Both the position numbers and the translations under genes were made by a program. A DNA stretch of 64,000 bases from Bacteroidota bacterium (GTDB lineage: Bacteria > Bacteroidota > Bacteroidia > UKL13-3), in the NCBI GenBank assembly GCA_027491355.1, contig JAIXWI010000030.1, forward strand, positions 124,001 to 188,000, given 5' to 3'. This document shows positions 1-64,000 of this stretch, one piece after another (within the stretch, counting starts at the first letter, position 1; every line of letters begins with the position of its first letter). The notes under the pieces were generated by a model. That model was not told where the DNA came from. It searched no databases and was given only the letters and a program-made list of their open reading frames with translations.

Positions 1-769
1 TCAGCAATGCCTGTTGCTTTTCGAAATATTCCTCATTCATGCGTTTAATTGGGAAATAATGCTTCATGGTTTCATTGGCCAGACGGCTGTCTTCTGGGAT
101 AATATTGGACTGGTACTTGCCTGTCAACAATCCTTGAGCCAATGGTGAATACACCAACAATCCTAACTGTTCTTGTTCACAAACACTCATCACATCAACT
201 TCTAAACTTCTATTAAGCATATTGTAAACAGGCTGGTTGGAGATAGGTTTTCTCCAATTATTTTTTTCACAAATTCTGAGCGCATTGGTAATTTGTACTG
301 CCGACCACTGACTCACACCCCAATGCAAAATATAACCCCGCTCAATTAAATTGTGCATGGCGTAGCAAGTTTCTTCGAGTGGCGTATCTATATCGTATCG
401 ATGGCATTGGTATAAATCAATGTAATCTGTTTTTAAACGTTGCAATGAAGCCTCGCATGCATTTCTGATATGTCTCAAGGAAAGTCCTTGTGCCATCCAA
501 TGGTCGTCCATAGGCCCAAAAACTTTGGTACCAATAATGAGCTGTTCTCTTTGAATGGTTTTTAAATAATCACCAACAACTTTTTCACTCTCTCCCCTGT
601 TGTACATATCGGCAGTATCAATAAAATTGATCCCTGCCTCAATTGCTTGGTCAAAACAAGCAAATGCAGTTTCTTTGGAAATACCCAATCCTGTAGTTAA
701 CCATGTTCCAATACTGATTTCTGAAACCAGGAGTCCAGAGTTGCCTATTTTTCTGTATTTCATCTTCAT
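1..769 (-). CDS. Aldo/keto reductase, C-terminus cut by the window edge
   Basis: Translating the reverse strand from 769 gives an open frame that runs off the left edge (about 256 residues seen). It starts MKMKYRKIGNSGLLVSEI, and the ATG at 763 is an alternative start in the same frame. Aldo/keto reductases are NAD(P)H-dependent TIM-barrel oxidoreductases. The family pattern is clear: an N-terminal G-x-S-G-L-x-V-S strand, then F-I-D-T-A-D-M-Y carrying the catalytic Asp and Tyr, an I-I-G-T-K-V strand with the catalytic Lys, and D-L-Y-Q-C-H with the His. It most resembles the KCNAB/YghZ-like subfamily, whose members act on small aldehydes. The physiological substrate cannot be told. It diverges from mtgA. 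Confidence 0.9.
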   Translation of the reverse strand, partial: MKMKYRKIGNSGLLVSEISIGTWLTTGLGISKETAFACFDQAIEAGINFIDTADMYNRGESEKVVGDYLKTIQREQLIIGTKVFGPMDDHWMAQGLSLRHIRNACEASLQRLKTDYIDLYQCHRYDIDTPLEETCYAMHNLIERGYILHWGVSQWSAVQITNALRICEKNNWRKPISNQPVYNMLNRSLEVDVMSVCEQEQLGLLVYSPLAQGLLTGKYQSNIIPEDSRLANETMKHYFPIKRMNEEYFEKQQALL

Positions 770-891
770 TTTATTTGTGCATGCAAATTACACAAAGTTC
801 CAAATCTTGTAGAAGATTATTTTGAATTTAAATCACATCAATTACTTGACTTGGCAGCATTATTCCAATTTTTATAATTAAAATTGCAGCA

Positions 892-1614
892 ATGGGTAAA
901 TGGTCAAAAGCATTGGTGAATAAATTAAAGCAGCTCAAAACTTTTTTGTTAAAAGTGCTGCTTTTGTGGTTCCAAGTGAGTTTGTTTTTTATCATTTTGT
1001 ATAGAATTGCGCCTGTTTACATTACCCCGTTGCCAGTGGTTCGCTTATTTGAACAGGCCTTTGGAGATGACCCTGTTAGGTTAAAAAAAGATTGGGAGCC
1101 TATTGAAAAATTAGGGAAAAACATTTGTTTGGCTGCCATCACTTCTGAAGATCCAAAATTTTTCCAACACATAGGTTTTGATTTTGAACAAATTTGGGAT
1201 TCCATTCAAAAGAGTTTTAAAAAAGGGAAACGCCCAAGAGGTGCATCTACTATCAGCCAACAAACAGCCAAGAATTTATTTTTCACGCCCAGTAGAAGCT
1301 GGATTAGGAAAATTTTAGAGGTCTATGTGACCGCGAGCATTGAATTGCTCTGGACTAAAAAAAGAATCTTGGAGGTGTATTTAAACATCATTGAAATGGG
1401 AAACGGTGTTTATGGTGCAGAAGCTGCTGCCAATTTTTACTTCAGAAAACCTGCATCTAAACTCAAACAACATGAAGCTGCGGTAATTGTTGCTTGTTTC
1501 CCTAACCCAAGGAGATGGAAAGCTGATCAACCTACCCGTTATATTAAAAAGAAACAGGCCGTTATTTCAAGGTTCATGTACCGAATTGGTAAACTCCCTT
1601 GGGATCAAAAATAA
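892..1614 (+). CDS. mtgA: Monofunctional peptidoglycan glycosyltransferase MtgA
   Basis: This 240-residue GT51 protein polymerises lipid II into glycan strands on the outer face of the inner membrane. One membrane anchor lies at about residues 17-40, and there is no transpeptidase domain, which is normal for MtgA. GT51 motifs are intact: S-E-D-x-x-F-x-x-H-x-G with catalytic Glu86, R-G-A-S-T-I-S-Q-Q-T-A-K-N-L at 116-129, the K-K-R-I-L-E-x-Y-L-N block at 156-165 with the following I-E-M-G, and G-A-E-A-A-A at 175-180. The ATG at 892 sits just before a basic stretch and the anchor, which supports the start. The stop codon abuts the stop of the convergent OmpA-like gene with no intergenic base. 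Confidence 0.95.
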   Translation: MGKWSKALVNKLKQLKTFLLKVLLLWFQVSLFFIILYRIAPVYITPLPVVRLFEQAFGDDPVRLKKDWEPIEKLGKNICLAAITSEDPKFFQHIGFDFEQIWDSIQKSFKKGKRPRGASTISQQTAKNLFFTPSRSWIRKILEVYVTASIELLWTKKRILEVYLNIIEMGNGVYGAEAAANFYFRKPASKLKQHEAAVIVACFPNPRRWKADQPTRYIKKKQAVISRFMYRIGKLPWDQK

Positions 1615-3060
1615 TTATTTCTTAGGGCGAATAATCCTGAATTCAACCTTACGGTTCAATCCTTCAGTGCTTAAACGGTACTTCCTGATATAAGGATCCT
1701 TTTCAGCAAAAACCAACATGCGCCTATCGTCAATTTCAAAAATCCTGTACAATTTACGCTTCACTTCCAATGCTCTTTTTTCAGAAAGCGTCAATTGGGT
1801 TAGGTCTGGTTTGTTATTATCTGAATGTCCGATGATCAATAAAGAAGCACTGGTATCAACAATCATGATACGGGCAATTTGTTGTAACAAACCATATTGC
1901 TCTACATGCACTGTAAAGCCGTTTGGAGGAAATACAATGGTTGGTAGTCCGTAATTACTTTCAGAAATGGTAACAAATTCAGTTCTAGGAATGGAGTCGC
2001 TAAACTGTAAAATATTGGCATTTTCATTGCCTACTTTCATATCTGGGAAGTACAAAGCCAACGATTTACTAAAACCATAAGGATCAGAATCTTTTGTATC
2101 TGGAATGCCATCGTCGTCGCTATCTAGTGTTTTACCTTTGCTATCGACTTTGTAACCCAATTTTGTATTTTTTTCTAAGTCAATGGCATCTGGAACCCCA
2201 TCTTGGTCTCCATCATTTTTTAACGAGGCTTCGGCATCCAATTTGGCTTGCATTAAATCTTTGTAAATTTTCTCTACTGGATTTGCCCATTCTAAATGGC
2301 TTGGTTTTTTCTTGCTTACAAAGTTATAGGTAATACCTGCTGTAACATAACCATGTGCATCATTTAATGGCGTACTCGCATTCAAATCTAGCATGTCGTT
2401 TGTGCCAATATTGTATGAAAAGTCCAAACCAAAATCTAGGTTGTTGCTTAATTTTCTTTTGAAACCAACTTGTAGCGGAATAAAAAGAGAGGTGCCAGAA
2501 TTGCTAATATTAATTGTATCTTCTATTCCTTGTGCAGCGCAAAAATCATTGGCAGAACGGTGCCTTAACAAGCCCATGCCTATACCAAAATTAAACCTAA
2601 AACGGGGTTTACTTTTCAAAAAATTAACATTGCCAATATTAAATACTGACTGTAAACTGTAACTAGCAATAGAGCCTTTAAAATAAGTATAAGGATCAAC
2701 TAAATTATTATACGTTTGAGTTCCTGATATTCCACCTTGTAAGTATTGAAATTTTAACCCTGTAAAATGAGAAACTGCATACTTTACTGAAAACCCGTAT
2801 GCAGGATAAGCGGCATCCATTGGTATTTCTCCGATATAATAAGCAACACCCAAATGAAGCCCTGCAGACAATCTTGAAAATTGTTGGTATGGAATAATTT
2901 CAGAGGTATCGCCCTGATTCTTGGCATAGAGATTGTCGCTTCCAAGTACACTCATATCGGGTGATTTTAGTTTTTCAATAGGTTCTTTGGCAGGCTTTTC
3001 CTGCGAAAAAACCAATTGAATAGGAAGAAAAATAAGTCCAAGTAAAGCTGCTATTCTCAT
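1615..3060 (-). CDS. OmpA-family outer membrane protein with thrombospondin type 3 repeats
   Basis: This 481-residue secreted protein has a signal peptide ending near residue 19 (LVFSQ). Residues about 60-250 are rich in alternating aromatic/Gly strands, consistent with an outer-membrane beta-barrel. Residues about 282-327 hold acidic calcium-binding repeats of thrombospondin type 3 kind (D-G-D-Q-D-G-V-P-D and D-S-D-D-D-G-I-P-D). The C-terminal 100 residues form an OmpA-like peptidoglycan-binding domain (I-I-G-H-S-D-N then L-S-E-K-R-A). Such proteins link outer membrane and cell wall in Bacteroidota. It is transcribed alone. The barrel assignment is inferred from composition; the OmpA domain and calcium repeats are seen directly. 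Confidence 0.85.
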   Translation of the reverse strand: MRIAALLGLIFLPIQLVFSQEKPAKEPIEKLKSPDMSVLGSDNLYAKNQGDTSEIIPYQQFSRLSAGLHLGVAYYIGEIPMDAAYPAYGFSVKYAVSHFTGLKFQYLQGGISGTQTYNNLVDPYTYFKGSIASYSLQSVFNIGNVNFLKSKPRFRFNFGIGMGLLRHRSANDFCAAQGIEDTINISNSGTSLFIPLQVGFKRKLSNNLDFGLDFSYNIGTNDMLDLNASTPLNDAHGYVTAGITYNFVSKKKPSHLEWANPVEKIYKDLMQAKLDAEASLKNDGDQDGVPDAIDLEKNTKLGYKVDSKGKTLDSDDDGIPDTKDSDPYGFSKSLALYFPDMKVGNENANILQFSDSIPRTEFVTISESNYGLPTIVFPPNGFTVHVEQYGLLQQIARIMIVDTSASLLIIGHSDNNKPDLTQLTLSEKRALEVKRKLYRIFEIDDRRMLVFAEKDPYIRKYRLSTEGLNRKVEFRIIRPKK

Positions 3061-3230
3061 GAAGCCGAGTATTTACATTTTGTAGTAGCCAAATTACATG
3101 ATTAAAACTGAACTAAAAATTACCAGAATGGGCTTTATCTACATAGAATTGTGCATTGCGAACCGAATTTCCCTTTTTGTAAACAGCTTTACTATAAAAT
3201 AAACAGGAATATTTGGTTACTTTTGAGGGC

Positions 3231-3698
3231 ATGCAACTATTGCTCAATGATGTAAGATCTGCCTTAAATATTGGCTCAATTTTTAGAAGCTCTGATGCCT
3301 TTGCAGTAGAAAAAATTTGGCTAACAGGTATATGTGCATGCCCACCTAACAAAGAAATTTTAAAAACTGCTTTGGGTGCTACTCAAACTGTTCAATGGGA
3401 ATACATGGAAAACGCATTAGAAGTGATTGAGCGTTTGAGAAATGAGGGTTTTAAAATTTGTGCAATAGAGCAAAGTGAACAAGCCGTCATGTTGCAAAAT
3501 TTTTCTCCTTCAGAAGCTAACAAAACTTTATTGATTTTAGGAAATGAAGTGGAAGGCGTGGCAAAAAACATTCTTGAACTAAGTGATATCCATATAGAAA
3601 TCCCTCAGTTTGGAGAAAAAAAATCTTTGAACGTGGCTGTTACTACTGGAATTGTTTTATGGCATATAACCTTGCATCAACTACAAATCGAAAAATAA
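3231..3698 (+). CDS. SpoU/TrmH-family RNA 2'-O-methyltransferase
   Basis: This 155-residue minimal SPOUT methyltransferase has no extra RNA-binding domain. All three SPOUT motifs are visible: N-D-V-R-S-x-x-N-I-G-S-I-F-R-S-S-D near the N-terminus, L-I-L-G-N-E-V-E-G-V in the middle, and I-P-Q-F-G-E-K-K-S-L-N-V-A-V near the C-terminus, which together build the SAM-binding trefoil knot. The ATG at 3231 is preferred over an in-frame TTG at 3213, because the family sequence begins almost directly with motif 1. The target could be tRNA or rRNA ribose and cannot be told from sequence. Its last 18 bases overlap the 3' end of the convergent bshC. Confidence 0.88.
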   Translation: MQLLLNDVRSALNIGSIFRSSDAFAVEKIWLTGICACPPNKEILKTALGATQTVQWEYMENALEVIERLRNEGFKICAIEQSEQAVMLQNFSPSEANKTLLILGNEVEGVAKNILELSDIHIEIPQFGEKKSLNVAVTTGIVLWHITLHQLQIEK

Positions 3699-5288
3699 GA
3701 AGCTTGAGTTGAATGGGTCAAGCTCATTCAAGATTTCGCTCAACAAGGGTTTCATTTTTACGCTTTCAAAACTTATTAATTGATCAATTCTTTCTTGAAA
3801 TTTCCCTTCAGGATACAATTGGCTTCTATATTTTACAACTTTTTTAAATTGAACTGCCAATTTGTTTTTTCGCTGAATGATGTATTGTTTTTGAATTGAC
3901 TTCAAATCTTTTCTGTCAATGAGTTTGGCTTGCAAAATTATTTTGGCCATCTCATCATTAATCTTCAAGCTTGCTTCGTAAATTTCTTGCCAGTTCTGTT
4001 CTATTCCTGCAATTTGTTTTTCAATTCCAGGTAATTCTGATTGCGCATAAAATACTTGTTCCAATTCCGATTCTGTCAACAACAAATGCACTGGTTTTAA
4101 TTTCAATTTTTCTAATGCAGATGCAAGGTTGGCATCTACAAATGCTTGCATGTGACGCAAAACCAAAATTGGGAATTGAACTTGGTTCAAATCAAATATT
4201 GATTTCAATTGCAACCAATAGGCAATTTCAGAGGGACCACCTATATACGCCAAATTTGGCAAAATCATTTCTTGGTAAAGCGGGCGTAAATTTACATTTG
4301 GGCTAAACCTTTCAGGAAAATTTTCAATGAGCTCAATGATTTCTTTTTCACCATACAAATCAGCTTTGGAAGACAAAATGAATTGTTTGTTTTTAGTTGC
4401 TTGTATCAGAAAACGCTCGCTGTCTTGGTTGAGGTAAAAAAAGTTGATTGGACGGGCATTGATTTGCAAATGGTAGTGTTTTCCCAAGATTGAATCTGAT
4501 GCTTTTTGGGCTATATAATTTGATTGATTCAATACATCATTTTTGATGACGGAGATGACTGTTTCTTTCAAACATTTTGCATTGGCATCTAAAATAACCA
4601 ATCCAAAGTCTGCAAACAATTCGTGGTAAAACCTGATGCTTGATTTGGCAAGGGTAAATCCATTCTGATAAGCTGCTTTCACTTGCTTTACAAACGTATT
4701 TGCCATTGTATTTGAAGGCAAACTTGAGGCCAACTCATCGATGAGTTTTTCGATTCCTTGCAATACCATCTCTCCAACTGGTTCGGCTTGGTGTGGTAAA
4801 TCTAGTGTCAAATTTTTCCCAGCAATGTAAGCTGATTGAATTTCTTCAAAATCATGGTCTTCAGTGGCAAGCCAAAATACAGGAACAACAGGTTCTTTTG
4901 TATTCAATTGACTGAGTTCCCTGGCCAATTGAATGGTTGTTAAAATTTTGTAAGTTGTAAACAAAGGACCGCCAAATAAAACCAATTGATGTCCTGTACA
5001 CACTGTAAAGCATTGCTTGTTCAACAATAAATTTAAGTTTTCGAGCACCATGTGATTGGTGCTTACTGTTAAATCTATGTCTGCATTTTTATATTGCTGG
5101 AGCAAATGTGCATGTAAATTTTCGCGTTGTTTGGACGAAAATTGTTGCCGTTGCTGTTTGATTGCAGCATAATTTTCAATTTGGTTCGGCTGGCTATAAA
5201 AGTGCCTAAGTTCAGGATGCTGTTCGAGGTAATCAATGACAATTTCAGGTACAAGTTTCGTATGTTGAACCGGAATCCTTTTCATCAT
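3681..5288 (-). CDS. bshC: Bacillithiol biosynthesis cysteine-adding enzyme BshC
   Basis: This 535-residue protein has the usual length and sequence of BshC (YllA family), which adds cysteine to glucosaminyl-malate as the last step of bacillithiol synthesis. The Rossmann-like core shows the family strings T-G-H-Q-L-V-L-F-G-G-P at about 119-129 and F-W-L-A-T-E-D-H-D-F-E-E at about 158-169; a helical, coiled-coil-prone stretch lies in the last third. The start ATG overlaps the rimO stop by one base (TAATG), implying translational coupling, so it is probably the last gene of the leftward rpmB-ftsY-rimO block. The 3' end overlaps the RNA methyltransferase gene by 18 bases. Confidence 0.93.
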   Translation of the reverse strand: MMKRIPVQHTKLVPEIVIDYLEQHPELRHFYSQPNQIENYAAIKQQRQQFSSKQRENLHAHLLQQYKNADIDLTVSTNHMVLENLNLLLNKQCFTVCTGHQLVLFGGPLFTTYKILTTIQLARELSQLNTKEPVVPVFWLATEDHDFEEIQSAYIAGKNLTLDLPHQAEPVGEMVLQGIEKLIDELASSLPSNTMANTFVKQVKAAYQNGFTLAKSSIRFYHELFADFGLVILDANAKCLKETVISVIKNDVLNQSNYIAQKASDSILGKHYHLQINARPINFFYLNQDSERFLIQATKNKQFILSSKADLYGEKEIIELIENFPERFSPNVNLRPLYQEMILPNLAYIGGPSEIAYWLQLKSIFDLNQVQFPILVLRHMQAFVDANLASALEKLKLKPVHLLLTESELEQVFYAQSELPGIEKQIAGIEQNWQEIYEASLKINDEMAKIILQAKLIDRKDLKSIQKQYIIQRKNKLAVQFKKVVKYRSQLYPEGKFQERIDQLISFESVKMKPLLSEILNELDPFNSSFLFFDL

Positions 5289-6601
5289 TACTCAATTACA
5301 GTTCCGTAGAGGTCAAAATCTTCGGCATGATCTATTCTTACATTGGCAAAATCACCAATTCGCACATATTGATTGGTAGCTTTCACCAAAACTTCATTGT
5401 CTACTTCAGGGCTATCAGCTTCAGTTCTTCCAATAAAATAATCACCTTCTTTTCTATCAAACAACACTTTGTAAGTTTGTCCAATTTTGGTTTGATTGAT
5501 TTTTGCAGAAATACCTTGCTGAATATCCATGATAATGGCAGCTCTTTCTTCTTTGGTTTCTTGATCAATACCATCATTCATGGTTCCTGCATGTGTACCT
5601 TCTTCATGGCTATAAGTAAATACACCCAACCTATCGAACTTACTGTCTTCTACAAAACGGCATAGTGCTTCAAAATCTGATTCAGTTTCACCGGGATGAC
5701 CTACAATTAATGAGGTTCTAATAGCAATTCCTGGAACTTTTGTACGAATGGTTTCAACCAAATCGCGGGTACGTTTTTCAGTAATTCCCCTGCGCATGGT
5801 TTTTAACATGTTGTCGCTTACATGCTGCAAAGGAATGTCAATGTATTTACAGATATTCTCGTATTCCCTCATCACATCTAAGGCCTCTAATGGAAACTGT
5901 GAAGGGTATGCATAATGCAAGCGAATCCAATCTGCGCCAGAAGTTGAAGCCATTCTTCTCAGTAACTCAGGTAATTTCCTTTCACCGTATAAATCAAGCC
6001 CATAATAAGTACTGTCTTGTGCAATCAACAAAATTTCCTTGGTACCATTTTTAACCAATCCTTTGCTTTCAATTTCGAGTTGTTCAAAAGATTTAGAGAG
6101 GTGTTTGCCTCTCATAATAGGTATGGCGCAGAATGAACAAGGTCGGTCGCATCCCTCTGAAATTTTCAAATAGGCATAATGACTGGGTGTTGTTAATTTT
6201 CTTTCACCTATTAATTCGTGTTTGTAATCAACCCCAATGGTTTTTAACAATTGTGGCAAATGGGTTGTACCAAAATATTGGTCTACCTCTGGAATTTCTT
6301 TTTCTAAATCTGGTTTATAACGCTGTGACAAGCAACCTGTCACAAATAATTTATCAATTTCTCCTGCTTGTTTAGCTTCAGCCCAACGGATAATGGTATT
6401 GATGCTTTCTTCTTTTGCATTGTCTATAAAACCACAAGTGTTGATGACAACAATATTGGCATCATCTGTTTGTGATTCGTGCACTACATCTACCCCACCA
6501 GCTTTTAATTGGCTATACAATTCTTCACTGTCTACAATATTCTTTGAACAGCCAAGGGTAATGATATTGATTTTATCTTGTTTGCTTGCTTTGGTTTTCA
6601 A
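5288..6601 (-). CDS. rimO: Ribosomal protein S12 methylthiotransferase RimO
   Basis: This 437-residue radical-SAM enzyme methylthiolates Asp of ribosomal protein S12. The N-terminal methylthiotransferase domain has three cluster cysteines (Cys18, Cys56, Cys90). The radical-SAM motif C-D-R-P-C-S-F-C supplies Cys151, Cys155 and Cys158, followed by P-I-M-R-G. The C-terminal TRAM domain covers about the last 65 residues. The string I-T-L-G-C-S-K-N-I-V-D-S-E is more typical of RimO than of MiaB. It lies 13 bases after ftsY and overlaps bshC by one base. Confidence 0.95.
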   Translation of the reverse strand: MKTKASKQDKINIITLGCSKNIVDSEELYSQLKAGGVDVVHESQTDDANIVVINTCGFIDNAKEESINTIIRWAEAKQAGEIDKLFVTGCLSQRYKPDLEKEIPEVDQYFGTTHLPQLLKTIGVDYKHELIGERKLTTPSHYAYLKISEGCDRPCSFCAIPIMRGKHLSKSFEQLEIESKGLVKNGTKEILLIAQDSTYYGLDLYGERKLPELLRRMASTSGADWIRLHYAYPSQFPLEALDVMREYENICKYIDIPLQHVSDNMLKTMRRGITEKRTRDLVETIRTKVPGIAIRTSLIVGHPGETESDFEALCRFVEDSKFDRLGVFTYSHEEGTHAGTMNDGIDQETKEERAAIIMDIQQGISAKINQTKIGQTYKVLFDRKEGDYFIGRTEADSPEVDNEVLVKATNQYVRIGDFANVRIDHAEDFDLYGTVIE

Positions 6602-6614
6602 ATGGTTTCGATTT

Positions 6615-7568
6615 TTAGTTTTTAAACAATGAATCTACAAATTCAGCTCTATCGAACAATTGAAGGTCTTCAATTCCTTCTCCTACTCCGATGTATTTAA
6701 CAGGGATTTTAAATTGATCCGCAATGCCCAAAACAACACCTCCTTTGGCAGTTCCATCTAATTTAGTAAGCGCCAGAGCATTTACTTCAGTTGCTGCCAC
6801 AAATTGTCGGGCTTGTTCAAAAGCATTTTGTCCTGTGCTGGCATCTAAAACCAATAATATTTCATGAGGAGCATCAGGTTTAACTTTTGACATGACCCTT
6901 TTAATTTTACCCAACTCATTCATCAAACCAACTTTGTTATGAAGTCTTCCTGCTGTATCTACAATAACAACGTCTGCATTGTTTTGAACCCCATATTGAA
7001 TGGCGTCAAAAGCAACAGATGCGGGATCGGTGTTCATGCCATGGGCAACAACATGAACATCATTTCTACTTCCCCATATTTTTAGCTGATCTACTGCAGC
7101 AGCTCTGAATGTATCAGCAGCGCCTAAAACAACCTTTTTGCCAGCTTTTTTATACTGATAAGCCATTTTACCTATTGTAGTAGTCTTTCCAACCCCATTC
7201 ACACCAACTACCATCACTACATAAGGTGCATGGCCATTTAAATTTTCAAAATCACCTGGTAAGTCTGCTTTGTTTTCGTCTAGTAAATTGGCAATTTCAT
7301 CTTTTAAAATTTCGTTCAATTCGCCACTACCAAGGTATTTATCTTTTGAGACCCTAGCTTGAAGTCTTTCAATAATTTTAAGAGTGGTTTCAATTCCTAC
7401 GTCACTGGTAACTAATATTTCTTCCAATTCATCTAAAAAGTCGTCATCAACTTGCGATTTACCTATCAACGCTTTGCTGATTTTGCCAAGCAATGAAGAT
7501 TTGGTTTTTTCTATGCCTTGATCGAGCTTTTCTTTTTTTTCTTTACTGAAGAAACTGAATATTCCCAT
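6615..7568 (-). CDS. ftsY: Signal recognition particle receptor FtsY
   Basis: This 317-residue SRP GTPase docks ribosome-SRP complexes at the inner membrane for co-translational insertion. The start is the ATG at 7568 (MGIFSFFSKEKKEKL), which gives the normal short amphipathic N-terminus; an upstream in-frame start at 7604 would lie inside the preceding terminator. NG-domain motifs are intact: G-V-N-G-V-G-K-T-T-T (G1), D-T-F-R-A-A-A (G2), D-T-A-G-R-L-H (G3) and T-K-L-D-G-T-A-K-G-G (G4/G5). The acidic A domain of long FtsY forms is missing, as is usual in this phylum. A strong terminator separates it from the ribosomal protein genes upstream. Confidence 0.96.
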   Translation of the reverse strand: MGIFSFFSKEKKEKLDQGIEKTKSSLLGKISKALIGKSQVDDDFLDELEEILVTSDVGIETTLKIIERLQARVSKDKYLGSGELNEILKDEIANLLDENKADLPGDFENLNGHAPYVVMVVGVNGVGKTTTIGKMAYQYKKAGKKVVLGAADTFRAAAVDQLKIWGSRNDVHVVAHGMNTDPASVAFDAIQYGVQNNADVVIVDTAGRLHNKVGLMNELGKIKRVMSKVKPDAPHEILLVLDASTGQNAFEQARQFVAATEVNALALTKLDGTAKGGVVLGIADQFKIPVKYIGVGEGIEDLQLFDRAEFVDSLFKN

Positions 7569-7590
7569 GCTAATTAATGATTCAATATAA

Positions 7591-7626
7591 AACAAAAAAA
7601 GCATTCTGTAAAATCAGAATGCTTTC
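7591..7626 (-). terminator. Rho-independent terminator between the DUF4295 gene and ftsY
   Basis: The stem is GCATTCTG (7601-7608) paired with CAGAATGC (7615-7622), with a 6-base loop, and three flanking A-T pairs can extend it. Reading leftward the hairpin is followed by seven T residues. It lies 20 bases beyond the DUF4295 stop and just before the ftsY start, so it should end or attenuate transcription from the rpmB promoter. Confidence 0.8.
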
Positions 7627-7645
7627 TCTAAAACTTTTCAAGTGC

Positions 7646-7795
7646 TTATTTTTTGAAATGGTTCTTCACTTCTTCATTTGAGATAATTTCTGATTTGAAG
7701 CTGTATGAACCTTTGGCATTTTTAACTGCCCTGTACACCTTAGCAAAATCTTTACCGGCACCGGTTTTGAGTGTTGCAACTACCTTCTTAGCCAT
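7646..7795 (-). CDS. DUF4295 small basic protein
   Basis: Translation of the reverse strand from the ATG at 7795 gives 49 residues starting MAKKVVATLKTGAGKDFAKV and ending NHFKK. It is very basic with no membrane segment. In Bacteroidota a DUF4295 protein of this size usually follows rpmG, as here, which suggests a ribosome-associated role, but no function is established to my knowledge. It starts 7 bases after rpmG stops, so it is surely cotranscribed with rpmB and rpmG, and a terminator follows directly. Confidence 0.88.
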   Translation of the reverse strand: MAKKVVATLKTGAGKDFAKVYRAVKNAKGSYSFKSEIISNEEVKNHFKK

Positions 7796-7802
7796 AACTT
7801 AA

Positions 7803-7985
7803 TTATTTAATTTCTTTGTGAACTGTAACTCTTTTCATAATCGGGTTGTACTTTTTCAACTCGATTCTTTCTGTGGTATTTTTACGGTTTTTGGTTGTAA
7901 TATACCTTGATGTTCCGGCCAAACCACTGGTTTTGTGCTCAGTACATTCTAAAATCACTTGGATTCTATTGCCTTTTTTTGCCAT
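7803..7985 (-). CDS. rpmG: 50S ribosomal protein L33
   Basis: This 60-residue basic protein matches L33, a small component of the large subunit near the E site. Visible features are the N-terminal [15 protein letters not shown], then [12 protein letters not shown] and L-K-K-Y-N-P. Only one cysteine (Cys14) is present, so this is a zinc-independent (C-) form rather than a four-cysteine zinc ribbon. It lies 18 bases after rpmB and 7 bases before the DUF4295 gene. Confidence 0.95.
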
Positions 7986-8003
7986 TTTTTAATCTCCTCT
8001 GTA

Positions 8004-8234
8004 TTAGATTTGTCCGTTACGGATATAATCGTTCAGAACGGCAGTAATGCCTTTCTTGTTAATAGTTTTAATTGCCTTGGTAGATACTTTCAATACAATC
8101 CAACGGTCTTCTTCCGGGATGTAGAATTTTTTCTCCTGCAAATTTGGGTAGAATCTTCTTTTTGTCTTACGATTAGAGTGAGACACGTTGTTACCTACCA
8201 TTGGACGCTTACCTGTTAAATCACAAACTCTCAT
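8004..8234 (-). CDS. rpmB: 50S ribosomal protein L28
   Basis: This 76-residue protein begins [20 protein letters not shown], the typical L28 N-terminus, followed by [11 protein letters not shown]28 is a structural protein of the large ribosomal subunit. As the first gene of the leftward block it probably has its promoter in 8235-8413. Its start faces away from the enoyl-CoA hydratase gene. Confidence 0.96.
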
Positions 8235-8413
8235 GACTGTATATTTCTTGAAAAGGACTGCAAATATCTGGGAAAATATTATAAAAGCAAGAAAAAATCT
8301 AAAAAAATAGTCAACGCGACATTTTTCGGTTGTCTGTCTGTTTAATTCTTTTCCAATGCTTTATACCAGAGCCAACAAAAATAACTAATTTTGAACAAAA
8401 ATTAAATTTATTT

Positions 8414-9193
8414 ATGACTTACGAGTTTATCCTTGTTGAACCAGCCTATCAGGACAAAGTTGCACTTATCCGACTAAACAGACCTAAAGAACTCAATGCC
8501 TTGAATTTACAACTCATGCTTGAGTTAAAAGCAGCCTTGAAAACATTGGATCAAACGGAAACAGTAAATTGTATTGTCATTACTGGAAACGAACAAGCTT
8601 TCGCCGCAGGAGCAGATATCAAGCAAATGGAAAGTAAAAATGCCATTGACTTATTAAAAATTGATCAATTTGAAACTTGGGACCAGATTCGAAAAACCAA
8701 AAAACCTATTATTGCTGCTGTAAATGGATTTGCATTGGGAGGTGGTTGTGAATTGGCCATGACATGTGACATGATTATTGCTGGCGAATCTGCAAAATTT
8801 GGACAACCAGAAATAAAATTAGGTATCATGCCTGGTGCAGGTGGTACACAAAGACTCACCAAAGCCTTGGGTAAAGCAAAAGCAATGGAATTGGTATTAA
8901 CTGGCAGATTCATAGGCGCAAACGAAGCATGTGAGAGGGGTTTAATCAACCAAGTAGTTCCAGACGAATTGTGTTTGGAGGAAGCCACCAAATTGGCCAA
9001 AGAAATTGCAGAAATGAGTCCGGTTGCCCTTCAATTGGCCAAAGAAAGTGTTTTAAAAGCTTTTGAAAGTGGTCTGCAAGAAGGATTGTATTTTGAACGA
9101 AAAAACTTTTACATGTGTTTTGCTTCTGAGGATCAAAAAGAAGGCATGCAAGCATTCATAGAAAAAAGAAAACCTGAATTTAAGGGTAAATAA
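8414..9193 (+). CDS. Enoyl-CoA hydratase/isomerase (crotonase) family protein
   Basis: This 259-residue crotonase-fold enzyme probably hydrates trans-2-enoyl-CoA in beta-oxidation or a related pathway. The ATG at 8414 (MTYEFILVEPAYQDKVALIR) matches the usual N-terminus; an upstream in-frame start at 8330 would add 28 unlikely residues. The oxyanion-hole strings A-F-A-A-G-A-D-I and A-L-G-G-G-C-E-L-A are present. Both acidic residues expected of true hydratases are kept, in G-G-G-C-E and G-Q-P-E-I-K-L-G. A TAATTTTG string at 8386-8393 fits the phylum's -7 element, but no clear -33 partner was found. queA follows after one base, so the two are coupled. Confidence 0.9.
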   Translation: MTYEFILVEPAYQDKVALIRLNRPKELNALNLQLMLELKAALKTLDQTETVNCIVITGNEQAFAAGADIKQMESKNAIDLLKIDQFETWDQIRKTKKPIIAAVNGFALGGGCELAMTCDMIIAGESAKFGQPEIKLGIMPGAGGTQRLTKALGKAKAMELVLTGRFIGANEACERGLINQVVPDELCLEEATKLAKEIAEMSPVALQLAKESVLKAFESGLQEGLYFERKNFYMCFASEDQKEGMQAFIEKRKPEFKGK

Positions 9194-9194
9194 A

Positions 9195-10424
9195 ATGCAA
9201 AACCACCCAAAGCACATTCGAATAGACGATTACTCTTACGAACTTCCGGAATCGTCAATTGCTATTTATCCGCTCGAAAATAGAGACGAATCAAAGTTAC
9301 TCAATTATAAAAAAGGTGATATAAACCACTATCATTTCAGGCAACTTCCTGAACTAATTGCAAATGATTCTTTAATGGTACTAAACAATACTAAAGTTTT
9401 TCATGCGCGATTAATTTTTAGTAAACCGAGTGGTGGAATGATTGAAATTTTTTGTTTGAGCCCTCACGATCCAATAGAACACTCAAATAACTTTGCAAGT
9501 AAAGCTTTTTGTACCTGGCATTGTTATGTTGGCAATGCAAAAAAATGGAAAAATGGCTTACTTGAGGTAGCTTTTCAGGTCAACAATACTACCTATACTT
9601 GCCAAGCAGAAATGATAGAAAAGTTAAGCGATAGTTATTTGGTGAAATTTTCTTGGAATGCCCCTGATTTATGCTTTTTAGATTTAACAGAGATATTAGG
9701 CAAATTGCCTATTCCGCCCTATTTAGAACGTGATGCTGAATTGATTGATGAATTGAGATACCAAACTGTTTTTGCAGAAAAAACAGGATCCGTTGCGGCC
9801 CCAACAGCATCATTACACTTCACACAAAATGTATTTGATGAGCTAGCACAAAAAAATATTGGACTGTGTCACTTGACGTTGCATGTGGGTGCTGGGACCT
9901 TTAAACCAGTTACAGCAAAAACAATAGAAGGTCACCAAATGCACCATGAAACAATTGAGGTTACCATAGAATCGCTCACCCAAATTGCTAAAGCTTTGAG
10001 TTCGAAAAAGCCAATCATTTGTGTAGGAACTACTTCAATGAGAACCATTGAGAGCATATACTGGCATGCTTTGAATGTTTACCATCATCCAGAAAAACTA
10101 GGTGAGATTCACATTGAGCAATGGACCCCGTATGAAAAAACAGTGAACATTACACCTCTTGAATTGATTCAAAATTTGATACACAAAATGAGCATTGCTG
10201 AATTAAAAGTTATCCGTGGCACAACTGGTATTTTAATAGCTCCTGGATATTCATTTGTCATTGTAAATGCTTTGATTACTAATTTTCATCAACCCCAAAG
10301 CACATTGTTGTTGCTCATTGCAGCAATAACAGGTGAAAATTGGAAATTGATATATGAGGCTGCCCTTAAAAACCAATACAGATTTTTAAGCTATGGCGAC
10401 AGTAGTTTATTGTGGATCAATTAA
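9195..10424 (+). CDS. queA: QueA-family S-adenosylmethionine:tRNA ribosyltransferase-isomerase
   Basis: This 409-residue protein transfers and isomerises the ribosyl part of SAM onto preQ1-tRNA to give epoxyqueuosine. It shows Y-E-L-P-E-x-x-I-A near the N-terminus, N-N-T-K-V-F-H-A-R-L, the central G-S-V-A-A-P-T-A-S-L-H-F-T and L-H-V-G-A-G-T-F-K-P-V, and V-G-T-T-S-M-R-T-I-E-S. It is longer than the E. coli enzyme (about 356) and belongs to a divergent form common in Bacteroidota, so the exact reaction is inferred from family. It starts one base after the enoyl-CoA hydratase stop and overlaps the convergent K+ channel gene by 4 bases through a shared TTAA. Confidence 0.85.
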   Translation: MQNHPKHIRIDDYSYELPESSIAIYPLENRDESKLLNYKKGDINHYHFRQLPELIANDSLMVLNNTKVFHARLIFSKPSGGMIEIFCLSPHDPIEHSNNFASKAFCTWHCYVGNAKKWKNGLLEVAFQVNNTTYTCQAEMIEKLSDSYLVKFSWNAPDLCFLDLTEILGKLPIPPYLERDAELIDELRYQTVFAEKTGSVAAPTASLHFTQNVFDELAQKNIGLCHLTLHVGAGTFKPVTAKTIEGHQMHHETIEVTIESLTQIAKALSSKKPIICVGTTSMRTIESIYWHALNVYHHPEKLGEIHIEQWTPYEKTVNITPLELIQNLIHKMSIAELKVIRGTTGILIAPGYSFVIVNALITNFHQPQSTLLLLIAAITGENWKLIYEAALKNQYRFLSYGDSSLLWIN

Positions 10425-11440
10425 TGGGTTGAATCCAACCTGTTTTTCAGCTTGGTCATTTGTAAATGATTGCCTAATAATATGAGCTTATCCTCTGAAT
10501 GCGGAGCCATTGATAAGTCTGGATTCACAATATAAGTACCATCGTTTCTTTTAAGACCTATTACCGTTACACCTGTTTTGTCTCGGATAGCCAATTCAAA
10601 CAAATTTTTTCCTGGAAATACATTAATAAGCCTAGAAAATGCTATTTCTTCAATGTGAACATCTAAGATACTTTGACCAAATAATATGTCTATGAATTCT
10701 TTAATATCCGGATTGGTAATTAAAGAAGCCATTTGCGCCCCTCCTATTTGATCAGGCATGATGACATTGTCTGCACCTGCTCTTTTAAGTTTATTGTATG
10801 AGCTTTTACTGGATGCTCGGCTAACAATTGTCAAATTAGGGTTCAAACCTCTTGCGGTTAAGGTTACATATACATTGTCGGCATCAGTTGGCAAAGTTGT
10901 AATTAAACCCCTAGCTCTTGTTATTCCTGCATTTAATAGTGCTTCATCGTTTGTAGCGTCAGCCTCTAAATAATAATAGGCGTGTTCAGAATCTAATGAA
11001 TCAAACTGTATCGCTTGGTTTTCTATAATGACAAATGGAACTTTGTTTTTATTCAAATTTTCACAGGCGGCATGACCATTTCGGCCATAACCACAAACAA
11101 TGACATGGTTTTCCAACTTTGATATTTTGTTTTTCATACGACTCCGTTTTAACTCAATTATGAACTGACCTTCAACTAAAAAACGACTCAATAAAGTTAA
11201 TGCATAAGCAAAGACACCAAGATTGGTCAGAATTAATAATATAGTAAAAATTCTGCCTCCGTTGCTCAATGGGAACACCTCTCCATAACCAACTGTGGCA
11301 ACCGTAGTAATGGTCATGAACAAGGCATCTAAAAAACTTGCCTTTTCAATTGACATGTAACCTATTACACCAAATGAAATTGGCACTAAAATGAGTGAAA
11401 CAACAAAAATCACCTTGTATTTCATGTTCATTTGTTCCAT
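10421..11440 (-). CDS. TrkA-type potassium channel protein
   Basis: This 339-residue two-TM channel has cytoplasmic RCK domains. TM1 is at about residues 8-28, a pore loop with selectivity filter T-V-G-Y-G-E follows, and TM2 (F-T-I-L-L-I-L-T-N-L) comes next. The TrkA-N/RCK domain begins with H-V-I-V-C-G-Y-G-R-N-G-H, a Rossmann dinucleotide-binding loop, and a TrkA-C domain covers the last 80 residues. Ligand-gated K+ flux at the inner membrane is the likely role. The frame also opens at a TTG at 11449, but the ATG at 11440 (MEQMNMKYK) is more plausible. Its 3' end shares a TTAA with queA. Confidence 0.9.
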   Translation of the reverse strand: MEQMNMKYKVIFVVSLILVPISFGVIGYMSIEKASFLDALFMTITTVATVGYGEVFPLSNGGRIFTILLILTNLGVFAYALTLLSRFLVEGQFIIELKRSRMKNKISKLENHVIVCGYGRNGHAACENLNKNKVPFVIIENQAIQFDSLDSEHAYYYLEADATNDEALLNAGITRARGLITTLPTDADNVYVTLTARGLNPNLTIVSRASSKSSYNKLKRAGADNVIMPDQIGGAQMASLITNPDIKEFIDILFGQSILDVHIEEIAFSRLINVFPGKNLFELAIRDKTGVTVIGLKRNDGTYIVNPDLSMAPHSEDKLILLGNHLQMTKLKNRLDSTH

Positions 11441-11563
11441 TACATGCAATTTAGCAGCTGTAATTGGATTTATTGATTTTTTTTTAGAAAAAATGACAGG
11501 AATTTAAAGCCGCGAATGAGAGAATTGTTCTAATATTGTAGCATAAATTTTAAAAATACCATT

Positions 11564-12208
11564 ATGACAATGTTAGTAGGTAAAAAAGCACCGAGTTTTA
11601 GCGCAACAGCAGTAGTAAACGGAGGTGAATTCTCTGAAAATTTTTCACTGACTCAATTTATTGGGAAAAAGCATGTATTGTTTTTCTTTTACCCTCTTGA
11701 TTTTACTTTTGTATGCCCAACAGAAATCATAGCTTTCCAAAATAGAATTGCTGATTTTGAAAAAAGAAATGTACAAGTTGTAGGATGTTCTGTAGACAGT
11801 CATTTTAGTCACTGGGCTTGGTTAAACACCCCTAAAAATAAAGGAGGAATTCAAGGCGTACAGTTTCCAATTGTGGCTGATATCAATAAAACAATTGCCC
11901 ACAATTATGGCGTTTTGGCTGGTCATTATGATTACAATGAACACCATGAATTGATTTGGGTTGGTAACCAAGGTGAAAATGCAGTTTCATACAGAGGACT
12001 GTTTTTAATTGACAAAGAAGGAAATGTACGTCATCAAGTTGTGAATGACATGCCATTAGGTAGAAGCATTGATGAAGCGCTTCGTATGATTGATGCCCTC
12101 CAGTTTTTTGAAGAAAAAGGTGAAGTTTGCCCTGCAAACTGGGCTGAGGGGAAGGAAGGCATGCAAGCAACATCAGAAGGGGTTGCAAAATATTTAGGAG
12201 AACATTGA
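11564..12208 (+). CDS. 2-Cys peroxiredoxin (AhpC/TSA family)
   Basis: This 214-residue thiol peroxidase reduces H2O2, organic peroxides and peroxynitrite. The peroxidatic Cys51 lies in D-F-T-F-V-C-P-T-E, and the resolving Cys189 in G-E-V-C-P-A-N-W, as in typical 2-Cys Prx1/AhpC enzymes. The F-F-Y-P-L-D-F and P-L-G-R-S-I-D-E strings are also family-typical. The ATG at 11564 follows an AT-rich leader. It stands alone, with its own terminator at 12215-12240, so a single-gene transcript is likely. No ahpF is adjacent, so its reductant is unknown. Confidence 0.95.
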   Translation: MTMLVGKKAPSFSATAVVNGGEFSENFSLTQFIGKKHVLFFFYPLDFTFVCPTEIIAFQNRIADFEKRNVQVVGCSVDSHFSHWAWLNTPKNKGGIQGVQFPIVADINKTIAHNYGVLAGHYDYNEHHELIWVGNQGENAVSYRGLFLIDKEGNVRHQVVNDMPLGRSIDEALRMIDALQFFEEKGEVCPANWAEGKEGMQATSEGVAKYLGEH

Positions 12209-12214
12209 TTATTG

Positions 12215-12240
12215 AAAAGGCGGTTTATCCGCCTTTTTTT
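12215..12240 (+). terminator. Terminator after the peroxiredoxin gene
   Basis: The stem AAAAGGCGG (12215-12223) pairs with CCGCCTTTT (12229-12237) over a 5-base loop, followed by more T residues. It starts 7 bases after the stop codon. Reading leftward it also has flanking T residues, so it may serve the convergent membrane-protein gene too. Confidence 0.82.
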
Positions 12241-13063
12241 ATACCCAAATCCAAGGCAACAAAAAACTCCATTCAATTGTAATTCTATAAAAATACGATT
12301 GATTGGCCTTGTTGCTATATAGCTCGATGATGATAAAAAGGATCATCAGCAACATTAAATCAGCTACTATTAATTGTTTGAAAGCATCATTGGGTGAGCA
12401 AAGCAACAATACAATTCCAAATACTATAAGTAACTTGAAAAATAAGTAAAAATTTTTAGGGGATAAATGGCTATTGGGTACACCATACTGCTTGTCTTTA
12501 TCTTTTTCTATTTGAGCAATTCCATACATAGAATAAAGAGTGAGTCCAAAAAAATAAAACAATGCCATCAATGTCCAAAAATCAGGCTTGAGTAGTACTT
12601 GAAAGCAGATACTTGCTGCGTAAACTCCTGCAGCAAATGGTTCTTTTGGGACAAATCTGAAATGATGTAGCAACAAATAACAAATTGATAAAAACACCAA
12701 GACGCAACCAACAAATAGCTCTGTAAAACTGAGATAGTATAAAGCAATGACTACTGCTACAACTGCTAAAAGTAAACAGGCCACGTACATTGTATTTTTA
12801 TTTCGAGAAATTTGCTGGTGCCGTTCACTCAAATGTATACCATACTTGTGGAGGTCTATTAAATGATCTACCCAATAAACCAAAAGTATCGTAGTAAATA
12901 AAAGCCAACTCAAGACAGGACTTTGATTTAAACCAAAGGCTTTATTTACAGTAAAAAAACCAGCCATTCCAACCAATGCAATGTCAATGCTGTAAACATT
13001 TAAGAAAAATAAACACTTGCGAATTGAATTTCTGAAGTTTACTTTGTAATCAATGAAACGCAC
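12239..13063 (-). CDS. Polytopic membrane protein, possibly UbiA-like
   Basis: This 274-residue protein has about eight hydrophobic segments spread over its length, so it lies in the inner membrane. The string Y-W-V-D-H-L-I-D near residue 64 resembles the first Asp-rich motif of UbiA prenyltransferases, and Q-I-E-K-D-K-D-K-Q-Y near residue 190 could stand for the second, but neither is canonical. I therefore call it UbiA-like only tentatively. The start is a GTG at 13063, which overlaps the divergent gene at 13053 by 11 bases; a later internal start cannot be excluded. Confidence 0.6.
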   Translation of the reverse strand: MRFIDYKVNFRNSIRKCLFFLNVYSIDIALVGMAGFFTVNKAFGLNQSPVLSWLLFTTILLVYWVDHLIDLHKYGIHLSERHQQISRNKNTMYVACLLLAVVAVVIALYYLSFTELFVGCVLVFLSICYLLLHHFRFVPKEPFAAGVYAASICFQVLLKPDFWTLMALFYFFGLTLYSMYGIAQIEKDKDKQYGVPNSHLSPKNFYLFFKLLIVFGIVLLLCSPNDAFKQLIVADLMLLMILFIIIELYSNKANQSYFYRITIEWSFLLPWIWV

Positions 13064-13577
13064 ACCTATTATTTTTTACAAGATAGCATTTTTACTACTG
13101 CTTGGAGTAAATTTTCAATTAAAGGCTCAAAATGAAAGCATCAAACAGGGTACCCATAATTTTTATTTAGAACTAGGTGGTTCTGGTATTTTCTACTCAA
13201 TAAATTATGAAAAGTATTTATTCAAAAACAAATCAGAAAACCTAACCTGGACAGCAAGAATTGGTGGTGCATTCAATCCAATTGATTACAAATTTATGAA
13301 TTCTTTTTTCTTGGATAAACAAACTTTCATGTTGCCTTTCACTTCAAGTTTGTTAATTGGTGCAAGTAAAGATAAACTGGAAGTTGGAGCCGGTTTTACA
13401 ATGTTAACCAAAAACTTTAACGACCAAGAAATAGTGCCTGAGTTGATTTTTGGCTTAAGAGTGATTGACGTGAACAGGGTTTGTTTACGTTTGAATTATA
13501 TTCCTTTATTTAGAAGCGATGAAACAATTCACTGGATAGGTGTTAGCTTAGGAAAAAACTTTGGTAAAATTCAATAA
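13053..13577 (+). CDS. Secreted protein, probable small outer membrane barrel
   Basis: I do not recognise a named family. The 174-residue product has a signal peptide (F-L-L-L-L-G-V-N-F-Q-L-K-A-Q, cleavage near residue 26). The rest alternates hydrophobic and polar residues with many Gly and aromatics and ends in W-I-G-V-S-L-G-K-N-F, which suggests an 8-strand outer membrane barrel. It stands 12 bases ahead of the next rightward gene, with which it is probably cotranscribed. The ATG at 13053 overlaps the divergent GTG start on the other strand. Confidence 0.65.
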   Translation: MKRTPIIFYKIAFLLLLGVNFQLKAQNESIKQGTHNFYLELGGSGIFYSINYEKYLFKNKSENLTWTARIGGAFNPIDYKFMNSFFLDKQTFMLPFTSSLLIGASKDKLEVGAGFTMLTKNFNDQEIVPELIFGLRVIDVNRVCLRLNYIPLFRSDETIHWIGVSLGKNFGKIQ

Positions 13578-13589
13578 ATCAACAGACAG

Positions 13590-14882
13590 ATGTACCGTAG
13601 TTACTTTCTGCTCCTACTTTTGTTTATTAGTTTTGGAATTGATGCGCAAAACAACAATGGCAATGCTACTAGAATTGAATTGAATTGCAACGCAAAAGAC
13701 GAAAGATTTGATAAATTTCAAATCACTTTGGCATTGTTTGAACTAAAAAAGGATAGCATTTTGAGTATGAATTTTGAAGACTTAAAACCAGCTATCCCAA
13801 TTTTGGTAAAGAAACCAAGTGGTTATAGAAGTTATGCTTATGGTTTTTTATATTTTAATGGGAGTTTGAATCCTGTTAACAAGGGATACATTACCGTGCT
13901 AGTAGGAAATCCTTATCACAAAAATCCAGTATTGTTTGTTGATCATAATCAAAATTTTGATTTTACGGATGATACCAGCTACCAACTTCCCTATTTTGAA
14001 GAAGCCCCCTTGTACCTAACTCTTAAAAATGAAAAACATCCACAAGGGCAAATTGGCATTCAATTGAGTAGGCAGGTATTAACTGGTAGGCATGACTTCA
14101 AACATTTTATGAATGAATATTTTTCTACTACTTACAAAGACAGAAATTTTATTGGCATAGAATTTACCTACAGAGAGCAACGATACATTACCCATTCAGG
14201 ATTTTTCAGAAATGCTGAGGATTCATTTCAAATTGGATTGTATGATGGCAACTCAGATGGTTTGTACAACACCTCCATGATTGACAAAATTGTCATAAAT
14301 GACCTGGAAGATTCTGTCTTTGATGCAACAAATCCATTGAAATACGAAATAATTGACGCTAAAAAGAGCCCGCTAACATTTGAAAAAAACGGAACTGTAT
14401 ATCAAATCAATGAAATTGACAGCTTTGCGAAATTTATTGTCATTCAACCCTCCAAAAAAATGGATGGTATGGGTAAAATTAAAACAGGTAAAAAATCACC
14501 TAACGTTACCTTCCATTTATCAAATGGAGAAAGACTTAAACTCAGAAAATTGAGGAAGAAACAAGTGTATTTGTATTGCTCACAACTGAATGCTAAAAAT
14601 TTTCAAACAGATACATTTATTCTAAGACAACTAGCTGCATTGGATAGCAATAACTTGGAAGTTATTTGTATCCTTTATTCAAAAAACAGCTATGAACTGC
14701 GAATTTTTCAGGATTATGTCAAACCAAGTTATAAAATGGCATACGGAACAAAGCAAATCAGCGAGCAATTAGGTATCAAAAGCATTCCACAAAGCTTGTT
14801 TCTTGGCAAGAGAAGAAAGGTTCAATTTTATGGCAAAACGCCTCATGATTTTTTAAGGTATTACTTGCAATTACATCCATAA
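13590..14882 (+). CDS. Secreted protein with a degenerate thioredoxin-like C-terminal domain
   Basis: This 430-residue product has a signal peptide ending at about residue 19 (G-I-D-A-Q). Residues about 20-290 are an unrecognised, beta-rich domain. The last 130 residues follow the layout of TlpA/AhpC-like folds: a G-K-K-S-P-N-V-T-F start, a K-K-Q-V-Y-L-Y-C strand where the redox motif belongs, and a cis-Pro-like S-I-P-Q-S-L-F-L near residue 396. Only one cysteine (C-S-Q-L) stands at the CxxC site, so disulfide reductase activity is unlikely. It is probably periplasmic or surface-exposed and shares an operon with the gene at 13053. A bidirectional terminator follows. Confidence 0.65.
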   Translation: MYRSYFLLLLLFISFGIDAQNNNGNATRIELNCNAKDERFDKFQITLALFELKKDSILSMNFEDLKPAIPILVKKPSGYRSYAYGFLYFNGSLNPVNKGYITVLVGNPYHKNPVLFVDHNQNFDFTDDTSYQLPYFEEAPLYLTLKNEKHPQGQIGIQLSRQVLTGRHDFKHFMNEYFSTTYKDRNFIGIEFTYREQRYITHSGFFRNAEDSFQIGLYDGNSDGLYNTSMIDKIVINDLEDSVFDATNPLKYEIIDAKKSPLTFEKNGTVYQINEIDSFAKFIVIQPSKKMDGMGKIKTGKKSPNVTFHLSNGERLKLRKLRKKQVYLYCSQLNAKNFQTDTFILRQLAALDSNNLEVICILYSKNSYELRIFQDYVKPSYKMAYGTKQISEQLGIKSIPQSLFLGKRRKVQFYGKTPHDFLRYYLQLHP

Positions 14883-14911
14883 AAAAAAGAGGCCAATGGC
14901 CTCTTTTTTTT
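14881..14911. terminator. Bidirectional terminator between convergent genes
   Basis: A perfect inverted repeat, AAAAAAAGAGGCC (about 14883-14894) and GGCCTCTTTTTTT (14898-14910), encloses an AAT loop. A runs on one side and T runs on the other make it a terminator in both directions, for the gene ending at 14882 (+) and the one ending at 14932 (-). Confidence 0.85.
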
Positions 14912-14931
14912 ATGGATGTAAAGCTGTTAAA

Positions 14932-17385
14932 CTATTTTGCAACAACAAACTTTATGGTTTTAAAACCATTTACATTTTTGATTCTAATGAAATAAACACC
15001 ATTGCTGAAGTTAGAAACATTGATTGTTTCATTGACATCTTTGGCTTGGTATGAACGGGTATTTAAAACTCTTCCACTTAAATCAATTAACTCCATTGTT
15101 AAAGGGAGTGTTTGTATGCCAGAAATGTTTACCATCAATTCATCTTTAGCAGGATTTGGATAGATTGCAGTCATTACTCCGGCCAATTCATTTTCATTGA
15201 CTCCTGTAGGTGTATAAACAACAACCGATCTGGTGGCATTCACTTTGTTTCCGCTCAAATCAGAGACACTGTACAAAATTCCATAGGTATTGGCTCTAGA
15301 GGAGTCTACAAAACTTGTTACCAAAACATTTGCTTTTAAATCACCATCTAAATCGTCAGTTGCAGTAAAACCTGGATCAACGTAGCTCATGTTTAACTTG
15401 AGTGAGTCAGGATTATTCCCTAATAAAGTTAATGTTGGAGCAAAATCTAAATCATTGCTGTCTCTTGGTTGTAGCTTCCAGTTACTAAAACTGTAATGCA
15501 ATACACCACGGAGTCTTCTCATGTACTGTTTTGCTTTCAAATTCTGATTAAACAAATCTGGTAAACCAGACGATATGTCATCTACTCTTAAACCTATTGT
15601 TGCGTTGCTATCTTTGTTTACCAAAAACTCACCAAAGTTATTTGCACCATCGGCATTGGTATTTACAATAAATACATTGTCAAATGAAACTAACATTCCT
15701 TCAAAAGCATTTAATTTCCAACGGTTGCTAGAAGAAGCATTCAACGAAGCAATGTCTGCAATTTGAATATCAGATTTAAAATCTGGTAATGAATTGCCTG
15801 AGGACACAACTGTTCCAAAAACAGAATTTAAGGTTGTAAGGCCTGCTATTTCTTGAACCCTTGCCGAAGTAACATTCACCTCATCACCAACTTTCCATGA
15901 TGCGGTACCATCATTGGTAGACCTATTTACTATGATTGCAGTATTAGAATCTGTTGAGTTTTTAGTTTGTAAGGTTAAAATATTGATTGATTGTTGAGCC
16001 ATATTTGTTGATGTAACGATTGCATTTACTGAAATATTGATCAATGAATCTCCACTCCAAATACTTCCATTTTTATTATTGATACTAAATTGTAAATCTT
16101 TGATGGTTTTAGGACCTCCATCCATTACCAAGTATGCACTATTGGTGGCTAATGAATCAGGGCTATTTTGATAAACACCATTTACATCAGTCATTTTGAT
16201 ATAGTATTTTACAATGGTATTGGTTGGCAGTGCAGGAACATTTCCAGTCCAGACCATTGTATCATTTGGCAGTACATTTCTGTTAAGAGTAACGCTAGAG
16301 AACTGGGTACTATTCAAACCAGCAGCATAAAAAACTTCAACTTTACTCACAGGAAAATCTCCTTGCGTAATTTTCGCAGTTATCGTTACAGCATCCGCAG
16401 AAGTTGCCACTGATGGTGTTCTAGTTTTTGAGGCCAAGGTTGGAGGCATGTATACAACCGAACCTAAATCAGTTGGAGTCAATGGTGCAAGTACATATTT
16501 GTATTCACCTGCAACCAAAGAATGGATCACTACTCCTCTGATATATGACAATTTAGTACCAATCATAGGAGGTGTGAAGCGATTTGCTGGCAAAGAATCT
16601 TCACTGGTATTGTCGTTTCTGTACCACGCTGAAAAATCACTGATATCTATTGCATTTCCATTGGCATCGGCAACAGACCAAGTCCAACGTGAGCCATTCA
16701 ATGTTCTTGTGAATACTGAAATATTTTTCAATTCTACATAAGTACCTTCATATTTTTCTGTCAATGCTGGGTTGGCTACTTGTCCAATATTTGCATTTCC
16801 TGTCATTAAAGAATCTACTGTTAAAGTAATAGGTGTGATTGCGTGTGGATTGACATCTAAAATTTCTACACCATTGTCCCAATTTGCATTTGCTTTTAAG
16901 ACATTGATTTGAGTATGACCCAATTTAGAACCTGCAGGCGGAGAAGAACCTCTGAATTGCTTTAACAAACCAGTTACACGTACCTTGGTTCCTGGCCTGA
17001 GGTTATCATAAAATGAATTGTCATTCACCAATTGATTGAGATTAGTTCCTACCAATCCAGCAGGATCACACATCAATTCTACGCCACCCCAAGGACTAAC
17101 AATTGTGTCTGCAACAATGACAGTTGCTCTTCTTGATTTAGTTGTTGATAAACCATACAGCCTAGGATCAAACAAAACATACCCTTCAAAACGAATGGTA
17201 TCTTTGTATTGCACATTTTGTAAAATCGGATTCACATAATCTGAAGAATCATTTGGAGGTGTTGCAGTGAGCTTAGATGAACTCACAAATTGAACATCAC
17301 TCAAAGGAATGATTGGATAAGGGTTTTGTGCATTTAACAGACTTAAAAATCCGGTAAATACTAAAAATAGTAAAAATTTTTTCAT
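14932..17385 (-). CDS. Large secreted T9SS cargo protein with DUF5011-like and type A sorting domains
   Basis: This 817-residue multi-domain surface or secreted protein starts at the ATG at 17385 (MKKFLLFLVFTGFLSLLNAQ, signal peptide); an ATG 15 bases upstream is in frame. Residues about 40-290 look like an OB-fold-type extracellular domain. A fibronectin/Ig-like region follows. Near residue 655 begins an Ig-like DUF5011-type segment (Y-V-D-P-G-F-T-A-T-D-D-L-D-G-D). The last 75 residues are a type A C-terminal sorting domain: Y-P-N-P-A-K-D-E-L, then G-x-V-L, then G-V-Y-F-I-R-I and a basic end, which sends proteins through the type IX secretion system. Function of the mature part is unknown. 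Confidence 0.82.
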   Translation of the reverse strand: MKKFLLFLVFTGFLSLLNAQNPYPIIPLSDVQFVSSSKLTATPPNDSSDYVNPILQNVQYKDTIRFEGYVLFDPRLYGLSTTKSRRATVIVADTIVSPWGGVELMCDPAGLVGTNLNQLVNDNSFYDNLRPGTKVRVTGLLKQFRGSSPPAGSKLGHTQINVLKANANWDNGVEILDVNPHAITPITLTVDSLMTGNANIGQVANPALTEKYEGTYVELKNISVFTRTLNGSRWTWSVADANGNAIDISDFSAWYRNDNTSEDSLPANRFTPPMIGTKLSYIRGVVIHSLVAGEYKYVLAPLTPTDLGSVVYMPPTLASKTRTPSVATSADAVTITAKITQGDFPVSKVEVFYAAGLNSTQFSSVTLNRNVLPNDTMVWTGNVPALPTNTIVKYYIKMTDVNGVYQNSPDSLATNSAYLVMDGGPKTIKDLQFSINNKNGSIWSGDSLINISVNAIVTSTNMAQQSINILTLQTKNSTDSNTAIIVNRSTNDGTASWKVGDEVNVTSARVQEIAGLTTLNSVFGTVVSSGNSLPDFKSDIQIADIASLNASSSNRWKLNAFEGMLVSFDNVFIVNTNADGANNFGEFLVNKDSNATIGLRVDDISSGLPDLFNQNLKAKQYMRRLRGVLHYSFSNWKLQPRDSNDLDFAPTLTLLGNNPDSLKLNMSYVDPGFTATDDLDGDLKANVLVTSFVDSSRANTYGILYSVSDLSGNKVNATRSVVVYTPTGVNENELAGVMTAIYPNPAKDELMVNISGIQTLPLTMELIDLSGRVLNTRSYQAKDVNETINVSNFSNGVYFIRIKNVNGFKTIKFVVAK

Positions 17386-17481
17386 GTTTAAAATTGCCAT
17401 TTAGCAAACAAAACTAAAGATTGTAAATAGCAATTACAACCTTAATTAAATACCTACAAAACACGTAAAAATGTATTTGAG

Positions 17482-19602
17482 TTACTTAATGATTGCAAAA
17501 CTACCTGATTGCACAACGCCAGTATTCAAATCTTTAACCGTAAACAAATACACTCCAGTTGCTATTTGAGTTTTACTTTCATTGAGCAGGTCCCATGCAT
17601 GTTCCCCACCGCTAGTTACAGTTTTAGAGGTATCGCCATAATTGTTGAACCACCTGATGTCATTGCCATTGTAATTAGCTGCTATGTGTTGAATTTTATT
17701 GATGACATCGCCACTTGATGAATAAATAATGATTTCTGATAACTCTGGTAAATTATAAAATACAATTTTTCTTAACCTTGTATTTTCTCCATCCCATGCA
17801 GCTCTTGTATTGTATGGATTGGGGTAGACTCCAACTTTTGATTCCTTTCCGTCAAAATTATTGGCTTGTTTTCCAGCAAAGGCTCTGAATTCACTCTCTG
17901 TAAAAGATGATTCTTGCGATTCAATACCCATGGTTTTATCGCCTTGGTCAAAGGCAGTAACCATAACAAGGTATTGCCAACCATTGTTGATATTGTTAAA
18001 AGTATATTTATAGGAATAAGAAATGGTATCACCTTCAAATTTAACAGGTTGGTCCAACTGGATCATTTTGAAGCCATTGTTGAAGCCTATTTCATTGCCA
18101 ATGCTGTCCCATTGACCTATCAAATTGGCCTTTCCTAATAAATTGGTCCCTAAATCATCTCCAATATTGGTTCTATACAAACGGTATCCTTCAAAATCTT
18201 TTTTTCGAGTAATTGGATCTATCGAATTTTCAGCGAAATTATCCCAATAAACCTCTATTTTACATTCACTTGTTACAATTTTGGTATGAGGTGAATTTGG
18301 GGGTTCTGGTAAAACATACCTGTCTAATTTACCATTGTTGTTTAAATCCAATTCTGGTCTAAAAACCCCTTTTTCATCCTGATCTTCCCCCAAGTAAGTA
18401 GCGCGAGTTCTGCTCAAATGTTCAATTAAATCTTTTTCTGATTCAGGGGTGGTGATGATATTGGCACTTCCTTGAGGAAAATAACTCAATGGCCCATTTT
18501 GTGCGGCACATACAAAGGCAACTGTAAACGTAAATTTTTCACCGGGATTGACACTGGTCAAGGGGCCAGCCGATAACAACTGTAACCAATTGGCTGGAGG
18601 GCCAAACAATGGTCCATTTGAACCATACAATGAGAGAGAATCAATTCCGTTTGACATTTTTAAGTAACGCTCTTGGTCTGATGATGGGCTATTCCATGGA
18701 GCTGCAACAGAATTAAAATTCCAAAAATTATAATTAACAAGTGGTTTTGGATAACCCAAACTTAAAAAAGTATCTGGTTGATTGGGGTTAAAAAACAATC
18801 CTTTCCAATCCATTCCCAAAAATTGTATCGCACCATAGGATTGTGTGTATGCAATGTCGTCACCAAAACTTTGATATGAATAGATGCTGTTTAATTTCTT
18901 ATTTATTCCATTTCTTCCTTTGTTAAAGAAACTCGTACTCGCATCACGTGTTACATTCACATTTCTAACAACTAAATCACTGAAAATGCCCAAATAAACT
19001 GAGTCCCATTTTTGAGAGGAGTTATTGGTGATTTCATAATTGGCAATCACAAAATAATCTGCAAAAGAGTAATTCCATGCATATGTTTCCAGTTTGCATG
19101 CTGCTTTCAACGGATTTTGGTGACCATTGATAGGGAAACTGGTTCCTGGAATCACAACAAAACTATCAGTAAAATTCATTACAAAATCTTGGTGAGAAAC
19201 AGCAGAACTTGTAAAATTTGCGCTTGATGGTAATTTTGATTTCTCTGTAATTATAGAAGTTGGGGTAAATTCAAATCCACTTCCACCTGGAGTGTAACCA
19301 GCAGAGGCATCTACAGAACTAGAACTGACCCTTACTTGACCATCCACATAAGCCCCAATCCATAAACCAGCCTCGAACAAATGCTCTACACCACTTCCTT
19401 TTGGAAAACACATTGAAGAAGGACCTTGTGTATTTGAGCGAACGTCAGGCTTACCAAATGTGGCAAAATTATTAACCGTTAAAGCCAATCTACCAGTACT
19501 TGTGGTTTTTCTTTGTGAACTCACTTGCGCGGAAATTGATACCGAGCAAAAAAAAAGTATGGAATAAAAAAGCGCAACCCTGGTTTTGTGTTTAAATAGC
19601 AT
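17482..19602 (-). CDS. Large secreted protein of unknown function, possible T9SS cargo
   Basis: This 706-residue protein starts at the ATG at 19602 (MLFKHKTRVALFYSILFF, signal peptide ending near S-I-S-A-Q); an upstream TTG at 19626 is less likely. The body has repeated aromatic/Gly strands without a family I recognise. Near residue 420 is an acidic D-L-N-N-N-G-K-L-D segment that could bind calcium. The C-terminus has V-G-V-Y-P-N-P-Y-N, an Ig-like region and G-V-Y-L-F-T-V ... G-S-F-A-I-I-K, close to but not the usual type A sorting signature. It lies 96 bases upstream of the other cargo gene, so both may be one transcript. Confidence 0.7.
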   Translation of the reverse strand: MLFKHKTRVALFYSILFFCSVSISAQVSSQRKTTSTGRLALTVNNFATFGKPDVRSNTQGPSSMCFPKGSGVEHLFEAGLWIGAYVDGQVRVSSSSVDASAGYTPGGSGFEFTPTSIITEKSKLPSSANFTSSAVSHQDFVMNFTDSFVVIPGTSFPINGHQNPLKAACKLETYAWNYSFADYFVIANYEITNNSSQKWDSVYLGIFSDLVVRNVNVTRDASTSFFNKGRNGINKKLNSIYSYQSFGDDIAYTQSYGAIQFLGMDWKGLFFNPNQPDTFLSLGYPKPLVNYNFWNFNSVAAPWNSPSSDQERYLKMSNGIDSLSLYGSNGPLFGPPANWLQLLSAGPLTSVNPGEKFTFTVAFVCAAQNGPLSYFPQGSANIITTPESEKDLIEHLSRTRATYLGEDQDEKGVFRPELDLNNNGKLDRYVLPEPPNSPHTKIVTSECKIEVYWDNFAENSIDPITRKKDFEGYRLYRTNIGDDLGTNLLGKANLIGQWDSIGNEIGFNNGFKMIQLDQPVKFEGDTISYSYKYTFNNINNGWQYLVMVTAFDQGDKTMGIESQESSFTESEFRAFAGKQANNFDGKESKVGVYPNPYNTRAAWDGENTRLRKIVFYNLPELSEIIIYSSSGDVINKIQHIAANYNGNDIRWFNNYGDTSKTVTSGGEHAWDLLNESKTQIATGVYLFTVKDLNTGVVQSGSFAIIK

Positions 19603-19906
19603 ATGTTCTTTATTAAACAGATGCAAGAAAGCAAATTATGCGCTCAAGTAAAAGTTAAATCACAGCATTGTGTGAATTAAAATTAGTATCTTTATAGACA
19701 GCAGAATAGAAACACTGCATTTGAATCGGTTACATACAATTTGACAAATTAAATATTGAAAAGAAGAATCTAATAATCAACAATTAACAAACTATAAAGT
19801 CAGTTATTCACAAGTTATCAAGTATTTAAAAAAAATTGTGGATAGATTTAATATATAAAAAAATCTAGGCCCACTAATGTATTTTTACAATTGATTGAAG
19901 TGAAAC
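19603..19906. other. Divergent intergenic region upstream of dnaB
   Basis: These 304 bases hold no convincing ORF on either strand. They must carry promoters for the leftward secreted-protein gene and rightward dnaB. Besides strong AT-richness I see two DnaA-box-like 9-mers near dnaB, listed separately, and no hairpin terminator. Confidence 0.7.
19804..19845. promoter_or_regulatory. Pair of DnaA-box-like sequences upstream of dnaB
   Basis: TTATTCACA at 19804-19812 matches the consensus TTATNCACA fully. TGTGGATAG at 19837-19845 is the opposite orientation (CTATCCACA) with one mismatch. They lie in AT-rich DNA about 60-100 bases ahead of the dnaB start. DnaA binding and control of dnaB is an inference; two 9-mers can also occur by chance. 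Confidence 0.4.
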
Positions 19907-21466
19907 ATGGAAGAAAATTACAGACAAGACACCCGTAAAAAAAGAACCTTAACCAAGAGTATTTTACCCGAAGGTGGAAAATTACCACCACAAGCAATTG
20001 AACTAGAAGAAGCAGTATTGGGGGCGCTCATGTTAGAAAAACATGCCATTACAACTGTTGCTGAAATTCTATCGCCTGCAAGTTTTTATAAAGACAGTAA
20101 CAATATCATTTACCAAGCAATTGTAGATTTGTTTAGCAAAGCTGAACCCATAGATATATTAACTGTTACGGCAGAACTTAGAAAAAAAAGTCAGTTAGAA
20201 TTGGTTGGTGGTGCATACTATATTACCATGCTAACCAATCGCATTGCCTCTGCAGCAAATATAGAAGCACACGCTAGAATCATTGCTGAAAAATTTTTAC
20301 AAAGGGAATTGATTCGAATTGCAGGAGAAATTCAAAATGAAGCTTTCGAGGACAGTTCTGATGCTTTTAAGTTATTAGATTCTGCAGAAAAAAAACTATT
20401 CGAGTTGTCACAAGGCAATATCAAACGTTCCTATTTAAACATCAATTCTGTAGTCAAACAAACCCTAAAAGATATTGAAGACTTAAAACAACAATCAGGA
20501 AAATACACGGGTATCCCATCTGGTTTTACCAAATTAGACAATTTAACAGGAGGTTTTCAAAGATCAGATTTAATCATTGTTGCTGCCAGGCCAGGTATGG
20601 GTAAAACTGCATTTGCATTGAGTGTGGCCAGAAATGCCTCATTTGAGGGTTTGGCTGAGAACCAAAAACCTCGAGCTGTAGCTATTTTTTCTCTTGAAAT
20701 GGGGAACAAACAAATGGTTAGTAGGATGATCAGCTCAGAGGCAGAGATTTCTGGCCATAAACTCCGTACTGGTGAACTTAAAGATTATGAATGGGAGCAA
20801 TTAAACGCCAAAATAGCCAGTTTAAGTGACGCCCCAATTTTTATAGATGATACTCCTGCACTATCTGTATTTGAACTTCGTGCCAAGTGCAGAAGAATGA
20901 AACAACAGAATGACATTTCAATGATTTTGATTGATTACCTTCAATTAATGAGAGGTGATGACACTGGCAACAAAAACGGAAATAGAGAACAAGAGGTGAG
21001 TTACATTTCAAGATCATTGAAAGCGCTAGCCAAAGAATTAGATGTTCCAGTAATTGCATTGTCTCAATTGAGTCGTCAAACTGAAAGAAGAACCAACTCT
21101 AATAGGCCTATGTTGTCAGACTTAAGGGAATCAGGTTCTATTGAACAAGATGCTGACATGGTAATGTTTATTTACAGACCAGAATATTACAATATTACTG
21201 AATGGGAAGAAGGCGAGCCAACAACTGGACAGGCAGAGGTAATGATTGCTAAAAACAGACATGGGGCTATTGAAAACATTCGCCTGCGCTTTTTGAAAGA
21301 CTATACCAAATTTACAGATTTGATGGAAGACCGTTATGGATTTGACGCTCCAAGTTCAAAAGATGCACTGGGCACAATTACCATGAGCTCTAGGTTAAAC
21401 GATTGGAGTATTGAAGACGATGAACCTGAAAACGACTCTAAGCTACCTCCAATTGCTCCTTTCTAG
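19907..21466 (+). CDS. dnaB: Replicative DNA helicase DnaB
   Basis: This 519-residue hexameric helicase unwinds the replication fork and interacts with primase. The N-terminal helical domain spans about residues 25-130, with the typical P-P-Q-A-I-E-L-E-E-A-V-L-G-A-L opening. The RecA-like domain has Walker A A-R-P-G-M-G-K-T (227-234), F-S-L-E-M (H1a), and Walker B I-D-Y-L-Q-L-M, then Q-L-S-R and S-D-L-R-E-S-G-S-I-E-Q-D-A-D. No intein is present. The acidic C-terminal tail follows V-M-I-A-K-N-R-H-G. The stop shares a CTAG with the convergent TPR gene. Confidence 0.97.
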   Translation: MEENYRQDTRKKRTLTKSILPEGGKLPPQAIELEEAVLGALMLEKHAITTVAEILSPASFYKDSNNIIYQAIVDLFSKAEPIDILTVTAELRKKSQLELVGGAYYITMLTNRIASAANIEAHARIIAEKFLQRELIRIAGEIQNEAFEDSSDAFKLLDSAEKKLFELSQGNIKRSYLNINSVVKQTLKDIEDLKQQSGKYTGIPSGFTKLDNLTGGFQRSDLIIVAARPGMGKTAFALSVARNASFEGLAENQKPRAVAIFSLEMGNKQMVSRMISSEAEISGHKLRTGELKDYEWEQLNAKIASLSDAPIFIDDTPALSVFELRAKCRRMKQQNDISMILIDYLQLMRGDDTGNKNGNREQEVSYISRSLKALAKELDVPVIALSQLSRQTERRTNSNRPMLSDLRESGSIEQDADMVMFIYRPEYYNITEWEEGEPTTGQAEVMIAKNRHGAIENIRLRFLKDYTKFTDLMEDRYGFDAPSSKDALGTITMSSRLNDWSIEDDEPENDSKLPPIAPF

Positions 21467-21792
21467 AAAAATTCAATTTCATCCAACAATGATTTAAATT
21501 CATTGAGCGTTTTGGTATCGTTACTTTTTTGTAAAAGTTCTATCCCTTCATTCAGGAGGGCAATTGCTTGTGCAACATCACCCTTAGATTGGGCAATTTT
21601 AGCCAGTTGAAACCTAGATGGAATATGATTTGGATTGATTTCAATACATTTTTGAAAAAAAATGATTGCTAATTGTAAATTTTCTGTAGCCATTTCCTCC
21701 ATAGCTATCGCAAAGTTAATGAAAACATCATTGGGTGTTTCAGCAAGCATTTCAATGAGTTTGGCTTTTCTTTGTTGTTTAAAATCTGTCAT
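21463..21792 (-). CDS. Small tetratricopeptide-repeat protein
   Basis: This 109-residue cytoplasmic protein carries roughly two to three TPR units: N-F-A-I-A-M-E-E-M-A-x-x-N-L-Q-L-A-I-I-F-F-Q-K-C-I-E-I-N-P, then S-R-F-Q-L-A-K-I-A-Q-S-K-G-D-V-A-Q-A-I-A. It has no signal peptide. TPRs bind partner peptides, and no partner is evident. It is a single gene convergent with dnaB, sharing the stop palindrome CTAG (21463-21466). Confidence 0.75.
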   Translation of the reverse strand: MTDFKQQRKAKLIEMLAETPNDVFINFAIAMEEMATENLQLAIIFFQKCIEINPNHIPSRFQLAKIAQSKGDVAQAIALLNEGIELLQKSNDTKTLNEFKSLLDEIEFF

Positions 21793-21919
21793 TCTTTTAA
21801 ATTTTTACTTTCCAAAGATGAATAATTTTGTGTTTTGGGGACAAGATGGTTATTCAAATTAGAAAAAAATCAATTATTTGCAGGATATTTCAACCATAAA
21901 AACTGTGATATCTTAAAAT

Positions 21920-22657
21920 ATGAAAATCTTAGTTTGTATTAGCAATGTACCCGACACTACCACCAAAGTAGCGTTTATTGAAAATGAAACAAAATTTAAC
22001 ACTTCAGGTGTACAATACATCATCAATCCTTATGATGAGTTGGCTTTAACAAAAGCACTTGAAATAACAGAAAAATCAGGCGGTTCCGTTACTGTTATCC
22101 ATGTAGGTACTGCAGAAAGCGAAGCAAGCATAAGAAAAGCTTTAGCTATTGGTGCAACTGAAGCTGTAAGAATCAACGCAGCTGCTAATGATGCCTCCTA
22201 TGTGGCTGAACAAATTGCTCATTATGCTGCCTCTCAAAACTTCGACCTCATTTTCACAGGTAGAGAAAGCATTGATTACAATGGTGGCATGGTATGTGGT
22301 TTGTTGGCTGCAAAATTAAATTTACCAAGTGTACAAGTAATTACAAGTATTGAGATAGAAGGAACTACAGCAATCATGGACCGAGATATTGATGGTGGAA
22401 AAGAAAAGATAAGCTGTTCTCTACCTTTGGTTGTGAGTGCACAAAAAGAATTGACAGAACCTAGAATCCCAAATATGAGAGGAATCATGGCTGCAAGAAC
22501 CAAGCCTTTACAGGTTTTAGAACCTACTGCAGCAGATCAGCTATCAACAGTAAGGTCATACCAATTACCTCCTGCAAAAGGCGCTTGCAAAATGATTGAT
22601 GCTAGCAACGCAAAAGATTTAATTAGACTGTTACACGAAGAAGCAAAAGTGATCTAA
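21920..22657 (+). CDS. etfB: Electron transfer flavoprotein beta subunit
   Basis: This 245-residue protein forms the AMP-binding half of ETF, which carries electrons from acyl-CoA dehydrogenases to the respiratory chain. The start M-K-I-L-V-C-I-S-N-V-P-D-T-T and the strings N-P-Y-D-E-L-A-L-T-K-A-L-E, F-T-G-R-E-S-I-D-Y-N-G and P-N-M-R-G-I-M-A-A are typical of EtfB. Its stop overlaps the next start by one base (TAATG). Unusually, that next gene is not etfA but an unknown 183-residue protein. Confidence 0.94.
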   Translation: MKILVCISNVPDTTTKVAFIENETKFNTSGVQYIINPYDELALTKALEITEKSGGSVTVIHVGTAESEASIRKALAIGATEAVRINAAANDASYVAEQIAHYAASQNFDLIFTGRESIDYNGGMVCGLLAAKLNLPSVQVITSIEIEGTTAIMDRDIDGGKEKISCSLPLVVSAQKELTEPRIPNMRGIMAARTKPLQVLEPTAADQLSTVRSYQLPPAKGACKMIDASNAKDLIRLLHEEAKVI

Positions 22658-23208
22658 TGCACAAACTCCTTTTCACACTTGTATTCAGTTTTTTGCTTTT
22701 CGGATTTTTTAACTCCAAATGCATCGCCCAACAAGTTCAATTTAAAAATGAACAGGGTAAAACAATTACTGTGAAACAAGGCGATCAAATATCACTTTTT
22801 TACAACGGATACCTGGGGCAGAAGCAATACCATAATGCTGATTTTTTATATAGCACTGATTCCAGCATTGTTTTAGGAACTAACATTCAGCCTAAAAACG
22901 AAAAAAATGCTAACTTTTTACTTTTGCACAACATGCAAAAAAAAGAAATTTTATTCAAGGATATTCTAGCGTTCAGAAGAATCAGTATAGGCAGAAAAGT
23001 TTTGTCATCTACCATTCAATTCATATCAATTATGAGTTTTGCTGTGGCGTTGTCTGAAATCAGTGATAACAATCAATTAAACTTTGGCCAATCATTGCTT
23101 TATTCATTAGCAGGCGGAATTGGTATTTCATTGTTCATTAATATAGCCTTACCTGACAACCCAAAATACACAATGAGTTCAGGATGGCAAGTTCAAACCA
23201 TTAAATAA
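22657..23208 (+). CDS. Unknown envelope protein inserted between etfB and etfA
   Basis: I do not recognise a family. The 183-residue product has a signal peptide (F-S-F-L-L-F-G-F-F-N-S-K-C-I-A-Q, with a Cys near residue 22 that is not a clean lipobox). It then has a soluble part (about 26-110) containing K-Q-G-D-Q-I-S-L-F-Y-N-G-Y, and two hydrophobic segments (about 115-135 and 148-168). Its start overlaps the etfB stop by one base and its stop lies 13 bases before etfA, so it is cotranscribed with both. Whether it has any link to electron transfer is unknown. Confidence 0.7.
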   Translation: MHKLLFTLVFSFLLFGFFNSKCIAQQVQFKNEQGKTITVKQGDQISLFYNGYLGQKQYHNADFLYSTDSSIVLGTNIQPKNEKNANFLLLHNMQKKEILFKDILAFRRISIGRKVLSSTIQFISIMSFAVALSEISDNNQLNFGQSLLYSLAGGIGISLFINIALPDNPKYTMSSGWQVQTIK

Positions 23209-23221
23209 TAATTTATTTTAT

Positions 23222-24190
23222 ATGTCAGTTATTGTATTTGCAGAAAACAGTGAAGGTCTCTTTAAAAAATCAACATTAGAGGCTGTATTTTATGCGCATG
23301 AATTGGGGAAACTCGTTCAACAAAATTGTATTGCCATTTCAATCGGACAAGTAGACGAAGTTCAATTGAAAATGTTAGCTACTTATGGAGCAGACCAAAT
23401 TATCAGTTTTAACCAAACTGAAACAAATACTTTCAACGCAGAATTGTATGCAGCATTGTTTGCTAATACAGCAAAAAATAGCAATGCTAAACACATCGTT
23501 TTTGCCAACACATATACGGGAAAGTTAATAGCTCCTAGGGTTGCAGGAATATTGAATGCGGCCATGGCAAGTGGAGTAATTAGCTTACCTAATTTAGACA
23601 ATGGGTTTGTTGTAAAGAGAACCGTTTTCTCAGGAAAAGCAATTGCAGATGTTGAATTAAACGCTCAAGTAAAACTAATTTCGATTGCACCAAACACATT
23701 CACAATTTTTGAAGTTAACAAGTCTGCAAGTATTGAAAAATTGGAATCAACTATTGGAACTGAAATTGCTAAAACCAAATCTATAGAACTGAGTAAACAA
23801 GTTGGTAAAATTGCCCTTACTGAAGCAGAGTTAGTTGTGAGTGCAGGAAGAGGCATGAAAGGTCCAGAGCATTGGGGTATGATTGAAGAACTAGCAGACT
23901 TGTTAGGTGCAGCAACTGCTTGTTCAAAACCTGTAAGTGATATGCACTGGAGGCCGCACAGTGAGCATGTTGGTCAAACTGGAATTACAATCAAACCCAA
24001 TTTATACATTGCAATTGGTATTTCTGGAGCTATACAGCATTTGGCTGGAGTAAGTTCTTCTAAAGTTATAGTAGCCATTAACAAAGACCCTGAAGCACCG
24101 TTTTTTAAAGCTGCTGACTATGGAATAGTTGGTGATGCTTTTGAAGTACTTCCTCAATTGATTGAAGCTGCCAAATCTATTCAATCTTAA
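23222..24190 (+). CDS. etfA: Electron transfer flavoprotein alpha subunit
   Basis: This 322-residue FAD-binding subunit of ETF is recognised by its C-terminal FAD domain: L-V-V-S-A-G-R-G-M-K-G-P-E, A-T-A-C-S-K-P-V-S-D, G-Q-T-G-I-T-I-K-P-N-L-Y-I-A-I-G-I-S-G-A-I-Q-H-L-A-G and I-N-K-D-P-E-A-P-F-F-K-A-A-D-Y-G-I-V-G-D. These are nearly invariant in EtfA. It works with EtfB in fatty acid and amino acid oxidation, and the likely electron source includes acyl-CoA dehydrogenases. It follows the inserted gene and precedes the BFN-family gene by 21 bases. Confidence 0.95.
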   Translation: MSVIVFAENSEGLFKKSTLEAVFYAHELGKLVQQNCIAISIGQVDEVQLKMLATYGADQIISFNQTETNTFNAELYAALFANTAKNSNAKHIVFANTYTGKLIAPRVAGILNAAMASGVISLPNLDNGFVVKRTVFSGKAIADVELNAQVKLISIAPNTFTIFEVNKSASIEKLESTIGTEIAKTKSIELSKQVGKIALTEAELVVSAGRGMKGPEHWGMIEELADLLGAATACSKPVSDMHWRPHSEHVGQTGITIKPNLYIAIGISGAIQHLAGVSSSKVIVAINKDPEAPFFKAADYGIVGDAFEVLPQLIEAAKSIQS

Positions 24191-24211
24191 ATTGTAGGTT
24201 ATACCAACAAA

Positions 24212-24856
24212 ATGGGCAGGGTAAAATTAACAATATCAGGATTGAGCACAGGACAAAGCAGTGGCTCGTACACCCTGATTTTAAGTGAGGAACAAGGGAA
24301 AAGAAAATTGCCAATTGTTATTGGGAGTTTCGAAGCACAAGCCATTGCAATAGAAATTGAGAAGATTGCACCTTTCAGACCAATGACCCATGATTTGTTT
24401 GTAAATTTTTGCAAAGCATTTGATATCATGGTTCATGAAGTTGTCATATTCAATTTACATGAAGGTGTTTTTCATGCCAAGCTTATCTGTGAGCAAATGG
24501 GAGAAATAAAAGAAATTGATGCCAGAACTTCAGATGCCATTGCGATAGCTGTGAGGTTTAAATGTCCAATCTACACTTTCTCTGAAATAATGGATATTGC
24601 AGGAATTGATCTAAATGAGGAAGAAGAGGATTTGAATGAAGAGGAAGAAGATTATGACATTGATGCTGAAATTGACATTGATGAATTGATGCTCAATTCT
24701 AATTCTGAAATTGGAGCTGATTCTAAAAGAAACAATGCAAATTTTTCTAAATATTCACTTCAGCAATTACACGAATTACTCGAAAAAGCAATAGAACAAG
24801 AAGAGTATAGTTTTGCAGTGCAAATAAGAGATGAAATAAACAAAAGGAGCAAGTGA
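24212..24856 (+). CDS. Bifunctional nuclease (BFN/DUF151) family protein with a UVR-like tail
   Basis: This 214-residue protein has an N-terminal BFN domain (about 1-135) with the family strings L-P-I-V-I-G-S-F-E-A-Q-A-I and D-A-R-T-S-D-A-I-A-I-A-V-R. A very acidic linker follows (many Glu/Asp, about 135-175). The last 40 residues resemble a UvrB/UvrC interaction motif (L-x-x-L-L-E-K-A-I-E-Q-E-E-Y-x-x-A-V-Q-I-R-D-E-I). Plant and Mycobacterium members have been linked to nuclease or DNA-repair roles; activity here is not shown. It is cotranscribed with etfA and the transporter gene. Confidence 0.85.
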   Translation: MGRVKLTISGLSTGQSSGSYTLILSEEQGKRKLPIVIGSFEAQAIAIEIEKIAPFRPMTHDLFVNFCKAFDIMVHEVVIFNLHEGVFHAKLICEQMGEIKEIDARTSDAIAIAVRFKCPIYTFSEIMDIAGIDLNEEEEDLNEEEEDYDIDAEIDIDELMLNSNSEIGADSKRNNANFSKYSLQQLHELLEKAIEQEEYSFAVQIRDEINKRSK

Positions 24857-24857
24857 T

Positions 24858-26138
24858 ATGGAAAGATTTACTGGAATTATTGGGATAGTAGTATTACTGG
24901 GCATTGCTTTCTTGTTTTCTAATAACAGAAAAGCTATCAATTATAGATTGGTGGTAAGTGGACTTTTACTACAATTGGCACTTGCTGTTTTTATTTTAAA
25001 AACCAGTATTGGACAACATTTATTTGCGTGGGTAGGAAGTAAGATTGAACAACTCTTACAATTGGCCGACCAAGGCGGAGAATTTGTATTCGGTGGACTC
25101 ATTAAGCCCGAATTACTGAAACCAATTTTTGGAGACAGGTACAGTTTCCTATTCATGTTTAAAATTATACCAACCATCATTTTTGTGGCAGTGCTTGTTA
25201 ACATAGCTTACCATATAGGTTTAATGCAGCGCATTGTATCCTTTTTTGCTGGCATTGTTCACAAACTCATGCGCGTAAGTGGCAGTGAAGCTTTGTCAAA
25301 TGTTGCCAGTGCATTTGTTGGACAGGTTGAAGCTCAAATAATGATCAAACCATACATCAATACCATGACTAAAAGCGAGCTTTTGGCTAGCATGAGCGGA
25401 AGTATGGCAACCATTGCTGGTGGGGTAATGGCTGTATATATTTCTATGGGAGTACCTGCCCCCTATTTGCTAGCCGCAAGTATCATGGCAGCACCTGGCG
25501 CTTTGGTGATATCAAAAATAGTTTGGCCTGAAACAGAAGAATCACCAACAAAAGGAGATATCAAGTTAGAAGTAAAACAAGCACACGTAAATTTATTAGA
25601 TGCCATTTCACATGGTGCCTCAGATGGTTTAAAAGTTGGTTTGAATGTAGTTGCCATGTTAATTGGTTTCATTGCATTGATTGCGTTGGCAGATTTGTTA
25701 TTGCTTAAATTGGGTTCAATTTTAGTAATGATCGGATTAAATCAATCAAACATTGGGATAGATTTAAGTCAATTGAGTTTAGATAAAATATTTGGCGTTG
25801 TATTTTCAGGTTTGGCATGGACAATGGGTGTTCCTGCTGCAGATACCGTTGTAGCAGGTTCATTGATGGGTACTAAAATGGTAATCAATGAATTTGTGGC
25901 TTACTCTAAACTATCTCCAATGATTGCAGGAAATTTGTTACAAGCTAAATCAGTTATGATCATTAGCTTTGCTTTGTGTGGTTTTGCTAATTTCAGCTCC
26001 ATTGCAATTCAAGTGGGAGGCATTGGCGAATTAGCTCCATCAAGAAGAGCAGATTTAGCAAAATTGGGGTTCAAAGCATTAATGATAGGAACCATGGCCT
26101 CTTACTTAAGTGCAACCATTGCAGGTATTTTATTTTAA
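24858..26138 (+). CDS. Concentrative nucleoside transporter (CNT/NupC family)
   Basis: This 426-residue inner-membrane symporter takes up nucleosides, usually with H+ or Na+. About 8-10 hydrophobic segments are visible. CNT-family strings include G-Q-V-E-A-Q-I-M-I-K-P-Y-I, M-T-K-S-E-L-L-A-S-M-S-G-S-M-A-T-I-A-G-G-V-M-A-V-Y (read in two parts, about 173-196), A-S-I-M-A-A-P-G-A-L and C-G-F-A-N-F-S-S-I-A-I-Q-V-G-G-I. It begins 1 base after the BFN gene stop. NupC gives uridine/cytidine/adenosine preference in E. coli; substrate here is not predictable. Confidence 0.93.
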   Translation: MERFTGIIGIVVLLGIAFLFSNNRKAINYRLVVSGLLLQLALAVFILKTSIGQHLFAWVGSKIEQLLQLADQGGEFVFGGLIKPELLKPIFGDRYSFLFMFKIIPTIIFVAVLVNIAYHIGLMQRIVSFFAGIVHKLMRVSGSEALSNVASAFVGQVEAQIMIKPYINTMTKSELLASMSGSMATIAGGVMAVYISMGVPAPYLLAASIMAAPGALVISKIVWPETEESPTKGDIKLEVKQAHVNLLDAISHGASDGLKVGLNVVAMLIGFIALIALADLLLLKLGSILVMIGLNQSNIGIDLSQLSLDKIFGVVFSGLAWTMGVPAADTVVAGSLMGTKMVINEFVAYSKLSPMIAGNLLQAKSVMIISFALCGFANFSSIAIQVGGIGELAPSRRADLAKLGFKALMIGTMASYLSATIAGILF

Positions 26139-26142
26139 TTTC

Positions 26143-26577
26143 TTGAGGTTAAATTTACCAACTTTTGAGCCAAAAATAAACCAAGCAGACAATGGTCCAA
26201 TGTTATTTGACCCTATCCGAAAAATATGGGTAAAATTAACCAATGAAGAGTGGGTAAGACAGCATATCATTTTTTTATTGATAAGCAAGTTTGGAATTGC
26301 TAAAAGCTTAATAGCAGTAGAAAAAACACTCAATTTCAATAACCTTAAAAAAAGGTATGACATATGTGTATTCAACAACAATGCTCAACCAATTTTATTG
26401 ATAGAATGTAAAGCGTTTGATATTGAATTGAAACAACAAACCATTATTCAAATCATTACGTATAACCAGGTATTAGACGTTCCTTTACTCTGGATTTCAA
26501 ATGGAATCAAACACATGACATTTAAAAAGAATACACAAAATCATTTTGAGCTGTATTCAGATGAATTAATATTCTAA
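26143..26577 (+). CDS. Solo HsdR N-terminal-like PD-(D/E)xK nuclease-fold protein
   Basis: The frame encodes a 144-residue protein from a TTG at 26143 (MRLNLPTFEPKI), which matches how this family usually starts; a GTG at 26110 is possible but would lie inside the transporter gene. The string E-E-W-V-R-Q-H is typical of the HsdR N-terminal-like family. A PD-(D/E)xK-type core is visible: Y-D-I-C-V-F with Asp73 and L-I-E-C-K-A with Glu88 and Lys90, so the nuclease residues look intact. No helicase domain, HsdM or HsdS is nearby, so it is not a working type I restriction enzyme. It probably follows the transporter in one transcript. Confidence 0.75.
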   Translation: MRLNLPTFEPKINQADNGPMLFDPIRKIWVKLTNEEWVRQHIIFLLISKFGIAKSLIAVEKTLNFNNLKKRYDICVFNNNAQPILLIECKAFDIELKQQTIIQIITYNQVLDVPLLWISNGIKHMTFKKNTQNHFELYSDELIF

Positions 26578-26606
26578 TCCTGCAAAATTTCTTTTAAATT
26601 GTAAAC

Positions 26607-27188
26607 ATGTTAGAATCGGCTGAATATTTTATTCATGAAACATCTACAGTTGATGAGGGATGTCATATTGGGGCAAATACGAAAATATGGCATTTTTCGC
26701 ATGTGATGAAAAAGTGTCAAATAGGAAACAATTGTATTTTAGGTCAGAATGTAATGGTAGCGCCTGGTGTGGTAATAGGCAACGGTGTGAAAATTCAAAA
26801 TAATGTAAGTATATATAGCGGTGTAACTTGTGAAGATGATGTGTTTCTTGGACCAAGTATGGTTTTTACCAACGTCATCAACCCAAGAAGTTTCATAGAA
26901 AGAAAAGATGAATTTAAACCTACATTGGTAAAAAAAGGTGCAAGTATTGGTGCAAATGCTACCATACTTTGCGGCATAGAAATAGGCGCCTATGCTATGG
27001 TTGGCGCCGGTGCGGTTGTTACAAAATCAGTACCTGCATATGGATTGGTTATCGGTAATCCTGCTCAACAAATTGGATGGATTTCTAAAGCAGGAATTCG
27101 ATTACAATTCAATGATTCTGGCAAAGCATTTTGTGAGCAATCAAATGAAACCTACCAATTAAAAGATGGAATTTTGACTAAGATTTAA
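26607..27188 (+). CDS. wbpD: UDP-2-acetamido-3-amino-glucuronate N-acetyltransferase (WbpD type)
   Basis: This 193-residue left-handed beta-helix enzyme (hexapeptide repeats, about 15-150) acetylates the 3-amino group of UDP-2-acetamido-3-amino-glucuronate. I recognise the WbpD/WlbB-like run [19 protein letters not shown] and [12 protein letters not shown]. It also has I-W-H-F-S-H-V near residue 30 and the end N-P-A-Q-Q-I-G-W. It is paired, 2 bases apart, with a WbpE-type aminotransferase gene, the enzyme before it in the pathway to UDP-diacetamido-glucuronic acid. Confidence 0.9.
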
Positions 27189-27190
27189 GA

Positions 27191-28327
27191 ATGACACAAG
27201 CTATTCATTTTTTTGATTTAAGGAAACAAAACCAATTGTTAAAAGACGAGTTGGAAATTGCCATGCAAGCAGTCATTGAGCAAGGACATTTTATAAAGGG
27301 CAAACAAGTAACTGAATTTGAAAACCAACTTGCAACACAATTGAATGTACGCCATGTGATTGCTTGTGGAAATGGAACTGACGCACTTCAAATTGCGCTC
27401 ATGGCTTTGCAACTCAAACCGGGTGATGAGGTCATTGTACCCGCATTTACCTATATAGCAACCATTGAGGTGATTTCATTATTAGGCTTGGTTCCTGTAT
27501 TGGCAGACATAGAACCAAGTACATTTAATATTTCAATTGAAAGTATCAAATCTATTATTGGTCCTAAAACAAAAGCAATTATACCTGTTCATTTATTTGG
27601 TCAATGTGCCAATATGCAAGCAATAATTGAAATTGCAAATTCCAATCAACTAAAGGTAATTGAAGATGCCGCACAAGCCATTGGTAGCGAATATAAACTC
27701 CCATCAGGAGCAACAACATTTGCAGGCTGTATGGGAGATATTGGAACAACATCTTTTTTTCCTACTAAGAACTTAAGTTGCTTTGGTGATGGTGGTGCAC
27801 TTTTTACCAATAACGATGAGCTGGCCAAACAAATTCGTATGATTGCAAATCATGGTCAACAAAAACAATATGAGCATGAGATAATAGGTATCAATTCAAG
27901 ACTTGACACTATACAGGCAGCCGTTTTACAAGTTAAACTCAAACATTTGAGTTCTTTTCAAACCAATCGGATTGCAAATGCAACATTTTACGCTGATCAA
28001 TTGAAAAAAACTACTGGAATTGTTACCCCTTTTCAAGCAACTGATAGCACACATGTTTTTAATCAATACACAGTGAGGATTAAAAATGGTAACAGAGATC
28101 CGTTGAGAAATTTTTTAACGAACGCAGGAATAGCTTCAACAATTTATTACCCAAAACCTGTTCACCAACAGGTAGCTTATGCGAATACTTGTATGATTAG
28201 AACAAGCCTTGAAAATGCTGAAATGGCATGCAAAGAAGTGCTTTCTTTGCCTATTTATCCAGAGTTAAGCAGAGATGAATTAAACGCGGTTGTGACAGGA
28301 ATCAAAGAAGGATTAAATCAGCTTTGA
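27191..28327 (+). CDS. wbpE: PLP-dependent 3-ketosugar aminotransferase (WbpE type)
   Basis: This 378-residue DegT/DnrJ/EryC1-family enzyme turns UDP-2-acetamido-3-keto-glucuronate into the 3-amino sugar. It keeps the PLP signature: N-G-T-D-A-L near residue 63, F-T-Y-I-A-T-I-E-V, E-D-A-A-Q-A-I-G-S with the PLP-contacting Asp, and S-F-F-P-T-K-N-L with the Schiff-base Lys. The sequence follows WbpE closely (F-F-D-L-R-K-Q-N, G-N-G-T-D-A-L-Q-I-A, P-V-H-L-F-G-Q-C-A). The gene ends inside the 3' end of the convergent pglD-like gene (15-base overlap). Confidence 0.9.
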   Translation: MTQAIHFFDLRKQNQLLKDELEIAMQAVIEQGHFIKGKQVTEFENQLATQLNVRHVIACGNGTDALQIALMALQLKPGDEVIVPAFTYIATIEVISLLGLVPVLADIEPSTFNISIESIKSIIGPKTKAIIPVHLFGQCANMQAIIEIANSNQLKVIEDAAQAIGSEYKLPSGATTFAGCMGDIGTTSFFPTKNLSCFGDGGALFTNNDELAKQIRMIANHGQQKQYEHEIIGINSRLDTIQAAVLQVKLKHLSSFQTNRIANATFYADQLKKTTGIVTPFQATDSTHVFNQYTVRIKNGNRDPLRNFLTNAGIASTIYYPKPVHQQVAYANTCMIRTSLENAEMACKEVLSLPIYPELSRDELNAVVTGIKEGLNQL

Positions 28328-28912
28328 GCCAGCGGCCAAAACCAAATTCTTTTTGAGTAAATGTTTTCCATTGATGACACTCCCTGCTCCAATTATTACA
28401 GCATCTTCAACCGTTACCAAACCATTCAATACGCATGATTGCATTACTATTGTATGCGCACCAATGACCGTATCATGACCAATTACACTGTTGTTATGAA
28501 TCAAAACATTGGCCCCTATTTTAGTATTTGGACCAATAAATGAATGACCAAAAAAGAGTACCCCACTATTGCTTTCTATGGTAGCAAATTTGCTGATATT
28601 GGCAGTTGGATGTATTAGGTTAACAAGTTGCTTGTTGCTTTTAATCAATAATTCATAAAGTTTCAATCGGATACTTGGATTGCCAATTGCAATGGTATAA
28701 TGAACGTCATACAATTGCAAACATTCAACAAGGGTACCTAAAATCTGAACCCCATTAATCAGAAAGCCTTTAGGCAATGCATCATCCGAGAAACCTAGAA
28801 CCTCAAATTGCTTTTCATTCGTATCAATGGCATGAACTAAATCGAGCACCTCTCTTCCAAGCCCTCCAGCCCCGATAATAATTAATTGTTTGGTACTTAT
28901 TTTGGAAGACAT
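28313..28912 (-). CDS. PglD/NeuD-type sugar N-acetyltransferase
   Basis: This 199-residue protein has an N-terminal Rossmann-like substrate domain (L-I-I-I-G-A-G-G-L-G-R-E-V) and a C-terminal left-handed beta-helix with hexapeptide repeats (F-I-G-P-N-T-K-I-G-A-N-V-L-I-H-N). The catalytic His of PglD-type enzymes is plausibly in N-S-V-I-G-H-D. PglD acetylates the 4-amino group of UDP-4-amino-sugars and LegH does the equal step in legionaminate synthesis, so it may serve the LegB/LegC product. The C-terminus lacks the usual N-P-A-K end. Its start overlaps the preceding glycosyltransferase gene by 16 bases, and it ends the long leftward run. Confidence 0.85.
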   Translation of the reverse strand: MSSKISTKQLIIIGAGGLGREVLDLVHAIDTNEKQFEVLGFSDDALPKGFLINGVQILGTLVECLQLYDVHYTIAIGNPSIRLKLYELLIKSNKQLVNLIHPTANISKFATIESNSGVLFFGHSFIGPNTKIGANVLIHNNSVIGHDTVIGAHTIVMQSCVLNGLVTVEDAVIIGAGSVINGKHLLKKNLVLAAGSKLI

Positions 28913-30081
28913 GATAGCATAGATTTAGCAAGTTGTACGTTGATACTTTCTCTTTTGAATGTTTGGATAAAATGGCTACGTTTTTCTTTTTGATAAGTAT
29001 AGGCATGTAACTGAGCCACCATTGCGTCCACATTACAAGGTTTGAACAATATTAAATTGCTGACATTCTGTTTTAAAAACTGTGCCGCATAACCACCTAC
29101 TCCTGCAATAATTGGCTTTTGTTGAGCTGCCAATTCAAATATTTTAGAAGGTAAAACCTTTTCAAATGCGGGGTAATCGTTTAAATGGATGAAATAAAAA
29201 TCTGCATCCAGATAGGCTTTCAATAACTCTTTACGCTGAATGGGTTTGTGAATGGTAATTGTATCAACCTGGTACCTTTTAATGTAGTCTGTTAACAAAT
29301 CCTTGCAACCACCATCACCATATATTACAAATTGATAATCGGGGCCGAGTTTTGCGGCGGCGGCGGGTAAAATTTCGTGTAAACCTTGACCTTCACCAAT
29401 ATTACCAGCGTACAAAACTGTATAAGGCTTAGTAACAATTTTAGTGTCTGATTCGCCCAATTCCATAAACACATCATCTACTCCATGTGAGAAATAAGTA
29501 TAGTTAGGTTTTGAATATTTTTTTTTGAAATAGGTCTCAAAACCTTGTGAAATTAAATTAATATGTGACGCATCCTTAAAACTATACTTTTCAATGCTTT
29601 CAAGCAAAGGAATCAATATCCATTTTACTGGCTTTGGTAAGCTGACATCTTTCATGGTATCTGAAAAAATATCTCTGATATCTAAATAAAGCTTGCAATG
29701 ATTTGTGTTAGACAAAAGTCTTGCTAGAAATGCTGTAAACAATCTTGATGAGGATGCTATTACCAAGTCATATTTTTTGCCTTTGGTGTACTTTTTTACA
29801 AATTTATAATAGGCATAAAACGATAGTATTTGGTCTAAAAATCCACTTTTATGTTTAGGTATTTGAGCCCTTCGGATAGTGAGATTACCGATCTTTTCAA
29901 ATTCTGCTGCTCCAACTTCAAAACTTTTATACCTGTTTGGCAGCGTTGTCAATAATTCAATGCTGGTATTATGCTCGGCAGCTTGCCTAGACAACTCATA
30001 AACCAAGGGTGAATTGCGGAAAGAACCAGCACACAAATCGGGTTCAAAATAAAAACTGAGGTACAAAATATTCCTGCTCAT
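28897..30081 (-). CDS. GT4-family glycosyltransferase (WbuB-like)
   Basis: This 394-residue GT-B enzyme transfers a sugar from a nucleotide donor to a lipid-linked acceptor on the cytoplasmic face. The N-terminus Y-L-S-F-Y-F-E-P-D-L-C-A-G-S-F-R resembles the WbuB group (FucNAc transferases). The C-terminal donor domain shows L-Y-A-G-N-I-G-E-G-Q-G, and the E-x7-E-like region reads P-S-K-I-F-E-L-A-A-Q-Q-K-P. It overlaps the heparinase-like gene by 4 bases (ATGA). The donor sugar is uncertain, though amino sugars made in this locus are natural candidates. Confidence 0.88.
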   Translation of the reverse strand: MSRNILYLSFYFEPDLCAGSFRNSPLVYELSRQAAEHNTSIELLTTLPNRYKSFEVGAAEFEKIGNLTIRRAQIPKHKSGFLDQILSFYAYYKFVKKYTKGKKYDLVIASSSRLFTAFLARLLSNTNHCKLYLDIRDIFSDTMKDVSLPKPVKWILIPLLESIEKYSFKDASHINLISQGFETYFKKKYSKPNYTYFSHGVDDVFMELGESDTKIVTKPYTVLYAGNIGEGQGLHEILPAAAAKLGPDYQFVIYGDGGCKDLLTDYIKRYQVDTITIHKPIQRKELLKAYLDADFYFIHLNDYPAFEKVLPSKIFELAAQQKPIIAGVGGYAAQFLKQNVSNLILFKPCNVDAMVAQLHAYTYQKEKRSHFIQTFKRESINVQLAKSMLSCLPK

Positions 30082-31679
30082 GATTTGATAGCAATTGTGG
30101 TTTTTAACTTCGTTTCGAAAAATACTTTTACCCTGAAAGCCTCTTGTCTCTTATTAAAAGCTAGGGCAAATTGATATGGTTCTATTTTAATTTCAGAGGC
30201 ACCTTCAAATTTTAAAACCCCTAATTCAGAACTGATCTGAAATGTTTGCTCATTCAACGTTGGAACAACTGTGGGATGAAAATGAAAATAAGCAATTACT
30301 GAATTTAATGCAGATTTAGCAGCTACTTCATCTATTATTTCAAGTTCATTGTTTAAAGAAAAACTTCTTTTAAAACGTTTGACTCCAAAATGTTGATACG
30401 CATTGTGGCTCAAGGTTAATGCGTGGCTTGACGAATTTACAATTGAAACCTGAGGTCTTTTCCCAACTCTAAAACCACCCCATACATCAGCTGTATTGGT
30501 ATGATTGACAACGACTACATTGTGTGCGGATGAACTTCTTTCTTCATTTCTTGTTTGACCAATTTGATAGGTAGAGGTTCCTGTTTCTACTAAAAAGGGT
30601 CGGTTTTTAACATAGCAAATAAAACCAGTAACATCAGCATGGGCATGACCTGGTTGATAGCTCGGTTCTATACCCATTGTATCTATAATTGTTTCAATTT
30701 CATTCGAACACATTTTTCTGTAACCAGAGCTAGACAATTGAATGCCAACAGAATGAATATTTAATTTTTGTGCGTAGTTGTACAGTTCATTTGGCAATGC
30801 ACTGATACCAGGAGCAGCATCATTGAACATGGGAATGTCTCCGTTGCTAAAACTTATTGCACTCAACCATCCCAACATCAGTGCAGCCTTTTCCATTAAA
30901 AACGTTCGAGTAGCATGCGTATCCAATGCCTTGTTTTTTTCTAATAGATTGATGCAATCCAATAAGCGTTCCAACAAAATACATTGGTACATTGCTGATC
31001 TTTCAAAGTGACCGCCATCTGATAAAATTTGCTCATTGAGTTCATTTAATAGCAAGCGTACTGATTCTTTATACAACAGTTTGTCGTTGGTTACTATTGC
31101 CCCCGCAAACAACGCAAATGCATTTTCTAGTAAATGATTACCTAATAAATGAAACTCTTTATTTTTTCTTACAAATTGAATTTGATTAAACAACAATGCT
31201 GTCAACATGGTGTTGTTTTGATTGGTCCTATGGATGAATTTAATCAGGTTAAAAATTCTTAATGAAGCTGGATATGGTTCATTTTTAAGGCGTCCGGCGC
31301 TTAACTCTAAATAAAAAGACTGTATGATGGATTGTGCAATTTCAGCTGAAATACCTACCTGATTGACACAATCTAAATACTGAAGATTGTAATTCCATAA
31401 TTTTCCAAATTCATTTTCATTCCAATTGATTTGCCCTATGAATGTTTTGGATTGATTCAGAAAATTAAATGTATTGGGGTGAATGTATTTTACAGATGGG
31501 GCAATGTAAGGAACTGCAAAAAAATCAGATTGCATGAGTACATGCTTGTTAGAAAATTCGACAGAATTGAACAGCCTAAAATAATTTTTACACCGATACC
31601 ATATCTGAAAAAACACTTGTTGAAATTTCAAGTAACGCGTGGTTTGAACCAATCTAATTATTTTGGTGATAGTACTCAA
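30078..31679 (-). CDS. Heparinase II/III-like (PL12-type) protein within the glycan locus
   Basis: This 533-residue protein combines an alpha-helical N-terminal part (about 1-310, with F-H-L-L-G-N-H-L-L-E-N-A and G-G-H-F-E-R-S-A-M-Y) and a beta-sandwich C-terminal part beginning near P-G-H-A-H-A-D (about 344-350), as in heparinase II/III-type lyases. The string E-T-G-T-S-T-Y and A-H-N-V-V follow. No signal peptide is seen, so it may act in the cytoplasm or have an unusual export route. Its start is a TTG at 31679, 7 bases after wecB; no nearby ATG exists. Similar proteins often stand beside bi-domain oxidoreductases in surface-glycan loci. Confidence 0.8.
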   Translation of the reverse strand: MSTITKIIRLVQTTRYLKFQQVFFQIWYRCKNYFRLFNSVEFSNKHVLMQSDFFAVPYIAPSVKYIHPNTFNFLNQSKTFIGQINWNENEFGKLWNYNLQYLDCVNQVGISAEIAQSIIQSFYLELSAGRLKNEPYPASLRIFNLIKFIHRTNQNNTMLTALLFNQIQFVRKNKEFHLLGNHLLENAFALFAGAIVTNDKLLYKESVRLLLNELNEQILSDGGHFERSAMYQCILLERLLDCINLLEKNKALDTHATRTFLMEKAALMLGWLSAISFSNGDIPMFNDAAPGISALPNELYNYAQKLNIHSVGIQLSSSGYRKMCSNEIETIIDTMGIEPSYQPGHAHADVTGFICYVKNRPFLVETGTSTYQIGQTRNEERSSSAHNVVVVNHTNTADVWGGFRVGKRPQVSIVNSSSHALTLSHNAYQHFGVKRFKRSFSLNNELEIIDEVAAKSALNSVIAYFHFHPTVVPTLNEQTFQISSELGVLKFEGASEIKIEPYQFALAFNKRQEAFRVKVFFETKLKTTIAIKS

Positions 31680-31686
31680 TTCAAAA

Positions 31687-32778
31687 TCAATTGTAGAGTG
31701 TTAACAACTTTGAAACAATTCGCTCACTTGCTTTTCCATCCCATAAAGGAGGAATGGCTCCCTTTTTCCAATTTCCAGCTAATAAATTTTGAAGAGCAGG
31801 TTTAATTGCATTTGGATGAGTCCCTATTAATTCATTGGTTCCTATACTAACAGTTTCTGGCCTTTCTGTATTGTCTCTTAAAGTCATACATGGTACCCCC
31901 ATGACTGTGGTTTCTTCTGTAATACCACCACTGTCTGTGATCACACCTAAAGTATTTTTAACTAAGTAATTAAAAGCTAAATAACTTTGTGGCTCTACCA
32001 TTTTCAACTGTTTGAACTCAATATTAATTTGCTGTAACATCTTTGCAGTTCTTGGATGAACAGGAAAAACAATTGGTAAATTGTTTGAATTTTCAGTTAT
32101 CTGTACCAATAGTTCTTTTAATTTCTGAGCATCATCAACATTGGCAGGACGGTGCAAAGTCAATACAAGGTATTGTTGATTGTGTAAACCTAACTCATCC
32201 CAAAAATCTGGCTTTTTAAAACGACTCATTTGTTTGAGTAAAGTATCAATCATGGTATTGCCTACAAAATGAATTTTACTGTCTGAATTGCCCGTCAACT
32301 TTAAATTCTCATTTGCCTTTTCAGAGGTTGTAAAAAAATGATCCGCTAAAGCATCTGTCACCATTCTGTTTATTTCTTCAGGCATACTCAAATCAAAAGA
32401 ACGAATACCCGCTTCAACATGTACAACTTGAACATTGAGTTTTTTGGCAACAATAGAGCAAGCCATCGTAGAGGTAACATCTCCAACAACCAAAACAACA
32501 TCTGCTGCATGGTCAATCAATTCCTTTTCATACTTTACCATGATTGCTGCTGTTTGCTCTGCTTGAGTTCCGCCACCACAAGCCAAATTTACATCTGGCT
32601 CAGGTATGCCCAGTTCTTGAAAAAAACTTTCAGACATTTTATGGTCAAAATGTTGTCCAGTATGAACAAGTCTGAAAGAAATAGCTGATCCGTTATTTTG
32701 GGCTGCATGAATTGCATCAATAATGGGAGCTATTTTCATAAAATTGGGCCTTGCCCCTGCTATAATTGAAATATGCAT
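31687..32778 (-). CDS. wecB: Non-hydrolysing UDP-GlcNAc 2-epimerase (WecB/WbpI family)
   Basis: This 363-residue enzyme interconverts UDP-GlcNAc and UDP-ManNAc, or the diacetamido-uronate equivalent as in WbpI. Family strings are G-A-R-P-N-F-M-K near the start, H-T-G-Q-H-F-D, V-H-V-E-A-G-I-R-S-F with P-E-E-I-N-R, L-T-L-H-R-P-A-N-V, P-V-H-P-R-T, T-D-S-G-G-I-T-E-E and R-D-N-T-E-R-P-E-T. Expected active-site acids and His are present. WecB versus WbpI substrate cannot be decided from sequence alone. It sits between the heparinase-like and the bi-domain oxidoreductase genes. Confidence 0.92.
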   Translation of the reverse strand: MHISIIAGARPNFMKIAPIIDAIHAAQNNGSAISFRLVHTGQHFDHKMSESFFQELGIPEPDVNLACGGGTQAEQTAAIMVKYEKELIDHAADVVLVVGDVTSTMACSIVAKKLNVQVVHVEAGIRSFDLSMPEEINRMVTDALADHFFTTSEKANENLKLTGNSDSKIHFVGNTMIDTLLKQMSRFKKPDFWDELGLHNQQYLVLTLHRPANVDDAQKLKELLVQITENSNNLPIVFPVHPRTAKMLQQINIEFKQLKMVEPQSYLAFNYLVKNTLGVITDSGGITEETTVMGVPCMTLRDNTERPETVSIGTNELIGTHPNAIKPALQNLLAGNWKKGAIPPLWDGKASERIVSKLLTLYN

Positions 32779-32789
32779 GAAAATGGTAT

Positions 32790-34916
32790 CTATAATTTTA
32801 CAACTTTACCCGTTTTAAGACTTTCTATTGCTGCAAAGCTCGCCCTTGTTGTATTGACTATTTCTTCAAACGAAATAGGGGCTTTTGAGCCTTCTTTAAT
32901 GGCATTCACTAACAATTTGAATTGGGCTTTGTGTCCTTTGTCTTGAGTACCTGAACTTTTAGCAAATCCTTTATACCCAAATGCTTCAATTTTCCTGAAA
33001 TTATCAACCACTATTGTTTTCCCTTGGCTATGAATTTCAATTCTTTCTTTAGGATAAGCTTTGTTACCATTCGAAAAATAATTGATGACACCTTGAGAGC
33101 CATTGACAAATTTAAGGGTAATGATAGCATTGTCTGTATGATCTGATGGGTTGTTCCCCAATGCACTCATGTGAACTGACTGAACCAAACTTCCAGTTAA
33201 ATAAGTCATTAAATCAATGAAATGACAGGCTTCACCTATGATTCTACCTCCTCCTACTTGCATGTCTTGAACCCAAACACTTTCGTCTATAAACCCTGCG
33301 TTCATGGTTGCAACAATGTTTAAAGCAGGTGTTTGCTGTTCTCCTAAAAGTTGTTTTGCTTTTAAAACAAGCGGAGCAAATCTTCTGTTAAAACCAACTG
33401 TTACAAATTGATTTGGATTTTTCTGTTGTGCTTCAATGACCATTTCTAGTTGTTCTTGATTGATTGCAAGTGGTTTTTCAACAAAAACGTGTTTACCTGA
33501 CTCCAAACATGCTTTAACCATTTGAGCGTGTGAATTGTGTCTGGTAGTAACCATGACCAAGTCAACCTCCGCATCATTTAAAATAAGTTGATAATCTGTG
33601 GTACTGATATTGAAACCATACTTAGCAGCCAATGCTTTTGATGATAATCCTCCAGCACTGGCAATGTATTTAAATGTTGCAGACAGTCCTTTCATTGCAG
33701 GCAATAGGGTCATTTTTGTAAAATTACCTGCACCTATTATACCTATGACTCCTTTTTGGGATTGATAGGTACCTTGTTTCAATACAACCTGACTTGAGGG
33801 TAATGCATGGTCTTGTTTGTATTTTAATAAGGAAGCTATTTTATTGCCACCCATTTGGCCATACACTTGCATGTAATTTTCAAAATCAACAATTTCAGTA
33901 ATCAAATCTTTAACTGAAATTTGGCCTGAAGACATGGCTTGCAAAATGGCCTCGAAATTCCTTTTCTGTGTCCATCTCACAAAAGCCAAAGGATAATCTT
34001 GACCCTTGTTTTCATAATTTTCATCATACCTACCAGGGCCATATGAACATGAAACTTGAAAACTCAATTCTTTTTTATAAAAATCTGAGCGGTCTATGGA
34101 TAAACCAATCACACCTACCAAAACAATTCTTCCTCTTTTGCGAGACATTTTAGCAGCTTGTCCAATTACCTCATTGCTCTTGGTTGATGCTGTAATGACA
34201 ACTGCATCCGCACCGCCAGCTTGTTTAGTAAGTTCTTGTACTGTTGCAACAACATCTAATCCATTAGCTACATTGTATGCAATTACACCTCTTGAAATGG
34301 CCAGGTTTACTTTGTTTTCATCAAAATCAAAACCAATTACCCTGCACCCATTTGCTTTGAGTAAATCTGCTGTTATCAAGCCAATTAAACCTAGACCAAT
34401 GACAACTACAGTTTCTCCAAAGGTTGGCTGTACCAATCTAATTCCTTGTAATCCTATAGCACCAATGACTGTAAATGCAGCTTCTTCAAAAGAAGTGTTC
34501 TCTGGTATATGTGCACATAAATTTTGTGGCACACACACAAATTCTGCATGCCCTCCATTAGAGACAACTCGGTCACCTATTTTAAAATCAGATACGCCAT
34601 CTCCTACTGCAATCACAGTACCCGCATTGCAATAGCCCAATGGGAGTGGCTCATCAAGTTTATTAAATACAGCTTCTAAGGTTGGCAACAAGCCGTCTGT
34701 TTTAATTTTATCTAAAACTTGTTTTACTTTTTCGGGTTGCTGCCTTGCTTTTGCTATGATATTAGAACGACCAAATTCCACAAGCATTTTTTCAGTACCC
34801 AAGGAAACCAATGAATGGTGTGTTCTTATTAGAAGATGGCCTTTTTTCACCATTGGAGCTGGAATTTCTTCCAGAATGGTTTCTCCACTTCTTAAATTTT
34901 GGATGAGTTGTTTCAT
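32790..34916 (-). CDS. Bi-domain oxidoreductase: zinc-type alcohol dehydrogenase fused to Gfo/Idh/MocA
   Basis: This 708-residue fusion has an MDR alcohol-dehydrogenase half (about 1-370) with G-Y-C-N-A-G-T-V-I-A-V-G, F-K-I-G-D-R-V-V and V-V-V-I-G-L-G-L-I-G-L (Rossmann loop). The Gfo/Idh/MocA half (about 385-708) begins with I-G-I-I-G-A-G-N-F and has V-F-V-E-K-P-L-A-I-N with the usual E-K-P motif, plus G-E-A-C-H-F-I-D-L. Such fusions are common in polysaccharide loci beside heparinase-like genes. The role is probably sugar oxidation/reduction; the exact substrate is unknown. A 5-base gap separates it from asnB. Confidence 0.87.
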   Translation of the reverse strand: MKQLIQNLRSGETILEEIPAPMVKKGHLLIRTHHSLVSLGTEKMLVEFGRSNIIAKARQQPEKVKQVLDKIKTDGLLPTLEAVFNKLDEPLPLGYCNAGTVIAVGDGVSDFKIGDRVVSNGGHAEFVCVPQNLCAHIPENTSFEEAAFTVIGAIGLQGIRLVQPTFGETVVVIGLGLIGLITADLLKANGCRVIGFDFDENKVNLAISRGVIAYNVANGLDVVATVQELTKQAGGADAVVITASTKSNEVIGQAAKMSRKRGRIVLVGVIGLSIDRSDFYKKELSFQVSCSYGPGRYDENYENKGQDYPLAFVRWTQKRNFEAILQAMSSGQISVKDLITEIVDFENYMQVYGQMGGNKIASLLKYKQDHALPSSQVVLKQGTYQSQKGVIGIIGAGNFTKMTLLPAMKGLSATFKYIASAGGLSSKALAAKYGFNISTTDYQLILNDAEVDLVMVTTRHNSHAQMVKACLESGKHVFVEKPLAINQEQLEMVIEAQQKNPNQFVTVGFNRRFAPLVLKAKQLLGEQQTPALNIVATMNAGFIDESVWVQDMQVGGGRIIGEACHFIDLMTYLTGSLVQSVHMSALGNNPSDHTDNAIITLKFVNGSQGVINYFSNGNKAYPKERIEIHSQGKTIVVDNFRKIEAFGYKGFAKSSGTQDKGHKAQFKLLVNAIKEGSKAPISFEEIVNTTRASFAAIESLKTGKVVKL

Positions 34917-34921
34917 TTGTG

Positions 34922-36844
34922 TTAGCCTATTTTTTTTCCATCTTTAAATTGAGTTAGCCAACTTTCAATAGCTAACATACTCCATATCGTAAATGAAGCA
35001 TCAATTTTTCCTTCTTTGTTATCTTTGATTAATTTTGTTACTTCATTGGGGTTAAAAATCCCTCTTTCTTTTACCTTATTTTCCGACAATCTATCAGCAA
35101 TTAACTCGTTCATGTCTTGTGATATCCATTGCCTCACAGGGCCAGCAAAACCAGCTTTGGGTCTGTAAATGAGCTCTCTTGGAAGGTATTTTTCTGCAAC
35201 TTTTTTTAAGATATACTTCGTAGTAGTACCATGCATTTTATACCTTGTAGGAATACGTGTACTAAAATTAACCAAATCCATGTCTAAAAATGGCACACGA
35301 CTTTCAACACCAACAGCCATACTCATTTTATCATTGTAGTTCATGTTATGATCTACTAAAAACGACTTCATCTCTAAATATAGCATTTGGTTCAACAAGC
35401 TTTTTTCATCTGGAATTGCTTTCAATAAATCAGACAATGTTTGAAGTGAATTGTAATTACCAATATGTTCTAATGAATCTGAGGTAAACAATTTATTTGC
35501 TGTATGTTGTGGGAGCCAAGAAAAATAGCCAAGCATTCTATTCAAAGGTGTATTTTCTATGTCAACAGATAACTTTTTTAAACGTCTATTGAAAGGTCTT
35601 TGAATGTCTAATCCTTCAGCATACAATTTGAGTAAATGTACAATCGGCTTTGGTATATTCTTGATCCATTTTTCAAGGTTAAGTGCTTGGTGTCTTCTAT
35701 ATCCGCTAAAAAGGTCATCACCACCTGCTCCACCTAATAGAACTTTAATTCCATTTTCTTTGGCTCCTTTAGCTATATGATATACATTGAGTGGCGCAGA
35801 ATCAGCCTGAGGTTCATCTAAATGCCAAATCATCTTATCAAAATCGGCCAATATATCTAATTTGGCATCGATGATGTTGAGTTTAAAATCTAGCTTTTTT
35901 GAAATTAATTTTGCGTAAAACAAATCATCAGAAAAGCCCTCTTTTTTCATGGCATTTTCACCTGAGTTAATGGTAAAGGCATTGATTTGTTGACTTGGAA
36001 AAACCTGTTGAGATATGGCTGCAATTAATGTAGAGTCTATTCCACCAGAAACAAAAAATCCTAGAGGTACATCACTCATCATTTGCCTTTCAAGTGCATC
36101 AAATAATTTTTGCTCAGTTAACAATACAAACTCATTTTCGTCATTAACCTGCATTCTGTAACCGTCGAATGGAATATCGTAAAATTGAACAATTTCAGAT
36201 TTAAATGTCTTTACATCAAGCGTAATAAAATGTCCTGGTAATAATTTTTGAATGTGCTTGAAAGGTGTTTTTTCTCCAGGACTCCATAGCAAAGTCACAT
36301 AATTCATCAATGCTTTGTGGTCAATTTCTTTGTCTACCTCTTCAAAGCAGATGATACTTTTTAATTCAGAGCCGAATAAAAACACATCGTCTTTCAAGTA
36401 TATATACAATGGTTTTACACCCATGTGATCTCTTGCCAAAAAGAGCTTTTGATTAGAGCGGTTATAAATACAAAATGCAAAAATACCATTGAGTTTGGTC
36501 AGAACTTTTTCACCAAATTCAATAAAACCATAGAGTAATGTTTCCGTATCACTATTGCCTTTGAATTTATAACCTTTGGCCAACAATTCTTTTCTTAACT
36601 GAAGGTGATTGTATATTTCTCCATTGAAAACTATCACAAAATTTCCAGTCTTGTCAAACATGGGTTGGTTACCATTTTCTGTCAAATCTAGAATGGCCAA
36701 ACGGGTATGAACCAAACCTACATTGTTTTCGATGAAATGACTTTGAGAATCAGGTCCTCTGTGAGCAATACTTGATTGCATCCGCTCAACTAAGTTCAGA
36801 TCTATACTTTTGTTCTTATTAGCAATTCCAGCAATTCCGCACAT
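34922..36844 (-). CDS. asnB: Asparagine synthase (glutamine-hydrolysing) family amidotransferase
   Basis: This 640-residue protein begins M-C-G-I-A-G-I, with catalytic Cys2 of the Ntn glutaminase domain, then A-H-R-G-P-D-S and F-N-G-E-I-Y-N. The synthetase domain has the PP-loop V-S-G-G-I-D-S-T (about 265-272) and later G-G-A-G-G-D-D-L-F-S-G. It therefore can hydrolyse glutamine and adenylate a carboxylate. In a glycan locus a homologue is likely to amidate a uronic-acid residue, as proposed for WbpS in Pseudomonas O-antigen, rather than make free asparagine. Its start overlaps nothing; its stop is 5 bases from the next gene, and the previous stop overlaps its start by one base (TAATG). Confidence 0.88.
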   Translation of the reverse strand: MCGIAGIANKNKSIDLNLVERMQSSIAHRGPDSQSHFIENNVGLVHTRLAILDLTENGNQPMFDKTGNFVIVFNGEIYNHLQLRKELLAKGYKFKGNSDTETLLYGFIEFGEKVLTKLNGIFAFCIYNRSNQKLFLARDHMGVKPLYIYLKDDVFLFGSELKSIICFEEVDKEIDHKALMNYVTLLWSPGEKTPFKHIQKLLPGHFITLDVKTFKSEIVQFYDIPFDGYRMQVNDENEFVLLTEQKLFDALERQMMSDVPLGFFVSGGIDSTLIAAISQQVFPSQQINAFTINSGENAMKKEGFSDDLFYAKLISKKLDFKLNIIDAKLDILADFDKMIWHLDEPQADSAPLNVYHIAKGAKENGIKVLLGGAGGDDLFSGYRRHQALNLEKWIKNIPKPIVHLLKLYAEGLDIQRPFNRRLKKLSVDIENTPLNRMLGYFSWLPQHTANKLFTSDSLEHIGNYNSLQTLSDLLKAIPDEKSLLNQMLYLEMKSFLVDHNMNYNDKMSMAVGVESRVPFLDMDLVNFSTRIPTRYKMHGTTTKYILKKVAEKYLPRELIYRPKAGFAGPVRQWISQDMNELIADRLSENKVKERGIFNPNEVTKLIKDNKEGKIDASFTIWSMLAIESWLTQFKDGKKIG

Positions 36845-38007
36845 TAGATATAAGCATTGACTTTAAGTATAGCTGCAATTTTTTTACAATGAACAGATCC
36901 AGTGAACTTTTCATTGAAACTCTTTATAGCGTTTTTACTCAAATATTCATATTGAGCAGGCGCATCCACACATTGTTGTATATGTTTTACAATATCATTT
37001 GCATTGGGGTAATTGATGAGCAAACCATCTGTACCACTTTGAATCATTTCTGGAATTGCTCTGTAGTTGGTTGAAATGACAACACATCCAAAACTCATAG
37101 CTTCTATGATTGAAAGAGGTTGACCCTCATTGGTATATGCTGTAGGTAAAACAAAAAAATGGGCATTTGCTAAAAGTTCGTCTTTAGCCTGACCTCTAAC
37201 CAAACCCAAATAATGTACGCAACCATTTAATTGGTAGCTATTAATTCTATTGTAAAAATCAGCCTCAGCATGTTCAGGCGACTCATAGGAACTTTGGTCA
37301 TTTTCAGCCCTGAACAAGCCACAAAAATTGGCTTCAAAAAAAACACCTGCCTCTTTTAATGTTTTCAATGCATCTAAAAAAACCAAGTATCCTTTGCTCT
37401 CTATTAAATTTGAAAGGTACAATAATTTTAAAGGGTTGTCTTTGCCATATTGTGCAATAGATTTACTCATCATTTTAGGGTTGATTTCCCCAACTCCATT
37501 TGGAACGGTAATGATTCTGTGTCTCATTAATGGTTGAAAGTCAAACATGGGTTTCAGGTTAGCACTCAACACAATCGTTTTATCAAAGTCTAACAGGAAT
37601 TTTTTTATGGCCTTTTTGTAAACCGTAGATTGTTCTTCATAAAACTGATTGTAATTCCCTCCATGCAAGTGTCCTATCACTTTTGCGCCAAAGAATTTAG
37701 AAATGGAAACAATCAATTTGTCTCTCAGAAAGCCCATTTTACTTTGAGATGTTTGTATGTACACAATACTTTTTCCATACAAACAATACACAATTAATTG
37801 AAATGCAACCAATGCATAGTCAACTATTCTATTTAAGTAGTTGAACCTATTTTCACCTAGTATATTTCTGTTGGCAATATTGACAATTTTAACTTGTGTG
37901 TTGGTTTCCTGCAACCAATCTACAATGATTTTAAAAGCCATTGATTGACCGTTAACAGGAGGAGGAAGCGTTCCAACCAAAATTATTTTCCTAGAAGCTG
38001 TATTCAT
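36844..38007 (-). CDS. GT4-family glycosyltransferase
   Basis: This 387-residue GT-B enzyme shows the N-terminal P-P-P-V-N-G-Q-S-M-A acceptor-side glycine loop and K-L-L-Y-L-S-N-L-I-E-S-K-G at the domain border (about 190-202). The donor-side E-x7-E motif reads E-G-Q-P-L-S-I-I-E-A-M-S-F-G-C-V. That is typical of retaining GT4 enzymes. Donor and acceptor are unknown. It overlaps the aminotransferase gene by 4 bases (ATGA) and asnB by 1 base. Confidence 0.9.
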   Translation of the reverse strand: MNTASRKIILVGTLPPPVNGQSMAFKIIVDWLQETNTQVKIVNIANRNILGENRFNYLNRIVDYALVAFQLIVYCLYGKSIVYIQTSQSKMGFLRDKLIVSISKFFGAKVIGHLHGGNYNQFYEEQSTVYKKAIKKFLLDFDKTIVLSANLKPMFDFQPLMRHRIITVPNGVGEINPKMMSKSIAQYGKDNPLKLLYLSNLIESKGYLVFLDALKTLKEAGVFFEANFCGLFRAENDQSSYESPEHAEADFYNRINSYQLNGCVHYLGLVRGQAKDELLANAHFFVLPTAYTNEGQPLSIIEAMSFGCVVISTNYRAIPEMIQSGTDGLLINYPNANDIVKHIQQCVDAPAQYEYLSKNAIKSFNEKFTGSVHCKKIAAILKVNAYI

Positions 38008-39122
38008 TTTTGGGCAGCTGTATCATAAAATCGGTTGATGGTATCAACTACATGTTTTATTTGATCAGTTGTTAGTTCAGGAAACATGGGTAATGACAAT
38101 ATTTGACTGCTGTAATCTGCCGCTATTTTAAAATCCGCTGCACTGTAGTTCAAGTATTTGTAAGCAGGTAAAAGCGGCAAAATTTCTGGATAATGAATTG
38201 CTGTTTCAACGCCATTTTCTTTTAAATAAAGTGTCAATGCCTCTCTTTGTTTGACACGAACTACATACAAATGAAAAGTATGTTTTGTATTTGCGCGTAC
38301 TTCCGGACAAATGACATTTGTATTGTCTTTTAACAAATTAGTGTAAAGAGAAGCATTCACAATTCGCTTATCAGTCCAGTTTAAAATATGTGGCAATTTT
38401 GCGGAAAGTATTGCAGCTTGCAATCCATCTAAGCGGCTGTTAATTCCTTCAATTTCGTGTTGGTGTTTTTTTAATGCACCATGCCTGGCAAACATTTTAC
38501 ATTTTTTTGCAAGTTCATCTGAATTGGTAATGATGCAACCAGCATCTCCATAAGCACCTAAATTTTTTCCCGGATAAAAACTGAATGAACCAGCAATTCC
38601 CATGGTACCCGCTCTTGAACCGTGCCATTCAGAAAAATGAGATTGAGCACAATCTTCAATAACAGGAATGTTGTACTTGTTGGCTATTGACATGATGGCA
38701 TCCATGTCACACATTTGACCTTGTAAATGTACTGGAATGATGGCCTTGGTATTAGCCGTTATTGCAGCCTCTAATTGTGAAACATCAATGGTGTAATATT
38801 GCGGTTCAATATCAATAAAAACTGGCTTTGCACCTGTTTGACTGATTGTTTCTGAACTACTGATCCAGCTGTTTGCAACAGTTATTACTTCATCTCCAGG
38901 ACCAATACCCAACATCTTCATGATGATGTACAATGAATCTGTTCCATTTGCCACACCAATACAATGTTTTACCCCGTAAAGTGATGCAAACTTTTGCTCA
39001 AATTCTTCTACATATTTACCGCCAATAAAAGCTGTTTCTTTGATTACTGTTTGAATTGCCTCATCTATGTCTGACTGAATAGATTGGTACTGGCTGTAAA
39101 GGTCTACAAATGGTACTTTCAT
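38004..39122 (-). CDS. DegT/DnrJ/EryC1-family sugar aminotransferase
   Basis: This 372-residue PLP enzyme shows A-N-G-T-D-S-L, E-D-C-A-Q-S-H with the PLP-binding Asp, and S-F-Y-P-G-K-N-L-G-A-Y-G-D-A-G with the Schiff-base Lys. F-V-D-L-Y-S-Q-Y at the start and G-I-N-S-R-L-D-G-L-Q-A are family-typical. It resembles WbpE or FdtB/QdtB-like 3-ketosugar transaminases. Together with the next two upstream genes (acetyltransferase, Gfo/Idh oxidoreductase) it makes an oxidation-transamination-acetylation set. It is distinct from the WbpE-type gene on the other strand. Confidence 0.88.
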   Translation of the reverse strand: MKVPFVDLYSQYQSIQSDIDEAIQTVIKETAFIGGKYVEEFEQKFASLYGVKHCIGVANGTDSLYIIMKMLGIGPGDEVITVANSWISSSETISQTGAKPVFIDIEPQYYTIDVSQLEAAITANTKAIIPVHLQGQMCDMDAIMSIANKYNIPVIEDCAQSHFSEWHGSRAGTMGIAGSFSFYPGKNLGAYGDAGCIITNSDELAKKCKMFARHGALKKHQHEIEGINSRLDGLQAAILSAKLPHILNWTDKRIVNASLYTNLLKDNTNVICPEVRANTKHTFHLYVVRVKQREALTLYLKENGVETAIHYPEILPLLPAYKYLNYSAADFKIAADYSSQILSLPMFPELTTDQIKHVVDTINRFYDTAAQK

Positions 39123-39123
39123 G

Positions 39124-39585
39124 TTATTTTTTTATCAATTTTGCAGGGTTACCTGCGTATACACCTGGTTCTGTAATACTTTTGGTAACAACTGCACCAG
39201 CTCCAATTACTACATTGCTGCATATTTCAACTGGTAAAATAGTTGCATTTGAACCTATTGAAACGTGGTTGTGAATTTTAGTCTTTTTCCACAAACTTTT
39301 ATCCCCTCTTGCAGGCCCTCCGTTTTGAAACAAATCATTGATGAACATTACACCGTGCCCAATAAAACAATCATTACCTATAGAGACCAATTCACATATA
39401 AATGTATGTGATTGTATTTTGGTTTGGTTACCAATGGTTACATCTTTTTGAATTTCTACAAAAGGTCCTATGAAGCAATTATCTCCAATAGAACAGCCGT
39501 ACATGTTGACTGGCTGAACAACTTTTACATTTTCACCAAACACTACTCCTTTGATTGCACTATTCAATAATATAGGTTCGTTCAT
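39124..39585 (-). CDS. Hexapeptide-repeat N-acetyltransferase
   Basis: This 153-residue left-handed beta-helix protein has repeats such as I-G-D-N-C-F-I-G-P-F-V-E-I and I-G-S-N-A-T-I-L, ending [11 protein letters not shown] and G-N-P-A-K. It is shorter than WbpD and more like FdtC/QdtC-type or general 3-aminosugar N-acetyltransferases. It stands 1 base from the aminotransferase gene and 3 bases from the Gfo/Idh gene. It should acetylate the amino group installed by its neighbour; the position on the sugar is inferred, not seen. Confidence 0.85.
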   Translation of the reverse strand: MNEPILLNSAIKGVVFGENVKVVQPVNMYGCSIGDNCFIGPFVEIQKDVTIGNQTKIQSHTFICELVSIGNDCFIGHGVMFINDLFQNGGPARGDKSLWKKTKIHNHVSIGSNATILPVEICSNVVIGAGAVVTKSITEPGVYAGNPAKLIKK

Positions 39586-39588
39586 GTA

Positions 39589-40593
39589 TTATAATTTAGA
39601 TTGGTATATTTTATCAATGATTTCGACAGTTTTAAGTGCTTCAAATGAATTTGTTGATATACTGGCGTTGTTATTTAAAACTTCTAATACATTTTCATAT
39701 ACCTTATCATGATTACTCATTGAGCCTTGGTAATTGCCATAATTGTTGGCTGTATTTCCTTGAGGTAAATTTTCAATTTTATAACCCTCAATTTCTTGGT
39801 ATTCCAATTCATTTAAGTATTGTCCACCAATTTTAACAGTTCCTTTTTCTCCAAATATTGTCAGAGAACCTTCCATGTTTTTTTTGTAACTGTTTACTGT
39901 ATAATTAATGGTACCAATTGCGCCATTCACAAATTCTAAAATAACAACTCCAGTATCTTCAAACTCAATAATTCCTTGATGGGCAAAATTCCCCATTAGC
40001 GACTTGGCTTGTTTAACATCTCCAATTAACCAGTACAATAAATCTACAAAATGACTGAATTGGGTATACAAAGTTCCACCATCTAACTCTTTTGTACCTT
40101 TCCATGAATTGTGGTAATAATCCTCATTTCTATTCCAAAAGCAACTCAACTGAACACTTAGTACTTTACCTAATTTGTTTTCATCTATGAGCTTTTTTAC
40201 TGCAGCAACTGGCGGATTGAAGCGATTTTGCTTAATTGCAAACAAACGCTTGTTCATGCGCTCGGCAGTCTTAATCATTTCACCACAATCTTGAACATTA
40301 ATTGCCATTGGCTTTTCACAAAGCACATTAAAACCAGCTTCTAAAGACAAAATTGAATGTTTTGCATGTAAACCATTTGGTGAACAAATAGACACAACAT
40401 CTATATCCGTTTCATTGGCAAGCATGTCTTCAATGTTTTCATAGGCATTGCATTTGAATTTATCTGCGAATAGTGCAGTTTTTGCTTGGTCTATATCACA
40501 TACAGCAACCAAACTGGCTAATTTTTGAATGTGTTCAGCATGCCTCATGCCTATTCTACCACAACCAACAATAGCAAATTTTCGTAAGTTCAT
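39589..40593 (-). CDS. Gfo/Idh/MocA oxidoreductase (WbpB/WlbA-like)
   Basis: This 334-residue NAD(P)-dependent enzyme begins with the Rossmann loop F-A-I-V-G-C-G-R-I-G-M-R-H and has L-C-E-K-P-M-A-I-N with the E-K-P motif near residues 92-94. The C-terminal half is the usual alpha/beta substrate domain with G-G-T-L-Y-T-Q-F-S-H-F-V-D. WbpB/WlbA oxidises the 3-OH of UDP-GlcNAcA, feeding a transaminase such as WbpE. Its place beside an aminotransferase and an acetyltransferase supports that role. No UDP-GlcNAc 6-dehydrogenase (WbpA) is in the window. Confidence 0.88.
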   Translation of the reverse strand: MNLRKFAIVGCGRIGMRHAEHIQKLASLVAVCDIDQAKTALFADKFKCNAYENIEDMLANETDIDVVSICSPNGLHAKHSILSLEAGFNVLCEKPMAINVQDCGEMIKTAERMNKRLFAIKQNRFNPPVAAVKKLIDENKLGKVLSVQLSCFWNRNEDYYHNSWKGTKELDGGTLYTQFSHFVDLLYWLIGDVKQAKSLMGNFAHQGIIEFEDTGVVILEFVNGAIGTINYTVNSYKKNMEGSLTIFGEKGTVKIGGQYLNELEYQEIEGYKIENLPQGNTANNYGNYQGSMSNHDKVYENVLEVLNNNASISTNSFEALKTVEIIDKIYQSKL

Positions 40594-40605
40594 TTGAATT
40601 TTTAA

Positions 40606-41781
40606 TTAATCTTCCAATAAAAAGTCTTTCAATTTATTCATCTTTTGGTTCCAATCCAAAAAATACTTTGCATATACGCGCATCTCTTCTGTCACATTTT
40701 CAGTTAATTGCATTTTACGTTTGAATACTTCAAGCAATTCATAATTAAAAGGTAAATCATTGTCCGCTAATTTTAAATGGTATGGGAAGTCATCAGAAAA
40801 ATCAATATCATCACCAGAATAAAAAAACGGAATGCCCCTTGAGCAATACTCTCTCAATTTTAATGTGGAAGCAGAATGCAAGCCAATTCTAGAAAATGAA
40901 AGCGTACCCATTGCCATATGACTGGTGTTGAACAAGTGTTCATATGCTTTGTGTTTTTGAAAACCATAAAAAATAAATTCAGTTGTCAAGTCATACTTAT
41001 TAACGAGGTCTTTGTTGAACTGCATTTCGTTGCTATCTCCTACAACATGAACCAATAAAGAATTTGAGTTTCCGTTTTGCTTTGCAATTTTTCTAGATTC
41101 AATCAGGCGATGTAATCCATTGGTTCTATACCCTGCACCTACAAAAATGATTTCTAAATCATAGTTACTTTGAATTTGAGTCCTTGCAGGAAAATTGCTT
41201 GAATGAATTCCGTTACCAAGTGTCAGGAATTTTTTCTCATTTTTATTCAAATACCTGGACTCAAATAGTGTGATGTCTTGGCATACCCCAACAAAACCAT
41301 CTATAAGTTTTCTAATTGGTTTACCATAAAAAAAATCCAAGATGGCTATCATAAAATAACCTTTTATAAAATTAAATTGTCTGTAAGGATTTTCAATCTG
41401 CTGGTGTTCTGTGAAGAGTTTGAAGCCATTCATTTTAACTTTTTTGAAAAAATAATATGAAGCTGGATCCGCAGCAGGGAAACGCATATAAATGACTGTT
41501 TCTGAAGGGCTGAACTGTTTTAAATTATTAAAGATAAAATTGAATTTTTTGAATCTTCTTTGCAAAAAATTTACTTGTTCATTGAACAATAAATGAATGA
41601 CTTTTGGTCTACACTCAATTTGCTTCTTAAACACATCACTCAAAGGAAGGTTAGAAACTAAAATTAAATGAATGTTGGCTCCTTGTGCAACCAATGCATC
41701 AAACTGTCCAATAATTTTTTGTTCCACTCCACCAATTTCGTGGTGAACCAATGCGATGTATACCAAATTATACTTTGCCAT
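40606..41781 (-). CDS. Glycosyltransferase (GT-B fold)
   Basis: This 391-residue protein has a GT-B-like layout. The start V-Y-I-A-L-V-H-H-E-I-G-G-V-E-Q-K-I matches the acceptor-side glycine loop of GT4-type enzymes; the middle has L-T-L-G-N-G-I-H; the second half has I-I-F-V-G-A-G-Y and V-V-G-D-S, but no clear E-x7-E motif. It is therefore a more divergent member. It overlaps the wzy start by 14 bases and lies 12 bases ahead of the Gfo/Idh gene. Confidence 0.75.
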   Translation of the reverse strand: MAKYNLVYIALVHHEIGGVEQKIIGQFDALVAQGANIHLILVSNLPLSDVFKKQIECRPKVIHLLFNEQVNFLQRRFKKFNFIFNNLKQFSPSETVIYMRFPAADPASYYFFKKVKMNGFKLFTEHQQIENPYRQFNFIKGYFMIAILDFFYGKPIRKLIDGFVGVCQDITLFESRYLNKNEKKFLTLGNGIHSSNFPARTQIQSNYDLEIIFVGAGYRTNGLHRLIESRKIAKQNGNSNSLLVHVVGDSNEMQFNKDLVNKYDLTTEFIFYGFQKHKAYEHLFNTSHMAMGTLSFSRIGLHSASTLKLREYCSRGIPFFYSGDDIDFSDDFPYHLKLADNDLPFNYELLEVFKRKMQLTENVTEEMRVYAKYFLDWNQKMNKLKDFLLED

Positions 41782-43114
41782 ATTTCACCTCCTTTTCTAA
41801 CACCCCCAATTCATTCAAACTTTTAAATAACAATACGGCCATTAATACATAAAACTGAGCATACTTAAAATTTTCAAGCGGATCAGCAGTACTCTCAAAA
41901 TAAATTGAAGATGTTAAAATCATGAAGAATATCAATGGATGCGTTACCCATTTACTTACAACCTTGACATGTCTAAACTGCTTTAAAATGATAAAAATAA
42001 ATCCCAAATGAAAATAGAGTCCAATCAAACCTAGGTTTAAGAAAGTACCTAAAAATCCGTTGTCAGCAAAATCTTCAATAATTTTAGTATATCCTAAACC
42101 TACAAAAATAGAGGCTGGATTAGCATACTTCACAAAGTCATCAATCCTGCTTTGCCAAAACTCATCACGTCCAGCAACAGCCGTTACACTCTTGGTATCG
42201 TCATATTCCTCAACTGTTGAAATGATACGTCCTTGGATGAGGTCAGCGGCTAATAAAAAAACAAATAAAAATACTGTAGCTACTATGATACTGATTCCTT
42301 TGAATGTAACTTTAGTTTTATCTTTTTGATTCAAATACAAAAACAAGAGGGTATTAAAAACAAAAACAACAATAGCTGTTCTAGACCCAAAAACAGTAAA
42401 GATAGATATGAGCGAACCAAATAAAAAAACCAAACTAAAAATTGTAGTCATGAGTTTTTTAGAATACATAATGTTTGCAAATAAAATACTACTTACCATG
42501 GCATACAATATTGCGGACATGTTTGCATTGCCTGTAAAACCAACAGCTCTGTATGTAAACACCTCCCTTTCGAACGAATAAATGTATTCGTCAGATGCAA
42601 CAATACCTCCACCTAATACAGGTAAATAAGTATTTACAATAAAGTATTTAACATTAAACAAATCATAGAACTCAAAGTATACAAATGGCAAATACACAAT
42701 CAACATGATGACGAAAAAACGAATGAGTTTCTCGTAATCTTCTTTTGTCATTGTAATGTTGTTGACAACCATTAAAATCAAGGTAAATCTGAACCACCTG
42801 TAAAAATGGGCGAAAATTTGTGGTTTTATAGGAGCAGCTAAATATAGGTATTCAAATAAAGTTGATATGAATGCAATACTTCCCATTGCAATACCTAAAT
42901 TGTACAATACTTTGTATTCTTTGAAATTGGTGGTATCACGTAGTTGAGTTTTTGCCTGAAACATGAGCGCCAAAAACAACAGTAAATCAGAAAACCTAAA
43001 TGCATAGAAAGCCACATTGGTGGGTTGAAAGAAAACCACGAATATGAAAAATGCAATGAATTTCCACGTATTATAAAAACTCAATTCTGTTTCTGCTAGT
43101 TTATGCTGCTCCAT
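41768..43114 (-). CDS. O-antigen polymerase-like membrane protein (Wzy)
   Basis: This 448-residue integral membrane protein has around 10-12 hydrophobic segments and one large hydrophilic loop (about 295-345), with the string G-R-D-E-F-W. That topology, and its place directly after a flippase gene, fits the Wzy polymerase that joins lipid-linked repeat units in the periplasm. The sequence of Wzy proteins is poorly conserved, so the call rests on topology and context. It overlaps both neighbours (14 bases each). Confidence 0.75.
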   Translation of the reverse strand: MEQHKLAETELSFYNTWKFIAFFIFVVFFQPTNVAFYAFRFSDLLLFLALMFQAKTQLRDTTNFKEYKVLYNLGIAMGSIAFISTLFEYLYLAAPIKPQIFAHFYRWFRFTLILMVVNNITMTKEDYEKLIRFFVIMLIVYLPFVYFEFYDLFNVKYFIVNTYLPVLGGGIVASDEYIYSFEREVFTYRAVGFTGNANMSAILYAMVSSILFANIMYSKKLMTTIFSLVFLFGSLISIFTVFGSRTAIVVFVFNTLLFLYLNQKDKTKVTFKGISIIVATVFLFVFLLAADLIQGRIISTVEEYDDTKSVTAVAGRDEFWQSRIDDFVKYANPASIFVGLGYTKIIEDFADNGFLGTFLNLGLIGLYFHLGFIFIILKQFRHVKVVSKWVTHPLIFFMILTSSIYFESTADPLENFKYAQFYVLMAVLLFKSLNELGVLEKEVKYGKV

Positions 43115-44369
43115 GGAAATACTTTTTAGTTACAATTTTAAATGAAAACCATGAGGCTAAATAGGCCAGGGTACCTAATGTAATTTTAACATACAATGCA
43201 CCTTGCATGCCAAAATCAGCAACAACTATATAATACAATGGCAAAGAAATGAATAATAAAAACACTGAAATGTAAAAATTAAAATTAAAAGCTCCCAAAC
43301 CCATTATTGCTGTATCCTTGATATTGTTCATAAAATTGAATGTCCATGCAATGACCAATCCTTGAAAATAAAAACCTGATTGGTGGTACTTTCCTTTGAA
43401 AACAAAATCTACCATGAATGGGATTGCAAAATAAACAAAAACCAAGGTGATTAAAGATACCATGTGATTTAATTTATTGTAATGGCTATAGGTACTTTTC
43501 CACTTTTGATACTGATTGGAAATTCCGGCAAAATGCGGATAAGCAATTTGTTGGATGGTTTGAGGAATGACATTTAAAATTGATATCAGTGTAATAGCAA
43601 AAGCATATTGACCAAAAACACTTAAATCTAATACAAAATGATTGATAAATAAGATGTCTAAAGAAGAGTACAAAAAACCAATAAAATTTGTCATCAAGGC
43701 GAATTTAGACAGGTGCCATAATGACCCAAACTTTTTAAAAAACAATACTGGTTTTACCATGATTCTGCTTTCCCTTGGAAGCGAATAAAAAAGCAGAGCC
43801 AAAGAAAAAAAACCACCAATCAACACTCCCCATACATATCCATGTAACTGAAAAAAGTATGACATTCCAACTATTAAAACAACCGCTATAATTTTACTAA
43901 TACTTTGAAGCTTTGCATACATTTTAATTCTGTCTATACCTTGGTAGTATCCACCTAATAAACTCTGAATTGCCAGGGGGAAAAGAAACAACATATACAC
44001 AGGGAAAAGAGATTTGATAGCTACATCACTTGAAATAAAATTCATATAATTAGCAGCTGTTAAAAAGAGCCAAACCAGCACAAATACCAATGCTGTAACT
44101 ACGAATGAAACATACAAATAAGCACTTTTACCTTTGTCAGAATCTTGCTGAGTAGTTAATTTAACAATAGAAACGTTCATACCCAAGGCGCACATTGTTG
44201 TTGCTAATCCAACATATGTTTGCATGATTCTGATTGCACCTATATCAGACGGATTCAAAAACTTAGCAACAAATAACTGAGAAGCAAAACCAGCCAATAA
44301 AATGAGTCCATTTGCACCAAGCAAATGAAAAAATCCTTTTTCAAATACCTTTTTTACCTCAGCCCTCAT
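43101..44369 (-). CDS. Wzx-type polysaccharide flippase
   Basis: This 422-residue membrane protein has about 12 hydrophobic segments spread evenly and belongs to the MATE/PST (MOP) group that flips undecaprenyl-linked repeat units. The start M-R-A-E-V-K-K-V-F-E-K-G-F at 44369 is a normal short cytoplasmic N-terminus leading into TM1 with N-G-L-I-L-L-A-G-F; a frame-open start at 44447 would sit within the preceding gene. The string L-N-P-S-D-I-G-A-I-R is typical (L-x-P-x-D-x-G). It overlaps the Asn-synthase-like gene by 11 bases and Wzy by 14. Confidence 0.85.
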   Translation of the reverse strand: MRAEVKKVFEKGFFHLLGANGLILLAGFASQLFVAKFLNPSDIGAIRIMQTYVGLATTMCALGMNVSIVKLTTQQDSDKGKSAYLYVSFVVTALVFVLVWLFLTAANYMNFISSDVAIKSLFPVYMLFLFPLAIQSLLGGYYQGIDRIKMYAKLQSISKIIAVVLIVGMSYFFQLHGYVWGVLIGGFFSLALLFYSLPRESRIMVKPVLFFKKFGSLWHLSKFALMTNFIGFLYSSLDILFINHFVLDLSVFGQYAFAITLISILNVIPQTIQQIAYPHFAGISNQYQKWKSTYSHYNKLNHMVSLITLVFVYFAIPFMVDFVFKGKYHQSGFYFQGLVIAWTFNFMNNIKDTAIMGLGAFNFNFYISVFLLFISLPLYYIVVADFGMQGALYVKITLGTLAYLASWFSFKIVTKKYFHGAA

Positions 44370-46083
44370 GAATTTCTGGGAATAAAAGTTGATAAGCGTT
44401 GAAAAAATTAAAAACCAATAATTTTTCGGTGGTAGTTCCTTGCTCACTTAGGCATTTTAAATCCGATGCAAGTTGCTTGTTTTCTATCGTTTCAAATTGA
44501 TAAGGCCTCAGCAATAATGTGCTCAATTTTGGATTTAGTTCAAACCATTTTTGAACTGGAACTGCCACTTTATCTTTTTTCCCTAAAATTATTCTGATTC
44601 TATTTTGTATACGTGCTGCTAGTAATTTGTATTCATTAGATGTGGGTAAGGCATCATATTTCCAAGGATACTGATTTACCATTTTGTGCTTCAAGTTCAT
44701 CCAATCTATGGTTAAATTACCATTGAACCTGAATTTAGGAGCTATGGAAAATGCATAGGATGCAAATTCAGGCTCCATATAGGTATACACACTTGAAGTG
44801 AATGGCTCTGTCATCCAAGTACCATTGTGAATAGCATTGAAACCACGGTTATACAAAGCAAAGAGTTCATCGTTAGCATAGCGCTTTACAATGACATCTA
44901 ATTCTGTTTGTATACGATCAATGTATGTATTTGAAACACCCCATCTCTGAGCATGAACAGCTTCATGGCATGTATTTTTTAGATAACCACCTTTACTACT
45001 TTCAGCCAAAATGCCGTTGTGTGTTAAGCCAAAATGCTCAAAGTTTAATTGTTGATTGGCTAATAAAGTTTGAGCCGCACCAAAATAGTAAACAGAACAA
45101 TTGTTCAAAATCAATGGCAGTTTACTGTGTTGTAAATAGGAACCATCGCCTAATTTTATGATAAAGTGTAAATGCCCTAAGTCATTGGTAATTGTTCTTG
45201 CTGTTAATTCATCGCTCGATTGGTCTTGTCCAAAAGTAAGGTTAGTTTGATTTTTGTAACCTAATTCACTTGCTAGCATGACATTCAATCTTGAATCTAA
45301 ACCACCACTGAGATGTACCAAGTGCTTGTAACCATTTTGAAGGTCTTTTTGGTATTCTAATTGGATTGAACGCAAAAACAATGTATCTAATGTTTCATAA
45401 ACAGCATTGGAAAGATGGTTAATTTTTACTTCATTGGTGTATTTGAAATATTGATTTAAATGTGAACCTGAAATCGGATTCACATTGAATGTTCGGCCTG
45501 GCTCAAGCTTTTTAATTTCCTGAACCAAAGTCTGGTCAGCTAATAAATAACCAAAGGTAATGAACTGGTAGGCGGCAACTGTGTTTAGTGAGGTGGGTAT
45601 TTGTAAGAAAGTGAGCAAATCTTTTACAAAAAAAACAGAAGATGAAAATATAAAAACTGCTTCATTTTCAAAATAGAAAAATGGTTTAGAACCTGTTTGG
45701 TCGGTTACCAATGTTAATGACTGTTCCAGCTCATTGAAATAAAAAGACTGAAAAGTTCCTTTTATACCCGTTAAATAATCACCTATATTATTGGTTTGAG
45801 CTGCCTTTGTTATGGATTTTAGCTGTTCAGGCTTGATCCAATTTTCAGCGCTGGTATCTTCCGCTAAATTGACCCCATCAAATCCAAATACATTGGCATT
45901 GTTTTGAAACAACCCTTTGTCTTTTTTGAATTTATTATTCGAATACCATGCAACTCTGAATTTTGGACAAACTATTTCGTGTTGGTATGGAAACAATTCA
46001 TTCTGTGTAGGGCTGAATTTGAATGCCTCTAATTTTTCTTTGTAAGTTGTCGACTTGATGATATATCCACTAAATCCGCTCAT
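44359..46083 (-). CDS. Asparagine synthase-like protein lacking the glutaminase cysteine
   Basis: This 574-residue protein keeps the synthetase PP-loop L-S-G-G-L-D-S-R (about 258-265), but its N-terminus reads M-S-G-F-S-G-Y, with Ser in place of catalytic Cys2. The remainder of the Ntn domain is still recognisable (D-Q-T-G-S-K-P-F-F-Y, about 128-137). It should not hydrolyse glutamine by the usual route, so it may use free ammonia or another amine, or act on a different nucleophile, as beta-lactam synthetase-like relatives do. It is placed between a glycosyltransferase and Wzx, which suggests glycan modification. The substrate is unknown. Confidence 0.82.
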   Translation of the reverse strand: MSGFSGYIIKSTTYKEKLEAFKFSPTQNELFPYQHEIVCPKFRVAWYSNNKFKKDKGLFQNNANVFGFDGVNLAEDTSAENWIKPEQLKSITKAAQTNNIGDYLTGIKGTFQSFYFNELEQSLTLVTDQTGSKPFFYFENEAVFIFSSSVFFVKDLLTFLQIPTSLNTVAAYQFITFGYLLADQTLVQEIKKLEPGRTFNVNPISGSHLNQYFKYTNEVKINHLSNAVYETLDTLFLRSIQLEYQKDLQNGYKHLVHLSGGLDSRLNVMLASELGYKNQTNLTFGQDQSSDELTARTITNDLGHLHFIIKLGDGSYLQHSKLPLILNNCSVYYFGAAQTLLANQQLNFEHFGLTHNGILAESSKGGYLKNTCHEAVHAQRWGVSNTYIDRIQTELDVIVKRYANDELFALYNRGFNAIHNGTWMTEPFTSSVYTYMEPEFASYAFSIAPKFRFNGNLTIDWMNLKHKMVNQYPWKYDALPTSNEYKLLAARIQNRIRIILGKKDKVAVPVQKWFELNPKLSTLLLRPYQFETIENKQLASDLKCLSEQGTTTEKLLVFNFFNAYQLLFPEIHEG

Positions 46084-46089
46084 TGTATT

Positions 46090-47250
46090 TTATTTGGTGT
46101 ATAAATTGAGCCATTTGTTTTTATTCGCATCCCAAGAAACCATGTTGTTGATGATTTCAAAGTTTTTTTGACAAGCCAATTGTTGTTCAGTTAATTGCTG
46201 TAAAACTGTATTCAATTGAATTGCTAAATTTTCAGGAGTAACTCTGTGGTAGTTGGTTTGTAAATGATCAAGATGCTCATATGGCAACCAATTCCCTGTA
46301 ATAACCACAGAACCCGCCAACAAATGTTCATACAATGCAGAGGCTGCTTGGTCTCTTTTCGAAACCAATACAAATACATCTGTTGCATAACGCAGCGCGG
46401 TAACCTCCTCGTTGCTCAAATAATTTTTATATACGCGGTATGGGAGTTTACTACTTTGCATTTTATACTCAACGATTGCATGGTTCTGTAGGTAATCTCT
46501 TCCATATGTCATTGGAAAAATAACTTGAATTGTTCGTCCATTTATTGCGTTAAATGGCAGTTTGTTGAGGCAATCAATCATCAAATCAAATTGCATGATT
46601 TCGTCGCCACAATAACCACAAGTGATTAATACATCCTTTTCTTCAAAGCCCAATATTTGCTTAGCCTGCGATCGTGTTTGTGTGACATGTAGTTTAAACA
46701 TATTTTCCATAACAGGCATGAGTGGAATCAACTGTATTGCTGCTAATTTTGAATGGGGGTCATACTTAGCTTGAACCTGATCTAAAAAAACTTTATTTTC
46801 AGCAATTATGGTATTGGCAAATGAACAACTGATTTTATTGAAGAAATGCCTTAGTTTACCAATCTGGTTAAAATCACTTCCATAAAATGTAAGGTAAACA
46901 AACCTTGATTTTAGCCTAAACAATAGCACCAAAAATGCATAGTAATAATGCATGAATTGAAAATGAACATAATCGTATTTGGGCAGTTTAGAACCTAAAA
47001 CAAGCAAGCGTATGAGTTGTATGGCAACTCTTAATTTAGGAATTTGATGGTACCATTTGTTTGAAGAAGGCAATACATATAGATTGTTGAAATAGGGCTG
47101 TAAAAAATCAATATCAGAAGCATTTTTAACAGCAGTTAAAAAACAATCCATTTGTGTATCGCAACCATCTTCTTTTAATTTCTTAAGCGTCCTGGCAACA
47201 AATGTTTTTACCAAATGACTTTCTGACACAATCAATAATTTCTTACTCAT
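46090..47250 (-). CDS. Glycosyltransferase (GT-B type, distant)
   Basis: This 386-residue cytoplasmic protein looks like a GT-B glycosyltransferase. Y-D-Y-V-H-F-Q-F-M and L-T-F-Y-G-S-D are seen in the first half, and V-L-V-S-K-R-D-Q-A-A-S-A-L-Y-E-H-L-L-A-G-S-V in the second, as in Fuc4NAc-transferase-like (GT56-related) enzymes. The match to a numbered family is not firm. It overlaps the next glycosyltransferase gene by 4 bases and lies 6 bases ahead of the Asn-synthase-like gene. Confidence 0.7.
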   Translation of the reverse strand: MSKKLLIVSESHLVKTFVARTLKKLKEDGCDTQMDCFLTAVKNASDIDFLQPYFNNLYVLPSSNKWYHQIPKLRVAIQLIRLLVLGSKLPKYDYVHFQFMHYYYAFLVLLFRLKSRFVYLTFYGSDFNQIGKLRHFFNKISCSFANTIIAENKVFLDQVQAKYDPHSKLAAIQLIPLMPVMENMFKLHVTQTRSQAKQILGFEEKDVLITCGYCGDEIMQFDLMIDCLNKLPFNAINGRTIQVIFPMTYGRDYLQNHAIVEYKMQSSKLPYRVYKNYLSNEEVTALRYATDVFVLVSKRDQAASALYEHLLAGSVVITGNWLPYEHLDHLQTNYHRVTPENLAIQLNTVLQQLTEQQLACQKNFEIINNMVSWDANKNKWLNLYTK

Positions 47251-48380
47251 TTTGACGAATTAAAAAGTTCAGAAATGTATTGATGGTACAATTGTGCTGT
47301 ACCGGAAGCGGAGCGCTCATGAACATTTTTTTTACTGATTGCACCATGTTGGTCTATCAATGATGGATTCAATAAATAATTGGCCAAAGCCTTTTTCATG
47401 GTCGTTAAATGCAATGGTTCTATGTATCCATTTACTCCATTCTCTAGGTATTCAGATACATTTAAAATTTGATCACTGATAACAACCCCCATGCCAGAAG
47501 CCATTCCTTCTATGAGCGTATTGGGTCCGTTAGAGTTTTTAGCAGGTATAAACAATACATCTGCATGCTTATAAATCAGGTGTAAATCGTTCCAATTTTT
47601 AATGCCATCAATGAATTGAATTTTATTTGCTAACCCTTTTACTGTAATCAAATCTTCACATTCCTTTCTCATTGATCCATGTGCATTCATGCGCATGGTA
47701 ACTTGATGAAAATCTTGAATCAATAATGAAAATACCTCAATAGCGAAAAGTGGATTGTATGCGTCTTCCAATCGACCTGGAAATAAAATTAACAAATTCT
47801 CTCCAACTGTTTTATTGCGTTTTTCATGTTGCAAATGCATGTCTATGTCTTGTGGATACCTTGTTAACCTAACTTTAGAAGCAGGGTAATGATAAAGTTC
47901 TATAAACTGATTCACTACATTTGGCCCCATGGCAAATAACCGATCCATGGGTCTAAAAAACATGAGTGTGAATCGCCTCAAGGCCCTTTTTATCTGAAAC
48001 AAAAAAGGATGTATAGCAAACCTATTGAGCTCTAGTGTTTCTGTATAAAATATTACCTTTTTACCATTGATTTTGCTCCACAACAAAACCAATAAATGCA
48101 TAGGAATGAAAAAACCACCCATGATAATGATATCTGGATTGAATTCATTTATTTTTTTAAACACCCTAAAATTGAAATAACCAAAAAATCGGATGTTTTT
48201 AGAGCCATTTAATATTTCGCAATTTTGGCCCAATGGTATTTTCCAAAATTGAGGTCTGTCTTTTTCTAGGTGCACATAAAACCAAAACTTAGATTGGTAA
48301 TAAGTTTGTAATGCTTCACAAAACTTTACCTGATAAGGAGCGGCCATATTGCTTAGAAATAAAAGTTTGGGCTGGCTCAT
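47247..48380 (-). CDS. GT4-family glycosyltransferase
   Basis: This 377-residue GT-B enzyme has L-L-I-L-F-P-G-R-L-E-D-A-Y-N-P at the domain border (about 204-218) and the donor-side motif P-N-T-L-I-E-G-M-A-S-G-M-G-V-V, typical of GT4. The N-terminus (L-L-F-L-S-N-M-A-A-P-Y-Q) is normal for the family. Its start overlaps the ATP-grasp stop by 4 bases. Donor and acceptor are unknown. Confidence 0.88.
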   Translation of the reverse strand: MSQPKLLFLSNMAAPYQVKFCEALQTYYQSKFWFYVHLEKDRPQFWKIPLGQNCEILNGSKNIRFFGYFNFRVFKKINEFNPDIIIMGGFFIPMHLLVLLWSKINGKKVIFYTETLELNRFAIHPFLFQIKRALRRFTLMFFRPMDRLFAMGPNVVNQFIELYHYPASKVRLTRYPQDIDMHLQHEKRNKTVGENLLILFPGRLEDAYNPLFAIEVFSLLIQDFHQVTMRMNAHGSMRKECEDLITVKGLANKIQFIDGIKNWNDLHLIYKHADVLFIPAKNSNGPNTLIEGMASGMGVVISDQILNVSEYLENGVNGYIEPLHLTTMKKALANYLLNPSLIDQHGAISKKNVHERSASGTAQLYHQYISELFNSSK

Positions 48381-49393
48381 TTTTGTTTGTGTAATGAAAT
48401 TCCTTTGGCAATGACTGCACCGTATTCTATGGCAATATCTGCAGCTGAAGGTTGCTCATCATTGAGCCATTTATGGTAGAGTTCAGGCACATTTAATCCT
48501 GACAAATGTGAAAACGGATATCCCCCTCCAAAGCGCGGGTTTAAATCGATTAAATAGACTTCACCATTTGCTGTTAAAATAAAATCAGCATCTAGAAGTC
48601 CTATGTGTTTGGTTGAGGCAGAAATTTCCTCGGCTACCATTTGTAATTGTTTGTTTTCAACAACTTCAGCCATGTCTGTTTCTCCAGCTCGCATGGCCAA
48701 TTTCTTTTTAACCAAAGCAAAGAAAAAGTTTCCATTAAAATCGTTAACTATGTCGATGCCGTACTCCTGCCCTTTAGCCATTTGCTGAATGAGCATTTGA
48801 TTTTTTTGATGACTAGGTACAGGGTCTTGTAAAAAAGATTCTCCTAATTGTGACTGTAAATGATTGAAGGTATTATTGAGTGACTCAAGGTTTTCTACTA
48901 CACTGGTTGCAATTGAACCCGTTCCCCATCTTGGTTTAACAATTAGAGGAAATTGAATAGCTCCTTCATCTAATGCGCTTAGCACATCTTTTAAAGTTGT
49001 AAAGGTTTTAGGCACCTTGATTGATGTTAAATTGGAGAATTGAGCATAGGCCAATTTATCAAAACAGTTTTCAATTGTTTCAGGAGATGAGACAACGATG
49101 GTGGTTCCAATTTTTTTGAATTGTTCAGTTTCTTTTGATAACACACTCAAGTCCATATCAAACAGCGGAACAATTAATTGAATGTCATTTTTTTGACAAA
49201 TGTCTAACAAAAAGGGTATGTATGCATCGCTTTTAATAGGGGGAGATACAAAAGCTTGGTCTGCCTCAAACATGCCAGAGGTTTGCTTGATACTATTGGA
49301 GGCATAAAGTTTACCGCTAAAACTTTCCCTAAAAAAAGGGATCATATAGTTTCTTCTTCCAATACTCGTAAACAAGACATTGAGTTTATCCAT
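48377..49393 (-). CDS. ATP-grasp ligase (carbamoyl-phosphate-synthase-like domain)
   Basis: This 338-residue ATP-grasp protein has an N-terminal pre-ATP-grasp region (L-F-T-S-I-G-R-R-N-Y), the nucleotide-binding loop F-P-L-I-V-K-P-R-W-G-T-G-S (about 149-161), and the metal-binding end D-L-N-P-R-F-G-G-G-Y-P. These enzymes activate a carboxylate as acyl phosphate and join it to an amine. Lying directly after a VioA-like 4-aminosugar transaminase gene (8-base overlap), it may couple an amino or carboxylic acid to the new amino group. That substrate is inference. Confidence 0.82.
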   Translation of the reverse strand: MDKLNVLFTSIGRRNYMIPFFRESFSGKLYASNSIKQTSGMFEADQAFVSPPIKSDAYIPFLLDICQKNDIQLIVPLFDMDLSVLSKETEQFKKIGTTIVVSSPETIENCFDKLAYAQFSNLTSIKVPKTFTTLKDVLSALDEGAIQFPLIVKPRWGTGSIATSVVENLESLNNTFNHLQSQLGESFLQDPVPSHQKNQMLIQQMAKGQEYGIDIVNDFNGNFFFALVKKKLAMRAGETDMAEVVENKQLQMVAEEISASTKHIGLLDADFILTANGEVYLIDLNPRFGGGYPFSHLSGLNVPELYHKWLNDEQPSAADIAIEYGAVIAKGISLHKQK

Positions 49394-50474
49394 AGTTCTG
49401 AATTCTTAAAATAAGCCTTGCAATCAATTGCACTTCTTCCTCACTCAAACTATAAAACAAAGGCAAGCACATAACCCTTTCAGAAATGCTATGGGAGTTT
49501 ACCAATGCAGGGTTTTCAGTTACATATGGAATTTTATCTAGTGAAGGATAAAAATACCTTCTGGGAAAAATATTGGCAATATTTAATTCAGACAATGTGC
49601 GATGAAATTGTTCAGCATCATTGAATACAAGAGGATAATAAGAGCAATTGTAATCAGTATCAGCATAAATTACAGGTCGGTACGCATTGAGTTGTGGAAA
49701 CAACAAACTATCGTATAAATGAGTTAATTTTTTTCTTTGTACCAATATGTCATCGATGTACTCTAAGTTTACCAAACCCATGGCTGCATGGAATTCCGAA
49801 TTCTTTCCATTGATACCTACCATGGCAAATTTTTCAGGTCCATCATGTCCGAAATTCCTGTGAAAAGCCATTCTTTCAATGGTTGATGGATTGTTTGAAA
49901 AAACAGCACCACCTTCTATGGTATGGAACAATTTGGTTGCGTGAAAAGAAGTCGTTGTAATGTCTCCGTATTCGAATAACGATTTTCCTTGAACACTGGT
50001 ACCAAAAGCATGTGCACCATCATAAATCACTTTTAAATTGTGCTTATTTGCAATTTTCTCAATGGCAAAAACATCACATGGGTTGCCATACACATGGGTT
50101 GCCAATATTGCAGTGGTTTTATCTGTTATTGCAGCTTCAATCAATTCAGGATTGATATTCAAGCTTTGAGGATCTATGTCTACAAAAACTGGAGTACAAC
50201 CTTCCCATACAATACTGCTGGTTGTAGCTACATATGAAAAAGGTGTTGTGATGATTTCTCCAGACAGGTCTAAAGCTTTAATTGCAATTTGAATGGCAAT
50301 GGTTCCATTATTGGTATACAATAGGTGCTTTAAATTCAAATACTTTTTTAATGACAATTCTAAGTCGTTTACCAATGGACCATTATTGGTAAGCCATGCT
50401 CTTTGCCAAATACCATTTACTTTGTCTTGGTATTTTTCTATGGGAGGTAAAAAAGGTTTTGTTACTGGTATCAT
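49386..50474 (-). CDS. VioA-like sugar 4-aminotransferase
   Basis: This 362-residue DegT-family PLP enzyme starts I-P-V-T-K-P-F-L-P-P and has W-L-T-N-N-G-P-L, T-N-N-G-T-I-A-I, I-T-T-P-F-S-Y-V-A-T-T and F-H-A-T-K-L-F-H-T-I-E-G-G with the Schiff-base Lys. These match VioA, which makes dTDP-4-amino-4,6-dideoxyglucose (viosamine). The rmlA/rmlB genes needed for its keto substrate are not in the window and could be elsewhere. Its start overlaps the nucleotidyltransferase by 4 bases. Confidence 0.82.
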   Translation of the reverse strand: MIPVTKPFLPPIEKYQDKVNGIWQRAWLTNNGPLVNDLELSLKKYLNLKHLLYTNNGTIAIQIAIKALDLSGEIITTPFSYVATTSSIVWEGCTPVFVDIDPQSLNINPELIEAAITDKTTAILATHVYGNPCDVFAIEKIANKHNLKVIYDGAHAFGTSVQGKSLFEYGDITTTSFHATKLFHTIEGGAVFSNNPSTIERMAFHRNFGHDGPEKFAMVGINGKNSEFHAAMGLVNLEYIDDILVQRKKLTHLYDSLLFPQLNAYRPVIYADTDYNCSYYPLVFNDAEQFHRTLSELNIANIFPRRYFYPSLDKIPYVTENPALVNSHSISERVMCLPLFYSLSEEEVQLIARLILRIQNYG

Positions 50475-51553
50475 GTTAATTTCATATTGTTTAAACCCAA
50501 TCGGCGCATTGAGTCGTTGTACTTATCCCATTCTCCAATATCAAACCAAGAACCCTCGCTCACTGGGTATACGCCTACCCGCTTGTTTTCATTTTTAAGC
50601 TTGAGCATCAATTCTGTAATATGAAAAAATTCGTTAGTTGGAATATCATTTAGTACATGGGGCTCAAGAATATACATGCCCGCATTTACCAAAAAATGAA
50701 AACTAGGCTTTTCTTTCATATCAGTTAATATGCCATCTTTGGTAGTTTCTAGTGTGCCATACGGAATTTCATAATTTTTAACAACTGCAACTGCCGTTAA
50801 ATCATTTTTGTTTTGCCTATGAAAATCAAGCATTGCTTGATAATTGTCTTTGATTAATATATCGCAATTGGAAACAAAAAATGTTTCAGTTAATTTACCT
50901 AAGAGTAAATGCAAACTGCCTGCAGTTCCTAAAGGTTTCTCTTCAACGAAGTAATCAATGTCATAAGACAAATCACCAAAGTATTGTTCAATCATTTCCT
51001 TTTTATAATTCACAGAAGCATAGAATTTTCTACTTCCAAGTTTGTGAAATGATTCGATGATCCACTCCATGATGGGTTTGTCGCCAAGTGGAATGAGTGG
51101 TTTCGGAATGATGTTAGTAATTGGTTTGAGACGGCTTCCCTGACCTCCGGCCATGATAACCATTGGACATGTAAAATTTATTGTTGCCTCTGCTTGAGGC
51201 AATTCATTGAAAACATCTTCCCAAAAAATAATTTCATGAATTTGGTTATTGCCAGATAAAACAGGAATAAATTCCATCCTATGATGTTGGATCAATTGAT
51301 GAATTTCTTCTTTAGATTGATTGCTATTTGCAACCAAAATATCTTTTCTGAGAATTTCAGTAATTGATATTGTTAATTCTTTACCAGCTATGATTGCCCT
51401 TTGGATATCGCCTATGCTCAATAAAGAAACAAATTTGTTTTCTAAAACAACCAGTAATAATTTCTTTTCAATTGCATCCATCTGCTTCAGCGCATCTATT
51501 AATGTGGCTGAAGGACTAATTGAAACACTTTTTATTCTGTTTGTTTGAATCAT
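50471..51553 (-). CDS. CBS-domain sugar-1-phosphate nucleotidyltransferase (PtmE-like)
   Basis: This 360-residue protein has two CBS repeats (about 1-115) fused to a nucleotidyltransferase domain (about 125-355) with M-A-G-G-Q-G-S-R-L-K-P-I-T and P-K-P-L-I-P-L-G-D-K-P, the usual NTP-binding and substrate strings, and F-F-V-S-N-C-D-I-L-I. This architecture is that of PtmE, the GlcN-1-P guanylyltransferase of the Campylobacter legionaminic acid route. Together with LegB/LegC it suggests a GDP-linked pathway. The nucleotide used (GDP, UDP or CDP) is not fixed by sequence. Confidence 0.86.
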   Translation of the reverse strand: MIQTNRIKSVSISPSATLIDALKQMDAIEKKLLLVVLENKFVSLLSIGDIQRAIIAGKELTISITEILRKDILVANSNQSKEEIHQLIQHHRMEFIPVLSGNNQIHEIIFWEDVFNELPQAEATINFTCPMVIMAGGQGSRLKPITNIIPKPLIPLGDKPIMEWIIESFHKLGSRKFYASVNYKKEMIEQYFGDLSYDIDYFVEEKPLGTAGSLHLLLGKLTETFFVSNCDILIKDNYQAMLDFHRQNKNDLTAVAVVKNYEIPYGTLETTKDGILTDMKEKPSFHFLVNAGMYILEPHVLNDIPTNEFFHITELMLKLKNENKRVGVYPVSEGSWFDIGEWDKYNDSMRRLGLNNMKLT

Positions 51554-52716
51554 TGTTCTTGAATTAAAATATCTTTTATTAAAACACTACTAGGTAGGTT
51601 TACAAGTGTATCCGCTATTTTCTCAGATTCTGTCAATGGCCCTTTGAGTGCTTCTTTGAACATGTCTAACCTGTGCATGAGTTGCCAAGCTGGTCTAGTC
51701 ATCACTTGATGGTCGTTTGAATAGGTTAAAAATTCATCTCTTTGAGTTTTGTCTGAAAACAAAATTGCATTCAACCAATAATTTGACTTGGCATACATGG
51801 GTTCTTCTACAAATTTTGCGGGTAATTCCTTGAAAAGGATGGCATATTGCATGGCCAACTTTCTTTTGCTTTCTAAAAAAGCATCTAGTAATTCTATTTG
51901 CGCACAAGCCAATGCTGCGTTTAAATTGGGCATTCTATAATTGTAACCAATATGGTCGTGTTCAAAATTCCAGCGATGCGGAATCTTTGCCTGAGTGGTT
52001 AAGTGCTTCGCCAATTTAGCATGTTTTTCATTATTGGTTACAATGATACCACCACCACCACAGGTAATGGTCTTATTTCCATTGAAACTAAATGCTCCAA
52101 AATCACCGAAAGTACCCGTGTGTTTTCCTTTAAAATAAGAACCCATAGATTCTGCACTGTCTTCAACCAAAGGCAAATGAAATTGTTGACAGATTTCAAG
52201 CATCTTATCTATTTCAACAGGGTGTCCGAAGGTATGCATAGGTACAACTGCTGCAACTCGCTTTCCTGTTTGGGTATGGTAACAATTTTTATTATTGATG
52301 GTACATTCAGCCTGAAGAAAATCGCGCAGTGCATCTGTACTCAAACCTAAATTTTGTTTGTCAACATCAACAAATACGGGCTCTGCACCTATGTAACTGA
52401 TGGCATTACAGGTAGCAATAAAAGATAGGGATTGTGTAATCACCAACTCGTTTGACTTAACACCCGCCAACATTAAACTCATGTGCAAGGCGGCAGTTCC
52501 GTTAACAGTTGCCACCGCATAGTTTGCGCCTGTATAATCTTTAACCATGTCTTCAAACTGGTCAACATATTTACCAACAGAAGAAACAAAAGTTGAATCA
52601 ATTGCATCTAAAACGTATTTCCTATCATTGCCAACAAACCTTGGCTCATGAAGAGGAATAAAAGCTTGTGGTTCGTTATAATAACTCCTTACAAAAGATA
52701 CAATCTCGCTATACAT
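51550..52716 (-). CDS. legC: LegC-type sugar 4-aminotransferase
   Basis: This 388-residue PLP enzyme is close to the LegC family, which aminates a GDP- or UDP-4-keto-6-deoxy-GlcNAc. Family strings: I-P-L-H-E-P-R-F-V-G-N-D, I-D-S-T-F-V-S-S-V-G-K-Y-V, N-G-T-A-A-L-H, E-D-S-A-E-S-M-G-S and S-F-N-G-N-K-T-I-T-C-G-G-G with the Schiff-base Lys. It overlaps legB by 8 bases and the nucleotidyltransferase gene by 4. Confidence 0.93.
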   Translation of the reverse strand: MYSEIVSFVRSYYNEPQAFIPLHEPRFVGNDRKYVLDAIDSTFVSSVGKYVDQFEDMVKDYTGANYAVATVNGTAALHMSLMLAGVKSNELVITQSLSFIATCNAISYIGAEPVFVDVDKQNLGLSTDALRDFLQAECTINNKNCYHTQTGKRVAAVVPMHTFGHPVEIDKMLEICQQFHLPLVEDSAESMGSYFKGKHTGTFGDFGAFSFNGNKTITCGGGGIIVTNNEKHAKLAKHLTTQAKIPHRWNFEHDHIGYNYRMPNLNAALACAQIELLDAFLESKRKLAMQYAILFKELPAKFVEEPMYAKSNYWLNAILFSDKTQRDEFLTYSNDHQVMTRPAWQLMHRLDMFKEALKGPLTESEKIADTLVNLPSSVLIKDILIQEQ

Positions 52717-53707
52717 TGTAAATGAAAGGTTTATACTGTGCTAAATTTTTAGGGTCTTTGAACCACTCAATGGTTTCTGCCAAACCAGCTTGAATGGTAT
52801 AATCAGCTTTCCAATCTGTGTATTGTTTTAATTTTTCGTTAGATCCAAAAAGCCTAAATACTTCACTCTTTGCGGGTCTCAATCTTTGTTCATCTTCAAG
52901 AATACTTGCCATAGGGTTGATTTGCTGAATCAATTCATTTGCTAAATCTCTTATTGATATTTCTGATTGTGTGGCAATGTTTACCTCATGACCTATCAGT
53001 TCAGGTTGTTTTGCAATTGCAATGAATCCTTTTACGGTATCTTTTACAAAAAGTAAATCGCGGGTGGGTGTTAAATCACCAAGTTTTATTTCGGTTACCC
53101 CTGAAAGTAACTGGGTAATAATTGTTGGAATTACTGCTCTGGCAGATTGTCTTGGACCATAGGTATTGAAAGGTCTGACTATTGTAATAGGCGAGTTAAA
53201 ACTCCTGTAAAAGGAATCAGCTATACAATCTGCACCAATTTTTGATGCAGAATAGGGTGATTGGGGTTGTTTAGGATGCAACTCAGTAATTGGAACAAAC
53301 TGAGCGGTACCATATACTTCAGATGTTGAGGTAACCAATACCCTTGAAACATTCAAATCTTTGGCAGCCTGAACTATGTTTAAGGTTCCTTTGATATTGG
53401 TATCAACATATGAATCGGGTGAATGGTAACTATAGGGAATGGCTATCAACGCTGCCAAATGAAATACAATATCTATGTCTTTCATAGCGGTTCGGACTCC
53501 ATTTGGGTCTCTGATGTCTCCTGAAAATATTTCAATTTTACTGAGCTGTTCTTTAGACCATGTATCTAACCAACCCCAAGTATTGAAAGAATTGTAACAA
53601 ACAAAAGCCCTCAACTCACAACCCTCATTCAACAATGCCTCTGCCAAGTGACTGCCTATAAACCCATCAGCTCCAGTTAACAATACTTTTTTCCCTTTGA
53701 TATTCAT
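52709..53707 (-). CDS. legB: LegB-type NAD-dependent 4,6-dehydratase
   Basis: This 332-residue extended SDR enzyme converts an NDP-GlcNAc into the 4-keto-6-deoxy sugar, the first committed step before LegC. The NAD loop is T-G-A-D-G-F-I-G (11-18). S-T-S-E-V-Y-G and Y-S-A-S-K-I-G-A-D supply the catalytic Ser/Thr, Tyr and Lys. F-N-T-Y-G-P-R-Q-S and L-T-P-T-R-D-L-L-F-V-K-D are typical of LegB. It is the first gene of the leftward 21-gene run, so the run's promoter must lie in 53708-53971. Confidence 0.93.
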   Translation of the reverse strand: MNIKGKKVLLTGADGFIGSHLAEALLNEGCELRAFVCYNSFNTWGWLDTWSKEQLSKIEIFSGDIRDPNGVRTAMKDIDIVFHLAALIAIPYSYHSPDSYVDTNIKGTLNIVQAAKDLNVSRVLVTSTSEVYGTAQFVPITELHPKQPQSPYSASKIGADCIADSFYRSFNSPITIVRPFNTYGPRQSARAVIPTIITQLLSGVTEIKLGDLTPTRDLLFVKDTVKGFIAIAKQPELIGHEVNIATQSEISIRDLANELIQQINPMASILEDEQRLRPAKSEVFRLFGSNEKLKQYTDWKADYTIQAGLAETIEWFKDPKNLAQYKPFIYNV

Positions 53708-53728
53708 TTTCTATAAATTCTATGTTTG
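53696..53728 (+). promoter_or_regulatory. Candidate Bacteroidota-type promoter ahead of xrtF
   Basis: A TTTG (53696-53699), 21 bases and then TATGTTTG (53721-53728) fit the phylum's -33 TTTG / -7 TAnnTTTG pattern. It would read rightward and give a leader of roughly 235 bases before xrtF. The match is short and its spacing approximate, so confidence is low. The opposite promoter for legB was not found. Confidence 0.3.
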
Positions 53729-53971
53729 TCAATATACTTAAATTTCCATTAAAAATAAAAGCATTATTTCAATTATTTGTTACAATTTTACCTCGTTAAA
53801 ATACTCCAAATTGGGTAAAGGGATGCGCTTATAAACGACAGGTTTGATTGGTTTGTAAATATAAATAATTAAGCACTTAATTGCAATTTCAATCAATGAG
53901 AAAACAGTTAAAATTGATAAAAATTAGTGAATTCAGTTACAAACTCGCTTTATTAGACTTATTTTAGCAAC

Positions 53972-54481
53972 ATGTCTGGCTCTTATAAATTTGTTATCTA
54001 CTTTTTGTTGTGCTTTGTGGGCTTGAACATTGCCTATCATTTTTTGTTCATCAAACAAGGCAATGAGCTTGATTTTTTTACAAATTTCATAGCAAAAATT
54101 ACTGCCAATTTGTATGGCTTACCTACCCAATTGAACCCACTTAAACCGGGTATTCAAATCATTTATAAAGGAACACCCCTAGTCAATATCATGGAAGGTT
54201 GCAATGGTTTGGTTGTATGGTTTACTTTGCTGTCATTCGTAGTTGCATTTGGAGGTAAAGCAAAACAATTTTTAGGGTATGTACCATTGAGTTTTGTGCT
54301 ATTACAAGTTGGTAACATTCTGCGCATTTTGGCATTGGTGCATATTAAAATAAACAATCCTAATTCCTTTTCATTTTTTCATTCCTATGCATTCCCTGCA
54401 ATTTTATATGCATTTGCTTTTGGCTTGATGTTGATTTGGATTAAATTACAGGCAAGAAATACAGATGAAAAAGCCAGCTAA
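53972..54481 (+). CDS. xrtF: Exosortase family protein XrtF
   Basis: This 169-residue polytopic inner-membrane protein has about five hydrophobic segments. The exosortase catalytic triad is visible: Cys77 in M-E-G-C-N-G-L (the E-x-C-N/S-G motif), Arg118 in N-I-L-R-I-L and His137 in F-F-H-S-Y-A-F-P. It is much shorter than PEP-CTERM exosortases and matches the compact XrtF type of Bacteroidota. Exosortases recognise C-terminal signals of exported proteins and process or transfer them; the XrtF target signal is not established to my knowledge. The next gene overlaps by 17 bases. Confidence 0.9.
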   Translation: MSGSYKFVIYFLLCFVGLNIAYHFLFIKQGNELDFFTNFIAKITANLYGLPTQLNPLKPGIQIIYKGTPLVNIMEGCNGLVVWFTLLSFVVAFGGKAKQFLGYVPLSFVLLQVGNILRILALVHIKINNPNSFSFFHSYAFPAILYAFAFGLMLIWIKLQARNTDEKAS

Positions 54482-54878
54482 TTTTTATGGAATCATTGGT
54501 TTGATTGCTCTCAATTTCTTGATGCAATCTATCAATCCTATTTCTTTTTCTTTTTGTAATTTTTACGAATTTGATACTACTTGTTCAAGCCCAATTGCAG
54601 TCATTTTAAATAAAACCATTCGATTTGGCATTCATAGTTGGATTGTTTGGCTATGTATTAAAGAAGAAAAACAAATGCTACTTAAAGCATCACTGATGTA
54701 TAAAATGGTTTTGATTGGGTTAATGGTTGGCTTAAACGGATTGTATTTTATCTCCTTTTTTAATTGGGTAAATATACTGAACATTCCTTTTTACAAAATA
54801 TTAAATGGACTGTTATACAGCCCTATGGTTGGAATTGGTTTACTTGCAAAACAGTTTTTCAACCAACAACAATCATGA
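54465..54878 (+). CDS. Exosortase F system-associated small membrane protein
   Basis: This 137-residue protein has about four hydrophobic segments, a conserved-looking N-terminal I-N-P-I-S-F-S-F-C-N-F-Y-E-F-D-T, and no signal peptide cleavage site. A short membrane protein of this type typically follows xrtF in Bacteroidota and is known only by that association. It overlaps xrtF by 17 bases and the next gene by 4 (ATGA), so its product is made together with both. A chaperone-like or structural role beside the exosortase is inference. Confidence 0.85.
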   Translation: MKKPANFYGIIGLIALNFLMQSINPISFSFCNFYEFDTTCSSPIAVILNKTIRFGIHSWIVWLCIKEEKQMLLKASLMYKMVLIGLMVGLNGLYFISFFNWVNILNIPFYKILNGLLYSPMVGIGLLAKQFFNQQQS

Positions 54879-56596
54879 TTGCGCTCATTCCCTATTATTT
54901 GCTGATTGGTTTGTTAAGTTTGATTTGGTCTCAGCCAGTATTGGTATTGTGCAAGCCAAAGCAAAACATCAACCCTATTTTAGCCGCATTAATTGGCCTC
55001 TGTTTTATGAGCATTATGGCCATGTTGATGCTTTTTTGCGGACCCATTCATTTGAGCACTCAAATATTGTTTTGGATTGGTAGTCTGTTGCTCGCATGGG
55101 TCAAAAAAGATGCACTGATTCAACAATTTCTATTGTTATGGAAAGTGTTCAATGCCTGGAATGTTCAACAAAAAATAGGAGGTTTTTTGCTCTTAATTCC
55201 CATCTTGTACCAATCTGCACAAGCAAGTAAAATACATGACAATGGTGCGTATTACCAACAAACCATTCAATGGATGGAACAGTTTGGTTTGGTCAAAGGA
55301 CTTGCAAACATATACCCTGCTTTGGGTTTGTATTCAAACTGGCATGCTTTAACAGCCTTGTTAGATTTGAATCAAATTGGCTTAGGTTCATATCATCAAG
55401 TGAATGGTTTCTTGATGCTTTTATTTCTTGCTTGGGCTTTCAACGAATATTTTGTTCACATAAAAAAAGCATACTTATTGCCTTGGATTGCCATTGGTTT
55501 GTTTTTAGGATTCTTTTACCTCACAGCACCTTCTGCCGATTTACCTGTATTGTTATTTTCAGGCATTTTAATTTATTATTTTTTAAAAGGTATTGATATA
55601 GAAGAAAGCTTCTTGTTTGCTTGCGTGGCCTTGGCTGTATTTTTAATCAAACCCCCAGCTATGATTGCAGTAGGCATGTGTGTTTATTTGGTTTACTTAA
55701 ACAGGTTCAATTCTAAAAAAAACCTCATGATTGTGATATTTGGCATGGCAATGTTGGGCGCTTTTTTTTATAAAAATACCATTCTCAGCGGTTACCCAAT
55801 GTACCCAACTAACAAACCTGATTTGTTTAATGTAGAATGGAAGGTCCCTAAAAATTGGAACGAAATTTACACCAAAGGCATTATTAGTTGGGGTGTTTCA
55901 GATAAGCAACAAATTGAAACTTGGCGGAGCATCAGCAGTCAAGAAAAACCAAGCAGATTAACAACATGGTTAAACCGCAAAGGGTACAAAGGTTTCATGA
56001 ACCAATTGTTATTTTTCAATTGGCTATTGGCATTATTGTTTCTGATAATTTTTGCCAAACGAATTTGGAAAACCCAAAAAGCTTTGTTTTTTCTACTCCT
56101 TTTTTTAATTGTTGCGCATTATTGGGAGTGGCTGTCTTTGAGTCAATACCGTTTGATGTTACCAACAGGAATGGGCCTTTTGTTAATTTGGCTCAAATTG
56201 GTGCAGGAATTCATCAACCCTAAATTAAAAAGCAATTGGATTCAAAAAACAGCAATCATTTCTGTAATTGGTGGCATTTGGATGCTGAGTTTTTCCCCCT
56301 TTCAATTGTTTCAAGACAATTCAAGAAACAAACAAATTACTACCTCAACAGGGTTTAACACCCGTTATTTGATTACACCATTTCACCAATATGAATACGG
56401 ACCTATGTCTTTTATTCGCATCAAGGGAAAAGCATTTTACCATTACCAACAAACCAATTTAAGTTGGAACTGCGCGTTACCTTGTGTGAGCAAAAGTCAC
56501 CACGATTTTTTACTCAAAAATTTAGGATACGAAGTACAGCAAATGGGAGAAAGTCCTGCATCTGGATATCAATTGGTAAAGCAAATAAATCCTTAA
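54875..56596 (+). CDS. Large polytopic membrane protein, GT-C-like (LIC_10190-type)
   Basis: This 573-residue protein has about 12 hydrophobic segments over its first 480 residues and a soluble C-terminal part of about 90 residues containing two Cys (W-N-C-A-L-P-C). Early in the sequence comes H-D-N-G-A-Y-Y-Q-Q-T-I-Q-W, an acidic loop motif like those of GT-C glycosyltransferases acting in the periplasm on polyprenyl-linked sugars. I think it belongs to the LIC_10190-type family, but with moderate certainty. The ATG at 54875 overlaps the previous stop as ATGA; an upstream open-frame start at 54764 would lie inside that gene. It ends in a 4-base TTAA shared with dxr. Confidence 0.75.
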   Translation: MIALIPYYLLIGLLSLIWSQPVLVLCKPKQNINPILAALIGLCFMSIMAMLMLFCGPIHLSTQILFWIGSLLLAWVKKDALIQQFLLLWKVFNAWNVQQKIGGFLLLIPILYQSAQASKIHDNGAYYQQTIQWMEQFGLVKGLANIYPALGLYSNWHALTALLDLNQIGLGSYHQVNGFLMLLFLAWAFNEYFVHIKKAYLLPWIAIGLFLGFFYLTAPSADLPVLLFSGILIYYFLKGIDIEESFLFACVALAVFLIKPPAMIAVGMCVYLVYLNRFNSKKNLMIVIFGMAMLGAFFYKNTILSGYPMYPTNKPDLFNVEWKVPKNWNEIYTKGIISWGVSDKQQIETWRSISSQEKPSRLTTWLNRKGYKGFMNQLLFFNWLLALLFLIIFAKRIWKTQKALFFLLLFLIVAHYWEWLSLSQYRLMLPTGMGLLLIWLKLVQEFINPKLKSNWIQKTAIISVIGGIWMLSFSPFQLFQDNSRNKQITTSTGFNTRYLITPFHQYEYGPMSFIRIKGKAFYHYQQTNLSWNCALPCVSKSHHDFLLKNLGYEVQQMGESPASGYQLVKQINP

Positions 56597-57753
56597 GCCA
56601 ACATAGATTTTGCCAACGCCCTCACTTCAAAATCTGATTGGATATAATCTTCAATGGTAGGATGTTTTACAAATGTTGCTTTGTTTAAACACGCCTCATT
56701 TAAATCGGCAATGCCTAAGAATCCAAGCTTGTTCTCTAAAAAGGCTTGTACAGCAATTTCATTGGCTGCATTCAAAATACAGGCTGCATTTCCACCTCTC
56801 TCCATAGCATGATAAGCTAAGTCTAAATTTTTAAATGTTGATTTATCCGGCGTCTCAAAAGTAAGTTGTTTTAAATCTGCAAAAGAGGTTCTAGGCCAGT
56901 TGTTTTGTTTGCGATATGGATAATAAAATGCATATTGAATTGGCAATTTCATGTCTGGCAAACCCATTTGCGCTTTGATGCTGCCATCAGTAAATTCTAC
57001 CATTGAATGAATGATACTTTGCGGATGCACCACCACATCAATTTGAGATTGTTCCAAGCCAAACAACCATTTGGCTTCAATCACTTCAAAGCCTTTGTTC
57101 ATAAGTGTTGCAGAATCTATGGTAATTTTGGCACCCATAGTCCAATTAGGGTGTTTAAGCGCTTGCTCTCTGGTAATTTTGGTCAACTCAGCTTGTTGCC
57201 TCCCTCTGAATGGACCACCTGAAGCAGTTAAAATGATGCGCTCAATGCTATCCATTTTTTCGCCGGTCATGCATTGAAAAATAGCTGAATGCTCACTGTC
57301 AACTGGTAACATTTCTACTTGGTATTCATTACACAATTTGGTAACCAATTCACCTGCTACAACCAAGGTTTCTTTATTAGCCAATGCTATGTGCTTTTTA
57401 TTTTTGATAGCAGCTATGGTTGGCATCAATCCACTGTAGCCTACCATTGCGGTTAACACCATTTCTGCTGAAGTAATACCCATTAAATCAGCAATCGCTT
57501 TCTCACCTGCAAAAACCTTTACATCTTCATTTATGAGAGCATCTTTGACCATTTGGTATTTAGACTCGTCCGCAATAACCACATGATTGGGTTTAAATTC
57601 TAACGCTTGTTGAATGAGTTTTTCAGCGCTGGAGTTGGCAGTTAAAACCTCAACTTGAAGTTCGTGGCTATTTTCTCTAACTATTTCTAAAGCTTGAGTT
57701 CCAATAGAACCCGTGCTTCCTAAAATGGCAATTTTTTTCTTGTTATCTTGCAT
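56593..57753 (-). CDS. dxr: 1-deoxy-D-xylulose 5-phosphate reductoisomerase
   Basis: This 386-residue enzyme makes MEP from DXP in non-mevalonate isoprenoid synthesis. Family strings: I-L-G-S-T-G-S-I-G-T-Q-A-L-E-I-V at the NADPH loop (about 10-25), A-L-A-N-K-E-T-L-V, V-D-S-E-H-S-A-I-F-Q with metal-binding Asp/Glu, I-L-T-A-S-G-G-P-F-R and H-P-N-W-x-M-G-x-K-I-T-I-D-S-A-T-L-M-N-K-G. Its 3' end shares the stop palindrome TTAA with the convergent gene. It lies 9 bases after the GH3 gene. Confidence 0.96.
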   Translation of the reverse strand: MQDNKKKIAILGSTGSIGTQALEIVRENSHELQVEVLTANSSAEKLIQQALEFKPNHVVIADESKYQMVKDALINEDVKVFAGEKAIADLMGITSAEMVLTAMVGYSGLMPTIAAIKNKKHIALANKETLVVAGELVTKLCNEYQVEMLPVDSEHSAIFQCMTGEKMDSIERIILTASGGPFRGRQQAELTKITREQALKHPNWTMGAKITIDSATLMNKGFEVIEAKWLFGLEQSQIDVVVHPQSIIHSMVEFTDGSIKAQMGLPDMKLPIQYAFYYPYRKQNNWPRTSFADLKQLTFETPDKSTFKNLDLAYHAMERGGNAACILNAANEIAVQAFLENKLGFLGIADLNEACLNKATFVKHPTIEDYIQSDFEVRALAKSMLA

Positions 57754-57762
57754 GCGTATTGC

Positions 57763-59256
57763 TTATTGAATCAGATCCAATTCTTGAAATTGGTCTGCTA
57801 TGTCTCTGTTGTTACTTAACCTTGGTACTTTATTTTGCCCACCTAATTTGCCATGTTTTTTCATGTATGCAATGAATGCCCCTTTTTTTAACACATTCAT
57901 TTTAAGTGTCTTTAAAACACCTCCTTGAATAAGGTCGTTGTAATAGGTGTTTTTCTGACAAAGCATTGCATCAACTTCTGCTGCAAAGGAAACTGGCACG
58001 GTTGTGTTATCTGCAAACTCAACAAACCATTCATGGAAAGGCAAACCTGAGGTAGGATTCACTTGAGGGGCAACCGTAAATTCAATCATTTCAAGTTTGT
58101 ATCGTTGTGCAACTTGTATGATTGCATACTCTACTTCCTCGCCAATCACATGTTCCCCAAAAGCTGAAATAAAATGCTTGAGCCTTCCAGTCACTTTAAT
58201 TTTATAAGGAGCCAATGAAACAAACTTAATGGTGTCTCCAATATTGTAGCCAAATAAACCTGCATTGGTATTGAGTATCAGTACATAATTTTTATTCAAC
58301 TCCACACCTGCCAAAGAAACACGAGTTGGTTGCTCATTGTAAAATTCATCCACTGGAATGAACTCATAAAAAATGCCATTATTTACCAATAACAACAAAC
58401 CATTTTCATCTTGTTTGTTCTGAAAAGCAATGAATCCCTCAGATGCTGGATAGGTTTCTATGCTGTCTATTTTTTTACCAATTGATTGCTCAATTTTTAA
58501 GCGATAAGGTTCAAAATTGACTCCACCATAAACAAAGACTGAAAAAGCTGGAAACAATTCTGAAATAGTTTTACCCGTTTTGGCTTTCAACAAATCAAAA
58601 TACATTTGAACCCAAGGTGGTATACCACTGATGAGACTCATTGGCTGGGTTACGGTTTCGGCTACAATAGCTGCTACTTTTTGCTCCCAATCTTCAATGC
58701 AATTGGTTGCATAAGTAGGCAATTGATTCGATTTTAAATAAGCAGGAATATGGTGGTTGACTATACCACTCAATCTTCCAGTATGTACCCCATTTTTTTG
58801 ATCTAAAATTGGGTTGCCAGATAAAAAAATCAATTTACCATTTAAAAATTGGGCATTGCCAGTTTCAGCTATGTAACAAAGCAAAGCATTTCGGGCAGAA
58901 CTGATATGGTAACGAATAGATTGTTTAGAAATAGGAATGTATTTAACCCCCGATGTTGTACCTGATGTTTTAGCCCAATACAAGGGTTTGCCTGGCCATA
59001 TGATGTTAGATTTACCTGCAACAGCTTCATCAATGTATGGTTTAAGACCTTCATAATCATTTACCGGAACGAGCCTTTTAAAAGCTGCATAATCTTTAAC
59101 CAAGTGAAATTGATGGTCTTTGCCATAAAGAGTGTACTTGGCTTCTTTGACCAAATTGAACATCAATTGTTCTTGAATTTGAAGTGCATTGTGCTGTTCT
59201 TTTTCTAATTGACGCACCACCCATTTTGCAAGTAATTTGGCTATAAAAGCTTTCAT
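57763..59256 (-). CDS. GH3-family acyl-adenylate ligase-like protein
   Basis: This 497-residue protein matches the GH3 fold, an acyl-AMP-forming enzyme class known in plants for joining amino acids to auxin and jasmonate. Diagnostic strings are Y-W-A-K-T-S-G-T-T-S-G-V-K-Y-I-P (ATP loop, about 108-123), S-G-I-P-P-W, V-Y-G-G-V-N-F-E-P-Y and Y-P-A-S-E-G-F. Bacterial GH3 proteins have no agreed substrate. It precedes dxr in one probable transcript, which may be convenience rather than shared function. Confidence 0.88.
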   Translation of the reverse strand: MKAFIAKLLAKWVVRQLEKEQHNALQIQEQLMFNLVKEAKYTLYGKDHQFHLVKDYAAFKRLVPVNDYEGLKPYIDEAVAGKSNIIWPGKPLYWAKTSGTTSGVKYIPISKQSIRYHISSARNALLCYIAETGNAQFLNGKLIFLSGNPILDQKNGVHTGRLSGIVNHHIPAYLKSNQLPTYATNCIEDWEQKVAAIVAETVTQPMSLISGIPPWVQMYFDLLKAKTGKTISELFPAFSVFVYGGVNFEPYRLKIEQSIGKKIDSIETYPASEGFIAFQNKQDENGLLLLVNNGIFYEFIPVDEFYNEQPTRVSLAGVELNKNYVLILNTNAGLFGYNIGDTIKFVSLAPYKIKVTGRLKHFISAFGEHVIGEEVEYAIIQVAQRYKLEMIEFTVAPQVNPTSGLPFHEWFVEFADNTTVPVSFAAEVDAMLCQKNTYYNDLIQGGVLKTLKMNVLKKGAFIAYMKKHGKLGGQNKVPRLSNNRDIADQFQELDLIQ

Positions 59257-59264
59257 AATACCTT

Positions 59265-60854
59265 TTAAAAGGGGTTCAGTTGACGGTTGCTCGGGTAACT
59301 CACATCAAATGAAAATTGCAACTTTAAGGTTTCATTGGGTTTGACATTCAACAACCAATTGAGCTTGCCTTGTTCTGCATCTATTTGTGCGCCGCTGGCC
59401 TCTTTCAAAACAACAGCAATTTCTTTGTCAGTACTTACAGGAATTTGGTCTTCTATTTTCAACTGAATGGCCTGTGCGGCCCCATTGTGTATTAGCAATT
59501 CATACTTTCTCGATTCAGTTTTAGTTCCACCAAAAAAAGATTTAGAACTCATTTCTTTTACCTTACTACGTTTGCAAGTAAGTCTTTGGTCTTTACCTAA
59601 GGTCAAAACCAAAGTATCATTGGGTGTATTTTGAATGTATACAGTACCAGCATATAAATTGTTATAGTATATTTTGGCTTCAGCATTCAATTGTGCTAAC
59701 AATTCATCAATAGGCAGTTTAGCCATTACATATACCGATTCGCTCAATTTAGGCACAACTGCATAGCTCAGTTCTACAGGTAATTGAAATTGTTTCAACT
59801 GAACCGTGTACGATTTATTATCTGAATACACAGATTGTAATCCTGGAATTTCAAAGGTCAATGCAATTTCGTTTTGAACAGTTGGCACATCCACCCAATT
59901 GTTTTGGTCCTTGGCAGCTGGCGCCATTGCTGCTTCACTGCCATAAGCCATACTCAATTTAGGCATCGGTATTGGGTTGTAAAATGTAGCAAACAAAGTA
60001 CTTAACTCAGGTTTTTCCATGCCAATCACAGGATCATTGGTTGCCAGTTGCATTTGTACATTTTCCCAATTTTCTCCACTTGCTTGTGAAATAGAAGCAT
60101 TGAGTACAAACTGAGCCGGAGCATTGGCATTGGCTATTGATAAATCATATACAGGTTTCCAACTGACATGGTCAACAAGGTATTGTATGGCAATTGTTCG
60201 AATGGCTAAAGGTCCGCCAAGCTCAAGTGTTATCACTATCTCGTTATTCAAGGCTACATTGCCCTCTTGAATGGCATTGAGTTGCAGCTTTAATTTTTCA
60301 AGTAAAGCATTCAACTTTGATTTGGATAGGTTGATTTGGGTGATTTCTGTTTTAAACTCAGCCAACTTTTTTTGAAAAACCAACAACACATCCTCCAACT
60401 CATCAGCTTTCAAACCCGATTGAGCGCCCCCTATGACCTTATTGCTCATGAGCACCTCTTTCTGCATTTGAATAGATTCCAAATCTGCTTGCAATTCATT
60501 GATAGCAGCTTGAACAGTTTGTACTGAATCTTCTAGTGCCTGTACTGCTGGCAATTTGTCTTTTTCATTTAAAAAATTATTGAATACCTGAACTGCTAAA
60601 ATTTTACCCGACTCGGTGTTTGCCTCAACATGGTTATTGACAATATAGGGCGAAACTTGTTCAATGTGTAAACGGTGTATACCTGCTTCCAATTCAACAT
60701 GAATGGAACGTTGAACCAATGCTTGTGTTCTAAAAACATGCACCTTCTGAATGGGTGCTTGTACCTGATGGTTTTCTTTGGCCATAGTATTTTTCATAGA
60801 AAACAAAATGACCAATAACAAACTGAATCTACTGTAAATAAACACCTGCTTCAT
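59265..60854 (-). CDS. DUF4139 (mucoidy inhibitor MuiA-like) secreted protein
   Basis: This 529-residue protein starts at the ATG at 60854 with a signal peptide (MKQVFIYSRFSLLLVILFS); an ATG at 60881 is also in frame. After the signal come a DUF4140-like N-terminal domain (V-H-V-F-R-T-Q-A-L-V-Q-R), a coiled-coil stretch (about 95-190), and a DUF4139-like beta-rich domain to the end (Y-L-V-D-H-V-S-W-K-P-V-Y-D-L). Homologues have been tied to colony mucoidy in other bacteria, but no reaction is established. It follows the carboxylase gene closely. Confidence 0.85.
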   Translation of the reverse strand: MKQVFIYSRFSLLLVILFSMKNTMAKENHQVQAPIQKVHVFRTQALVQRSIHVELEAGIHRLHIEQVSPYIVNNHVEANTESGKILAVQVFNNFLNEKDKLPAVQALEDSVQTVQAAINELQADLESIQMQKEVLMSNKVIGGAQSGLKADELEDVLLVFQKKLAEFKTEITQINLSKSKLNALLEKLKLQLNAIQEGNVALNNEIVITLELGGPLAIRTIAIQYLVDHVSWKPVYDLSIANANAPAQFVLNASISQASGENWENVQMQLATNDPVIGMEKPELSTLFATFYNPIPMPKLSMAYGSEAAMAPAAKDQNNWVDVPTVQNEIALTFEIPGLQSVYSDNKSYTVQLKQFQLPVELSYAVVPKLSESVYVMAKLPIDELLAQLNAEAKIYYNNLYAGTVYIQNTPNDTLVLTLGKDQRLTCKRSKVKEMSSKSFFGGTKTESRKYELLIHNGAAQAIQLKIEDQIPVSTDKEIAVVLKEASGAQIDAEQGKLNWLLNVKPNETLKLQFSFDVSYPSNRQLNPF

Positions 60855-60881
60855 AATTTTTTTATAAAGATAAAAACTCAT

Positions 60882-62420
60882 TTATAATGGAATATTGCCA
60901 TGTTTTTTTCTTGGCAGTTTGTCCACTTTGTTTTCCAACATTTTGAACGCTTTAATAAGCTTATAACGTGTTTCTTCTGGCAAAATTACTTCGTCTATAA
61001 ATCCACGTTCAGCAGCTCTGTAAGGATTTGCAAAAATATTAGCATATTCAGCTTCTTTTGCTTTTAAAGCGGCTTCTTTGTCTGGAGCAGCATCAATTTC
61101 CTTTTTAAATATGATTTCGGCAGCACCCTTTGCACCCATCACTGCTATTTCAGCTGTAGGCCAAGCAAAATTGATATCCGCTCCAATGTGTTTGCTATTC
61201 ATAACATCATAAGCACCACCATAAGCCTTACGAGTAATTACAGTAATTCTAGGAACGGTTGCCTCACAAAATGCATACAATAATTTAGCCCCATTGGTAA
61301 TGATTCCATTCCACTCCTGATCAGTTCCAGGTAAAAAACCAGGTACATCTTCGAATACCAACAAAGGCACATTGAAGGCATCACAAAAACGTACAAAACG
61401 GGCTGCTTTTTTAGATGCATTGATGTCTAATACACCCGCTAAAAAAGAAGGCTGATTGGCAACAATACCAATGCTTTTACCTGCTAAACGCGCAAAACCT
61501 ACAACAATATTTTCTGCATAGTTTTTATGCACTTCAAAAAAGGAACCCTCATCGGCAACCTCCTCAATCACCTCTCTGATATCGTATGGTTGATTGGCAT
61601 TTTCAGGAACTATGTTAGACAAAGTTGGTCTGTCTTCATCAGCTGCTTCATAAGGTATGGCAGGGGCTTGTTCCTCACAGTTTTGAGGAATATAACTCAA
61701 CAAAGTACGCAATTGTTTGATACTTTCTACCTCATTGGCAGCAGTAAAATGAGCCACGCCACTTTTGGATGAATGTACAGATGCGCCCCCTAAATCTTCA
61801 GAACTTACTTCCTCGTGGGTTACTGTTTTAACCACATTTGGCCCTGTCACAAACATGTAACTGGTATGTTCTACCATTAAAATAAAATCAGTTATAGCCG
61901 GACTGTATACCGCTCCACCTGCACATGGGCCCATGATCATTGACAATTGAGGCACCACGCCTGAGGCAATGGTATTTTTATAGAATATGTCGGCATATCC
62001 ACCAAGCGATACAACACCTTCTTGAATACGGGCTCCTCCACTATCGTTCAAACCAATTACCGGCGCACCATTCTTCATGGCCAAATCCATTACCTTACAA
62101 ATTTTTTCGGCATGGGTTTCAGAGAGAGAGCCCCCAAACACTGTAAAGTCTTGTGAAAACACGTATACCAAACGTCCATTGATGGTACCATAACCTGTTA
62201 CTACACCATCTCCAGGAATGAGTTGCTGCTCCATCCCAAAGTCTTTTGATCGGTGTTGCACAAAGGCCCCAATTTCTTGAAAACTCCCATCATCCAACAA
62301 AAAATGAAGCCTTTCTCTGGCAGTTAACTTCCCTTTTTTATGTTGAGACTGTATCCTGTCTTGCCCACCGCCCTCAAGCGATTTTTCGCGCATTTGTAAT
62401 AACAAAGTTCTTTTATCCAT
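60882..62420 (-). CDS. Acyl-CoA carboxylase carboxyltransferase (beta) subunit
   Basis: This 512-residue crotonase-superfamily protein is the carboxyltransferase of a biotin-dependent acyl-CoA carboxylase, most like propionyl-CoA carboxylase. Visible strings: [14 protein letters not shown] (about 27-40), [21 protein letters not shown] and [10 protein letters not shown] with N-F-A-W-P. The ATG at 62420 ([10 protein letters not shown]) is chosen over an upstream TTG at 62435. No biotin-carboxylase gene is in the window. Its role may be propionyl- or methylmalonyl-CoA metabolism. Confidence 0.92.
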
Positions 62421-62425
62421 ATTGG

Positions 62426-62501
62426 TTCCAATCAATTAGGCAACTAAGATAAAGAGGAATTGTTAGAGATTAAAATCAAAGCAAAAATTCCAATCAATTA
62501 G
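62426..62501. repeat. Two 14-base direct repeats in the divergent promoter region
   Basis: TTCCAATCAATTAG occurs at 62426-62439 and again at 62488-62501. Both copies lie between the divergent carboxylase and TlpA-like genes, so they could be a pair of regulator-binding sites. I found no third copy. Confidence 0.5.
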
Positions 62502-62594
62502 ATACAAAAGCTCTTAAAATTTTGTTTAAACTACTTAGATGGTTTTATCAAGCAAAAAAAAATGTATTTTTACGCCTAAATGCGCATTTTATCT

Positions 62595-64000
62595 ATGAAT
62601 AAACTAATTGCAATTCTTACTTTTTTAAGCTTTTCCTTTTACAGTTTGGCCAAAGAAGCACCTAAAGAAAATGGATTCCAAATTACCATTCAATTGAACT
62701 GTAAACCAGGTCAAAAATATTACCTAGGCTATTATTTTGGAGACAAACAATACCTGAGAGATTCTGCTTTTTCTGACAAAAGTGGAAAAATTCAATTCAA
62801 AGGAAACAGTGCATTAGAAGGTGGTGTATACATGTTGGCCTCTGCCGATAAAACCTTGTTATTTGACTTTGTTGTTACCGAACAAGTTTTTACACTAGAA
62901 ACTGATACCTCTGATATGGTCAACAACATGAAAGTGAAAGGCTCAAAAGAAAACGACATCTTTTTTAACTATACCCGATTCACCTCTAAAATGGGCAGAG
63001 AGGCCATGAAATTAGAGTCAATGATGAAAACTGCACAAGCGCAAAAAGACAGTGCCAAAATAAAAGAACTCAATGAAAGCTACACTAAAATAACACAGTC
63101 ATTGGACGCCTTCAGAGATACATTGATACAAAACCATCCAGGTAGCTTATTGGCTAAAATTTTCCGCATCATGAATGATATCAATGTACCACCAGCCCCA
63201 AAAGATGAAAAAGGGAATATCATTGATTCGAACTTTCAATACAATTACTACAAAGCTCATTTCTTCGACAATTTTGATTGGGCAGATGAACGTATTGTGA
63301 GGACTCCAGTTTTTCATCAAAAAATTGAGTCTTACATGACCAAATTGACACCTCAATTACCAGATAGCATTTGTCGTTCAGCAGATGTATTGCTACAAAT
63401 GGCAGAGGCAGGTAAAGAAAATTTCAAATATTGCTTGTATTGGATTACCAACCATTATGAAACTTCAACATACATGGGCATGGACAAAGTTTTCGTGTAC
63501 ATGGTTGACAATTATTATAAAAAAGGAAAAGCATTTTGGCTAGACGAAACCTTGTTGTTTAAAATGAAAGACCGTGCAGACCAATTGAGGTACAATTTAA
63601 TTGGCAACAAAGCACCCAACTTAACCATGCTCGATACCAACAATGTATACCACAGCTTGTACAACATTAAAAGCAAATACACCCTTTTGATTTTCTGGGA
63701 TGCTAATTGTGGTAAATGTAAGGAGGAAATGCCTAAACTGGTTACACTTCACGATGAATTGAACAAGGGTAAAAAAGAGCAGTATTTTGATGTGTTTGGG
63801 GTGAGCCTGACCCCTGATTCCAAAGAATGGTTGAAGTATTTAAGAGAAAAGAAATTGAAATGGTTGAATGTATACGACCCGAATAACGAAACCAATTTCA
63901 GACGTTTGTATGATATCTATTCAACACCAGTTTTGTTCCTGCTAGATGCCAATAAAACCATCATTGCCAAACGCATTGGAATTGAACAACTGAAAGGTTT
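62595..64000 (+). CDS. TlpA-like thioredoxin-fold protein, C-terminus cut by the window edge
   Basis: The frame is open from 62595 to the right edge (468 codons seen). It begins MNKLIAILTFLSFSFYSLAK, a signal peptide; an ATG at 62580 is also in frame. An N-terminal DUF4369-like beta domain (about 20-115) precedes a helical part, then a thioredoxin-like domain from about 335. The redox motif is W-D-A-N-C-G-K-C with Cys372 and Cys375, and the cis-Pro is in S-T-P-V-L-F-L. Such proteins act in the periplasm on disulfides. It diverges from the carboxylase gene. Confidence 0.9.
   Translation, partial: MNKLIAILTFLSFSFYSLAKEAPKENGFQITIQLNCKPGQKYYLGYYFGDKQYLRDSAFSDKSGKIQFKGNSALEGGVYMLASADKTLLFDFVVTEQVFTLETDTSDMVNNMKVKGSKENDIFFNYTRFTSKMGREAMKLESMMKTAQAQKDSAKIKELNESYTKITQSLDAFRDTLIQNHPGSLLAKIFRIMNDINVPPAPKDEKGNIIDSNFQYNYYKAHFFDNFDWADERIVRTPVFHQKIESYMTKLTPQLPDSICRSADVLLQMAEAGKENFKYCLYWITNHYETSTYMGMDKVFVYMVDNYYKKGKAFWLDETLLFKMKDRADQLRYNLIGNKAPNLTMLDTNNVYHSLYNIKSKYTLLIFWDANCGKCKEEMPKLVTLHDELNKGKKEQYFDVFGVSLTPDSKEWLKYLREKKLKWLNVYDPNNETNFRRLYDIYSTPVLFLLDANKTIIAKRIGIEQLKG

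Follow-up and report, generated by a model that had tools for sequence, protein, structure and literature searches.

A putative envelope-protein gene between etfB and etfA in one genus of Bacteroidota, very probably relocated from a DUF2851-linked slot

The window, a stretch of 64,000 nucleotides from a Bacteroidota genome (assembly GCA_027491355.1, contig JAIXWI010000030.1, forward-strand positions 124,001–188,000), contains the genes for both subunits of the electron transfer flavoprotein (ETF), with an unrelated third gene between them. The β-subunit is encoded by etfB (21920–22657, plus strand; 245 residues; PF01012, 3e-33) and the α-subunit by etfA (23222–24190, plus strand; 322 residues; PF00766, 7.7e-33, and PF01012, 6.5e-30). 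The third gene, here called X (22657–23208, plus strand), encodes 183 residues from an ATG start. This ATG has one base in common with the TAA stop codon of etfB (TAATG), and 13 bases separate the end of X from the start of etfA, in agreement with the coordinates in the preliminary description. The insertion has left the length of etfB unaltered, its 245 residues matching those of relatives from end to end. The Pfam domains of both subunits are found on the same strand, as expected of an EtfB–EtfA pair, but the subunit genes do not adjoin, with 567 bases between the EtfB and EtfA matches in this genome. The pair is flanked by a divergent gene next to etfB (21463–21792, minus strand), which we read from its sequence as TPR-like, and by a bifunctional nuclease (BFN) domain gene downstream of etfA (24212–24856, plus strand; PF02577, 1.8e-39, with a UVR motif, PF02151, 4.7e-05). 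Both places are conserved, and the TPR-like, BFN and NupC-like outer neighbours are common to many other etf loci where the fetched stretch reaches them. With its intact subunits, gene order and neighbours, the locus therefore resembles those of relatives, whereas the third gene in between sets this genus apart among the genomes searched.

The cotranscription of X with etfB and etfA that had been proposed earlier is likely from the spacing of the three genes, and the lack of a terminator-like site in 21750–24300 fits it. The Bacteroidota-type promoter hexamers, TANNTTTG, showed no enrichment in the window (90 against an expected 107.5) and sigma-70-like sites occurred near chance (11 versus 8.6 expected), and on these counts no promoter is assigned. 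A search of 21400–26600 gave no Rfam match.

X is a real gene, as intact homologs occur in 23 of the 58 genomes searched (its own included) and the dN/dS values of the three pairs among G000, G001 and G003, members of the same genus, are 0.11–0.21; these values and the full-length homologs rule out a chance open reading frame. For pairs among the same three genomes the values are 0.017–0.046 for EtfB and 0.045–0.075 for EtfA, all of these YN00 estimates being rough where dS exceeds 1, as it does in many pairs. X is under purifying selection, though it evolves faster than its new neighbours etfB and etfA.

The X protein probably belongs to an unnamed envelope family with a signal peptide, a small β-barrel and a helical hairpin, as modelled from sequence. 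Residues 1–25 (22657–22731) are a putative signal peptide ending in IAQ, assigned from the sequence alone by a hydrophobic N-terminus and an invariant AQ-type site; the Q is invariant in all 21 rows of the alignment of X proteins (A1), and cleavage is presumed to follow it. The AlphaFold2 model (mean pLDDT 88.4, pTM 0.72) consists of an N-terminal helix, a small barrel and two helices. The predicted barrel is Sm/SH3-like (residues 26–109, 22732–22983), and the two helices (residues 111–139 and 143–164, 22987–23148) form a predicted hydrophobic hairpin with best 19-residue Kyte–Doolittle means of 1.71 and 1.88. Hydrophobic helices are found in every row of A1 (best means 1.00–1.90 and 1.12–2.10), as is a net charge of +2 to +5 just before the first helix. 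According to the positive-inside rule, positively charged residues of membrane proteins tend to remain on the cytoplasmic side, and this charge therefore makes an inner-membrane hairpin awkward for a periplasmic protein.

Foldseek returned no match to the model at an E value of 0.001 or better (the best was above 0.01), and its list holds many small barrels, among them GerQ, the C-terminal domains of retroviral integrases and SH3-like domains of myosin. In VIA-align, the barrel was aligned with Hfq, LSm and GerQ over 54–65 residues (r.m.s.d. 2.4–3.9) with Z scores of 5.3–6.0, where a Z score below 8 may reflect no more than a shared arrangement. The list is headed by a cytochrome c and a P2X receptor, with Z scores equal to those of the small barrels, and for this reason no structural family is claimed. 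The predicted barrel of X thus aligns weakly with the Sm/SH3-like barrels but differs from them in its predicted export, in its hydrophobic hairpin and in the lack of a sequence match. No PDB chain matched the A1 profile at E values up to 1, and no PDB family fits X. No Pfam or NCBIfam model matched above its cut-off, which bears out the earlier view of X as a signal-peptide gene without a named family. Mid2 (PF04478; 17.6 of 23.2 bits), DUF5698 (PF18955; 16.4 of 27.5 bits) and YneA (NF010723; 16.3 of 60 bits) were rejected as falling under the curated cut-offs, and other weak Pfam and NCBIfam matches were either under cut-off or scattered over a few members of the X family.

The position of X between etfB and etfA is shared by all four genomes of the genus (G000, G001, G002 and G003). 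In each of them X starts at the stop codon of etfB, as TAATG in three and as TAAATG in G002. EtfA and EtfB were each searched in 58 genomes, 54 of which gave matches to both. The two matches lie 545–568 bases apart in the four genus genomes, 4–137 bases apart in 49 others and 237 bases apart in G010, so that an insert of the size of X is absent from 50 of the 54. The EtfA and EtfB matches of G010 are only 25–27% identical and probably represent a different, divergent ETF pair. Among named loci (the best 80 of 569, from the EtfA alignment), the gap is 1–132 bp in 79; it is 565 bases in the remaining one, on contig CANHRW010000032.1, which holds X in the gap and belongs to one of the four genus genomes. 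Similarly, X is found inside etfBA in only the four genus loci among 29 etf loci of relatives. The earlier statements that etfB and etfA adjoin in most genomes and that the insertion is rare are supported by these counts: apart from the genus and the G010 outlier, the pair adjoins throughout the 54-genome set, and the order etfB–X–etfA was found in this genus only among the genomes searched. The order is not widespread, and no known unrelated family occupies the place. As to whether related genomes carry the insertion, those of the genus do without exception, whereas none of the other 45 relatives bearing X does. A literature search on etf gene order and on genes between etfB and etfA returned nothing on point, and the novelty of the arrangement rests on that search.

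The profile built from the 21 X proteins of A1 matches 49 of 64 genomes from the bacterial family, distributed over nine of its 14 genera; four of the 49 belong to the present genus. X was absent by this profile from 15 of the 64 genomes, with no match in five genera (g4, g5, g12, g13 and g14). The X protein of the window, which is itself a row of A1, matches the profile with an E value of 3.8e-65, and its homology is full-length, with single-sequence matches down to 8.5e-13. Identity is 65% within the genus and 27–38% outside it, and G002 X is 34–37% identical to G000 X. In 44 of the 45 X-bearing family genomes outside the genus (19 of 19, 23 of 24 and, for G067 and G070, two of two in three locus sets), X lies directly behind a DUF2851 gene (PF11013), a link that spans the eight other X-bearing genera; in several of them DUF2851 and X overlap by eight bases. 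In the literature searched, DUF2851 was mentioned in one paper, in a single table row on Akkermansia (PMC3861447). Downstream of X there usually follow genes for PspC, a histidine kinase (HK) and a response regulator (RR). The X protein of the window thus has the full-length homology and the predicted architecture of the DUF2851-linked small envelope protein, but its gene is placed in etfBA and not behind DUF2851. The one exception outside the genus is G071 of genus g3, in which X stands ahead of PspC–HK–RR, near EndA (locus L215), and DUF2851 is absent both at this locus and across the genome by a PF11013 search. This loss of DUF2851 is independent of that in the present genus.

The slot in which X is found elsewhere is empty in the genus, as sampled by its four genomes. 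In G002, the most divergent member, EndA on the other strand and the row DUF2851–PspC–HK–RR are kept, X is missing from the row with 26 bases between DUF2851 and PspC, and X itself is on a different contig from DUF2851. In G000, G001 and G003 the order is EndA and PspC–HK–RR, with neither X nor DUF2851, and DUF2851 was not found elsewhere in these genomes (listed completeness 99.99%, 79% and 100%, respectively) by a protein search or by a PF11013 search. Since G002 keeps DUF2851 without X and the other three lack both, the departure of X from the slot preceded the loss of DUF2851. G002 has a genome of 3.9 Mb, compared with 2.0–2.5 Mb for G000, G001 and G003, and 41 matches to one histidine kinase, compared with 9–12 in the other three; genome reduction is suggested in the lineage without DUF2851.

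These gene orders are best explained by X, a family-wide envelope gene, having relocated once into etfBA in the ancestor of the genus and having descended vertically since, a reading that we consider very probable. Ancestrally, X would have followed DUF2851 immediately, in many cases with PspC, HK and RR downstream. In the genus ancestor, its coding sequence would have moved almost precisely to the junction of etfB and etfA, where it would have started on the etfB stop codon and probably been expressed together with etfBA. The vacated place between DUF2851 and PspC would then have closed up, and DUF2851 would later have been lost in three of the four genomes. Short, imperfect, two-copy matches were the only repeats flanking the insertion, none of them convincing, so that there is no trace of a mobile element or of another moving mechanism, which counts against the relocation.

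In the X tree (23 rows) the four genus rows lie on one side of a branch (support 92/93), beside g3 (74/88, weak), and a tree of EtfA and EtfB (29 rows) puts the genus in the same place (92/98 and 91/98). The modest supports of the X tree and the 34–37% identity between the X proteins of G002 and G000 count against relocation, and the X support would be weak taken alone; the agreement of the two trees nevertheless makes vertical descent and relocation a better account than transfer. Acquisition of X by horizontal transfer, with the etf slot or alone and independently of the DUF2851-linked X, would account for the score of G000 X against X of G010 (genus g8), which at 94.5 bits is as high as that against G002 (92.2 bits). 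It is nonetheless improbable, as it conflicts both with the two trees, in which the genus stands beside g3, and with the vacancy of the old slot in precisely the lineage where X occupies the new one. Hardly any credence can be given to the reverse history, with etfB–X–etfA ancestral and the DUF2851 slot derived: no point in its support was found, and etfB and etfA adjoin in all other genera of the family and in nearly all of the named loci considered above, while the link between DUF2851 and X extends across eight other genera.

A link of X to ETF or to fatty-acid metabolism, implied in the preliminary description, is not upheld, since in 44 of the 45 other X-bearing family genomes X is found beside DUF2851 and not beside etf; its place in etfBA, which this pre-existing gene reached late, is a poor guide to what it does. 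X could in principle be a membrane partner of EtfAB, taking part in docking or in the passing of electrons to the membrane, with its operon place selected for equal dosage. The tight coupling in all four genomes, with X starting at the etfB stop or immediately downstream of it, and the hydrophobic helices of X would agree with such a role, as would the absence of a Fer4_ETF_QO (PF05187) match from all four. However, Fer4_ETF_QO gave no match over cut-off in any of the 58 genomes, though 54 of them match EtfA and EtfB; it is missing with or without X, and its absence is therefore not tied to X. Moreover, X is near etf in this genus only and is missing from many genomes that bear etfBA, and a cleaved signal peptide would place the barrel across the membrane from EtfAB. 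We regard a partnership with ETF as very unlikely, and we give an equally slight chance to X having been recruited by EtfAB in this genus, after its move, as a partner on the membrane side, which would tie an envelope protein to electron-carrier dosage. The relocation probably has no bearing on the electron carrier as such.

A functional dependence of X on PspC and the two-component module, as part of an envelope-stress sensor, is somewhat less remote but still unlikely. The order DUF2851–X–PspC–HK–RR occurs in most genera outside g6, and PspC–HK–RR is kept in all four genomes of the present genus. In g6, however, X after DUF2851 is followed by PyrF on the opposite strand with no PspC–HK–RR adjoining, G002 has DUF2851 and PspC with no X between them, and the homologs in family f38 are located near a type IX-secreted SBBP protein (one annotated locus, L195). 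X occurs without DUF2851 in the present genus and in G071, where its persistence in the old slot is a second sign that it does not need DUF2851, and without adjoining PspC–HK–RR in g6 and in the present genus. Most likely, X is a membrane-attached periplasmic protein with an envelope task that depends on neither DUF2851 nor ETF; its gene, coding for a general small envelope protein, is probably carried along by whichever operon hosts it.

Insertion of genes into existing operons is an ordinary kind of event, reportedly described by Price and others in 2006 as a known mode of operon evolution. As in such cases, X entered an old operon whose members remain unbroken; the difference lies in the unusually good resolution, as the donor slot, the recipient slot and an intermediate genome are all visible, together with the subsequent loss of DUF2851, the former partner of X. 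The locus is thus a clean example of the relocation of a single gene into a tightly coupled two-subunit operon. It also advises caution in reading function from operon neighbours, since the place in etf hints at fatty-acid metabolism and the history of X hints at the envelope.

Beyond the family, a class-wide search matched X in 15 of 198 genomes (seven from this family, five from family f38 and three weak matches with E values of 1e-5 to 5e-4); it scored only 17 first-look candidates per genome, so that distant homologs may have been missed. The X homologs of f38 are in loci L192–L196. In L195, X is preceded by a T9SS-type SBBP/CHU_C β-propeller protein (1252 residues) and a 179-residue protein without a Pfam match, and the layout of L192–L194 is similar. 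Distant X-like paralogs are also present in g2 and g3 (L197, 2989–3513; L198, 2998–3525; L199, 2716–3237; E values of 2.6e-09 to 2.4e-08) and suggest that envelope proteins of this kind form a broader family; the g2 paralog in L197 sits behind an OmpA-family gene.

Follow-up and report, generated by a model that had tools for sequence, protein, structure and literature searches.

The locus

The window, the whole 64,000-nucleotide stretch of Bacteroidota DNA analysed here, carries on its minus strand a gene for an asparagine synthase (AsnB)-like protein that lacks the catalytic cysteine at position 2 (Cys2). Three genes are central to what follows:

44359..46083, minus strand: Cys2-less AsnB-like protein of 574 amino acids with an ATG start, beginning MSGFSG and carrying SGGLDSR (open reading frame and translation)
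43101..44369, minus strand: MOP-superfamily (Wzx-type) polysaccharide flippase adjoining the AsnB-like gene (PF13440/PF01943)
34922-36844, minus strand: canonical AsnB (MCGIAG), the sole PF00733 match in the whole genome, in the same cluster and 7.5 kb away

The AsnB-like gene and the flippase gene share their cluster with GT4-like glycosyltransferases, DegT-type aminotransferases, an ATP-grasp protein and a weak Wzy_C/oligosaccharide-polymerase-like protein, and the region around the pair is a predicted Wzx/Wzy-type polysaccharide locus. A glycan substrate, possibly a uronic acid, had been suggested in the preliminary description. The gene does lie within a polysaccharide cluster, but neither a uronic acid nor any other glycan emerged as a substrate from any result.

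Several neighbours deserve mention in their own right. The ATP-grasp protein (48377-49393, minus strand) resembles the PRK12767 'carbamoyl phosphate synthase-like' family at 313 of 316 bits, just below the cut-off, and the flippase pair of a related locus (L030) likewise has ATP-grasp and DegT genes nearby. At the edge of the cluster, 53972-54481 (plus strand) encodes a short membrane protein that resembles the exosortase family, with a match short of the cut-off (PF09721, E 3e-4). A heparinase II/III-like protein is encoded within the biosynthetic cluster (30078-31679, minus strand) and would suit a uronic-acid-containing polymer. The canonical AsnB may act in glycan formation, in the synthesis of asparagine or in both.

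Translation of the AsnB-like gene gives MSGFSGYIIK as the N-terminus and HLSGGLDSRLNV as the PP-loop, in agreement with the preliminary description, which had reported an MSGFSG start without Cys2 and an intact SGGLDSR. MSGFSG aligns directly to the MCGIAG of the canonical AsnB at 34922-36844. A start-site error concealing Cys2, a check set beforehand, is ruled out: the codons leading into the gene are ACC AAA TAA AAT ACA ATG, and the in-frame TAA two codons 5' of the ATG leaves no possible upstream start with Cys2. MSGFSG is also identical in both same-genus orthologues found (L039 and L101). The window protein and L039 share 71% amino acid identity, and their genes differ at 122, 88 and 296 first, second and third codon positions, respectively, with a dN of 0.20 and saturated dS. 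This third-position-biased pattern is that of a maintained protein rather than a sequencing artefact or a pseudogene, and within the genus the gene is under purifying selection.

A distinct clade of AsnB-like proteins

Searches of Bacteroidota genomes retrieved 19 further relatives, which together with the window protein make a clade of 20. In a maximum-likelihood tree all 20 fall in one clade (support 100/98), apart from 44 canonical AsnBs. A large gap separates the two groups in a class-wide profile scan, where clade members score at least 448 bits and canonical AsnBs at most 136 bits; the window protein itself scores 712 bits with the clade profile and 109 bits with the canonical AsnB profile. 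As defined here, the clade is monophyletic, lacks Cys2, carries SGGLD[SA]R and His355 and is encoded beside a MOP flippase; the window protein shows each of these features. An AsnB-like protein encoded on the minus strand at the end of another contig (L019), which also lacks Cys2 (MPGIFGFS...) and is cut by the contig end, apparently lies outside the clade.

The clade is rare and patchy in Bacteroidota, because only 9 of the 395 genomes in the first phylum-wide draw carried a member (two in the class of the window, seven in other classes), counts that are lower bounds since the large scans scored the best three candidates per genome. A re-scan of the phylum from another centre returned no new clade members, a contig-level search for related loci only one distant MCGI-type AsnB, and a plasmid search only distant haloarchaeal and canonical matches. 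Subgroups within the clade diverge fast, with 21-30% identity between them.

General family models recognise the protein poorly. Its only Pfam match is a weak one to PF13537 (GATase_7), covering residues 94-150 only, and the same scan does not reach PF00733. With the NCBIfam models it falls far below every cut-off, including that of TIGR01536 (61 bits against a curated 267.1). A lasso peptide cyclase can be set aside, the NF033535 score being 50.5 bits against a cut-off of 525 and the neighbours being glycan genes. Queried alone with phmmer, the protein had no meaningful match in the PDB; AsnB and the hydroxyamidotransferase TsnB9 were reached there only with the clade profile and by fold search.

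The whole chain can nonetheless be placed in the AsnB fold. Profile-profile alignment of the clade with canonical AsnB runs over the full length, and an AlphaFold2 model built from a nine-sequence alignment (pTM 0.83, mean pLDDT 76) finds full-length matches with Foldseek and VIA-align 2 to TsnB9, human ASNS, E. coli AsnB, beta-lactam synthetase and carbapenam synthetase (Z 22-26). Residues 359-380 and 500-508 of the model, including the expected lysine loop, are of low confidence. The best matches to this predicted fold are near-tied and do not discriminate between chemistries.

The glutaminase half

The first of the two domains contains the site from which the catalytic cysteine has been lost:

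45448..46083, minus strand: about residues 1-212, apparently the remnant of an N-terminal glutaminase (Ntn) domain (weak PF13537 match, residue losses, full-length fold match to AsnB)
46078..46083, minus strand: Met1-Ser2 (ATG AGC), site of the lost catalytic Cys (translation, clade alignment)

None of the 20 clade members aligns a cysteine at position 2, against 44 of 44 canonical AsnBs. Where the MxG strand is present the clade has Ser, Ala or Pro at this position; elsewhere the strand is missing or unalignable. The loss extends to RGPD, Asp53, Gln60-Pro61, Asn74, Glu76, Asp99, Glu101 and Arg138 (numbered as in the canonical AsnB of the window), among which the glutamine-binding and oxyanion residues RGPD, Asn74 and Asp99 are invariant or nearly so in the 44 canonical AsnBs. 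The loss of glutaminase function proposed from Cys2 alone is thus upheld on broader grounds, the whole site having gone.

The special role that had been considered for Ser2 finds no such backing. Serine can act as an Ntn nucleophile in other families, and its conservation at position 2 within the genus of the window would suit a working nucleophile, the protein still being a glutaminase or another amidohydrolase. This is very improbable, since relatives carry Ala or Pro or have no MxG strand, so that Ser2 is not a fixed nucleophile across the 20-member clade, and Asn74, Asp99 and RGPD have been lost as well. From the alignment, Ser2 appears to be one outcome of a relaxed site rather than a replacement nucleophile.

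The synthetase half

The second domain has kept one motif and changed around it:

44377..45408, minus strand: about residues 226-569, the ATP-pyrophosphatase-like (synthetase) domain (aligned profile to profile with canonical AsnB at probability 100; fold matches)
45289..45309, minus strand: PP-loop SGGLDSR, residues 259-265, with clade-specific Arg265 (SGGLD[SA]R in 20/20 clade members)
45001..45021, minus strand: residues 355-361, the active-site loop HNGILAE, whose His355 is specific to the clade (clade alignment)

Across the clade this half keeps the Ser-Gly-Gly-x-Asp of the PP-loop, whose Asp and Ser are retained in at least 18 of the 20 members, together with Gly357. It has lost the acidic residue after the loop Asp (E377), the RxKxGF motif, Pro345 and Arg516. 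The RxKxGF lysine loop (Lys449 of E. coli AsnB) is missing clade-wide as a motif; a Lys aligns there in the genus of the window only, within the low-confidence loop of the model. Other residues are new, and invariant or nearly so: Arg265, directly following the PP-loop, Asp291, Gly335, His355, directly before the active-site loop, Arg413, Gly421, Trp461, Trp474 and Lys554. The counterpart of that loop in most relatives is HxGQIGD or HTGMLGD, and in the genus of the window it has degenerated further, from HTGQIGD to HNGILAE.

The 'kept adenylating domain' of the preliminary description therefore holds for the PP-loop, but not for the lysine-loop motif, E377, the GVExRxPFLD arginine and other residues. 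Our reading of this residue pattern is that the ATP site would have been kept and the acceptor chemistry changed. Given the loss of the RxKxGF loop, E377 and R516, adenylation itself may be lost.

Ammonia-dependent NAD synthetases use free ammonia instead of glutamine. An amidase-type synthetase that similarly amidated a carboxylate, for example of a uronic acid, would fit a protein whose glutaminase site is gone and whose PP-loop is retained, and it gains from the presence of uronamides in glycans of Bacteroidota that have asnB among the corresponding cluster genes (PMC6120980). Such an activity is nevertheless unlikely: the canonical synthetase residues are lost, and the cluster also encodes, 7.5 kb away, a canonical glutamine-using AsnB that could supply amidation.

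Pairing with a Wzx-type flippase

The strongest signal, and the main clue, is a strict pairing with a flippase that is absent from the earlier reading. In 20 of 20 clade members a MOP flippase gene directly adjoins the AsnB-like gene on the same strand, upstream in 15 and downstream in the genus of the window (three members) and in two others; Pfam confirms the identity of the flippase for subgroup representatives. The paired genes either overlap or almost abut. In the window the AsnB-like gene contains the likely flippase ATG, at 44369, 11 nt from its end, and stop and start codons of the paired genes overlap by one base in L031, L032, L034 and L035. Of 40 canonical AsnBs given the same treatment, none had a flippase gene next to it or up to three genes away, and 4 had one somewhere in the fetched region. 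One-sided Fisher tests of adjacency, which ignore phylogeny, give 2e-16 for all members and 5e-12 for 12 non-redundant ones. The distance matrices of the AsnB-like proteins and their flippases correlate with r=0.91 over the 12 non-redundant pairs (0 of 10,000 permutations as high), a value to which shared species history contributes in part. The pairing holds across flippases sharing only 13-19% identity. Adjacency of this kind indicates a shared pathway, not a complex. No description of flippase-linked or Cys-less AsnB-like glycan proteins was found in the open-licence literature.

These observations also bear on whether the gene is simply decaying without a function, as the 21-30% identity between subgroups and the degenerate active-site loop in the genus of the window might suggest. 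That is hardly credible for a gene with third-position-biased substitutions, a dN of 0.20 with saturated dS and open frames throughout, in a clade that keeps the PP-loop in 20 of 20 members and the adjacent flippase in 20 of 20 (0 of 40 controls).

Proposed function

Why would a flippase be paired so strictly with an AsnB-fold protein? Directly supported are the loss of the glutaminase site, the retention of the PP-loop, the predicted fold, monophyly, purifying selection within the genus and the invariant flippase pairing. The best reading of these, put forward tentatively from the residue pattern and gene order, is that of a glutamine-independent, AMP-forming AsnB-fold enzyme acting with the flippase on the lipid-linked repeat unit. 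The glutaminase half would be a structural relic, and the ATP-pyrophosphatase half retains the PP-loop SGGLDSR; the full-length protein is one of a distinct clade inherited together with a Wzx-type flippase. Arg265, His355 and the other clade-specific residues would replace the lost AsnB synthetase residues. The target would be the repeat unit on its undecaprenyl carrier, or else an acyl or amino-acyl group destined for that unit, and the reaction would take place at the cytoplasmic face, immediately before flipping or while it proceeds. We infer, as most likely, that the protein uses ATP, forms AMP, acts on a lipid-linked glycan and is coupled to the flippase.

Alternatively, the protein may be a pseudoenzyme or ATP-binding regulator that forms no covalent product; as an accessory or quality-control subunit it would bind nucleotide and, in addition, either the flippase or the flippase substrate. 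Catalytic residues have gone from both domains while the PP-loop is retained, and the strict pairing persists across flippases only 13-19% identical, which makes this a serious contender, if a somewhat doubtful one. Against it stand the Asp and Ser of the PP-loop, present in at least 18 of 20 members, and the invariant new residues around the site, all of which would suggest catalysis. Modification of the repeat unit is slightly favoured over an accessory subunit because the PP-loop and the new surrounding residues are invariant; the pseudoenzyme reading comes close behind, and amidation with free ammonia is possible and less supported.

More generally, the two genes could form a module in which an AsnB-fold ATP-binding protein, bereft of glutaminase and canonical synthetase residues, is the dedicated partner of a Wzx-type flippase, with either ATP-driven, glutamine-independent modification of the lipid-linked unit as a flipping checkpoint or ATP gating of the flippase; we offer this with much the same reserve as the enzymatic reading. 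The way in which a Wzx flippase selects its own repeat unit is not yet well understood, and an ATP-binding partner strictly beside the flippase (20/20) would offer a testable handle on it. The clade is also a caution on annotation: a glycan-cluster gene labelled 'asparagine synthase' can code for a protein wholly unable to use glutamine.

Comparison with known systems

With AsnB/ASNS (TIGR01536, PF13537 + PF00733) the window protein shares the SGGxDS PP-loop and the two-domain fold (1ct9 and 6gq3, Z about 26); it differs in having neither Cys2 nor the glutaminase residues and in the loss of the lysine-loop motif and of further synthetase residues. TsnB9 (7ylz) is the best PDB match by sequence profile and by fold; unlike the clade, it retains MCG and aligns as a canonical amidotransferase.

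Loss of Cys2 in AsnB-fold proteins is already known, whereas for the flippase-linked clade no description was found in the open-licence literature. Two plasmid-borne haloarchaeal AsnB-like proteins, L102 (6701-8530) and L103 (6722-8641), have MVG for MCG and, like the clade, an SGGxDSR PP-loop, but they lie outside the supported clade on very long branches and have no adjacent flippase. The L102 region does contain a flippase gene, some 3 kb downstream of the AsnB-like one.

In beta-lactam and carbapenam synthetases, which have the AsnB fold, the glutaminase half is non-functional and has no Cys. Their hallmarks are a Tyr/Glu catalytic dyad and an equivalent of Lys443. At the position of AsnB Glu348 the window protein has Ile and its relatives Gln or Met. 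The fold match (1jgt, 1q15) reaches Z 22-25, and an AsnB fold without Cys2 is common to both. Beta-lactam synthetases are N-type ATP pyrophosphatases that carry out intramolecular amidation (PMC6594144). The setting differs: there an antibiotic cluster, here a polysaccharide locus with a flippase.
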